NCBI GenBank assembly: GCA_013140575.1
Contig: JABFSN010000108.1
Coordinates: 1 to 40,455, forward strand
DNA from: Phycisphaerales bacterium
GTDB lineage: Bacteria; Planctomycetota; Phycisphaerae; UBA1845
Direction of reading: 5' to 3'
DNA length: 40,455 nucleotides
Under the pieces are notes generated by a model. It did not search any database, was not told the origin of the DNA, and saw only the letters and a list, made by a program, of their open reading frames with translations. The translations under genes were made by a program, and so were the position numbers. Shown here in pieces: positions 1-40,455 of this stretch. The stretch's first letter is position 1; each line of letters opens with the position of its first letter.

Positions 1-1953
1 CTGCAAATTGCCGGACGGGCGTACGCCGGATTGGATGATTACGCGCGTGCCGAGGCGGATCTGCGCGACGCGTTGCGGGCGAACCGATCGGACGTGGAGG
101 CGATGTCCGCGTTGGCCGAGGTGCACGAACTCGCCGGCGAGCAGCGTCGGGCGATTCAGCAGCACGAGGCCATTCTGGAATTGAACCCGCTGCACGAGGC
201 GTCGCGGGAGGCGTTGACTTCGCTGTATCTGCACGATCGGGAGAAGCATCCGGACGGACTGGCCCAGGCGGCGGCGCAGGTGGCGGAACTGCGGCGATTG
301 TCGGCGTCGCCGCACCGGATTGCGCGCTGCGCGGCGCTGGTGGAATTGAGCAATTCCCCACCGGCGAACTGGGATCGATACCGCGAGACGCTGCGGGCGG
401 CGCTGAATGAACACGGAGCGGATTGCCTGACGTGGACGCGGATCGGGCAGAGCTACGCGGGGCTGTCGAGGATCGACGAGGCGCTGGTCGCGTGCCAGCG
501 GGCGTTGGAGATTGCGGCGGATGATCCGGAGGCACTGGAACTGGCGGCGGGGCTGCATGAGGTGTCGTTCGAGTATCGGGACGCGGTGAAGGTGATTGAG
601 CGTTTGCTGGAGCGTCATCCGCGGCGGAAGGCGTGGAATGAACGGCTGTGGCGAAACCTGATGCTGGACCATTCGTTCGACGAGGCCTACGCGTGGGCGA
701 CAAAGCAACTGGAACGCAAGGACATGGATGCCGAGGAGCACGGGCAATGCCGGGCGCGGGCGGTGATGGCATTGGAGCGGGCGGAACGGCATGACGAGCA
801 GATCGCCCTGCTGCGGCGCTGGCACGCGGAAGACGAGACCGATGCGAACGTCACGGCGTGGCTGATCGACGCCTATGCGTCGGCGAAGCGATTCGGCGAC
901 GCGGTGGAGGTGGCGGCGGAGGTTTACGCGCGTGACACGCAGGACCGGGCGGTCCGCGAGGAACTGCGGACGCGGTTGTTGGCCGCGGAACATTTCGATG
1001 GGGCGGGGCAGTTGCTGCTGGACGCGATGGAGACCGATCCGCTGGATGAGATACTGATGCGGCAACTGGTTCACGCGTTGACCGTCGCGGGCAAGCACGA
1101 CGATGCGTTGGAGCTGCTGGACAATTACGCGGCCGAGAAGGAACGTGACGACTGGGTGTTCGACATGCGGACGGCGATCCTGCAGGACGCCCGGCGGTTT
1201 TCCGACGTGCTGCAGATGCTGAACGAACGGCTGCGGGCGGCGGAGCAATCGCAGGAGGCGGTCGCGTCGGGCGAGGTGCATGAATTCCGCCGGCGGATCG
1301 CAATCGCGCTGATGTTCGCGCAGCGGTTCGATGAAGCCGCTCAAAAGCTGCGCATGTGGATCGAGGAGACGCCGGAGGAGCGGGTGCGATTCGTTTTTCT
1401 CCAGTTGCTGTCGCAGTGCCACCAGAGCCGCGGCAGTGCGGCCGACGCCATTGAGGCGCTGGAGCGGGCCCACGCGCTGGCCCCGTCGGACGTGCAGTCC
1501 AACAACGACCTGGGGTACAGCCTGACCGACGCGGGATTGCGGATCGAAGAGGCCGAGCGGATGATTCGATTCGCGTTGTCGCGTGCCCCGGACAACGGGG
1601 CGTACATCGACAGTTTCGGCTGGTTGTTCTACAAGAAGGGGCGTTTCGACGACGCCCGGTTGTGGCTGAAACGGGCGGTGAACAGCAATGGCGGGCACGA
1701 TCCGGTGGTGTACGACCACCTCGGCGATGCGCTCTGGCGATCGGGGATGGCCGACGAGGCCGATCGCCAATGGCGTCTGGCGGTGGAGTTGATTCAGGAC
1801 AAGTCGAACGCGGATCGGCCGGATTTGAAGCGATTGCTGGGTCGGGTGCAGTCGAAGCTGGACGCCCGGTCGGCGGGGCGGGAGCCGGAGACGGCGCCGT
1901 TGGCCGCGCCGGCAGGGGATAGCGAAGGGAGCGATCGCACGCCGCCGACGTGA
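1..1953 (+). CDS. TPR-repeat protein, 5' end outside the window
   Basis: The frame is open from the first base, and the first residues already lie inside a TPR helix pair (GRAYAGLDDYARAEADL), so the true start is upstream; the TTG at 31 is not a convincing start. About 650 residues are visible. They consist of tandem 34-residue TPR units with the usual W/L-G-Y-A-F-A-P spacing; clear units include DCLTWTRIGQSYAGLSR and the final YDHLGDALWRSGMADEA. The last 30 residues are a Pro/Ala/Glu-rich disordered tail. TPR arrays bind other proteins, and no enzymatic motif is present, so no specific role can be given. A gap of about 350 bp separates it from yebC, so an operon with yebC is unlikely. Confidence 0.9.
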   Translation: MQIAGRAYAGLDDYARAEADLRDALRANRSDVEAMSALAEVHELAGEQRRAIQQHEAILELNPLHEASREALTSLYLHDREKHPDGLAQAAAQVAELRRLSASPHRIARCAALVELSNSPPANWDRYRETLRAALNEHGADCLTWTRIGQSYAGLSRIDEALVACQRALEIAADDPEALELAAGLHEVSFEYRDAVKVIERLLERHPRRKAWNERLWRNLMLDHSFDEAYAWATKQLERKDMDAEEHGQCRARAVMALERAERHDEQIALLRRWHAEDETDANVTAWLIDAYASAKRFGDAVEVAAEVYARDTQDRAVREELRTRLLAAEHFDGAGQLLLDAMETDPLDEILMRQLVHALTVAGKHDDALELLDNYAAEKERDDWVFDMRTAILQDARRFSDVLQMLNERLRAAEQSQEAVASGEVHEFRRRIAIALMFAQRFDEAAQKLRMWIEETPEERVRFVFLQLLSQCHQSRGSAADAIEALERAHALAPSDVQSNNDLGYSLTDAGLRIEEAERMIRFALSRAPDNGAYIDSFGWLFYKKGRFDDARLWLKRAVNSNGGHDPVVYDHLGDALWRSGMADEADRQWRLAVELIQDKSNADRPDLKRLLGRVQSKLDARSAGREPETAPLAAPAGDSEGSDRTPPT

Positions 1954-2156
1954 GGATTCATGGGGCGGAGTCTGTGTTAGGGCGCCGAGTACGAACTAAG
2001 TGTCATCAAGTGGCACCACTGCGGCAAAGTGGAGAGCACCGCGAGTCATCGATCGGTTGATTCAAAGCCGCGACTGTCCATGATCGGTTTTCGACGTTTA
2101 ACCGGCCGGCGGTGATTTCGATAGTCCCGAGAAATCGGCGGACGTGCAAGGCGGCA

Positions 2157-2250
2157 TTTCAGCCGTCCCTTCGGGACTTGGTGTGACGGGGGGTCGGTAC
2201 CCCGCGTTGAAACGCAGGGCTACATTCATGCCTGCCGTTGGCAGGCGAAT
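2157..2250. repeat. Intergenic element of three consecutive hairpins
   Basis: The 356-bp gap between the TPR gene and yebC (1954-2309) contains three inverted repeats in a row. GTCCC/GGGAC pairs at 2165-2177 with loop TTC. CCCCGCGTT/AACGCAGGG pairs at 2200-2219 with one mismatch. GCCTGCC/GGCAGGC pairs at 2230-2246 with loop GTT. The middle hairpin resembles short GC-rich palindromic repeats that I associate with planctomycete intergenic regions, but a copy number cannot be obtained from one window. The rest of the gap shows no gene. Confidence 0.5.
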
Positions 2251-2309
2251 TGTCGAAAGACAAAACACGTCCCGGTCCGTAAGTGTTTGGGTATGGGAGG
2301 GGTTCCGCG

Positions 2310-3050
2310 ATGTCCGGTCATTCCAAATGGTCGACGATCAAGCACAAGAAGGCCAAGCTCGACGCGCGGCGGGGCAAGAACTGGAGCAAGCTGGCCCGCG
2401 ACATCACCATGGCCGCCAAGTCCAGCGGCAACCCCGAAGACAACCCGCGTCTACGGCTCGCGGTGGACAAGGCCAAGGGCGCCAACATGCCCAAGGACAC
2501 CATCGAGAAGGCGATCAAGAAGGGCACGGGGGAGCTGGCCGGCGAGAGTTATGAAGAGATCGTGTACGAGGGCTACGGAGCGGGCGGCGTGGCCATCATG
2601 GCCAGGGCACTGACGGACAACCGCAACCGGACGGCGGGAGAGATCAAGAAGATTTTCGAACGCGGCGGGGGAAACCTGGGGGCGTCGAACTGCGTGGCGT
2701 GGATGTTTTCGACCAAGGGGGTCGTTATCGTCGGGACGGAGGGCGTGTCGGAGGAACGACTGATGGAGGTGGCGCTGGAGGCCGGGGCCGAAGACGTCAA
2801 GTCGTACGACACCGAGCACGAAGTCACCTGCACGCAGGACGTCTTCATGGCCGTCCGCTCCGCCATCGAATCGGCGGGCATCGCGGTCAAGTCGGCCGAC
2901 ATCACCACGGTCGCGGGCAACTACGTTTCGCTGGACGCGGAAAACGCCCGCAAGATCATCAAATTGGTCGAAATGCTGGAAGACCAGGACGACGTGGAGA
3001 GCGTCGCGACCAATCTGGATATTCCGGATGAGGTGATGAAGCAGCTATAG
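2310..3050 (+). CDS. yebC: YebC/PmpR family protein
   Basis: A 246-residue protein starting MSGHSKWSTIKHKK, the invariant opening of the family. I chose the ATG at 2310 because it gives this canonical N-terminus and has GGGAGGGG 7 bases upstream; a start at 2283 would add nine unrelated residues. The family's three-domain layout is complete, with the NMPKDTIEKAIKKG segment, the EGYGAGGVA segment and the C-terminal LEDQDDVESVATN segment. Family members are described as DNA-binding regulators (PmpR) or as ribosome-associated factors that relieve stalling at polyproline (TACO1/YebC). Which role applies here cannot be read from the sequence. It is a single gene and converges with the aminotransferase gene 70 bp away. 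Confidence 0.97.
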   Translation: MSGHSKWSTIKHKKAKLDARRGKNWSKLARDITMAAKSSGNPEDNPRLRLAVDKAKGANMPKDTIEKAIKKGTGELAGESYEEIVYEGYGAGGVAIMARALTDNRNRTAGEIKKIFERGGGNLGASNCVAWMFSTKGVVIVGTEGVSEERLMEVALEAGAEDVKSYDTEHEVTCTQDVFMAVRSAIESAGIAVKSADITTVAGNYVSLDAENARKIIKLVEMLEDQDDVESVATNLDIPDEVMKQL

Positions 3051-3119
3051 GGTTGCGGCATTGCGAGAAGCCGCGACCTCCGTCGAGTCCATGTTCGACC
3101 GGCGATGAGATTCAATGTC

Positions 3120-4436
3120 CTACGTCGCGGCCGCGACGGCTTGTTCGAAGAGGGCCAGGCCGCGGTCGAGTTCGTCGGCGTTGACGCAGAGGGGTGGGGC
3201 GAAGCGGATGCCGTGCTCGCCGCAGCCCAGCAGGATCAAACCGCGTTTGAACGCCTCCTGAACGATGGTGTTCCGCAGAGCGGTCGACGGGCGGCCGGAC
3301 TTGTCGAGGGCGGTGGCGCCGACCATGAGGCCCAGGCCGCGGGTCTGGCCGATGGACGGGTGCCGCGTGGCGATTTCATTCAGCTTGCGTTGCAGCGTTT
3401 CGCCCAACTGGGCGGCGTTGCGCATGTATTGCGATTCGATCAATTCAATGGTGGCAAGGGCCGCGGCGCAGGACACCGGATTGCCGCCGAAGGTGCTGCC
3501 TTGCGCGCCGGGCGGCCAATTCATGATGCGGGCGGGGGCGACGAGGGCGCCGATGGGCATGCCGCTGGCCACGCCCTTGGCGACGCAGACCAGGTCGGGG
3601 ACGACGCCGAAATGCTCGCAGGCGAACCACTTGCCGGTGCGGCCCATGCCCGATTGGATTTCGTCGGCGACGAGGAGGATGCCGTGTTTGTCGCACAGGG
3701 CGCGGAGGTCAACGAGGAACGGGGCCGGCGGGACGATGTACCCGCCCTCGCCTTGCATGGGTTCGACGAAGATGGCGGCCACCTCGTCGGGCGCGGTTTG
3801 GCGTTTGAAGATGTTCTCCACGGACGCGATGTTTCCGTATTCGGCGTGCGCGACCATGGGAATCAGCGGGCCGAAACCCTGCTTCTGACGCACTTTCGAA
3901 CTGGTCAACGATAACGCCCCCATCGTCCGGCCGTGGAAGGCGCCGTGGAAGGCGATCAATCCCTTGCGGTCGGTGTGGAAGCGTGACAGTTTGATGGCGG
4001 CCTCGATGACCTCGGCGCCGCTGTTGGTCAGCAGGACGCGTTTGGGATCGCTGCCGGGGGCGATGGCGGCCAATTTTTCGGACAGGAGGACCATGGGTTC
4101 GTAATAGAAATCGCTGCCGCAGATGTGGATCAGGTTGTCGGCCTGGCGCTTGATGGCATCGACCACGGTTGGGTGGCAATGCCCGGTGGCGCAGACGGCG
4201 ATGCCGGCCGCGAAATCGAGGAAGCGGTTGCCGTCGACGTCCTCGACGACGCAGCCCAGGGCGCGGCGGGCGACGAGGGGGAAATCGCGGGTGTTGGAGG
4301 GCGATGTGACGGCCTGGTCGCGTTCGATCCACGCCCTGGCCCGCGGGCCGGGAAGGTCGGTCACCAGGTGCGGGGCATGGCCGAGGTCGGCGTGGGACGA
4401 AGACGCTTTCGATTTCAGTTCGCTGGTCGGCGGCAT
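3120..4436 (-). CDS. Class-III PLP-dependent aminotransferase (GabT/ornithine type)
   Basis: A 438-residue fold-type I aminotransferase. Visible signatures are the PLP phosphate contact TNSGAEVIEAAIK near residue 137, the FHGAFHGRTMGALSLT segment near 163, VADEIQSGMGRTG with the PLP-binding Asp at 258, the Schiff-base Lys 287 in AKGVASGMPIGA, and GSTFGGNP. This pattern fits enzymes moving an amino group from ornithine, acetylornithine or 4-aminobutyrate to 2-oxoglutarate; related archaeal enzymes also act as amino-acid racemases. The substrate cannot be decided, and no arginine or GABA genes are nearby. The frame stays open upstream to 4928, but the ATG at 4436 is preceded by GGAGGGTGACCG, a strong ribosome site, and the upstream residues look unrelated to the family. 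Confidence 0.95.
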   Translation of the reverse strand: MPPTSELKSKASSSHADLGHAPHLVTDLPGPRARAWIERDQAVTSPSNTRDFPLVARRALGCVVEDVDGNRFLDFAAGIAVCATGHCHPTVVDAIKRQADNLIHICGSDFYYEPMVLLSEKLAAIAPGSDPKRVLLTNSGAEVIEAAIKLSRFHTDRKGLIAFHGAFHGRTMGALSLTSSKVRQKQGFGPLIPMVAHAEYGNIASVENIFKRQTAPDEVAAIFVEPMQGEGGYIVPPAPFLVDLRALCDKHGILLVADEIQSGMGRTGKWFACEHFGVVPDLVCVAKGVASGMPIGALVAPARIMNWPPGAQGSTFGGNPVSCAAALATIELIESQYMRNAAQLGETLQRKLNEIATRHPSIGQTRGLGLMVGATALDKSGRPSTALRNTIVQEAFKRGLILLGCGEHGIRFAPPLCVNADELDRGLALFEQAVAAAT

Positions 4437-4772
4437 TCGGTCACCCTCCGGGAGTTTCGAGAAACAGTTTCGGCGTTCTTGAACCGCCGCCGTGAATCGG
4501 CATCGCGGTTCGATGGCCATTATATCGGCCCGCGGGGCGTTGTCAGGCGATGGCCGGCGGGAGGGGATCCCCGCGAGACGGGGTGCGAGAAGCGATGCCC
4601 GCGCCGGCGGAATCGACATGCTCGTCGAGTTCGAACCGGCGCGTGCGCAATATTGGCATTGCCCAAACGGTGGGGACGGTGATAGGATTCCTTGGCAACG
4701 AAGATTAGGGTCGTAGCGATCATCGAATCGTATCTTGATTCGATGCGGTTCCGTTCGACGAGAGGTGGGCGA

Positions 4773-5051
4773 ATGCCATCGCGAATGGAGGACTTTCGAC
4801 GGAAGGTCGCACTCGGACAATACGAACTGACCGGTCATGCGAAAGACGAAATGGAGCAGGATGGATTCACCATTCGAGACGTCAAGGCCGCGATCTATTC
4901 CGGCAAGGTTGTGGGCACGCAACGCCACGGGGTCGGACGGCGGAAATATGTCGTTCGCGGCGGGGCAGTCGACGGACGAGTCGCGACGTTGATCTGCCGC
5001 CTGACGGAATCCGGCGGGCTGCGCATCATCACGGTGTTCGAGGGTCGATGA
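4773..5051 (+). CDS. DUF4258-like small protein, possible toxin
   Basis: A 92-residue basic protein. The segment ELTGHAKDEMEQDGFTIRDVKAAIYSGKVV matches the DUF4258 pattern: a His-containing strand, a helix, then the aspartate-valine helix followed by a G-K-V turn. It ends with a strand pair RVATLICRL/LRIITVFEG. I chose the ATG at 4773 because GAGGTGGG lies just upstream; the frame is open back to 4692. It overlaps the next gene by ATGA, so the two are translationally coupled. Pairs of DUF4258 proteins with YgiT-type zinc-finger proteins are commonly annotated as toxin-antitoxin-like modules of the MqsR/MqsA style. That role is inferred from gene order and family, not from a catalytic residue. 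Confidence 0.85.
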   Translation: MPSRMEDFRRKVALGQYELTGHAKDEMEQDGFTIRDVKAAIYSGKVVGTQRHGVGRRKYVVRGGAVDGRVATLICRLTESGGLRIITVFEGR

Positions 5052-5293
5052 TGAAGTTTGATTCGTGCGAATCGTGCGGCGGCCGAGTGCGCGAGCGCCG
5101 GGTCACGGTCGATCTGCGCCGCGCAGCTCGATTGTACGTTTTTTATCACGTCCCCATCGGCGTCTGCACCAAGTGCGGCGAACGCTACTACCCCGGACCC
5201 GTGCTCGAGCGGCTCGACGAACTGGCCGAACACGGAATGAACGGGGGCAAGAAGCTGTCCGTCCCGACGTTTGATTTCGCGAGCGTGGCGTAA
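5048..5293 (+). CDS. YgiT-type zinc-finger protein, possible antitoxin
   Basis: An 81-residue protein with two CxxC knuckles, Cys7/Cys10 in SCESCGG and Cys40/Cys43 in GVCTKCGERYY. This is the four-cysteine zinc site of the YgiT/MqsA N-terminal domain. The typical YYPGPVLERLDEL segment follows the second knuckle. The C-terminal helix-turn-helix of full-length MqsA is absent, so DNA binding, if any, would need a partner. The start codon lies inside the stop region of the DUF4258 gene (ATGA), which supports coupled expression. By analogy it would neutralise the upstream protein. No nearby operator palindrome is obvious. Confidence 0.88.
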   Translation: MMKFDSCESCGGRVRERRVTVDLRRAARLYVFYHVPIGVCTKCGERYYPGPVLERLDELAEHGMNGGKKLSVPTFDFASVA

Positions 5294-5380
5294 CACTTCG
5301 CCGCCGTGCATGGGTAGCGCGGGAACCGACGCCGCTGAGACCGCGTTGCAAATCGGACAGGATGGGGCGACGTCGACAGC

Positions 5381-6007
5381 CTACGCATTCCCGATCTCAG
5401 GCGTCGAATCGCCCGATCGAACACTCTGCACAAGTCTCCAGACGGATTCGCCGTCAAGGAGTTCGATGGGTCGACCGGTGGCGAACCGAACGGCGTCACC
5501 CGTGAACGCACCGCAGGCGGCAATCACGGCGCGTGTGGCGCCAATTGCCGTCATGACTCCGTACACTTCCCGCACCGTTCGTACACCGACCTTCCACGCC
5601 TTCCAATGTTTGCACTGAACCACGACGGTCTCGCCGTTGCGGCGCAATAATATGTCGACGCCTCCGTCGGCACCGCCGCCGCCACGTTCTTCGACCGTGA
5701 ATCCCTGCCGTCGATAGGCTTCGGCCATCAGCGACTCGAATTCGCGCCAGGACATCCGTCGAATCGAGGCGACGCCCGACTGCCGATCCAAATTGGCACG
5801 GCGGGCGTGCCTCGCGGTCATCGACATGAGCCAGGCGAACAGGACGCCGCCTCCGAACAGGGCGCCCAAAAGCCGATTCACCGCCGTCCCCAGGGCAAAC
5901 GCCAGGATCGCGACCACCGGCCCGGCCCATCGAGGCGCGACGAGGAAAAGAGTGTACAGCGATTCGAGTGGATTGGCCTCGCTGTTGCGTCGGCGTCGCA
6001 ACTTCAC
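5381..6007 (-). CDS. Membrane-anchored Mrr-type restriction endonuclease domain protein
   Basis: A 208-residue protein. Residues 24-42 and 46-64 are two hydrophobic segments forming a short membrane hairpin after a basic N-terminus (KLRRRR). The rest is a PD-(D/E)xK nuclease domain of the Mrr_cat type. SWREFESLMAEAYRRQGF is the usual first helix, followed by GADGGVD with catalytic Asp118 and the QCK motif at 131-133. Mrr-type domains cut DNA, often modified DNA, but two-TM versions are widespread and their role is uncertain. The GTG start overlaps the thyX stop as GTGA, so it is the second gene of a two-gene operon. No methyltransferase or other restriction gene is adjacent. Confidence 0.9.
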   Translation of the reverse strand: MKLRRRRNSEANPLESLYTLFLVAPRWAGPVVAILAFALGTAVNRLLGALFGGGVLFAWLMSMTARHARRANLDRQSGVASIRRMSWREFESLMAEAYRRQGFTVEERGGGGADGGVDILLRRNGETVVVQCKHWKAWKVGVRTVREVYGVMTAIGATRAVIAACGAFTGDAVRFATGRPIELLDGESVWRLVQSVRSGDSTPEIGNA

Positions 6008-6780
6008 ACCTTGTTGTTGGGTGTATCGGCGGCGCGGGTGCCGTCGGGGAGGGGAATGAAGGTGTAGTCACCGAAGAGGTTGGGGGCTTCGCGTTGGAGG
6101 ATGCCGAGGATTTTGGCGGCGACCACGCGGATTTCGGTTTCGGCGTGCTCGTTGCAGCGCATTTCGATGAAATGGCGGAGCGATCGGGCGTTTGCGGTGA
6201 CGAAGATTTTGGTTTCGGTGGCGTTGGGCAGAACGGACCGGGCGGCCTGGCGGGACATTTTGCGGCGGAGGGTTTTGTCCTCGATGTGGGTGAATTGTCT
6301 GTCGAGGCCGTCGAGGAGTTTGATGTAGGCGGCGCGGGCGTTTTCCATGGCTCCGCACCAGATGTCGTGCAGCGCGGCGTCGTTGGCGATGCAATCGGGT
6401 TCGACGAAATCGGCAGTCGATTCGTCGACGTACCGTTGTGATAATTGTGAGTAACCGAAGCCGGCGCGATGGCGGACCAGTTCGTGGGTGAATGATCGGG
6501 ACACGCCGGTGATGATGAAATTCCAGACGCAGTGTTCGAGCACGCTGCCGTGCTTGACGCCGATGATGCGGTCGAGGTAGGCGGCGTTGCCGCCGGGGCG
6601 GGGCTTGGCGAAGCTCATGTAACAGACGCGGCCGGCGATTTCGGACAGCTTCTGACCGGCGACGTCGGTGTCGGTGGACCAGCCGTCGATGTCGTGGTCG
6701 GACAGGAAGCGATCGATTTCGGCGTCGTTGGTGGTCTGACGGCCGACGAGGTAGACGTGGGGTTCGCGAATGATGCGCAC
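6004..6780 (-). CDS. thyX: FAD-dependent thymidylate synthase ThyX
   Basis: A 258-residue protein of the flavin-dependent thymidylate synthase family, which methylates dUMP to dTMP using methylene-tetrahydrofolate and NADPH. The signature region is RHRAGFGYSQLSQRY at residues 103-117. This departs from the textbook RHRxxSxNExSxR by one extra residue and loss of the Ser and Asn-Glu, but RHR, Ser114 and Arg116 remain. The C-terminal part (ARSVLPNATETKIFVTANARSLRHFIEMR) is typical. I chose the GTG at 6780 because GGGAAGGAA lies at good spacing upstream; the longer open frame to 7548 reads as non-protein. It is followed without a gap by the Mrr-like gene. Confidence 0.94.
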   Translation of the reverse strand: MRIIREPHVYLVGRQTTNDAEIDRFLSDHDIDGWSTDTDVAGQKLSEIAGRVCYMSFAKPRPGGNAAYLDRIIGVKHGSVLEHCVWNFIITGVSRSFTHELVRHRAGFGYSQLSQRYVDESTADFVEPDCIANDAALHDIWCGAMENARAAYIKLLDGLDRQFTHIEDKTLRRKMSRQAARSVLPNATETKIFVTANARSLRHFIEMRCNEHAETEIRVVAAKILGILQREAPNLFGDYTFIPLPDGTRAADTPNNKV

Positions 6781-6824
6781 GGCGGTTCCTTCCCAAATCG
6801 AATGATACGTCCCGTGACGGCGGG

Positions 6825-6860
6825 CAGGGCGTATATAGTCGCGCGGGCCTGCGTTGGCAA
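6825..6860 (-). promoter_or_regulatory. Sigma-70-type promoter of the thyX operon
   Basis: Reading the minus strand, TTGCCA (6860-6855) is followed after exactly 17 bases by TATATA (6837-6832). Transcription would begin near 6825, giving a 5' leader of about 45 bases before the thyX GTG. It is a good match to the housekeeping consensus in an otherwise GC-rich gap. The alkaline-phosphatase-like gene diverges from the same gap. Confidence 0.6.
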
Positions 6861-7039
6861 CGCGGCGAAACGCGTCTAAGATTCGCGTCGTCGCGACGTC
6901 GCGGGCCGCACGAGAAAGACGGCGGAAAGCAGAACGGCCGCGACCCGGTTCCGTTTCGGCCGCGGACTTGCGTCCGGGGTTCTGAAATCGGCGCCGCGAC
7001 TCGAGCACCTGACCGCGCCGGAGCGCCCGCAAGATTTCG

Positions 7040-8725
7040 ATGATCCAGCGAGAAACTGAATCCGTGAACGAACCGATCCCCGCCGGGCTGCGGCGGGATT
7101 TACCGGCGCTGGCGGAGCGGGTGCTAATCATTGGGCTGGACGGGGCGACGTTCGATATTTTGACGCCAATGATGGACGCGGGGCGGATGCCGAATCTGCG
7201 GGCGTTCGTGGAGCGGGGGGTGTGCGGGGCGCTGGAATCGACGCGACCGCCGATCACGCCGGCGGCGTGGACGACGTTCATGACCGGCAAGACGCCGGGG
7301 ACGCACGGGGTGATCGATTTTGAGCGATACGATCCGCACACCGACCGGTTGAGTTTCAACAGCGTGCAGTCCGTGGGGCACGTGCGGAACATCTGGCGGA
7401 TGTTGGGCGACAAGGGGTTGCGTGTCGGGGTGATCAACGTGCCGATGACGTATCCGCCGCGGCCGGTGAATGGGTTCTTGATTACCGGTTTCGAGACGCC
7501 GGGCACGGACGTCGAGTTCACGCACCCGCCGGGATTGAAAGACGACATTCTGACGCGGTGGCCGGGCTATACGTTTAAGACGACGTGGAAGCGGACGACG
7601 TGGCGCGGGGCGCGGGCGTTCGCGGACAATCTGAAACGCATTTGCGACAGTTTTCACAACGGCGTGGAGGTGACGCGTTTCTGCGGGGACCGGTACGGCT
7701 GGGACGCGCTGATGATCGTGTTCAAGCTGGTGGACAATCTGCAGCACAAGACGTGGAAATATCTCGATCCGCGATGGCGCGACGATGATCCGCGGCGGGC
7801 GGCGATGGTGGCCGACTGTTTCAACGAATTGGACGTGGCGCTGGGCGGGCTGTTCGAATACGCCGAATCGAACCGGGCGCATGTGTTCATCATGTCGGAC
7901 CACGGGCACGGCAGTCTGGAAGGGAAGATTCAGCCGAATCTGATGTTGAAAGAGTGGGGGTATCTGCATCTGGAGACGGGCGGGGCGCAGTCGCGGACGC
8001 GGGCGGCGGGCATTTTTCGGCGAGCGTTCGGCCGCAAGAAGGGGAAGTTCGCGACGCATCAGCAAATCGACGGCGAACTGGCGGTGGATTTCGGCCGGAC
8101 GCGGGCGTGCGTGATGCACGCGGGGATGTACGGGTTTTTGTATTTGAATCTGAAGGGGCGGCAGCCGACGGGGATCGTCGATCAGGCCGACTATGAATCG
8201 CTGCGCGACGAATTGCGGGGACGGTTTCTATCCGCCGGCATTTCGGATGCGGCGGGTCGGCCGATCAAGGCGTTCACACATGCGTTCAAGCCGGAAGAGC
8301 TGTACGGTTGTTCGCGCGTGGGGCGCGAGTGGATGCCGGATTTGTTGTTGGCGCCCATCGATGGGTTGGCCGTCGTGCGGAAGATCCGCGGTTCGCGACC
8401 GGTGCGGTGGTTCGGTCCGCGGAAGATCGAGGGGACGCATCGGCTGGACGGCATGTTCGCGATGGCGGGCGACGGCGTCGTCCGCGGCGTGACGCGGCGC
8501 GAGCGGATCATCGACGCGACGCCGACGATGCTGGCCATGCTGGGCTTGCGGATCCCGGACGATTTGGAGGGCCGGGTCATGACCGACCTGTTCGATCGGC
8601 CGATTCAATTCGAGCATGAATCCGCGGAGCGGGCGACGGCGGTCGCTGCCGGGGGCGATGTGTATTCGGAGCGCGAGCAGCAGGTTCTGACCGAACGGCT
8701 GGCGGATTTGGGGTATCTGGAATAG
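7040..8725 (+). CDS. Alkaline-phosphatase-superfamily phosphodiesterase/nucleotide pyrophosphatase
   Basis: A 561-residue protein. VLIIGLDGATFDILTPM (residues 28-44, metal Asp34) and PPITPAAWTTFMTGKTPGTHG (about 70-90) are the N-terminal metal and nucleophile region of the type I phosphodiesterase family. FIMSDHGHGSLEGK supplies the conserved SDHG metal ligands, and the C-terminal GTHRLDGMFAMAGDGV and TPTMLAMLGL segments are also typical. Members hydrolyse phosphate or sulfate esters or transfer phospho-groups; the substrate here is unknown. There is no signal peptide, so a cytoplasmic location is likely. I used the ATG at 7040, but a GTG at 7064 (VNEPIPAGL) is an alternative. It stands alone on its strand. 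Confidence 0.92.
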   Translation: MIQRETESVNEPIPAGLRRDLPALAERVLIIGLDGATFDILTPMMDAGRMPNLRAFVERGVCGALESTRPPITPAAWTTFMTGKTPGTHGVIDFERYDPHTDRLSFNSVQSVGHVRNIWRMLGDKGLRVGVINVPMTYPPRPVNGFLITGFETPGTDVEFTHPPGLKDDILTRWPGYTFKTTWKRTTWRGARAFADNLKRICDSFHNGVEVTRFCGDRYGWDALMIVFKLVDNLQHKTWKYLDPRWRDDDPRRAAMVADCFNELDVALGGLFEYAESNRAHVFIMSDHGHGSLEGKIQPNLMLKEWGYLHLETGGAQSRTRAAGIFRRAFGRKKGKFATHQQIDGELAVDFGRTRACVMHAGMYGFLYLNLKGRQPTGIVDQADYESLRDELRGRFLSAGISDAAGRPIKAFTHAFKPEELYGCSRVGREWMPDLLLAPIDGLAVVRKIRGSRPVRWFGPRKIEGTHRLDGMFAMAGDGVVRGVTRRERIIDATPTMLAMLGLRIPDDLEGRVMTDLFDRPIQFEHESAERATAVAAGGDVYSEREQQVLTERLADLGYLE

Positions 8726-9092
8726 CGACAGTCTGATGTGATGCGTCGAAGACACGGCAACGGTGCAGGATGCCATGACGCGCGGATGGGGGATATCAGT
8801 ACTGGCGTTGTCGGTTCCGGCGGTCAGACCGCGGGTAATCCGGCGCATCACGACGGACGCGAGTTACTGACGCAGGACGGTGTGGACGGTCATTTCCGAT
8901 CATGGGGCATCAGGACGCTAAACCATTGCGGCGAATCAAGTTAGCGGTCAACGCCCGATAGTTTCAGTCGCCATTTAGACGTGCCGATAATCCATCGCCA
9001 GCCCGCGCGAGCCGTTGGGTTGCGCGTGCGGATGCGCCATGGGTACGGGGAACGGGTTCTTGGCAATCAAACCGTGTAATCAGGAGGCGGCG
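8726..9092. other. 367-bp gap without a recognisable gene
   Basis: This is the space between the phosphodiesterase gene and the long ATPase gene. Short open frames exist in several phases, but none has a ribosome site or a protein-like composition. I see no strong inverted repeat. It presumably carries the promoter of the ATPase gene, whose ribosome site AGGAGG lies at 9082-9087. Confidence 0.4.
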
Positions 9093-12000
9093 ATGCTGAA
9101 CCCGGCGCCATTTGGTGACGGCACCGATCCGCGGCTTTTTTATGAGTCGCGCGGGCACATGTTGTGTCTGGGTGCGCTGCGAATGGCGGTGGCCGGCGGC
9201 GAGCGGCTCCACATCCTGACGGGCGACGCGGGCACGGGCAAAACGCTCGTCGCACAGTGCCTGGCGCGGTCGGTGGACCCGGTGGACCGCGTGGGGTGGG
9301 TCCGGTGTCGACCGGACGATCGCGGCGGGATTCTGTTTCGCATCGGCCGGGCGTTGGGAGTCGATCCGGCCGGTCGGAATGCGGGGGAGTTGACCGGATC
9401 GATTGAGGCGGCGGTTAAGGCAACCGGGGGTCGTCGGGCGGTGGCGATCCTCGACGACGCGCAACATCTGTCGGCGGAGTCGGTTCGCGAGTTGACGGAG
9501 GCGGCATCGGTCGGGGCAACGGCGGGCGGGGAGGCGTCGGGGTTGCAGATCGTGTTGGTGGGGGATCCGACGCTTTTGAAGGTCGTGGACGGCGTCGAAG
9601 CGTGGCGCGAACGAACCGCGGCGGCCATTCGAGTGAATCCAATGGGCGTACGCGAGGCCAAGGGATATGTCGAATCGCGGTGGATGGTGGCGTGCGGGGC
9701 GGACGCGCTGCCATTTACGGATGAGGCGTTGACGGAGATCGCGATCCGAGCGGGCGGTAATCCGCGACGGATCAACGAGTTGTGCCGAACAACGATGACC
9801 GCGGTGAAGGCGGTAAGCCGCGACATCGTCGAGTGGCGCGATGTCGAAGAATGCAAGGCCGAATCAACCGGGGTGGCGAGGGAAACGGCGAAAGGCGAGC
9901 AGCGAAAAGCGAAGGCATTGCCGGCGCGGCTGTTGAACATGGTGAGGCGGACGCCGCGGGAGAGGATTTTGCGGCGCCTGGTGGAACCCGCATCACCCAG
10001 GCGCGGCACCGTGGCGGGGAGTTTGACGGCGGTGGAAGGCGGTCGTACGCAGCCGAGGACGATCGTAAGGCCGGTAGCCCGAACAACGGATGACGGAGCC
10101 GTTGCGCACGAAGTCGGTATTGAAGGGAGTTCGGAAATGGCCGGGACAAATCGAAGCGAGACCGGGCAAACCGGCGACGTCGGATACAGGCGGGACACCG
10201 AGCGGACATCGGACGTGGAGCGCATCGCGGCCGGCGTTTCGCGGGCGGTGGAGTCGGCGGTGGCATCGAGGATTGAGACCGACGCCGTGCGACGGCTGAC
10301 GGAGCGGTTGGAAGCGGCGTTGGAACGCAGCCCGTCGACGATTCGCGCGCTGGAACAAGCGACGCGCCGGACCGAGGAAGTCACGGGTCGAATGGCGGCC
10401 GATCTGCAGGTCGCGGAGGATCATCAACGGGCCATTGACGAACGTGTGTCGGGTTTGGGGGAGACGTGCGGGCGGGCGGACGACGTGCAGATCGGGCTGA
10501 CGGAGATCGTTTCGCAGTTGAGCGAAGTGGGACGGATGTCGCAGCAGAAGGCGTCCGCATTGCTGGAGGGGGTGACGCGCGGGGAATCCGAACGCCAAGG
10601 ACTGGACCGGCTGGTCAAATCGGCGGGAAAACTGTCGGAGTCGTTGTCGGCGCAGCAGAAAACGCGGGGGGAGGCGTTCGAACGGGAGCTCGATGGGTTC
10701 GCGAGGGGACGGCTGGACGCGTTTTCGGCGGCGTTGGATGAGCGGATCGAGAAGATGGACGTTGGGGCGATTGAGACGCGGGTCCGGTCGGCGATCGAAC
10801 GAGCGGAGGCGGACGTTCAGAAGCGGATGACGCGCCTGGTGGAGGAATACGTCCGGCAGTTCGAGGAGGCGGCGGACGGGAAGTTGACCGCGTTGGGCTC
10901 GCAGCTACAGGCGTCGCGAGAATCGGTGCGGATGGTGGCCGAATCGACGCGCGAGGCGCAGGAGATTCTGTCACAACTGATCGACCGCGAGGCGAGGGTG
11001 ACCGGCACGGTGTCGGCGATGACGGAGTTGGGCGTTCGCGGGGATCAAGCGGCGGCCGGCGTGCAGGAGTGTGTGGAGGTGTTGTTCAAGGCGACGCGGG
11101 AGGCGCAAGGCGTCGTCTCGCAGCTGCTCGAAGGTGAGGCAAGGGCATCGGCCACGGTGTCGGCGCTGACGGAGTCGTTCGTTCGCGGAGATCAGGCGGC
11201 GGCCGGTGTGCGGGAGTGTCTGGAGGGTTCGTCGAAGACGACCGAGAAGATCGAACGGCTGATTCAGGACGTCTGGACGGTTACGACGACGGCGCAGGAG
11301 CGTGCCCGGCAATTGACGGAACGGTGCGAAACGACGGCGGGGACCATCGAATCGGTGCGGGCGGTTCAGCGGGAGGCGGAGGAGACGATTTCCACGCTGG
11401 CGGACCACATGGGCGGCGCGCGGCAACAGGCGACCGACCTATCCGAGGCCATCGACCGTTCGGAGGACACGATCCGGCGGGCGGACGAGGCCGTCGAATC
11501 GGTGACGGAGACGTGCCGGGAGTCCACGGAACGCATCCGCGTCGCGCAGGACCGTGTGAACGAGGTCATCGAGCGTGCTGAGGACGCAATGACCCAGGTG
11601 AACCACGCGGTGGTGACGGCGGCTGGGACGAGCGAGCGAATTGTGGACGACGCGGCTGCGCGCATGAATCAGAAGGCCGCCGGCGCCGCGGATGTCGTCG
11701 AGCGGCTGGACCGTTTGGTGGCCACGGCGAGCGAGCTGGTCGAGCGGTCCGGCGAGCAGATGGAGATCGGCGACCCGTTGGTCGAGCGATTGGAGAAGGC
11801 GAGCGCGACGGCGAACGAATCGGCGGACGCCATCGGCAAACTGCTGACGTCCGCGGAGGACGCCATCGCGACGTACGGTCCGGCGCTGGCGCAGGCGGCC
11901 GACGTGATGGGGAAGGTGAACGAGGCGGTGGTCCGGGCGGCCGGCGTGAGCGAACGGATGACCGTGCAGACCGGCGCCGGATCTGAGACGCTGCAGCGCA

Positions 12001-13211
12001 TGAGCGGGGCTACCGGCGCGGCGGAACAGCTTGTTGAGCGGGTGCGTTCCATGGTGGACGCGGTGGGGGCGGCCGTCGGGGAACTGGATGACCGCATCGG
12101 TCACGCGGAATCGGTGTCGGCGTCGGTTCGGGAAACGATCGAGGCGTCGCACGGGGCGATCCGTTCGGTGTCCAGCGCGGTCAATGCGGCCAGCGGCGAA
12201 GTGGCGCGGGTGGCGGATGCCACGCGTTCGGCCGAGCAGTCGGTGCTGACGTTGAACGAGCGCATCGAATCCCAGCGGGCGATGATTGACCGGGCGGATG
12301 CGTGTTCGCAACGGACGGTGAAGCAGGTCGAGGCGCTGGGGGCGGCGATCAAAAAGAGCGAGACGGTGGAGCGGTCGCTTGCGGAGTCCACGACGCGGGG
12401 CGACGAGGTCGGCCAGGCGGCCGCCGAGTTGCTGGCGACCGTCGGGCAGCGGTGCGAGGCGCTGGAGGCGAGCGCCCGGTTCATCGACGAGTCGGTGGAG
12501 CGTGCCGAGGCGCTGCGCGTCAAACTGCAACAGTTGCAGACCAAGGCCGACGCATTCGCCCACCAGTTGAACGGGATGCTGTCCGACCCGGCGCGAATCG
12601 TCGAGGAGGCCCGGTCGCAGGCGGGCCAGCTGGACGGCGTGGTTCGCGCGGTGCGGAAGGTGTTCGGGGGGTTGAGCCGGACGAGCCTGCAGGCCAATCA
12701 AGACGTCACGCGTTTCGCGGAAGTCAGCCGGGAGGCGGAGACGCGGTTGGCGCAAATGACGTCGGAGACCAAGCGGGCGTCGGAGATGCTGCGGGAGTGG
12801 GTGGCGGAGGCGTCGCACGCGCAGTCGCGTCTGTCGCGAACGCTGTCGCAGGCGCCGGGGATCGGTCAGACGCATCCGACGGTGACATTGGAGAATCTCG
12901 CCCGTTCGTCCGAAAGCATACCAGACGTGTTGAAGGGGAATACGCGGCGCGCGACCGGAAGCGGAGAGGCGATCGTCCGGCCGTCGCCGGTTTCGAAGCC
13001 GGCGACCGGATCGAGTCCGACCGAGCGACGTCCGATGGATCGGGCGATGCCGCGAGGACGCGGCGTGTCCGATCGGCTGACGGAATGGAACGAGACGGGC
13101 GAAACGGGCGGAATTACGCGGCTGCCGCGCGGTCGCGACCTGTCCGCGTTACACGACGAATCCGGGAAGGCGGCCGATACCGTTGGGGTCGTGTCCGGCG
13201 GGAAGCCGTAG
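9093..13211 (+). CDS. ExeA/GspA-like AAA ATPase fused to a giant coiled-coil tail
   Basis: A 1372-residue protein. Residues 1-270 form an ExeA/GspA-type AAA ATPase: FYESRGHMLCLGAL, Walker A GDAGTGKT at 44-51 (Lys50), Walker B AVAILDDAQHLS, and the C-terminal lid GGNPRRINELC. The remaining 1100 residues are almost entirely Ala/Glu/Arg/Thr/Ser-rich helix with heptad character, reminiscent of chemoreceptor or apolipoprotein-like repeats. A 49-residue unit is tandemly duplicated from TREAQEILSQL (nt 10947) to TREAQGVVSQL (nt 11094). I see no membrane segment and no peptidoglycan-binding domain, unlike GspA. I chose the ATG at 9093 because CAGGAGGCGGCG precedes it. It may be a filament-like or scaffold ATPase; its function is unknown. 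Confidence 0.9.
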   Translation: MLNPAPFGDGTDPRLFYESRGHMLCLGALRMAVAGGERLHILTGDAGTGKTLVAQCLARSVDPVDRVGWVRCRPDDRGGILFRIGRALGVDPAGRNAGELTGSIEAAVKATGGRRAVAILDDAQHLSAESVRELTEAASVGATAGGEASGLQIVLVGDPTLLKVVDGVEAWRERTAAAIRVNPMGVREAKGYVESRWMVACGADALPFTDEALTEIAIRAGGNPRRINELCRTTMTAVKAVSRDIVEWRDVEECKAESTGVARETAKGEQRKAKALPARLLNMVRRTPRERILRRLVEPASPRRGTVAGSLTAVEGGRTQPRTIVRPVARTTDDGAVAHEVGIEGSSEMAGTNRSETGQTGDVGYRRDTERTSDVERIAAGVSRAVESAVASRIETDAVRRLTERLEAALERSPSTIRALEQATRRTEEVTGRMAADLQVAEDHQRAIDERVSGLGETCGRADDVQIGLTEIVSQLSEVGRMSQQKASALLEGVTRGESERQGLDRLVKSAGKLSESLSAQQKTRGEAFERELDGFARGRLDAFSAALDERIEKMDVGAIETRVRSAIERAEADVQKRMTRLVEEYVRQFEEAADGKLTALGSQLQASRESVRMVAESTREAQEILSQLIDREARVTGTVSAMTELGVRGDQAAAGVQECVEVLFKATREAQGVVSQLLEGEARASATVSALTESFVRGDQAAAGVRECLEGSSKTTEKIERLIQDVWTVTTTAQERARQLTERCETTAGTIESVRAVQREAEETISTLADHMGGARQQATDLSEAIDRSEDTIRRADEAVESVTETCRESTERIRVAQDRVNEVIERAEDAMTQVNHAVVTAAGTSERIVDDAAARMNQKAAGAADVVERLDRLVATASELVERSGEQMEIGDPLVERLEKASATANESADAIGKLLTSAEDAIATYGPALAQAADVMGKVNEAVVRAAGVSERMTVQTGAGSETLQRMSGATGAAEQLVERVRSMVDAVGAAVGELDDRIGHAESVSASVRETIEASHGAIRSVSSAVNAASGEVARVADATRSAEQSVLTLNERIESQRAMIDRADACSQRTVKQVEALGAAIKKSETVERSLAESTTRGDEVGQAAAELLATVGQRCEALEASARFIDESVERAEALRVKLQQLQTKADAFAHQLNGMLSDPARIVEEARSQAGQLDGVVRAVRKVFGGLSRTSLQANQDVTRFAEVSREAETRLAQMTSETKRASEMLREWVAEASHAQSRLSRTLSQAPGIGQTHPTVTLENLARSSESIPDVLKGNTRRATGSGEAIVRPSPVSKPATGSSPTERRPMDRAMPRGRGVSDRLTEWNETGETGGITRLPRGRDLSALHDESGKAADTVGVVSGGKP
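10947..11240 (+). repeat. Tandem 147-bp duplication inside the coiled-coil gene
   Basis: Two consecutive in-frame copies, 10947-11093 and 11094-11240, encode related 49-residue units. Shared landmarks are TREAQ, VSQL or LSQL, EAR, TVSA, TE, VRGDQAAAG and EC. The spacing is exactly 147 bases. The copies have diverged at many synonymous and some non-synonymous sites, so the duplication is not recent. Confidence 0.8.
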
Positions 13212-13262
13212 GCAATCGACACTCGGGAATTCGATCGGTCGATGGTATCAGAGGCCGGAGGA

Positions 13263-14111
13263 ATGAGCGAAGGGGAGGGTATGGACGAACATCAACTACG
13301 GCATCCGTTCGACGAAGCCGTCCGGCAGATTCATTCGGAGATCCGCTTGGCGCATGCGGCGCTGCTTCTGGCCGAGGATGCGTACGACAACGTGTCGCCG
13401 CCGGCGTACCTGGCGCGCCTGGACGCGATGGCCAAACGGGCGGACGAGGGTTCGCCGCGCACGGCATCGGACCGGGTGTCGGCATTACGGCAGGTGCTGG
13501 TGGACGGCGAGGGGCTGCAGGGCAATCTCGACGACTATCACAACCCGGACAATCTGTATCTGAACCGGGTGCTGGATACGCGGCGCGGCGTGCCCATTAC
13601 GCTGGGAACGATCTGGATCGACGTGGCCGACGCGCTGGGTTGGCCGATCGTGGGCATGGACATGCCCGGTCATTTTCTGCTGCGTTACGACGGGGACGAC
13701 GAGGAGTTGCTGATCGACCCGTTCAACAACGGGCACGAGGTGTCGCGGGCGTTCTGCGCGGAAATGACCACGCGCTTGTTCGGGCCGGAGTTTCAATTGA
13801 CCGAGGCCCATTTCGCGGCGATCAGTCCGCGGGGTCTGCTGGGGCGAATTCTGGGCAACATCTACGCGTTCAACGTCCAGCGGGAAGATTGGCCGCAGGC
13901 GGTCTGGGCGCTGCGGCGGTTGAACGCCGTGTCCGCGGACGACGCGGTGCTGCTGGCCGAGCTCGGTCGCTTGGAGACGAAATTGGGGGACCTGGATTCG
14001 GCGTCGCGGTCGCTAAAACACGCGTTGAAGCTGGCCCAGGGGACCGAGCACGTGGCCACCATCAATCATCATTTGTTTGAAGTGCGGCGGTTGATCAACG
14101 AGCGGAATTGA
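13263..14111 (+). CDS. SirB1-family transglutaminase-like protein with TPR tail
   Basis: A 282-residue protein. The segment PDNLYLNRVLDTRRGVPITLGTIW followed by GMDMPGHFLLRY is the signature of the SirB1/DUF1347 family, whose fold is related to transglutaminases. The usual catalytic Cys position near PITLG carries no Cys. The last 90 residues form TPR-like helices (QAVWALRRLNAV, LAELGRLETKLGDLDSA). Three in-frame ATGs compete at 13242, 13263 and 13281; I prefer 13263 because GAGG lies 8 bases upstream. The gene follows the coiled-coil ATPase gene at about 50 bp, so the two may be cotranscribed. The molecular role of the family is poorly known. Confidence 0.9.
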   Translation: MSEGEGMDEHQLRHPFDEAVRQIHSEIRLAHAALLLAEDAYDNVSPPAYLARLDAMAKRADEGSPRTASDRVSALRQVLVDGEGLQGNLDDYHNPDNLYLNRVLDTRRGVPITLGTIWIDVADALGWPIVGMDMPGHFLLRYDGDDEELLIDPFNNGHEVSRAFCAEMTTRLFGPEFQLTEAHFAAISPRGLLGRILGNIYAFNVQREDWPQAVWALRRLNAVSADDAVLLAELGRLETKLGDLDSASRSLKHALKLAQGTEHVATINHHLFEVRRLINERN

Positions 14112-14266
14112 CAGAACCGTGCTACCGGGCGGTTCGTCCACATTTCTTCGCGGAATCCCGGCGGACATTTCGGCAATGGGAGTGGAACGCCAGTGGGCGT
14201 CACGGCTGGGCGCGGACATGAAACCGCGTTATCATCCCGTCCGTGGAATAATCTGGAGAGCTTGCC

Positions 14267-14656
14267 ATGAATGAATCCACCCGGAATCCGTCTGATACGT
14301 GGAGGGAATACGACCATTGCGCGCGATTGGAGCAGGAACTCGTCTAGAGCCGCTGGACGTTTTTCACGGCGCTTCTGTCGGTGAGCTTCGTCGTCGGCGG
14401 GCTGACGCTAAATCAGTTGCAGGCGCTGGGCCGTGTGCTGGGAAAGACGGGATTCGCGTTCGGTTGGTTGATCTTCATGTCCGGGTTCTATCACTATTGG
14501 TGGTTTCATCGGAAAAGCCACGATTTGCGGGACCACCTGTGCGCCCTTGAAGAATCGCTGGGAATTCACGTCTATCGGATTCGGACGCGACGCCCGACCA
14601 TTGCCGGTGTGAAGATCTATCATCACTGGGCCATCGACTTCCTGGCGGTTTGCTAA
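14267..14656 (+). pseudogene. Small membrane protein interrupted by an in-frame TAG codon
   Basis: An ATG at 14267 has GGAGAG 8 bases upstream and opens a frame encoding 26 residues (MNESTRNPSDTWREYDHCA...EQELV). The frame then meets TAG at 14345-14347 and continues in the same phase for 102 more codons to TAA at 14654. The downstream part holds two hydrophobic segments, SRWTFFTALLSVSFVVGG and TGFAFGWLIFMSGFYHYWWF, then a charged helix. The soluble leader and the membrane part read as one small two-TM protein of a kind I cannot name. A single CAG-to-TAG change would explain the stop. It is either a recent pseudogene, a suppressed amber codon, or a gene starting at an internal GTG (14381). Confidence 0.65.
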
Positions 14657-14736
14657 CCGGCGATGCTGGTGCTTGTCCTGTTGCGGTGAGGATCGTCAAA
14701 CCCCCTTTCGACACGGCGCGCGTCGGCCGCGCGTAC

Positions 14737-14775
14737 AAAACAAAACGGGCGGGAGGTGAATCACCTCCCGCCCGT
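14737..14775 (-). terminator. Rho-independent terminator of the 97-residue orphan gene
   Basis: A perfect inverted repeat, ACGGGCGGGAGG (from 14745) with CCTCCCGCCCGT (to 14775), surrounds the loop TGAATCA. On the minus strand the hairpin is followed by GTTTTGTTTTGT. It lies about 75 bases past the stop of the minus-strand gene ending at 14849. Confidence 0.88.
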
Positions 14776-14848
14776 CGGATTGCATGCGGGCACCTGAATG
14801 GCTCGAGCGCAAACGACTCGCACGCGTGGTGCGAATGCGGTCAGACGC

Positions 14849-15142
14849 TTAGAAGTTGACCGGCAGATCGAAGTTCGACGCCATCAGGCGGGCCTTCGTC
14901 ACGGTCACGAACGGGTTTTCCGAAATCTTGGTCACAAACAGCGGCTCGCAACCGATCATGTTGATCAGCGGGCTGCGGCCCGGCGTCACGCCGTCTTCGG
15001 GGATCCGGACCAGGTGGCCGCTCCAATTGCAGATGTACGTGCCCGGCTCCTGGATGGAGTCGAACGGGACGCACGTGCCCGGGGCGCAGCCAAACGAATT
15101 CGTGTTCTGATAAGCGGCCTGTGTGGTTTTCGCGTTGCTCAT
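14849..15142 (-). CDS. Unrecognised 97-residue small protein
   Basis: A 97-residue protein (MSNAKTTQAAYQNTNSFG...) that I do not recognise. Four cysteines occur, including the spaced pair in FGCAPGTCVPFDS. Other landmarks are YICNWSGHLVRIPEDGV and a C-terminal NPFVTVTKARLMASN. There is no signal peptide or membrane segment. The ATG at 15142 has GAGGAG about 8 bases upstream, and a strong terminator follows the gene, so it is a single-gene transcript and may be well expressed. A weak promoter candidate on the minus strand, TTGCAT then 18 bases then TATTCC, lies about 30-70 bases upstream. The composition suggests a compact beta-rich protein, but no function can be assigned. Confidence 0.85.
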   Translation of the reverse strand: MSNAKTTQAAYQNTNSFGCAPGTCVPFDSIQEPGTYICNWSGHLVRIPEDGVTPGRSPLINMIGCEPLFVTKISENPFVTVTKARLMASNFDLPVNF

Positions 15143-15420
15143 GGAGGAACTCCTCTAAAATCCTAACTGTCACTATGGAATACGAGACGAAACCGCTCGC
15201 ATGCAAATCCAAAATTTGTTGGGTGCGGGGGGATCGTGTGACCGTGGGCACCGACCTTGAACGCGGGCTTTCCCGACCGCGCCGTGTAACCTTCGCACGT
15301 TGACAGCCCTATTTACGGCAGTTTGAACGGGTGAATTGAAGTTAATTTCGCGCAGAGAGCGGGTGGGCGCCCGTCCCCGGTGACTCGCAAGTCAGGCGCC
15401 CTCCGCCGCGATCGGTCGGG

Positions 15421-17166
15421 TTATGGACGCAGGGAGATAATGTTGAATCGGGCGGCGCCGGAATCGTCATTGACAGTGCTGAGAAGTCGGCCGCCCGTGA
15501 TTTCGCCGGGCCGGGCGACGACAAGCGCGCTGGGATGCAGGTTTCGGCCGAGGATGCGGTGGAACACGTCCGATTGCGTGGTCATGACGAACGGGCCGAA
15601 CGACTCCACACGGTGGAAGCCGTCGGTGGGGCGGACGTAGTCGACGGATTTCCCCCATCGATGGAACTCGGCGGGATCAACGGGCAGCAGGAGCAGGGCG
15701 ATGATGTAGGATTCGCCTGAAAACCAGTGGCGCTGGGCGTCTTCCTGGTCGGACACGAAGACGCGGTCGTAATCCGCGACGAGGGGACGAATGGCACGCA
15801 TCGCGTTGCATAGATCGACCTGATAACGCGATGTCACCACCGGATCGCGTGCCCATTCGAAATAGTAATGATATAGATTCCGGCCCGCGGCCAAGAGAAT
15901 GCCCGCCGCGCACAGCGCGTTGACAGCGTGTCGTTTGGATCCCGACGTGACGAACGGGGACACGATTGCCTGGCAGCCGATCGCCGCCAGCCACGGAAAG
16001 ACCGGTAATCCGCAGGCGGATCGCAGTGCGTGCGGTCCGTCGATGGTCAATGACGCGGTCACCGGATGCAGGATCAGCCACGCGAGCGGCACGGCGTACC
16101 ATCGTTGGGTTCGAACCCGGCTGATTGCGACCACGACGCCCACGATCATGAACATCACCACGACCGGGTCCAGTTGCCCGTGGGCACGCGGCGATAGAAT
16201 GACGGACGGGTCGCCGTGGGTGATCAGCCACACCGGCGAAAAATGCGCTGCGTAGTTTCGGGTGGCGGTCAATAGGGCTGACGCGAATGAATCCGCGTTG
16301 TGGAAAACGGACACCTGCCGGGCGCGGGCGGTGACCTGATCCCATCGCGTGACGTGTACGTAAATCAGCGGAGCGGCCGTCATCATGAACGCCGCAACGC
16401 CGGTCAGCATCGTGCGGCGCCGGTCACGGGTCCGCCACATCGCCGCGATGTCCCGCCGGAACATCAGCAGTCCGGCGAATACCATCGACGGCGTGAAGAC
16501 GCGCATGGACCCGTAGGTGTAAAGACTGGTGGCGAGTACAACCCCCGCGCCCACACATGGAGCGGTCCGCAAGACGATCCTGTTCGACGCGGAGGCGGCG
16601 ATCGGTTGGGCGATGTCGGTCGCCAGTGTTTGGGCGGGGTCGATTGCTAATGCAGGGTTGTGGCTACGCGGGCGAACGGCGCGGACGAGGAACAACAGTC
16701 CAACGACCGCGCAGGCCGGGGTTAGGGATGATTCGTGTCCGAATCGCGACAATTGCACGTGCCAGGGCGAGACGGCCAACATGAGCATGGCCCATAAAGC
16801 AGTCGTTCGGTCGCCGAGCCGCGCGACGAGGGCATGGAGCGCCCAGACGGTGATGACGCCGAAGACGGCCGCGGGCATGCGCGTGGACCACACCAGCCGT
16901 TCCGGTCCGGCGATGGCGTGAAAGGGAATCGTCAGATAGGCATAGACCGCCCCGCGATAATCGGCCCGGCCGAACGCTTCCAGAACCACCGGAAACGGCA
17001 CACCCCAGCGGTCGCGGCCGGTTTTCAGGAGCGAATAGCCGTCGTAGCCGTTGCTGGCCTCGTCGTGGTTGATGCCCGGCGGCACGGCGTCGAGGGCGAT
17101 CAAACGGAGCGCGGCCGCCGTCAGCAGAATGGCAACGAACGCGATGGTGTGGCGGTTCGTTTTCAT
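15421..17166 (-). CDS. GT39-like membrane glycosyltransferase
   Basis: A 581-residue multi-pass membrane protein with an N-terminal membrane segment (TIAFVAILLTAAALRLIAL) and about ten more. After the first segment comes PGINHDEASNGYDGYSLL; the acidic HDEA motif in the first outer loop is the catalytic-site hallmark of GT-C enzymes of the dolichyl-phosphate-mannose/ArnT (GT39, PMT) group. Such enzymes move a sugar from a lipid-phosphate donor across the membrane to protein or glycan. The acceptor is unknown. I took the ATG at 17166, just ahead of the hydrophobic segment; the frame is open to 17253 and no strong ribosome site decides. It diverges from aroA. Confidence 0.88.
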   Translation of the reverse strand: MKTNRHTIAFVAILLTAAALRLIALDAVPPGINHDEASNGYDGYSLLKTGRDRWGVPFPVVLEAFGRADYRGAVYAYLTIPFHAIAGPERLVWSTRMPAAVFGVITVWALHALVARLGDRTTALWAMLMLAVSPWHVQLSRFGHESSLTPACAVVGLLFLVRAVRPRSHNPALAIDPAQTLATDIAQPIAASASNRIVLRTAPCVGAGVVLATSLYTYGSMRVFTPSMVFAGLLMFRRDIAAMWRTRDRRRTMLTGVAAFMMTAAPLIYVHVTRWDQVTARARQVSVFHNADSFASALLTATRNYAAHFSPVWLITHGDPSVILSPRAHGQLDPVVVMFMIVGVVVAISRVRTQRWYAVPLAWLILHPVTASLTIDGPHALRSACGLPVFPWLAAIGCQAIVSPFVTSGSKRHAVNALCAAGILLAAGRNLYHYYFEWARDPVVTSRYQVDLCNAMRAIRPLVADYDRVFVSDQEDAQRHWFSGESYIIALLLLPVDPAEFHRWGKSVDYVRPTDGFHRVESFGPFVMTTQSDVFHRILGRNLHPSALVVARPGEITGGRLLSTVNDDSGAARFNIISLRP

Positions 17167-17244
17167 CGACGGGTCAAGGTACCGTTGTGGGGTACGCGGC
17201 ACCAGCGTTGTCAGCCGTGTTTCGGACCGGATAATCTGACGACA

Positions 17245-18552
17245 GTGAAACAACGAAAACTGCCATACGCAGCCGGGCCGTTGTCGGCCGTTGTCCGCGT
17301 GCCGGGTTCCAAAAGCCTGACCAACCGGGCGCTTGTTGCTGCCGCGCTGGCCCGTGGTACGTCGGTGTTGTCCAACGCGCTATTCGCCGACGACACCGGG
17401 TGCATGATGGAGGCGCTGCGGCAGATGGGGTTTTCCATCGCGACCGACGTCCGCGGCGGGCGCATCGAAATCACCGGGTTCGGCGGGCAAATACCGGCCA
17501 TCGACGCCGATTGCCACTGCGGCAATTCGGGCACGACCATTCGATTCTGCGCCGCACTGGCGGCGCTGGGGCGCGGTGAGTACACGTTTGACGGCGTCGC
17601 GCGCATGCGTGAACGCCCCATCGGGCCGTTGTGCGATGCACTTGCCGCGCTGGGCGCGGGGATCGAATACACGGGCGTCGATGGGTGTCCGCCGGTCACG
17701 ATCCGATCGCGCGGTTTGACCGGCGGCACGGTGCAATTCAACAGACCCGTATCCAGCCAGTTCATTTCGGCGTTGTTATTGGCCGCACCGGCCGCGCAAG
17801 ACGACGTCCTGATCGAGATCAATGGACCCTTGGTCAGTCGGCCCTATGTGGCCATGACCACGGCCGTCATGGACGCGTTCAACGTGGCGGTCATCGCCGA
17901 CGAACGCGGCGGCGCCTATCGGTTCATCGTGCCCGCGCCGCAGCATTACGCCGCGCGGCACTATGCGATCGAACCGGACGCGTCGAATGCGTCCTATTTC
18001 CTGGCCGCGGCCGCTATGGCCGGCGGGTCGGTGACGGTTGAGGGGTTCAATGCCAACAGTCTGCAGGGCGACGTGGGTTTCGTGCACGTGCTGGAACGGA
18101 TGGGATGCCGCGTGTCGCGCCACGACGACCGCATTACAGTTCAAGGCCCGCCGCGCGACATGCCGCTAAAGGCGCTGGAAATCGATCTGAACGACATGCC
18201 CGACATGGTCCAGACCGTCGCGGTTCTGGCGTTGCGGGCCGACGGACCGACCACGATCGAAAACGTCGCCAATCTGCGGATTAAAGAGACCGACCGAATA
18301 GAGGGCGTCGCGACGGAACTGCGCAAACTGGGCGCCCAGGTCGAGGAAGCAATCGACGGACTAACCATTCACCCGCCGGAACGTCTAACGCCATGCCTGA
18401 TCGACACCTACGGCGACCACCGCATGGCCATGTGCTTCGCATTGGCCGGTCTGGTCTGTCACGGCGTGACCATCAACGGCGCCGACTGCGTGTCCAAGAC
18501 GTTTCCCGATTTTTTTGAACATTGGGAGGCGATGGTGGGCGGTCTCCGGTAA
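17245..18552 (+). CDS. aroA: 3-phosphoshikimate 1-carboxyvinyltransferase (EPSP synthase)
   Basis: A 435-residue enzyme of the shikimate pathway that joins shikimate-3-phosphate and phosphoenolpyruvate to give EPSP. Visible signatures are PGSKSLTNRALVAAALA near the N-terminus, the CGNSGTTIRFCAALAAL motif, DGVARMRERPIGPLCDAL, NLRIKETDRIEGVATEL and the C-terminal YGDHRMAMCFALAG. Length matches the family. I chose the GTG at 17245 because the protein then begins a few residues before the conserved start; the open frame extends much further upstream but is not protein-like. The 5' gap of about 80 bp is shared with the divergent glycosyltransferase. No other aromatic-pathway genes are in the window. 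Confidence 0.96.
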   Translation: MKQRKLPYAAGPLSAVVRVPGSKSLTNRALVAAALARGTSVLSNALFADDTGCMMEALRQMGFSIATDVRGGRIEITGFGGQIPAIDADCHCGNSGTTIRFCAALAALGRGEYTFDGVARMRERPIGPLCDALAALGAGIEYTGVDGCPPVTIRSRGLTGGTVQFNRPVSSQFISALLLAAPAAQDDVLIEINGPLVSRPYVAMTTAVMDAFNVAVIADERGGAYRFIVPAPQHYAARHYAIEPDASNASYFLAAAAMAGGSVTVEGFNANSLQGDVGFVHVLERMGCRVSRHDDRITVQGPPRDMPLKALEIDLNDMPDMVQTVAVLALRADGPTTIENVANLRIKETDRIEGVATELRKLGAQVEEAIDGLTIHPPERLTPCLIDTYGDHRMAMCFALAGLVCHGVTINGADCVSKTFPDFFEHWEAMVGGLR

Positions 18553-18669
18553 TGCTGTTACGGATGACGCGGCGCCGGACCATGCGTTCGTGAATCGTGC
18601 TGTCTATTCAAGCTGACCGGTCACGGTTTCCGATAAGCGCGTGCACGGACTGAACCGGAGGGAGCGCTG

Positions 18670-19677
18670 ATGGCCGACGTATTGGATCAAACGGAAGTGG
18701 ACGCCCTGCTGGCGGCCGTGGAGTCCGGGGGGACGGAGCATGCGGCCAGCGCAACGTTTGCGCGTCGTGAGGCGGAGCGCCCGCGCGACGTGCAATCCTA
18801 CGATTTCAAGCGCCCGGAGCGGGTCAGCAAGGACCAGATGCGGGTGCTGGAGAGCATCCACGAGGGGTTCGCCCGGAATTTCGGGGCGGCGCTGTCCGGC
18901 TTTTTGCGAACCATCATCGAAGTCCGCGTCGCCACCGCCGAGCAGTTGACCTACAGCGAGTTCATCCATTCGCTACCCAATCCGACGAATTTCAACCTGC
19001 TGACGGCCGAACCGCTGGAAGGGCAGATGTGCCTGGAAATCAGCCCGCTGATCATCTACCCGATCATTGACCGGCTGCTCGGCGGGCCGAACACCGAGAC
19101 GTTCATCCCCCAACGGCCGTTGACGATGATCGAGTTGCGGCTGGTCAAGCGGATCACCGACCGGGCGTTGTCGTGCCTGACGGAGGTGTGGTCCAACCTG
19201 ATCGACATAGACTTTTCGTTGGCGGAGGTGGAGAACAACCCACACTTGGTGCAGATCGTGGCCCCGAACGAAGTCGTGGTGGTCATCGGGTTCGAGATCA
19301 AAATCGGGCAGCGATCGGGGACCATGAGCTTCTGCATCCCTTTTACCGTGATCGAGCCGGTCATGAGCAAATTGGCGACGCAGGGTTGGCTGGCATACAA
19401 GCGACGCACAACGGTGGAATCCAGAAAGGACCATATCGCCCATCAGCTGCAGGGCACCAAGGTGGACGTGGTTGCCATTCTCGCCGAAACGGACATCAAC
19501 GTTCAGGAACTGGTGACGCTGTCGCCCGGCGACATTATCCAAACGGACAAACCCATCGACGGCAACCTGCTGTTGAAGGTCGCCGGTCGGCCCAAGTTCG
19601 CCTGCACGGTCGGCCGTTACAAGGAAAAACGCGCCGTCAAAATCCTGCACGAGGCATCGCCCGACGAACGGTTTTGA
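18670..19677 (+). CDS. fliM: Flagellar motor switch protein FliM
   Basis: A 335-residue FliM, a component of the cytoplasmic C-ring that binds phosphorylated CheY and sets rotation direction. The N-terminal LDQTEVDALLAAV is the CheY-binding peptide. The middle CheC-like domain (from about 40 to 230) contains ILE-type helices and the SPLIIYPIIDRLLGG loop. The C-terminal SpoA domain includes NINVQELVTLSPGDII and the GRPKFACTVGRYKEKRAVKI end. GGAGGGAGC precedes the ATG. It is isolated from other flagellar genes here, which suggests that flagellar genes are scattered in this genome. Confidence 0.95.
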   Translation: MADVLDQTEVDALLAAVESGGTEHAASATFARREAERPRDVQSYDFKRPERVSKDQMRVLESIHEGFARNFGAALSGFLRTIIEVRVATAEQLTYSEFIHSLPNPTNFNLLTAEPLEGQMCLEISPLIIYPIIDRLLGGPNTETFIPQRPLTMIELRLVKRITDRALSCLTEVWSNLIDIDFSLAEVENNPHLVQIVAPNEVVVVIGFEIKIGQRSGTMSFCIPFTVIEPVMSKLATQGWLAYKRRTTVESRKDHIAHQLQGTKVDVVAILAETDINVQELVTLSPGDIIQTDKPIDGNLLLKVAGRPKFACTVGRYKEKRAVKILHEASPDERF

Positions 19678-19781
19678 TGGGGCGGGTGGACACGCCCAAC
19701 GACCGGTCCTGCACCGGGTGGCGGTCCCGTCGGGCGAGATCGCAACGGCCGGTGGAACCCGCGCTACGATACCAACGCGAA

Positions 19782-20882
19782 TCAACGAGGTCGCGCCGGC
19801 GCCGCGTAGTCGGCGACGCCGGATGGGTCCTTGGCGTAGTGCCGGGCGGTCTCCCAGGTGATGCGTCCGGCCGACGCCAGCGCGGCGATGGATTCGTCCA
19901 GCGTGGTCATGCCCTCCTTGCGCCCGGTTTGAATGGCGTTTTCGATGGATTCAATCTTGCCGAAGCGGATGGCCGCCCGGACCGCGTGATTGACGATCAA
20001 CGATTCAACGGCCAATGCGCGTTTGTCACCATCGTTGGCCGGCGGCAACAAGTGCTGGCAGATGACGTAGCGAAGCGAAAGGCTTAATTGCGAACGGACG
20101 TCGTCCTGGGCGTCGTGTGGGAACAGATCGACCAATCGCGTGATCGCCCCCTTGGCGTCCTGGGTGTGAAGCGTCGACAGAATCAAGTGACCCGTTTCGG
20201 CCGCGCTGAGCGCCATTTGTGCCGTTTGCCGATCGCGGATTTCGCCGACGAGGACGACGTTGGGATCCTGCCGCAACCCGTACACAAGCCCGTCATGAAA
20301 GGATTCCACGTCGACGCCTACTTCGCGCTGGGTCACGACCGAACCGGCGGCCGGCTCAAACACGTATTCGACGGGTTGTTCGACGGTGATGACCCGGTGG
20401 CGTCCGGACCGGATCAGCTGATTGATCAGGGCGGCGAGGGTGGTGGTTTTGCCCGACCCGGTGACGCCGGTGATGATGACCAGCCCGTTGCGCGTCTGCG
20501 TAATCCGTTCGGCCAGCGCGGTCGGGAATCCCATCCATTCGAAATCGGGGATCTTGTTGGGGATGTGCCGGAAACAGGCGCACATGCGGCCTTGCGCGTA
20601 GAAGACGTTGGCGCGGAACCGCAGGTGTTCGCGTGCGTCGTCGAGCGACACCGCACAATCGATGTTTTTCCGGTCGGCGGCGTGTGTGCGATGCGGTTCC
20701 GGCAATGCGGTGACGATCATGTCGCGCGTCCCGGCTACGTCCAACGGAGAATCGGCCACGGGATGAAGGGAACCGTGGATGCGATAGACCGGGGCATAAC
20801 CCGGCACGAGATGCAAGTCGGATGCGCCGCGGGTGACCATGCCGCGGAGCAAATCAAAAATGAAGCCGTTCACTACGGGCAA
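19782..20882 (-). CDS. pilT: PilT-type twitching motility / pilus retraction ATPase
   Basis: A 366-residue secretion-superfamily ATPase. GASDLHLVPG (19-28) opens the N-terminal domain. Walker A GVTGSGKTT is at 139-147 (Lys145), the Walker B region NVVLVGEIRD at 208-217 and the His box GHLILSTLHT at 231-240. The PilT-type tail IQTGRKEGMTTLDESIAAL is present. Length matches PilT, which powers depolymerisation of type IV pili. It starts with TTG at 20882, supported by CAGGAGGC about 9 bases upstream. No pilus structural genes are adjacent, and it converges with fliM. Confidence 0.93.
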   Translation of the reverse strand: MPVVNGFIFDLLRGMVTRGASDLHLVPGYAPVYRIHGSLHPVADSPLDVAGTRDMIVTALPEPHRTHAADRKNIDCAVSLDDAREHLRFRANVFYAQGRMCACFRHIPNKIPDFEWMGFPTALAERITQTRNGLVIITGVTGSGKTTTLAALINQLIRSGRHRVITVEQPVEYVFEPAAGSVVTQREVGVDVESFHDGLVYGLRQDPNVVLVGEIRDRQTAQMALSAAETGHLILSTLHTQDAKGAITRLVDLFPHDAQDDVRSQLSLSLRYVICQHLLPPANDGDKRALAVESLIVNHAVRAAIRFGKIESIENAIQTGRKEGMTTLDESIAALASAGRITWETARHYAKDPSGVADYAAPARPR

Positions 20883-21205
20883 TGGACGGTGCCTCCTGTG
20901 TCAGTTCATACGCAAGCAAATGTAGTTCGGTTGCCACGACGCGCAAAGTCGCACGCATCCGTGAATTAACGGCGGCGCTCAATCGTCCAATAAAAGCGGC
21001 CTTGAATCAGTGACGGATTGCCATCGAATGCGGTTTTCGATCCCAATAAAGGTGAATTGATGAAACTGCGCCGGTTTTCACGTCGATAACACGAGGCACG
21101 GTCGGGAATTGAGCTCGTCGTTTTTTGTCATTCGCAGGGCGTCCGCGCGGGCGCCGGCGGTCGCCTTGCTGCGAAAGACCGGTCATCGACAGCGGAGATA
21201 AATGA
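20883..21205. other. 323-bp divergent intergenic region
   Basis: This is the gap between pilT (leftward) and the lipoprotein-like gene (rightward). It contains the ribosome sites of both, AGGAGG for pilT and GCGGAGAT for the lipoprotein-like gene. It is somewhat more AT-rich around 21000-21070. I see no gene, no terminator and no recognisable riboswitch. Confidence 0.4.
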
Positions 21206-24200
21206 ATGAGAGCCACACGCGTGGGACCTTGGTTGGGATTGTCGGCCGTCGCGGCGGCATTGGGACTGGCATGGATCGGATCGGCCTGCACCGGCGGGAC
21301 CGCGATTCCCGGGGGTGGCGGGGGTCAGAACGTACTGTTGACGGACGCGATCAGTTTCGACGGCACGATCAGTGGGAAGTTGTACGACGCGCAGACGACG
21401 CGGGAATCACTGGACGCGACGTCGGCCGGTCAGGACGTGCCATCGGACATCGATACGGAAAACGCCACGGTCGAGATTCACGACGTCGAGGGCAACACGC
21501 TGGTCGACGAAAGCGGCGAGCCGATCGGTGAGGTCACGGTCAACGAGGACGGTTCGTTCACGGTCGAGGACGTGCCGGTGGGCACCGACATTACCGTATG
21601 CGGCGATCTCGACGGCGATGGGATTTGCGACGTTGAAAGCTGCGTGAACGTCCCGGCGGAGGAGGGCACCACGGAGGGCGAATTGACCGACGTGCGCGTC
21701 GATCCGCTGACCACCATGGTGTTGGCCAAGCTGCGCGAGTTGATTGAGGAGCGGGGCATCGATCCGCAAACGTTGGGCATCAGCCCGGCCGCGGTGGTGA
21801 GCCGGATCGTCGACGCCTACACGCACTTGTTCGAGGAATCCGGCATCGAGCACGAGGTGACGCTGGAAGAGATCGCGGCGTTGTCGGCGGAGGATCTGGC
21901 GGCGCTGTTCGACGCGGTGATACCGGCCGGCGCGCAGGTGGGCATGCTGATCGTGGAGGGCAACCTGGACGCGGCCCTCGCGACCGACGCCGAGGCGTTG
22001 GCGTTGGCCGCGGCGAAGGTGTTTCTGCAGGCCGGTTTCCCGATTGTGGATCATCAGGGAGGCGTGGACCTGTCGGCGCTGGCGGATGTCGAGGGTGTGC
22101 TGGCGACCACGCCGGAGGAATTCTTCGCGGACGACGGTTTCAAGGAATTCGACGAAATGGCCGGCGGACCGATGGACGGCGGGCCGGGTATCGGCGGTCC
22201 GGGCGGTGAGCGACCGGGAATCGGCGGACCCGGCGGACCGGTCGACGGGCAGCCCCCAACGGACGGCGTGACCGACGGCGACGCGGATGAAGGAACGGAC
22301 ACGACGACGGAGGAAGATGCAACGACGGACGACGACGAGACGCCCGCGCAGATGATCCCGGCGTTCGAAAACGCGGTGTTGTACGTCAGCGAAACGGCGG
22401 AGCCCGATCGCAACCATACGGCCGCCGACGAGGACGGCGAAGACGAAGGCGGCGAGGAGGGCGGGGGCATGCCGATGCGGCCGGGTCTGAACGACCATCT
22501 GATTCTGCAGATGGCCCTGCTGCAACAGGAAAACCGCTCCATCACGTTGGGCGATCTGTACGAATTGCTGACGAGCATTGACGACGGGCTCGGCGCGCGG
22601 TTGATCTATTTCCTGCACGATCCGAACTTCTTCGGACCGCCGCTGGCCGTTTTTGAAACACAGGACGGCCGCGGCCTGGCGATCAGCCTCGATCGCATTT
22701 TCATGCGCCTGGCCGATGCGGGTTTCAATTCGCCTGATCCGACCGTGATCGAACAACGGCAGACCGCGCTGCGGCAATTGCTGGGCGAGGTGCTGGGCGA
22801 CACGCTGGCGCCGGAATTCGGCAGGTTTTTCGACGGGTTCATCAGCGACCGGCTGGGCAGCGTCGAGGAGCTGGCGGCCAGAATCCGCGATGCCCGCGCT
22901 CACCTGCCGTTCAACCGGTCCGGCTCGAGCACGTTTTTCGTGGTGGCCGACGGCGATCCGTTGCAGACCGACGGCGATGCGTCGGCCGTCACCGTCGACG
23001 CGGAGATCACGCCGGGCGGCGAGGTGGCGTCGGTCACCTATAACGCAAGCGGCACCGGCGCCTTCTACATGGGCTTCACTCAGCGAACCGAGGAAGGCGG
23101 CGTCGTCGAGCTGATCGTTCGCGAGACCGGGCGGCGCGTGCACGGTCGCCGGGGGCCGGCGCGGTTGAGCATGTTCGACGAGGAGATATTCCAGCCGGTC
23201 GACGGCGTTTCGTTCGCGGAGGTCGTGTCCGAAACGGGATCGTTTTTCCCGGCCACGCACGTAACGGTCATCACCGGCGGGTTCCGTCCCGATCCGGCAC
23301 CGGCCGAGGCCGGCGTGGGCGGTCCGAACGGACAGATTCTGGTATTGGCGACGGAACCGGGTCGCAATTCCGAACCGGTGCGGGTCGACTACGACAGCGC
23401 GACCGGTCAGGCGACCTACAATTCGCTGGGTCGCAATCTGCTGATGTTCCTGCCCGATTCGCAGGATACCGGTGTTTTCGCCCTGTTTAACGAAGATTCC
23501 GGCAGACCCGCGGGAATGGACGACCCGACCGATTTCTTCCGTCCGCGGCCGGAGCGCCCGGACGATTTTGAGGACACGTTCAACGAGCAGCAGCCGGAAG
23601 ACGGCAGCGGCGGCACGGTTCCGCCGCCGCCGGATGACGAGGTGACCCCGCCCACCGACGACGAGACCCCGCCGACCGATGACCAAACGTCGGACGACGA
23701 TCAATCAACGGACGATGGTGACGCGGAGACCGATACGACGCCCGACGACGGAGATGGACTGGACCCGTCGCAGGCCGTCGACGACGGGGATGGTACCACG
23801 GGCGACGATTCGACGTCGGACGATTCAACCGACGACGGAACGACGGACGATGGCACCACCGGCGACGGAACGACGGACGATGGCACCACGGACGATGGCG
23901 TCACCGACGATCAAATGCCGGATGACACGACCGATGACGGTTCAACAAACGACGGCTCGACCGACGACGGCACGTCGAGCGGCGAGCTGGGCGACCGCCC
24001 GGCGCTGGGCGGAGGTTTCGACGCCGCGGATTTCATTCTGATCCACGCCGACGAAATCGTCGGTTTGGAAGTCGAGCCGGCGGCGTTCACCCGCGTGTTC
24101 GGAACGGAAGTGGCGAACGAGCGCTATCAGTCCGATTTCGATCCATTCTACGACGACGTGAATGCGAACGGCGTGCAGGACGACGGCGAGCCGACGTCGC

Positions 24201-24697
24201 CCTTCCGACCGACGCTGTTCCACGGGAACGACTGGCGGGCGACGGACATCCGTCTGTACTACCGCCGGGCGGACGATGGTTCGTCGGTGTCGTTCGAGGA
24301 AGTCGATTTCGAATCCGACACGCCGCAAACGCGCGACGGCGTCGAACTGGTGGCGCGGAACTTCGTGCCGCGGTTGAACGCGGCCCGGTTCGGCCGGCCC
24401 AATACGGCCGTCAACCTGCTGACCGCGTTCCTGCCGCCGGACTATTTCGACGGGCAGCACGATCTGACCATCGACACGCCGGTGGACATTTTCACGGCCA
24501 TCGCGCTGATCAATCTGGTGATGGATCAGGTGGTGAATGTCGAGGCCGACGTCGATGTTGACGGCGAGGGTCCGTTGCCGGCGGTGCACCGAATCATCGA
24601 CGCCCAAATTTTCATCGCCCCCATCGGCGATCCCTTCCGGCTGCTGATCGACGGGTTCCGCGATCGGTCGATCTTGATCGACGGTTCGAATTCGTAG
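21206..24697 (+). CDS. Large acidic lipoprotein-like protein with Asp/Thr repeat region
   Basis: A 1163-residue exported protein. Residues 8-27 are hydrophobic and followed by Cys28 in WIGSACTGG, a lipobox-like site with a weak -3 residue. DLDGDGICDVESC is a calcium-binding thrombospondin-3/EF-like loop, and a second such loop (DDVNANGVQDDGEP) lies near residue 980. A Gly/Pro linker (GGPGIGGPGG repeats) sits near 320. From about residue 810 to 927 the protein is nearly pure Asp/Thr/Gly (TTDDGTTDDG units). The C-terminal 200 residues are a globular domain without a known match. ATG 21206 follows GGAGAT. It is probably a surface lipoprotein; its function is unknown. A strong terminator follows. 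Confidence 0.88.
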   Translation: MRATRVGPWLGLSAVAAALGLAWIGSACTGGTAIPGGGGGQNVLLTDAISFDGTISGKLYDAQTTRESLDATSAGQDVPSDIDTENATVEIHDVEGNTLVDESGEPIGEVTVNEDGSFTVEDVPVGTDITVCGDLDGDGICDVESCVNVPAEEGTTEGELTDVRVDPLTTMVLAKLRELIEERGIDPQTLGISPAAVVSRIVDAYTHLFEESGIEHEVTLEEIAALSAEDLAALFDAVIPAGAQVGMLIVEGNLDAALATDAEALALAAAKVFLQAGFPIVDHQGGVDLSALADVEGVLATTPEEFFADDGFKEFDEMAGGPMDGGPGIGGPGGERPGIGGPGGPVDGQPPTDGVTDGDADEGTDTTTEEDATTDDDETPAQMIPAFENAVLYVSETAEPDRNHTAADEDGEDEGGEEGGGMPMRPGLNDHLILQMALLQQENRSITLGDLYELLTSIDDGLGARLIYFLHDPNFFGPPLAVFETQDGRGLAISLDRIFMRLADAGFNSPDPTVIEQRQTALRQLLGEVLGDTLAPEFGRFFDGFISDRLGSVEELAARIRDARAHLPFNRSGSSTFFVVADGDPLQTDGDASAVTVDAEITPGGEVASVTYNASGTGAFYMGFTQRTEEGGVVELIVRETGRRVHGRRGPARLSMFDEEIFQPVDGVSFAEVVSETGSFFPATHVTVITGGFRPDPAPAEAGVGGPNGQILVLATEPGRNSEPVRVDYDSATGQATYNSLGRNLLMFLPDSQDTGVFALFNEDSGRPAGMDDPTDFFRPRPERPDDFEDTFNEQQPEDGSGGTVPPPPDDEVTPPTDDETPPTDDQTSDDDQSTDDGDAETDTTPDDGDGLDPSQAVDDGDGTTGDDSTSDDSTDDGTTDDGTTGDGTTDDGTTDDGVTDDQMPDDTTDDGSTNDGSTDDGTSSGELGDRPALGGGFDAADFILIHADEIVGLEVEPAAFTRVFGTEVANERYQSDFDPFYDDVNANGVQDDGEPTSPFRPTLFHGNDWRATDIRLYYRRADDGSSVSFEEVDFESDTPQTRDGVELVARNFVPRLNAARFGRPNTAVNLLTAFLPPDYFDGQHDLTIDTPVDIFTAIALINLVMDQVVNVEADVDVDGEGPLPAVHRIIDAQIFIAPIGDPFRLLIDGFRDRSILIDGSNS
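23636..23985 (+). repeat. Low-complexity Asp/Thr-coding repeats
   Basis: This stretch encodes repeated units such as TPPTDDE and GTTDDGTT. At DNA level a 30-base unit beginning CGACGGAACGACGGACGATG recurs at 23833 and 23863, with a shortened copy after it. The region is prone to length change by slippage. The acidic linker it encodes would bind cations and hold the C-terminal domain away from the membrane. Confidence 0.8.
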
Positions 24698-24728
24698 CGG
24701 GTCGGAAAGTGCATCCGGCGTGAACCAT

Positions 24729-24773
24729 CCGGGCGGCCGGTCGCACCAGCGACCGCCGCCCGGTTTTTGTTTT
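24729..24773 (+). terminator. Rho-independent terminator after the lipoprotein-like gene
   Basis: CCGGGCGGCCGGTCGC (from 24729) pairs with GCGACCGCCGCCCGG (to 24763) with one bulge, closing on a short loop. TTTTTGTTTT follows directly. It is 31 bases past the stop codon. Confidence 0.9.
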
Positions 24774-24815
24774 ACAGTGCGATCGAAGCATCGTGAAGTC
24801 CTATAATAACGGAGC

Positions 24816-24923
24816 ATGAAGCATACTGTGAGAGTTGCAGACCCTACTATGACAACTGCACCGTTTACTGTGACAACGACGGGGTATGCAGCAGCGGCAT
24901 GTGAGGCGGCGATGAAATCATGA
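24816..24923 (+). other. AT-rich spacer with 21-bp tandem repeats and a 35-codon open frame
   Basis: In the gap 24698-25009, three imperfect 21-base units lie at 24824, 24845 and 24866, each beginning TACTRTGA. In one frame they read as a Cys-rich peptide (YCESC, YYDNC, YCDND, six Cys in 26 codons) that lacks a start codon. In another frame an ATG at 24816 opens 35 codons ending at 24923. A TATAAT hexamer is at 24802-24807. Neither frame has a convincing ribosome site, so I do not call a gene. Confidence 0.4.
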
Positions 24924-24974
24924 ATTAACACAATATGGTCTATTTTATAGGACGAAGAATTCAATAATTCCCTA

Positions 24975-25010
24975 TTGCCCATTTTCCATTTATGGGCTAT
25001 ACTTGATGCG
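24975..25010 (+). promoter_or_regulatory. Near-consensus promoter giving a leaderless toxin-antitoxin transcript
   Basis: TTGCCC (24975-24980) is followed after exactly 17 bases by TATACT (24998-25003). The expected transcript start, 7 bases past the -10 box, falls on the G of the GTG start codon at 25010. There is no ribosome site in front of that GTG, which fits a leaderless message. Confidence 0.6.
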
Positions 25011-25294
25011 TGGCATCAGTCGGCGAAACACGTCAAGCGGACGAACGTGGCCGAATCTCGCTGGGGGCGGCATTTGCGGGCCGCACGTTTCTGGTTGAAT
25101 TCGACGGCGACGTGATCACGTTCCGCCTCGCGCGGGTCATCCCCGAGCGGGAAGCATGGCTCTACAAGAACTCCGAAGCTCTTTCGCTTGTTCGGGCGGG
25201 ACTGGCTCAGTCTCGTCGGCGGGAGTTCGTTGAACCGCCCTCGCTGGACGAGGCCGGCCGAGTCGCGGACGGAACGGTCGACGGCGACGAGTGA
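25010..25294 (+). CDS. Small protein with AbrB-like strand, probable antitoxin
   Basis: A 94-residue protein. Residues 11-20 (DERGRISLGA) followed by RTFLVEFDGDVITFRL resemble the swapped-hairpin DNA-binding fold of SpoVT/AbrB antitoxins, in which the D-x-x-GRI-x-L strand is diagnostic. The middle (PEREAWLYKNSEALSLVRAGLAQSRR) is a helical arm of the kind used to grip a toxin. An acidic tail follows. It lies 15 bases ahead of a RelE/ParE-like gene. The GTG start lies at the predicted transcript start. Autoregulation is likely by family precedent, though I see no clear operator palindrome. The antitoxin call rests on order and fold pattern. Confidence 0.8.
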   Translation: MASVGETRQADERGRISLGAAFAGRTFLVEFDGDVITFRLARVIPEREAWLYKNSEALSLVRAGLAQSRRREFVEPPSLDEAGRVADGTVDGDE

Positions 25295-25309
25295 CATCGC
25301 ATCCAGCGA

Positions 25310-25675
25310 GTGCCGGACATGGTCACCGGATTGAAGCTGGTCTGGACCCCCGTCGCGGAACGCACGTTCAACGAATTGAAAGCAGCGGCGATCAAGACCA
25401 AAACGGCGCGCGAAACGGGAAACGCAAAAAAGGCGACGAAGCAGGAGGGCCTCTTCAAACAGGTAGTGAAGTGCCTCAGTTTTCTCGAATGTAATCCGCG
25501 CCACCCCGGTCTACAGACGCACGAATTCACGTCCATCGAACACCCGTACAAGAAGGGTGAGAAAGTGTTCGAAGCATACGTTCAGGATAAAACGCCCGGT
25601 GCCTACCGGCTGTTTTGGTGTTACGGCCCCGAGCAGGGACAGATTACGGTGATCGCGATTACGCCGCATCCATGA
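25310..25675 (+). CDS. RelE/ParE-like toxin candidate
   Basis: A 121-residue basic protein beginning with the RelE/ParE strand-helix pattern, LVWTPVAERTFNELKAAA at residues 10-27. It ends in strands resembling the family core, with KVFEAYVQDKTPGAYRLFWCYG followed by ITVIAITPHP. RelE-like proteins usually cleave ribosome-bound mRNA and ParE-like ones inhibit gyrase; catalytic residues are too variable to choose. The GTG at 25310 is the outermost start; an ATG at 25319 (MVTGLKLVW) is equally possible. The gene follows the AbrB-like gene on the same strand. It converges tail-to-tail with the giant TPR gene, with stops 7 bases apart. Confidence 0.82.
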   Translation: MPDMVTGLKLVWTPVAERTFNELKAAAIKTKTARETGNAKKATKQEGLFKQVVKCLSFLECNPRHPGLQTHEFTSIEHPYKKGEKVFEAYVQDKTPGAYRLFWCYGPEQGQITVIAITPHP

Positions 25676-25682
25676 TGGCGGG

Positions 25683-28600
25683 TTACGGGCGGACGCCGCC
25701 AATGCCGGAATCGATCGCCTTCCGGCAGGCGCGAACCTGTTCCGCGTAGTCCTGCCCCTGACTTTCGTTGACCAGCGCTTCGGCCCCCTTCAGGACTTCA
25801 TCGGCCTGCTTCAATTCGCCCATTCGGCGATAGGTTTCCGAAAGATGATACAGACAGGGCATGAACGTCGGGTATTCACCCAACACCTGCACGAATAGGG
25901 CGACCGCGTCGCGGTACTGTCCCAGTTGCACGTGCACCCACGCCAGCGTGTCGCGGACCGTCGGGTTCCGCGTGGCCAACACCGCTCGTTGGGCGTAGGG
26001 CAGTGCTTCCGCCGGCCGGGCCAGTTTGTCGCTCAACACGTAGGCCAGGTTGTTCAGCCCCAGGACATTCTGTTCGTCGATTCGCAGCAGGTCCTCGTAC
26101 GTCTCCCGCGCGCCCTCCCAGTTTTCCTGGGCCTCGTGTAAATTGCCGATGGTGGCCAGCAGCATCAGCTTCTCGGGCCGCTGTTCCGCGCCCGCCAGCA
26201 GTTCCTGCATGATGGTAAGCGCCTCGGACGTGCGTTGCAGGCGGCTGAACAACATGCCCAGGAGGTGGCGTCCGGCGCGGCGCAGCCTGGGGTTTTCGGA
26301 TGGGGCTTCCAGAATCTTGACGGCCGCGTCTTCGTCCTTCGCCGCCAGCAACAGAATGCCGCCCAATTCCCGCGTGACGTTGACATCGGCGTACGCACTT
26401 GCGTCCAATGCCTCGATCAGGGCGCGGACCGTGGCGTCCGCGTCGCCCTTCCGGGCCAGCAATTCGGCGTAGCGCAGCTTGACCAACGGGGTTTTCTTGT
26501 CGACGGGAATCGACTGGTCATAAAACGTCAATCCGCGGTCAATCTGCCCGATTGTCGCACACGATTCCAGCAGGGCGGTGGTATAGAACGGCGCGGCTTC
26601 GCTCTTGATCGCCGCGGCCGACAGATCCTCGAGCGCCGCGCTTCGATCTTTCAGTCTTAGTCGCAACTCGCCCCGATGTTTCAACCATAGCGGATCGTCG
26701 GGATGCAGGTTTACCATCCGCGTGGCGATGGCCAGCGCGTTGTCGTATTGACCGTGGTCGCCATACAGTTTGATCAAATGCGACGCGACCGCGGCCGCCT
26801 CCGGATGGTCGCGGACGATCGACTCCAACTCGGTGAACGCCAGCGGCAACTGGTTGTTCAGGGCGTACGCGTCCGCGAGCATAAGCCGGGGCTCGAAATT
26901 CCGATAAGCCGGTTGCAGCGTTTTCAGCTTCTCCAGGTCCTCAATAGCCGGCCCGCGTCGCCCCAGCGCGTTGTACAGGCTCGCCCGCTGAAAAAGGGCA
27001 TGGGCGTGGTCCGGGTGCCGTTCCAGGAAGCTCGACAGATGCGCGATCGCCGCGTCCACGTCGCCGCGAAGCGCGGCGCCGGCTGCCAGTAGAATCCCGT
27101 TCTGCGCGTCGTCCGGATAGCGGGCGACGTAATCGTCGATTCCCCGCGCCGCATCGCGGTGCGCACCCGTCCGCAGATAGACCTCGATGCGGCTGCGGCG
27201 GAACTCCCCGGCCAGCACCGGCGATTGCTCGTCCGCCAACCGGATGGCCTTGTCGAACCACGTAAACGCATCGTCCCATGCGCCGATGTCGGACTTGAAC
27301 GACGCAAATGCGGCGCACACCGGCAACGACTCCTCGATCGCGGCCGCCCGGCGTAACGCGGCCTCCGCCTCATCGAATCGCTTGACCAGATGCCAATGAT
27401 CGGCGAGCAACAACAGCGCCTCGACGGTCTCCGCGTCGCCTTCCGCCGACTCGACGTTGGACTCCAACAGCTTGACCGCCCGGTCGGGTTGCTCCTGGGT
27501 TCGATAGAATTGGGCCGCGGCGATCACCGCCCGGCGATCCTGCCGCGAAACGGCCAATGCCGCAGTGAAACATTCCCCGGCCTGCGACGCCGCTCCGGTC
27601 CGTGCGTATAGCTGTCCCAATCGAATCAGGTTTTCGACGTTTTCCGGCGCTTGTTCCCGTATCTGCAACCGCCGGGTAATGCCCTCCGCCGGTGCGCCAT
27701 CCTCGCGCAGCGCCAGCGATTGCTCGGCCACCCACGGATCGTCGGGAATCAGCCGCTCGCATTCGTGCAGGTGCTTTTCCAACAGATCGCGATCGCCGTT
27801 GTGACCGGCAACGACGGCCATGCCGCGATGCGCGACGGCATTGTCCGGATTGGCGTTCACCGCCCTCTCGAAATAGGCCCGCCCCGCCAGCCACCGTGGC
27901 GGCTTCATGGCCAGACAGCATTGCCCCGCCCACGCCAGCGCCACTCCGTTATTCGGTTGCTTCTCCAACGCCGACTGCAATGCCACCAACGCCAGATCCG
28001 CGGCGCCGTCGGCCATATGCACACGGGCCCGATAGGTTTGCCCGTCCGCGGCGTCGATATTCAACTTGACCGCCTTCTCGACGTATGCCTCTGCTCTTGC
28101 CCGGTCTCCGCGGTCCATGGCGTGGGCAAACTGCCGCTCCATCACGTCGCGAAGCAAACGACGGCGATCGGCGCGGTCTACGTCGCTGCGCGGGTCCATC
28201 AACACCTCTTCCGCGCGATCCAACTCCGCTTGGTATGCGTCCTTTTCGCCCCGCTGAAAATGCCACAGCGCCACCCGGTAGTGACGCAGGAATGGCGACG
28301 AAATGGAACGCAGACACGCCAATTGCGCCTGCGATCGAGCCTCCCCGGTCAGGGACGGATCCAAGTCCAGCGCCAGAAGCTTCAGATCCGGATCATCCGG
28401 CTGGCGCTGTTGCGCTTGCGTCACCAGATTCCGCGCCCGCTCACCCTGGTTCAATTGCACCAGAATCGTGACCGCCAATTGCACGTACGCCGGCCCGTTC
28501 GGCTCGGCTTCAATCAGCTTCTCGACCAGGACCAGCGCTTCCTCGGCACGCCCCGCCCGATACAGTATCTGCGCTTCCAACAGCCGGTCTTGCGCCGCAT

Positions 28601-30212
28601 CGGGAAGATGTCCGCGAATTTCCTCGGCCATCTCACTTTGGCCCAGTTGACTGAGCGCCGCTGCCTTCAGCCGCAACGCATCCTGGCTCGCCGGATTCAG
28701 GGCCAGGGCCCGTTCGGCCGCTCGCAGTGCCTCTTGCGCCGCTCCCGCCCGCAACAGAATCTCCGCGTACGAACCCCAGCACGCGTAGTCCGCCGTCGGA
28801 TCCCTGACGGCCCGCTCCATGGCCTCCCGGGCCGCTCCTGGTTGGCCGTTGCGCAACAGGAGCACCCCCAGCATGCGGTCATTCCTCCACTCCGGTCCTC
28901 CAAACTCCTTTCTTGCCCTTTCGAATTCCGCAATGGCGCTCAATTCTCGCCCCTGTGCCAGGCGGATCTTGCCCAGCATGTGCAGACCCGGTCCGCGATC
29001 CGCGAATTCGGCGGACGCATCGGTGGCGTACTTCTCGGCACGGGTGATCCACTCGTCGTACTGTGATCCGTTCCGGTCCAGCGTCTGGGCGTGCGACAGA
29101 CACTCTTCCGCCGCGCGCAATAGCAAGGTGTAAAACGACGACTTGCGGATCAGCGTGCGTATGCCCTGCCGGGCGATGCCCCGCTTGATTCTCCGGTCGC
29201 ATAGCTCCAGCGCCTTGATATGCTCCCCGCGCGTGGCGTACAGTTCCGCGAGCAGCAAGTAGGCCAGAATGTTCTCTTCGTCGGCCGCATTGCTTTGTTC
29301 AAGCAATTCCCTCGCTTTCTCCTGATACCCGTATGCCTCCTCCGCCCGTTTCGGGTCGGTCACAATCGGCAACCAGCGGATCAGCCAGAATTGAGCGTAT
29401 TCCGACGCGACATCCGCCTGTATCGCCGGGTCGTTACCGGCCATCGTTCGCGCCTCTTCGTACAGATCAATCGCTTCGTCGTACCGTTGCAACCCGGCGA
29501 GGAACCGCCCGTAGACGTAACGAACCCTGGTCGCATCCGGTCCGGGCATGGTCAGCGCCTGCCGCAAGCGCTTCAGTATCTCTTCCGCCTCCGCCGCGCG
29601 GTCCGCGCGCCGCACATACGACGCCTTACCCAACGCATAGGTCAGCGAATCCGGGGCCAGTTCCATCGCCCGTTCAATCGCCGCGATGCCGTCCCGTTCC
29701 AACTCCTCCTTCCGATGTTCGTCAAGCTCCACGCGGGCTTCTTCCAGCGACGACAGACCCAGGGCGTAGTGACCACCGGCGTTGTCGGGGTCCACCTTCA
29801 GCAAGTCGACCGCGCGCTGCTTCAGCGTCGTCCACGCGGCCGGCGACTTGTACAGCTCGGCGATCGTGCGTCGCAGTTCCAGAACGCGCTCGTGAGCGCC
29901 GATCAACTGCGGGTCCACGGTCAGGGCCCAGCCCCACTGCTGCTCGGCGGCCAGTTCATCGCCGCCGTCGAACAGCACCCGGCCCGCGTCGACCAGAAAA
30001 CGGGCATCCTTCGAAATCGTGTACGCCCGCACGTAGAAATTCTTCGCCTGTATCCAGTCCTGCCGCGCGGCACACGCCTCCGCCTGCTTGACGTAGTACG
30101 TGTGGTCGGTCGGACGCAGATTGCGCACCAGCACCACACCCACGGTCGTCGCGACCATAAACCCGATCGCCGTCACCACCCCCACGACTCTCTTGTTCAA
30201 CTGTCTGGCCAT
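25683..30212 (-). CDS. Giant membrane-anchored TPR protein (exosortase-system type)
   Basis: A 1509-residue protein. Residues 8-30 (RVVGVVTAIGFMVATTVGVVLVR) form one membrane anchor. The rest is a continuous array of roughly 40 TPR helix pairs, for example YVKQAEACAARQDWIQAKNFYVRAY and LGNLHEAQENWEGARETYEDLLRIDEQN-type units ending near residue 1500. It starts 63 bases after the stop of the EpsI-like gene, so the two form an operon. Long TPR proteins (PrsT-like) accompany EpsI in exosortase/EPS loci, where they may organise polysaccharide secretion. That role is an inference from the neighbour. I used the ATG at 30212, which directly precedes the anchor. Confidence 0.93.
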   Translation of the reverse strand: MARQLNKRVVGVVTAIGFMVATTVGVVLVRNLRPTDHTYYVKQAEACAARQDWIQAKNFYVRAYTISKDARFLVDAGRVLFDGGDELAAEQQWGWALTVDPQLIGAHERVLELRRTIAELYKSPAAWTTLKQRAVDLLKVDPDNAGGHYALGLSSLEEARVELDEHRKEELERDGIAAIERAMELAPDSLTYALGKASYVRRADRAAEAEEILKRLRQALTMPGPDATRVRYVYGRFLAGLQRYDEAIDLYEEARTMAGNDPAIQADVASEYAQFWLIRWLPIVTDPKRAEEAYGYQEKARELLEQSNAADEENILAYLLLAELYATRGEHIKALELCDRRIKRGIARQGIRTLIRKSSFYTLLLRAAEECLSHAQTLDRNGSQYDEWITRAEKYATDASAEFADRGPGLHMLGKIRLAQGRELSAIAEFERARKEFGGPEWRNDRMLGVLLLRNGQPGAAREAMERAVRDPTADYACWGSYAEILLRAGAAQEALRAAERALALNPASQDALRLKAAALSQLGQSEMAEEIRGHLPDAAQDRLLEAQILYRAGRAEEALVLVEKLIEAEPNGPAYVQLAVTILVQLNQGERARNLVTQAQQRQPDDPDLKLLALDLDPSLTGEARSQAQLACLRSISSPFLRHYRVALWHFQRGEKDAYQAELDRAEEVLMDPRSDVDRADRRRLLRDVMERQFAHAMDRGDRARAEAYVEKAVKLNIDAADGQTYRARVHMADGAADLALVALQSALEKQPNNGVALAWAGQCCLAMKPPRWLAGRAYFERAVNANPDNAVAHRGMAVVAGHNGDRDLLEKHLHECERLIPDDPWVAEQSLALREDGAPAEGITRRLQIREQAPENVENLIRLGQLYARTGAASQAGECFTAALAVSRQDRRAVIAAAQFYRTQEQPDRAVKLLESNVESAEGDAETVEALLLLADHWHLVKRFDEAEAALRRAAAIEESLPVCAAFASFKSDIGAWDDAFTWFDKAIRLADEQSPVLAGEFRRSRIEVYLRTGAHRDAARGIDDYVARYPDDAQNGILLAAGAALRGDVDAAIAHLSSFLERHPDHAHALFQRASLYNALGRRGPAIEDLEKLKTLQPAYRNFEPRLMLADAYALNNQLPLAFTELESIVRDHPEAAAVASHLIKLYGDHGQYDNALAIATRMVNLHPDDPLWLKHRGELRLRLKDRSAALEDLSAAAIKSEAAPFYTTALLESCATIGQIDRGLTFYDQSIPVDKKTPLVKLRYAELLARKGDADATVRALIEALDASAYADVNVTRELGGILLLAAKDEDAAVKILEAPSENPRLRRAGRHLLGMLFSRLQRTSEALTIMQELLAGAEQRPEKLMLLATIGNLHEAQENWEGARETYEDLLRIDEQNVLGLNNLAYVLSDKLARPAEALPYAQRAVLATRNPTVRDTLAWVHVQLGQYRDAVALFVQVLGEYPTFMPCLYHLSETYRRMGELKQADEVLKGAEALVNESQGQDYAEQVRACRKAIDSGIGGVRP

Positions 30213-30274
30213 CGACTCAGCCTTGCTCCATCATGGGGCATCTCGCCCGAACTCCTGCCGACCCTTGGACGCCC

Positions 30275-31123
30275 TTACTCTTTGCGTCTCTGACCGCTCG
30301 CCTCATTCCAATCAGGCCAATGCGTGTCCACCAACACCGGCAAAGCCTGCGTCAGCAGTTTCTCGGCGGCCTCGACGGTCTGCTCGCGCGGCGGGTATTT
30401 AGGCCGGCATTGATCCGAACCAAACGAAATCTCCACCTTGCTGTAATACGCATAACGATCCGTCAAGTTGTTGACGATCAGGCGCACCCCCTCCCGCGTG
30501 CAGGCGAATCGCCCATTGCAGTGAAACGTGTAGACAATGGTCCGCTCTTCGCGGTCGCGCAGATCGCTCTTGACCGAGGTCAAAACGCGTATGGGAACTC
30601 GCCGAGCCTCGCCCAGTGCCGGCACATCCATCGTCAGATTCGCGACATCGTTATGCGTGTAACCGGCCCCCAGCAGACAGGTATCCGGCGTGTGCGGCAC
30701 CGGATCTGGCTGCCCCGTGTAATACGTCACCGACAAATCCGCGAATCGCCGCGGATCTGGACTCTCCGGCGGATAGGACGTGTCCTCCAGTCGCCAGTAG
30801 ATGTACTGTCGGGTTCCCAGTGCGTCGACGATGTTGTCATCCAGCACGATCTGATCCCGGAACACATACGGACCCAGCCGGGATCGATCCAATTGGTGCA
30901 GCGGTATTCGTAATTCAATGGGCTGCTTGGCCAAAACGAGCTGGAGTTGCCGCGACGCCAACGGCACGCCGGCCGCAACCGCCAGCAACAGAACCACCGC
31001 CGCCACAAAATGCCGGTGCGATTTAATTCGGGCACTCGCTCGCGATCCGCTCGGCACGTCAGACGGTCCCGGCGCCGATGCGGCGCCTTCGCGCCCCCGA
31101 AAATCGCCGGAATCGTGCCGCAC
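30275..31123 (-). CDS. EpsI-family exosortase-associated protein (DUF3485)
   Basis: A 282-residue protein with an N-terminal membrane segment (FVAAVVLLLAVAAGVPLA, 39-56) and an extracytoplasmic domain. Residues 132-155 contain VTYYTGQPDP and then PHTPDTCLLGAGYT, the conserved His/Cys motif of EpsI/DUF3485. EpsI partners an exosortase, either fused to it or encoded beside it, in systems linking PEP-CTERM-like sorting to exopolysaccharide. No exosortase lies in this window. I used the GTG at 31123, which has GGAG 6 bases upstream. It diverges from the NeuD-like gene across a 162-bp gap. Confidence 0.85.
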   Translation of the reverse strand: MRHDSGDFRGREGAASAPGPSDVPSGSRASARIKSHRHFVAAVVLLLAVAAGVPLASRQLQLVLAKQPIELRIPLHQLDRSRLGPYVFRDQIVLDDNIVDALGTRQYIYWRLEDTSYPPESPDPRRFADLSVTYYTGQPDPVPHTPDTCLLGAGYTHNDVANLTMDVPALGEARRVPIRVLTSVKSDLRDREERTIVYTFHCNGRFACTREGVRLIVNNLTDRYAYYSKVEISFGSDQCRPKYPPREQTVEAAEKLLTQALPVLVDTHWPDWNEASGQRRKE

Positions 31124-31285
31124 GCCGGTCTCCGATACCCTCCGATGCCGCCGGCGTCAAACCGCCGACGACTCCGAATCCGTCGAGTTTGCCGCAGCTG
31201 CCGCGGTTCCTATTCAGTTCCGATCCGATTTGTCCGATAACCGACCGGGAACGTGCCCCTTCCGCACGCACAGGAACGCCACACC

Positions 31286-32008
31286 ATGAATACCGTCATC
31301 GTCGGCGCCGGTGGTCACGGACGGGTCGTGCTCGACATCCTTCTCGCCGCCGGCGAACACCACGTTGTCGGATTCATCGACTCCAGCGCCGCGCTGCGCG
31401 GCCGCCGCATCGACGGTCGTCCCGTCCTCGGCGACATGGATCAACTGCACGACATCATCGCCGATCATCGACTCGACGGCGCCGTGGTGGCCATCGGCGA
31501 CAACGGCGTCCGCCGCCAGTTCGCCGACCGTTGCGAATCCGCCGACCTGCAACTTCTCAACGCCATCCATCCGTCCGCGAACATCGCCCACAACGCATCC
31601 ATCGGCCGAAACGTCGTCGTCGCCGCCGGTGCCCTGGTGTGCGCCCACTGTCAAATCGGCGACTCCGTTATCCTAAACACCGGCTGCATTGTCGATCACG
31701 AATCCATGATTGGAACCGCCACGCACGTCTGCCCCGGTGCGCGCCTGGCCGGCCGCGTCACCGTCGAGGCTGGTGCGTTCATCGGCATCGGCTCTACCGT
31801 TATTCAAAACCTCCGCGTCGGATACGAGGCCGTGATCGGCGCCGGCGCCGTGGTGACCCAGAACGTTAAACCGCTGTCCACCGTCGTCGGCGTCCCGGCG
31901 CGCGAGATCAATTCCATCGATGCCGAGGACACTCCGTGGATCGCCGATCAATACCTCGTCCCCGTCGGCGCCGATGGCTCGGGAGCGTTTCCCAGCCTCA
32001 ACCTTTAG
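31286..32008 (+). CDS. NeuD/PglD-like sugar O- or N-acyltransferase
   Basis: A 240-residue protein with the NeuD/PglD plan. A Rossmann-like N-terminal domain starts MNTVIVGAGGHGRVVLDIL (about 1-90), then a left-handed beta-helix of hexapeptide repeats (IAHNASIGRNVVVAAGALV, IGDSVILNTGCIVDHESMIG). His138 and Glu139 in VDHES match the catalytic pair of PglD, and THVCPGARLAG matches the acetyl-CoA-binding turn. Such enzymes acetylate nucleotide-activated amino-sugars for glycans. I chose the ATG at 31286 because it begins the Gly-rich dinucleotide motif, with AGGAA upstream. The stop codon overlaps that of the convergent STT3-like gene by 3 bases. A glycan-related neighbourhood fits. Confidence 0.93.
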   Translation: MNTVIVGAGGHGRVVLDILLAAGEHHVVGFIDSSAALRGRRIDGRPVLGDMDQLHDIIADHRLDGAVVAIGDNGVRRQFADRCESADLQLLNAIHPSANIAHNASIGRNVVVAAGALVCAHCQIGDSVILNTGCIVDHESMIGTATHVCPGARLAGRVTVEAGAFIGIGSTVIQNLRVGYEAVIGAGAVVTQNVKPLSTVVGVPAREINSIDAEDTPWIADQYLVPVGADGSGAFPSLNL

Positions 32009-34275
32009 CCGCCGCCGTCCCCCACCGGCTCGGCGCCGGTCGCCGGTTGCGATGGCCTCCCGGCGCCGCTCGATTCCGGCAATATCCGGAACAACTGATA
32101 CGCTGGCCGATCATCGCCGCTTGCCGACGCCGGATACAAGCGCGTCGCGAACGCAGGCATCTCCAGCAGTTTCTTCGCCAATGCCAGATGGTCCCGATCC
32201 ACAATCACGTACTTCGCATGAAAATGGTCGCGGATGTCGGCCAGCCGGACGTGAATCCGCTTCACCATCGGCTTGCCGTCTTCCATTACCGTCACACTTC
32301 TTGTGACGGGTGTCTCTCCCCGCGAAATCCGAACATAGCGTTCCCACAATACCGGGTCTTTCTGATGCGAAAACTTCGGATCCAATCCTACGATATAGTG
32401 GCTGCGGTGATTCAGATAGAAATAGACCGGGAAGATGTCCCAGTCATCGGTAAACACGACGTCTCCCGGTTCTGAATCCGCCTCCAGAACCGCCATGACC
32501 GTTCGAATGGCCGGCAAATCATACTGACACCTGCTCTCGCTCTGCATGTGACCCAATAACGCTCCCGCCGGGACCGCGGTCACGCCGATCAACAACACGG
32601 TGCATGCCACCGTCATGGCCCAACGCCGCAAAACGAATAGCTTGTCGTGCGAAACACCACTGCCACTCACGGTTATTCCACCCGCGACTCGAAATGATGC
32701 CAAAACTCCCGCCGAAATAACGAACGCCCACCACGGTACCGTCAACTCGGCCGCCTCAATAGTCCGAGGGCCCGCCAATTGTCTGATGATAATCGCCGTC
32801 GCACCGCAAACGCCGGCCCACGCAGCCACGGTCCGTATAACCGACGCGATGCCTCTTGAATCGGATCCCGCCCGCGCCATCGGAATAATCGCCGCAACAC
32901 CGACAAGCATCGTCCACCATCGCCACTCGCGCACGAATTCCATCGGAATATGAACTGCCATGCGCCGGCCAAGAAGAACACAGCCGGTCACGCCCCATGC
33001 ACACAACAGGCCGACAACGGCGTGTCGCCGAATCGTCCGCGATTCAACGATCATGGCCCCAATCCGGTCTACCAGCGGACCCGCCAGGTACGCCGAACTC
33101 AACGTCGCAAATAGCGGCCAGTATTCAATGAATCGCCTCGCCTTCATCGTCAGTATCAGGAAAACTAATTGCATCAATACCGTTGCAACCTCTCCAACTC
33201 CCGCGCGCCGCCCTGCGCACAGCCGCAGCAGAATCGCGCTGGCCGCCACCGTCAGCGTGATGCCCGACATTTCCACGAAAAACCACGCCGGCGAATAACT
33301 CTCCCACTCCTGCCCCACCTCAATGTCCGGTGACAGGCCGGATCCAAATACCTGCAAATTCAGAAACTCGATCGCCGCCGTCCCGCCATACGGGTGCGTC
33401 CACAAACCGACGACCCATCCCGCAAACGTGGCGGCCGCTATTCGACACAGATCGGAACGAATCTCCCGCAGCCGCCCGTCCTGCCACGTCGCGTGCGTCG
33501 TCCATAACTCACTGCACGTGACCAGCGCGCCTGCCACGACGACGCAGATCACCAGCAGTGGCGCATAAATCACCGCACCCAGATAGACATGAATGGACAA
33601 ACAAACGACGATTCCGCCCGCCAGCCATCGACGCGTGAACATGCACCAGCACAACAACAACATGCAGACCAGCGACGGGTCGATCGCCCGAACGAATAGA
33701 TGGCGACCGTAGAACTGCGACGGCAACAGCAGACACAATGCCATCCACAACCAGCGTCGCTGTATTCCACGTACCATCAGCAGCAGATGAAACAACGCCA
33801 TGGACAGACCGAATGACACCGTCGTGAACCATCTCCCGCCGGCCGCATAGTCGCCCGTCCATCGGTGCGACAGCCGCACGGCGAACGACATCAGCCATTG
33901 AAAACCGTAATGGTGGTTGACGAACGTCTCGTTGAATACCGTCGTCCGCAGCCACGGAAACGTGTCCGGCAGTCCGATGTCCGGCATCAATGCCGCCATC
34001 TTGATGTGATAGAACGAATCGTGTCCCGGCGCCCCCCGGTCCTCGAATGGGATGTTTGCCTTTCCCGCATACAGGAAATGCATCACGCCGGCGAACACCA
34101 GAAACGTCGCGGCCAGTTCAGCGACTCGAAACCAACCGCGCCCTGTCGCCAGTTCCCGGACGTCGCCATTCCAGTCGCGACCTGCGTCCAGCCCGCAGCC
34201 ATCCAGCGCCGACCGCGGCCCGGCCCCCAGCCGGTCTTCCATCGTCCGCTCGGACCTCGCCGCCGACCGTATCAT
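32005..34275 (-). CDS. STT3-like GT-C multi-pass membrane protein
   Basis: A 756-residue protein with about a dozen hydrophobic segments from residue 54 to 580 and a soluble C-terminal domain. After the first segment comes GHDSFYHIKMAALM (84-97), resembling the D-x-x-YH first-loop motif of oligosaccharyltransferase STT3/PglB and other GT-C enzymes, then FNETFVNHHYGFQW. The C-terminal domain has VVFTDDWDIFPVYFYL where STT3 proteins carry WWDYG, so oligosaccharyltransferase activity is not certain. The ATG at 34275 overlaps the stop of the SPFH/propeller gene as ATGA, so translation is coupled. A later in-frame ATG exists at 34242. A glycan-transfer role is inferred. Confidence 0.82.
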   Translation of the reverse strand: MIRSAARSERTMEDRLGAGPRSALDGCGLDAGRDWNGDVRELATGRGWFRVAELAATFLVFAGVMHFLYAGKANIPFEDRGAPGHDSFYHIKMAALMPDIGLPDTFPWLRTTVFNETFVNHHYGFQWLMSFAVRLSHRWTGDYAAGGRWFTTVSFGLSMALFHLLLMVRGIQRRWLWMALCLLLPSQFYGRHLFVRAIDPSLVCMLLLCWCMFTRRWLAGGIVVCLSIHVYLGAVIYAPLLVICVVVAGALVTCSELWTTHATWQDGRLREIRSDLCRIAAATFAGWVVGLWTHPYGGTAAIEFLNLQVFGSGLSPDIEVGQEWESYSPAWFFVEMSGITLTVAASAILLRLCAGRRAGVGEVATVLMQLVFLILTMKARRFIEYWPLFATLSSAYLAGPLVDRIGAMIVESRTIRRHAVVGLLCAWGVTGCVLLGRRMAVHIPMEFVREWRWWTMLVGVAAIIPMARAGSDSRGIASVIRTVAAWAGVCGATAIIIRQLAGPRTIEAAELTVPWWAFVISAGVLASFRVAGGITVSGSGVSHDKLFVLRRWAMTVACTVLLIGVTAVPAGALLGHMQSESRCQYDLPAIRTVMAVLEADSEPGDVVFTDDWDIFPVYFYLNHRSHYIVGLDPKFSHQKDPVLWERYVRISRGETPVTRSVTVMEDGKPMVKRIHVRLADIRDHFHAKYVIVDRDHLALAKKLLEMPAFATRLYPASASGDDRPAYQLFRILPESSGAGRPSQPATGAEPVGDGGG

Positions 34276-36035
34276 ACGCCCGGAATCAGACAAACGTCTT
34301 GAATGGAGTGATGCGTCACGCGGCCGACGGCGGCCACGGAATGCGGCTTGCCCGGCTCGCCGGGCAGCCAACAGATTAAACGATCGCGCATCTCGGTTGT
34401 TCCGGCGATCAGGTCGTACGCAACCTCGACCCGCAGCACGGTCTGCCCCCCGGCCTCGTAGCGGCACGTCAACCTGTCATCCAAAACCTTCGCCGAAACG
34501 CCGGCCGATGCGTCCGTATACAATAACCGCCGCAAACCCGGGAATTCCTGAAACACGATGGACTCGATCGCACGCCGACAACTCTGCACAATCAACGACG
34601 GTCGATCCGGCGTTCCCACCGGCCAATGCAGCACCTCGCCGTTCGCGTTGCCCGCGTAAACGCCATCCTCCACTGCCGTGAACGACGTGATGGGTGCTCC
34701 ACTCCCGGTATATCGCGTCGACTCACCCTCCAAATCGTCGGCGCGGATGCGGCGAACTTCCTCGTCAACCGCGTAAAACACGTCCCCGTGTCGCACCTGA
34801 ACGCCGCGCACCGTCGCCACTCCGCGTGCCTCCTCCGGCCGAGTCTCCGCGCCCCTCGCGTCCGAATCGCGGCGCCACCGCATCAGACCTAACTCGGAAT
34901 GCGTCGCCAGAATCACGTCGCCGACCAGCGCGACCGCGTTGAACCCACCCCGAACGGAACCGCACACCGCCGCGCGATAGGTCCGGACGTCGCCGTCGCC
35001 TTCACTGCCCAACTCATGAACGCCCGTCGCCGCTCCCACGAACAACCGTCGGAAACCGGCCGCATCGACCTGCGACTGCACCGATCGAATTGGACCGATC
35101 CCCGCGCCGATGGTCCGCCGCTTCGCCGCCTCGCCCATCGACCGCGGATCAAAATGCAGAATCTCGTCGCCCGAACCGACCACCACCCACTTCGTCTGCG
35201 ACCGCCCATGGCACGTGCCCAGCACCGCCCCGTACAATTCCGCCCGATCCGTGTCCGCGAACGACCGCAGCAACTCGGACAACTCCAACCCCGGCGACCG
35301 CTCCGTCTCATTCCGCAGCCGATCCAACAAGCCCGTCAGGTGCTCCGCGCGACGTCGTTGCGCCGATTCCCTGGCCTCGGCCAGCCTTTCGCGTGTCACG
35401 AATTCGTCGCGCAGGCGCTTCGATTCCGCCCGCGCCCGCACCGACTGCCGATACAGCGGCGAATCGATCCGCACCTCAATCGATCCCTCGATTCGCACCC
35501 CCGCTGCAAACGCCGCCGCGCGCAACGGCCCTGCGACGTCGGCAATCACCTCATCACGCCGCCGCGGCTCAATCAACGCCTCGACGCCGCGCCCCTCCGC
35601 CGCCGCCGCCAGGCCCGCACGTACTGCGTCCTCGAATCGTTCGCTAACACCCGCGACGTCCACGCCGGTTTGACGACCCATGATCCGTTGCTCGAACGAC
35701 GACAACTCGCCCGTCTCGCCCACCGGCACCACCCGAAATCCCACGCTCGCCTCGCACGGAAAATGATCCGCCGACGAAACCGTCACCTCGTCCAATCGTA
35801 CATCAACCGGCTTGATCCGAACCAACAGCAGCCCGCTCACGTCGTCCGCGCTCACCGTTCCGCCCGGCAAACACACCCGCCGGTCACCCAGCTCACCCCG
35901 AATCAATGCGACCTGATCACCCGGCAGACGTAGCGACCGATTCAGAAGCCCGAACACGGCCGCCGGATCAACCACCAATGCGACCGCCTCCGGCCTCTCA
36001 AAAAACTGTTTCGGATCTCGCTCCACCGTCTTCAT
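34272..36035 (-). CDS. SPFH/band-7-like domain fused to a beta-propeller
   Basis: A 587-residue soluble protein. Residues 30-195 resemble a band-7/SPFH domain: LLLVRIKPVDVRLDEVTVSSADHFPCEASVGFRV, a helix SERFEDAVRAGLAAA, and the closing strand GVRIEGSIEVRI followed by a helical arm. Residues 196-260 are an Arg/Glu-rich coiled coil. From about 280 to 560 there are at least five repeated four-strand units (WVVVGSGDEILHFD, RRLFVGAATGVHELG, GDVILATHSELGLMRW, GDVFYAVDEEVRRI, DGVYAGNANGEVLHW), the pattern of a beta-propeller. SPFH proteins assemble rings on membranes. No membrane segment is visible. It lies about 90 bp downstream of the MIT-AAA gene and is coupled to the STT3-like gene, so it may be the membrane adaptor of the system. 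Confidence 0.85.
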   Translation of the reverse strand: MKTVERDPKQFFERPEAVALVVDPAAVFGLLNRSLRLPGDQVALIRGELGDRRVCLPGGTVSADDVSGLLLVRIKPVDVRLDEVTVSSADHFPCEASVGFRVVPVGETGELSSFEQRIMGRQTGVDVAGVSERFEDAVRAGLAAAAEGRGVEALIEPRRRDEVIADVAGPLRAAAFAAGVRIEGSIEVRIDSPLYRQSVRARAESKRLRDEFVTRERLAEARESAQRRRAEHLTGLLDRLRNETERSPGLELSELLRSFADTDRAELYGAVLGTCHGRSQTKWVVVGSGDEILHFDPRSMGEAAKRRTIGAGIGPIRSVQSQVDAAGFRRLFVGAATGVHELGSEGDGDVRTYRAAVCGSVRGGFNAVALVGDVILATHSELGLMRWRRDSDARGAETRPEEARGVATVRGVQVRHGDVFYAVDEEVRRIRADDLEGESTRYTGSGAPITSFTAVEDGVYAGNANGEVLHWPVGTPDRPSLIVQSCRRAIESIVFQEFPGLRRLLYTDASAGVSAKVLDDRLTCRYEAGGQTVLRVEVAYDLIAGTTEMRDRLICWLPGEPGKPHSVAAVGRVTHHSIQDVCLIPGV

Positions 36036-36121
36036 CTACGAGCCCCATTCGCTCCCCGACCGGCCATCGTCCTTGCTTGTCCGCGACCGCCGATCTTGAT
36101 GCTATTTCTTTCGCCTTTCCT

Positions 36122-37243
36122 TCATCCCCCCGTCCGCGCAAACGAGTCGTATCGCCCCAGCGATTCCTTGTTCACCGACGGCGGCGTACTCTCCAGCACG
36201 CTCAAAATATCCTGCATGTTGATCGGCCGCGCCTCACGACCCCCGATGGCATCCGTAAACGGAATCGCCGCCGCACGATGCGCAATCTGCTTGATGTCCG
36301 CACCCGAATACCCCTCCAGCATGTCACACAATTCGCCCAGATCGACGTCTTCATCCAGCGGCCTGTCCCCCAGGTGGATCTCCAGCAACTTGTATCGCGC
36401 CGGCGCGTCCGGCAATCCAATGTACACCTTCGTGTCCAGCCGCCCCGGCCGCAAAAACGCGTCATCCAGCATCCACGGCTTGTTCGTCGCCCCCATGAAC
36501 AACAACGCCCGGTCCCCCGTGCGATCAAACCCCTCCATTTCCTGCAGAATCTGCGGCACGACCCGCTGCATCACCGACGAACTGTCGCCGCCCCGCTTCG
36601 GAACCATCGCCTCCACCTCGTCCATGAACACCACCGACGGCGTGCGCTCCTTGGCCGCATCGAACAACTTCCGCACGTTTTGCTCCGCCTCTCCCACCCA
36701 CTTGCTCAAGATCTGCGCCGCGCTGATCAGGAAAAACGTCGCGTCTAGTTCCTTCGCCACCGCCTTGGCAATCATCGTCTTGCCCGTCCCCGGCGGCCCG
36801 TACAACAGAACCCCTCCGCCCACCGCGATCCCGTAGCGCTTCGCCAGCTCCGGATGCGCCTGCGGATAAATCATCTTCAGCCGAATCTCCTGTTTGACGT
36901 CCTCCAGTCCCGCAATGTCGTCAAACCCGATATCCGGCTTCTCCGTAACGATCCAGTCCGACGCATCGCGCGTCTCCTCCCCGCTCTCCCTCTCCCGCGC
37001 TCCCGCCCGCGGCCCGCCCGGTTGCCCACGCGACCCCTCGCATTCCTTCGCCAGATCTATCAACCCGGCCGCCAGTTCCTCCCGCTGCCGCGCCGCCTCC
37101 GGCGACTCGGCCGACTGTGCCAACTCCAACATGCACTCGGCCGCCTCGATCAGATAACTCTTCGCGGCCGCGTATTCCCCGCGCGTGTACGCGCTGACGC
37201 CCTTGTCCTTCAGCCGCTCAAACGTCGCGTACGATACCGCCAT
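36122..37243 (-). CDS. Vps4-like AAA ATPase with N-terminal MIT-like domain
   Basis: A 373-residue protein. Residues 5-70 are a three-helix bundle with the pattern of MIT domains (YATFERLKDKGVSAYTRGEY, AAKSYLIEAAECMLELAQ, REELAAGLIDLAKECE). A 30-residue linker leads to a meiotic-clade AAA domain: GFDDIAGLEDVK (107-118), Walker A GPPGTGKT (149-156, Lys155), pore loop KWVGE (181-185), Walker B VVFMDE (204-209), sensor-1 ATNKPWMLD (252-260) and arginine fingers near LRPGRLD. ATNxPW and the KW pore loop are shared with Vps4, katanin and spastin. The C-terminus PSVNKESLGRYDSF is also Vps4/Cdc48-like. The beta-domain insertion of Vps4 appears absent. I took the ATG at 37243, just ahead of the first helix; the frame is open to 37330. 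Confidence 0.93.
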   Translation of the reverse strand: MAVSYATFERLKDKGVSAYTRGEYAAAKSYLIEAAECMLELAQSAESPEAARQREELAAGLIDLAKECEGSRGQPGGPRAGARERESGEETRDASDWIVTEKPDIGFDDIAGLEDVKQEIRLKMIYPQAHPELAKRYGIAVGGGVLLYGPPGTGKTMIAKAVAKELDATFFLISAAQILSKWVGEAEQNVRKLFDAAKERTPSVVFMDEVEAMVPKRGGDSSSVMQRVVPQILQEMEGFDRTGDRALLFMGATNKPWMLDDAFLRPGRLDTKVYIGLPDAPARYKLLEIHLGDRPLDEDVDLGELCDMLEGYSGADIKQIAHRAAAIPFTDAIGGREARPINMQDILSVLESTPPSVNKESLGRYDSFARTGG

Positions 37244-37358
37244 CACCGCCCCGCCCGCCCGTTCCACGTCCGACCCAACCCCATCCACGCAGTCAGACGA
37301 CCGACTCGTCCGCCGTTCCTCTATTCGCACGCGAAACCACCGGCGACTCTGCCGCCAA

Positions 37359-37931
37359 TTACCGCGGAGCGTCGTGTATCTCCGGATTATATCGATCTTC
37401 CTCTATCATCTCGTCGTAACATTCCAGATACGCCATGCGAACCAGCGGGTTCAACTGTTCGGCGAATTCCTCATCCAGCTCATTCTCGCGAATCAACGCT
37501 ATGACGTCCGCCCAGTCCCTCATCCGCCACGTCACCAGCTTCAGCTCCACGAGACGCGCCAGCGAAACCGTGGGAATACCGCCAATCTCCATGGCTTCCG
37601 CCGGCGATGGAAACCGTATTTCCTTATTCCGGCTGGTTCGCCCGGCCAAATCGCCGGCATTCAGTACGTAGATCGTCACGCGTGTTTCAGAATCCCGGAA
37701 CCGCCGCGATCGACCCTCCACCCGCTCGTATGATGCCCCCACCAGTTCGCGCTTGAATTTTTCGAATCCCTCCGCCGGCAGACAAACGTCCACATCCTCC
37801 GTCGCCCGCCGATACTTGTGTGCGCCCAGCGCAAATGCGCCAATAACGACAAACTCAATACCCGCCGCGTCCAGTAGTCGTCGCAGCCGGGCAAACGTCT
37901 CTGGCACCGGACCCCGATCCTGAAAAAACAT
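37359..37931 (-). CDS. Nucleotidyltransferase of the AbiEii/MNT type
   Basis: A 190-residue protein. FVVIGAFALGAHKYRRATEDVDVCLP carries the minimal nucleotidyltransferase signature, G-A/G-x-A-L followed by the TxDxD metal pair. The helical C-terminal part (LARLVELKLVTWRMRDWADV) matches AbiEii-like and DUF6036 proteins, which often transfer nucleotides to RNA or protein partners. I chose the ATG at 37931 because GGAG lies 6 bases upstream. A longer reading starts with GTG at 38072, overlapping the previous stop as GTGA, but its first 25 residues come from a simple DNA repeat. It sits between the ESCRT-III-like gene and the ATPase gene; whether it belongs to the system is unclear. Confidence 0.85.
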   Translation of the reverse strand: MFFQDRGPVPETFARLRRLLDAAGIEFVVIGAFALGAHKYRRATEDVDVCLPAEGFEKFKRELVGASYERVEGRSRRFRDSETRVTIYVLNAGDLAGRTSRNKEIRFPSPAEAMEIGGIPTVSLARLVELKLVTWRMRDWADVIALIRENELDEEFAEQLNPLVRMAYLECYDEMIEEDRYNPEIHDAPR

Positions 37932-38026
37932 CTCGATCTCCGCGAACGGATCCAGCGCCCGCCCCCGCCACACTCTCCATCCCTCGTCTGCTCCAACCTT
38001 CGTCGGCAGGGCTCCGAGCGGCCCCC

Positions 38027-38066
38027 CCTTCGTCCCTCCGTCCCTTCGTCCTTTCGTCCCTTCCCC
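38027..38066 (-). repeat. Short tandem repeat of an 8-base unit
   Basis: On the plus strand four near-identical units related to CTTCGTCC run back to back. On the minus strand they read GGACGAAG, GGACGGAG and similar. The tract is purine-only on one strand except at the C positions. It lies between the ESCRT-III-like and nucleotidyltransferase genes and is of the intergenic mini-repeat type. Confidence 0.7.
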
Positions 38067-38068
38067 AA

Positions 38069-38677
38069 TCACTTCTGCTTCTCCCCCTGCCTCTTCAATG
38101 CATCCAATTCCGCCCGTAGTCCCGACAGCTTGTCCAGTTCCCGGCGATGCTCCGCTTCCGCCTCCGCGTCGATCATCCGGTCAATCTCTTCATCGCTGAC
38201 CGCCTCGCCGTCCGTCTTCATCGACGCGCCCTGCGCCGCCATGTCCTCCACCGAATCCAAAAACATCCCCATCCGCTCTTCCATCGTCTCGGCCTGCAGC
38301 ATCGCCCTTTCCCATTCCCCCTGCGTCTTAACCAGGTCGGTCTCGCCGAACAGCCGCCCGATCTCCGCGGCCATCAACCCCATCCCCTGGGCGAAATCCG
38401 CCGACGCCTCGGCCTGCCGCTTGATCAGCAATGCGTTCTTCACCGTCAACAACTGTCGTTCCAGCAGTTTACGTATGGCCGCGGTCTTCTTCAGCGAATT
38501 GCGGATGAACTTATACTGTTGGGTATCACCGATCTTCTTCGCCTCTTGCGCATGACGCACGAAATCATCGGCAAACCTCCCCTGCTCGCGGATCGCCTTC
38601 TCGATCCGCCGAATCCCCTGACGGATCTTGATGTCCCGTTCAATCCGCCGCTCTTCCGATGACTTGAATAATCCCAT
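38069..38677 (-). CDS. ESCRT-III (Snf7/Vps2)-like helical protein
   Basis: A 202-residue, almost wholly helical protein. It opens MGLFKSSEERRIERDIKIRQ, a short amphipathic start then a strongly basic helix. A long helical hairpin follows (RIEKAIREQGRFADDFVRHAQEAKKIGD, then QQYKFIRNSLKKTAAIRKLL and on to about residue 110). The second half is acidic (GEAVSDEEIDRMIDAEAEAE). A basic core, an acidic C-terminal half and a final helix LSGLRAELDALKR at 184-196 that resembles a MIM1 motif match ESCRT-III/CHMP proteins. PspA/Vipp1-like or unrelated coiled-coil origin remains possible. I prefer the ATG at 38677, which gives the MGLF start; an ATG at 38686 adds three residues. Confidence 0.85.
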   Translation of the reverse strand: MGLFKSSEERRIERDIKIRQGIRRIEKAIREQGRFADDFVRHAQEAKKIGDTQQYKFIRNSLKKTAAIRKLLERQLLTVKNALLIKRQAEASADFAQGMGLMAAEIGRLFGETDLVKTQGEWERAMLQAETMEERMGMFLDSVEDMAAQGASMKTDGEAVSDEEIDRMIDAEAEAEHRRELDKLSGLRAELDALKRQGEKQK

Positions 38678-38686
38678 GCGCCCCAT

Positions 38687-38874
38687 CCAACCCGGCCGAC
38701 TAATGTCTCCCCATCGCGTCGTACCGTTTGCTTCGTCTAACCTACCCTACATGCCGCCAAGCCTTCCGTTTCGCCGCATTGCCCTCGACGCCCCCCTCCC
38801 TCCTTCCCAATCTGCGTTAATCTGTGCAATCTGTGGATTCTCTTCTCCCTGTTTCGACGTTTCGACGCTTCCCC
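38687..38874. repeat. Gap with three AATCTGTG direct repeats
   Basis: The 188-bp spacer between two ESCRT-like genes contains AATCTGCGTT, AATCTGTGC and AATCTGTGG consecutively at 38809-38836. Similar ATCTGTG-type tracts are common intergenic repeats in several bacterial phyla. No gene or terminator is visible in the spacer. Confidence 0.55.
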
Positions 38875-39486
38875 TCACCCCTCCGCCGGCGCCTGCCGCT
38901 CCCGAACCCGCCGGTCCGCCTCGTCAAACGCCTCGGCCCCATCCCGAATCACCCCCGTGTCCATTCGCTCCCAGATGTTAATCACCGCCTGACCCGCGTC
39001 CGACAACCCCGTCGCCCCCTGATCGACCTCGGCTCCAACCCCCAGCATCTCGTCCAGCCGCTCCTGGTACGCCTCCGTCTTGATTGCATCGCTCTCGATC
39101 AGTCGGCCGATTCGCAGAATGTCACCTTCCGACACCATCCCCAGCGTGCCGCCCGTCTGACGTGCCCGGTCCGCGTTCTCCCGCAACATCCGCAACCGCG
39201 AGACCGTCAATAATTCCTTGCTGCGGATATTCAACTGCCGCGACACCATCAATTGCTCGGTCGTCTTCAGTTCAAACTCTTGTGCCAGCGCCCGCCGCAC
39301 CTCCGGCGTTTTCTCCCCCGCACCCTTCTCAAAAACACTCTGCTTGTCCGCGGCCAGCTTCTTAATTCGATTCAACAGCTGCGACCGGTCCTTCTCCAGC
39401 AGTAGCTCCTTCCGGCGCAATTCCGACCGCGTCAACTGGGACAGCGGCCTCTTCCGATTGGTCAACCATTCAATCAACTGCATCAT
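38875..39486 (-). CDS. Second helical ESCRT-III-like protein
   Basis: A 203-residue helical protein. It begins with an amphipathic stretch MMQLIEWLTNRKRP. A hairpin of two long helices follows: SELRRKELLLEKDRSQLLNRIKKLAADK, then EVRRALAQEFELKTTEQLMVSRQ and IRSKELLTVSRLRMLREN. The second half is shorter and more acidic (EGDILRIGRLIESDAIKT, YQERLDEMLGVGAEVDQG). The hairpin with a Lys/Gly turn and the SKxLxxxS segment parallels the winged-helix protein encoded just upstream (SKQVDIIST), so the two look like paralogues. No enzymatic motif or clear MIM motif is visible. It starts 13 bases after the upstream stop. The ESCRT-III link is by architecture only. Confidence 0.82.
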   Translation of the reverse strand: MMQLIEWLTNRKRPLSQLTRSELRRKELLLEKDRSQLLNRIKKLAADKQSVFEKGAGEKTPEVRRALAQEFELKTTEQLMVSRQLNIRSKELLTVSRLRMLRENADRARQTGGTLGMVSEGDILRIGRLIESDAIKTEAYQERLDEMLGVGAEVDQGATGLSDAGQAVINIWERMDTGVIRDGAEAFDEADRRVRERQAPAEG

Positions 39487-39498
39487 GGTCAGCCGCGT

Positions 39499-40455
39499 CT
39501 AATTCGCCTCGCGCTCAGCCTCACGGCTCCGCGCCGCCGCATCGGACTTCGGCGGTTCATCGACGCCCGCGACCGCACGGCGCGAATCCGTCGCCCGCGC
39601 CGTCGGTGTCTTCGACGGCGCCGCCGGCGCGGCCGATGGCGGCGCCACTTGCGGCGCGTCAAATTCTTTCAGAATCGCCAGTTCATCGTCGCTCATCGAA
39701 ACCCCGGCGATCCCCGTCTCCAGCGAACTCACCAGGTCCGCGTCCGACTGCAACGCCTCCAGAATCTCCTCCGCCTGCACCGCGTTCTCGGTCAACTCTT
39801 CCGTCGTCGGCAGCTTGGCCGCGTTCCCCTGTTGAATGAGCGTCAGGTTATGGATATCCGTGCTGATAATATCCACCTGCTTGCTCAGCATGTTCGCCGT
39901 CGTGTTCTGCCGGACGATGTCCTTCCGCAATTGATGCATCTGCGCCGCCAGCCGCCGCTTCACCACCTGCGACGTCGCCGTTCGTCCCTGCTCCAGCAGT
40001 TGCGCCTCCTTGGTCTCCAATTGCCCGATGTCCTCGTACAGCCGGTCCCGCCGTTCGGCCAGCTTCGCACGCCGCTCCGCCAGCTCGTTGATCTTCTCCG
40101 CCTCATGCCCCTCGCGCGAGAACAACTGCCGTATGCGGTCCACCACGTTCATCGATGACTTCTCCGCCCGCGGACCGGCCGCCCCGCGATAGATCAAGAA
40201 CCCGTCCGACTGCCGCGACACGCGCAGCTCCGGATCTTCCCGCGCCACGGACTCCATCGCCTGCCGCACCAGCGGCTCCGGCACCGACAATCGTCCCGCG
40301 ATTGACGACGCCGACATTCCTCCGGTCAACAGGTCTGCGCTCCGGTGCCGCAGTTCCTCCCGGACCCGGTCAATCTTGTCCGCCTCCACCTCCGGGTCGA
40401 ACAGCGCCAATACCGCCGCCGGCAACTCCGCCCCCGCCCCGGCCACCTTCCAACC
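39499..40455 (-). CDS. Winged-helix protein with Snf7-like helical core, 5' end at window edge
   Basis: The frame is open to the window edge. A GTG at 40446 gives 315 residues and could be the start, but more may lie outside. Residues about 15-90 form a winged helix (MSASSIAGRLSVPEPLVRQAMESVA, then the wing ELRVSRQSDGFLIYRG). From about 97 a helical core follows (SSMNVVDRIRQLFSREG, INELAERRAKLAERRDRLYEDI, KRRLAAQMHQLRKDIVRQ, SKQVDIISTDIHNLTLIQ), then an acidic helix (TENAVQAEEILEAL) and a Pro/Ala-rich disordered tail. Winged helices occur in ESCRT-II and in some archaeal CdvB proteins. An N-terminal winged helix on a Snf7-like core is unusual. It heads the visible operon. Confidence 0.83.
   Translation of the reverse strand, partial: GWKVAGAGAELPAAVLALFDPEVEADKIDRVREELRHRSADLLTGGMSASSIAGRLSVPEPLVRQAMESVAREDPELRVSRQSDGFLIYRGAAGPRAEKSSMNVVDRIRQLFSREGHEAEKINELAERRAKLAERRDRLYEDIGQLETKEAQLLEQGRTATSQVVKRRLAAQMHQLRKDIVRQNTTANMLSKQVDIISTDIHNLTLIQQGNAAKLPTTEELTENAVQAEEILEALQSDADLVSSLETGIAGVSMSDDELAILKEFDAPQVAPPSAAPAAPSKTPTARATDSRRAVAGVDEPPKSDAAARSREAEREAN

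Follow-up and report, generated by a model that had tools for sequence, protein, structure and literature searches.

Two reviews have left little room for ESCRT machines in bacteria, one describing a single PspA-type ESCRT-III protein without a clear Vps4 (PMC7615534), the other stating that ESCRT homologs are not identifiable there (PMC10936438). In archaeal loci, a winged-helix (wH) protein is often encoded upstream of ESCRT-III, and SPFH proteins are found in some of them (PMC10936438). According to a survey of PSP systems, bacteria do encode Vps4-like ATPases, and some operons contain Snf7 homologs with a transmembrane (TM) segment beside an AAA+ ATPase (PMC11237479). In humans, CHMP7 acts as a membrane adaptor that recruits ESCRT-III to the membrane (PMC5069351).

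Here, we describe a small operon of a Phycisphaerales bacterium that resembles the ESCRT-III/Vps4 machinery with which archaea and eukaryotes cut membranes. We consider it likely that its gene A encodes a fused adaptor-filament subunit of a bacterial ESCRT-III/Vps4 machine, in which the old start of the filament subunit was kept and from which two products are probably made.

Gene A and its winged helix

The window, by which we mean the whole 40,455-nt stretch that was analysed, is the complete contig C179 of a genome of 5.05 Mb that is 96% complete. Gene A was found at its edge on the minus strand (39502..40455), where an open frame of 318 codons, the 3' two thirds of the gene, is truncated by the contig end, with no stop to the frame at that edge. 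The missing 5' third (~165 N-terminal residues) was located by using as query the N-terminal portion of L022, a full-length relative that is 60% identical to gene A and whose residue 166 corresponds to residue 1 in the window. The matching stretch is terminal on C132, another contig of this genome, and is 58% identical to L022 residues 2-164. Gene A is most likely intact in the genome and split by the assembly; the whole protein measures about 480 aa, and its orthologs in relatives about 470-510 aa at full length. Within the family and order, 33 of 40 genomes have an ortholog, so the architecture is more than chance. Contamination was ruled out as the source of the locus, which occurs in the high-completeness single-contig genomes G030, G034, and G462 as well as in MAGs labelled Phycisphaerae.

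AlphaFold2 was run on full-length L022 with four relatives, and gave a model of modest confidence (mean pLDDT 56), in which the winged helix (L022 residues 187-258) and the helical core (269-417) were the better-modelled parts (about 60-83). The modelled order is an alpha/beta region, a winged helix, an ESCRT-III-like hairpin, and a disordered tail. The Pro/Ala-rich tail of A (39502..39660, minus strand) was delimited by low pLDDT and by alignment, and ends in REAEREAN; PEA-like residues are common at this end in relatives. The original prediction, made without a stated strand, had a winged helix at the N-terminus ahead of a hairpin core, and looked to another contig for the rest of the gene. 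Its frame is correct and runs on the minus strand, the remainder was indeed recovered from C132, and a single frame holds the winged helix (window residues ~22-93), the core (about 102-265), and then the tail. The winged helix is central rather than N-terminal, however, as ~165 further residues precede the window.

The winged-helix domain (40177..40392, minus strand) was assigned from the L022 model and VIA-align 2 comparisons. L022 residues 187-258, most of which have a pLDDT of about 76-83, adopt the alpha-beta-alpha-alpha-beta-beta fold in the model and match winged helices with Z-scores up to 9.6 (1sfu, rmsd 2.8 A over 69 residues), followed by 3f21 (Z 9.4, 2.1 A over 64 residues). A winged-helix fold of the first domain, as originally expected, is thus borne out in the model. 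The original prediction envisaged the nucleator part as ESCRT-II-like. One winged helix was recognised in A, against the tandem winged helices of EAP30/Vps25 type in ESCRT-II (Vps22/25/36), and the VIA list contained no ESCRT-II chain, an absence that leaves kinship with ESCRT-II no more than possible. The TSG101 stalk, returned at E 0.41 by the adaptor profile search, was judged a chance match. In loci L096, L098, L099, L112, L113, and L117, the winged-helix module is C-terminal in a longer frame (343-924 aa) with a different N-terminal partner domain.

The ESCRT-III-like subunits, the ATPase, and their neighbours

On the minus strand, the operon reads A, B, C, a nucleotidyltransferase, V, and S. 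The A-B-C-V-S order recurs across genomes of the order, and in other classes of the phylum it is accompanied by a second ATPase.

By its sequence, gene C (38069..38677, minus strand; 202 aa) belongs to the Snf7 family of ESCRT-III subunits, as seen with a deep profile, Pfam, and Foldseek. The phylum-wide C profile found five matches in the PDB at E <=10, all of them ESCRT-III (SNF7 at 0.0039, 0.004, and 0.018, CHMP3 at 0.071, and CHMP2A at 0.83). Pfam Snf7 (PF03357) is matched by 27 of 42 C members, with a best E of 2.7e-6, and ranks 1-6 of a Foldseek search of the C model against the PDB were all CdvB/CdvB2 (E 0.03-0.12). BAR domains, which top the VIA list (Z about 10), were rejected as the identity of C, as they share the helical arrangement without sequence support. 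C was found in 56 of 392 genomes of the phylum and in 40 of 150 genomes of the class, and no relative was found on viral contigs.

Gene B (38875..39486, minus strand; 203 aa) is a second ESCRT-III-like subunit, judged by its position beside A and its profile homology to the A core. Across the order, it is the neighbour of A at almost every locus; it has a basic part followed by an acidic one, and matches C between deep profiles at E 5.5e-5 over 56 columns (reversed control 0.21). In some classes (L085, L087, L090, and L092), two copies of B lie next to each other, which brings the ESCRT-III-like paralogs of the operon to four.

The core of A (39661..40152, minus strand) was delineated from model helices, structural matches, and profile homology to B. 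It opens with an amphipathic stretch, MNVVDRIRQLF, followed by a helical hairpin and further helices; the hydrophobic moment of its N-terminus is strong, at the 92nd percentile. In the L022 model, at modest confidence, helices at 269-320, 324-373, 383-417, and 421-430 form a long alpha1-alpha2 hairpin and further helices. Residues 265-375 match CHMP1B (6tz9; Z 8.0, 1.5 A over 92 residues; VIA-align 2), Vipp1 (7o3x, Z 7.8), CHMP2A (7zcg, Z 7.6), and PspA (7abk, Z 7.4), although hairpin Z-scores below 13 may reflect a common helical arrangement and values of 7-8 are by themselves no proof. Through these model matches, the hairpin originally called Snf7-like does appear ESCRT-III-like. Across 47 members, the mean charge is +2.5 in the core and -14.9 in the tail, a basic part followed by an acidic one.

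Profile comparisons link the A core to B (hhalign E 2.8e-5; with deep profiles E 5.9e-6 over 159 columns, reversed control 0.034). A direct profile comparison of the A core with C gave no signal, and the identity of the core is therefore argued from the chain A-B-C together with structure, charge, and context. Among 47 members, 2 match Pfam Snf7 (best 0.19), and single-sequence searches with A and B against Pfam and NCBIfam gave nothing above cut-off. A profile search of the PDB with the A core placed CHMP2A (E 1.5) and CdvB (E 2.0) amid coiled coils; for scale, human CHMP4B reaches CHMP2A at 0.54 in the same database. Profiles from narrow family alignments found no ESCRT-III match in the PDB, where the phylum-wide C profile alone gave one, and the stand-alone core profile (A9) returned only unrelated coiled coils. 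No A-core member contains a strict MIM1 motif; other MIM types exist. As no single sequence test places it in Snf7, we refer to the A core as ESCRT-III-like.

Gene V (36122..37243, minus strand; 373 aa) encodes a CdvC/Vps4-like AAA ATPase with MIT-like N-terminal helices and a Vps4_C end, as assigned with NCBIfam and Pfam. An AAA domain, the Vps4_C end (Pfam E 4.4e-5; 23.8 bits, above the cut-off of 21.3), and a CdvC-like length are all present. Among NCBIfam models CdvC is best (E 6e-72), nearly tied with CDC48 (9.5e-72), and the score for the CdvC model is far below its equivalog cut-off. MIT is weakly matched at the N-terminus of 2 of 21 members (best 0.012), and in other classes the alignment to the CdvC model starts at residue 12. 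V contains the Vps4-like GATNKPW followed by RPGRLD, and the corresponding family stretch, RPGR(L/F)D, is Cdc48-like. The second ATPase of other classes carries the Vps4-like stretch NRPWDLDPAVLSRFEKKILIPLPD, the form seen in eukaryotic Vps4. This second, Vps4-type ATPase (loci L085, L087, L088, L090, L092, L096-L101, L103, L104, L107, L108, L111-L114, and L117) adjoins C and is marked by the motif NRPW...RF(E/D)K, with an MIT-like N-terminus in the complete copies; it is missing from this locus in the window's order.

Gene S (34272..36035, minus strand) was recognised as a conserved partner from its presence in the locus across classes and from a weak SPFH/Band 7 likeness of its N-terminal half, with Band_7 E-values of 0.012 here and 4e-4 in L104, neither of which passes the cut-off. 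Between C and V lies an AbiEii-like nucleotidyltransferase gene (37359-38072; Pfam E 6.9e-5, above cut-off), also seen in L021, L024, L029, L032, and L054, while other relatives are without it. Beyond S, a large membrane protein is encoded (32005-34467), and L022 has a homolog at the corresponding position. A CdvA gene was not recognised at the locus. PspA/IM30 (PF04012) had no match anywhere in the genome, the locus included, and is present in 4 of 30 relatives; loss of PspA where the locus is present is a possible pattern.

A gene fusion with a conserved, predicted internal start

In other planctomycete classes, the equivalent of L022 residues 1-256 is an ORF of its own that stops shortly past the winged helix, and it is followed by a gene for a core-like protein that starts M-x-L-L-x-R-I-K-x-L-F. 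Such separate ORFs were found in about 22 loci, with gaps of -4 to 137 nt between them; many overlap or lie close together, and 16 of 22 gaps are below 20 nt. In the window's class, other orders included, adaptor and core form one frame, and the two are also fused, at a different junction, in L105 from another class. Since the two parts are separate and adjacent elsewhere, gene A is a fusion of neighbouring adaptor-winged-helix and core genes. The merger of a nucleator with a filament subunit envisaged in the original prediction therefore holds at the level of genes, while the nucleating role is one that we infer.

At the fusion point lies an in-frame ATG (40150..40152, minus strand; residue 102), identified by junction alignment as the predicted start of a free core of 217 aa. 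It is preceded by a Shine-Dalgarno-like GGAG (40162..40165, minus strand) in the context GCGGAGAAGTCATCGATG, and its position is that at which the stand-alone core gene starts in other classes. The junction ATG is found in 31 of 33 distinct fused orthologs (L045 has AAG, and L042 was unmatched), and 28 of these 31 carry GGAG 6-16 nt upstream. When synonymous codons were resampled by each gene's own usage, GGAG was expected in 12.1 +/- 2.5 genes, with a maximum of 21 in 2000 resamplings. The codon before is G-ending in 27 of 31 cases (17.7 expected), and GGAG precedes only 5% of other in-frame ATGs and 0-18% of the real operon starts, less often than the internal site.

As the orthologs are related, 28 of 31 does not count independent events, and the better argument is that three junction contexts agree. 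Fused genes of other orders keep GGAG(G) and ATG in 7 of 7 cases with a differing peptide, for example TGGSDMPFLERI against AEKSSMNVVDRI, and the fused gene of L105 has AGGAGGA ahead of its ATG. These data point to nucleotide-level selection for initiation on the internal Shine-Dalgarno motif and ATG. Given their conservation at the junction, the one gene probably yields both an adaptor-filament hybrid and a free filament subunit.

Alternative readings, the proposed machine, and its relatives

Only the long protein would be made if the internal GGAG-ATG were a relic of the fusion or served to slow ribosomes at the domain boundary, and the motif does lie exactly between two domains, where pausing could help folding. 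We consider this improbable. The orthologs retain the ATG, after which comes an amphipathic start like that of the stand-alone gene, and the same kind of motif is found in three junction contexts. With orthologs that are 26-66% identical, a relic under no selection would be expected to have eroded at its synonymous sites. Internal Shine-Dalgarno motifs are also reported to be depleted in bacterial coding regions (PMC5100845).

The identity of either half of the long protein could likewise be read differently. The A core might be an unrelated coiled-coil scaffold within an ESCRT-III/Vps4 operon, with C and perhaps B as the only ESCRT-III subunits, as neither Snf7 nor any PDB entry is significantly matched by the core itself and hairpin matches with Z-scores of 7-8 are frequent for helical models. 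The profile match between the A core and B, which spans 159 columns and has clean reversed controls, the homology of B to C, the amphipathic start, charge split, and gene length that the cores have in common, and the recurrence of Vipp1, PspA, and CHMP chains in the list of structural matches all make this unlikely. Similarly, the winged helix is structurally closest to Z-alpha and to the DNA-binding domains of ArsR/GntR-type bacterial regulators, and could make A a DNA-binding regulator or a membrane-DNA tether instead of a membrane adaptor. We give this little credence, as ESCRT systems commonly use winged helices as modules, placed at the C-terminus both of the archaeal arCOG09748 adaptors and of CdvB (PMC10936438), and as both the gene order and the fusion to an ESCRT-III core favour a role in the machine.

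For the fused adaptor-filament subunit that we favour, the ancestral step would be the joining of neighbouring operon genes, one for an adaptor made of the alpha/beta region and the winged helix, the other for a filament subunit of ESCRT-III-like type. The fused mRNA would then yield the long adaptor-winged-helix-ESCRT-III hybrid and the free 217-aa core. The adaptor half may dock at a site on the membrane, possibly together with the SPFH-like S, for which the weak Band_7 evidence suggests a possible role as membrane platform. Since CHMP7 is a winged-helix-ESCRT-III hybrid that recruits ESCRT-III, a hybrid of this kind can bring ESCRT-III to a membrane (PMC5069351). The attached core of the long form would seed a filament that is extended with free core, B, and C, and that the Vps4-like ATPase V would remodel or dismantle, bending or cutting the membrane. 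In the cell, this could serve division, vesicles, or repair.

If bacteria have a conserved operon that combines several ESCRT-III paralogs with a Vps4-like ATPase, this would alter the picture drawn in the reviews and bear on the origin of ESCRT. Phycisphaerae show binary-fission-like division without FtsZ, and the protein driving it is an open question (PMC6952346). Absence of FtsZ was rejected as a special mark of the genomes that carry the locus, as 0 of 392 genomes of the phylum scored above the FtsZ cut-off. The operon is a testable candidate for division in those Phycisphaerae lineages that carry it. We see roughly even chances for the broader reading, in which Planctomycetes possess a full archaeal-type multi-subunit ESCRT-III/Vps4 machine, one class makes a nucleating adaptor and a filament subunit at a set ratio from one gene with two starts, and the machine possibly has a role in division in these FtsZ-less bacteria. 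The split and fused forms offer natural experiments on the seeding of a filament by its adaptor.

Among known systems, CHMP7/Chm7 resembles A in that a single protein combines an ESCRT-III core with a winged-helix region ahead of it. The order, which the original prediction set apart from those of CdvB and ESCRT-II, is not unprecedented, as human CHMP7 has tandem winged helices ahead of its ESCRT-III core (PMC5069351). Those of CHMP7 are VPS25-like, whereas A is bacterial, has one winged helix after an alpha/beta region, and has a predicted internal start. As in the archaeal CdvB/CdvC system, ESCRT-III paralogs are encoded beside an AAA-Vps4_C ATPase, here with a weakly MIT-like N-terminus, and the NCBIfam model that fits V best is CdvC; the winged helix of CdvB is C-terminal, however (PMC10936438), and the locus described here is bacterial and has no recognised CdvA. 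The unfused planctomycete loci resemble those of arCOG09748 and arCOG11741, in which a globular region with a C-terminal wH, or a wH protein, is encoded in or upstream of an ESCRT-III/Vps4 locus (PMC10936438); these are separate archaeal genes, and the likeness to the planctomycete loci is one of layout.

PspA and Vipp1 share the ESCRT-III hairpin and match the A core structurally, but usually occur as a single copy without a clear Vps4 (PMC7615534), whereas three paralogs and a Vps4-like ATPase are found here. The operons of the PSP survey have a bacterial Vps4-like ATPase in common with this one, and differ in that snf7 is reported to be displaced by a TPR/6TM gene or has a TM segment; the excerpted text of that survey describes neither a winged-helix fusion nor a dual start (PMC11237479), in a literature limited to open-licence articles without bioRxiv, so that a description elsewhere is possible. 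Lastly, SctQ-type genes are also reported to give two in-frame products from one gene, the short one being the C-terminal part (PMC4295842, PMC8553256). The proteins are unrelated; here, an adaptor hybrid and a filament subunit are the predicted products, and the fused and the split state both occur in nature.
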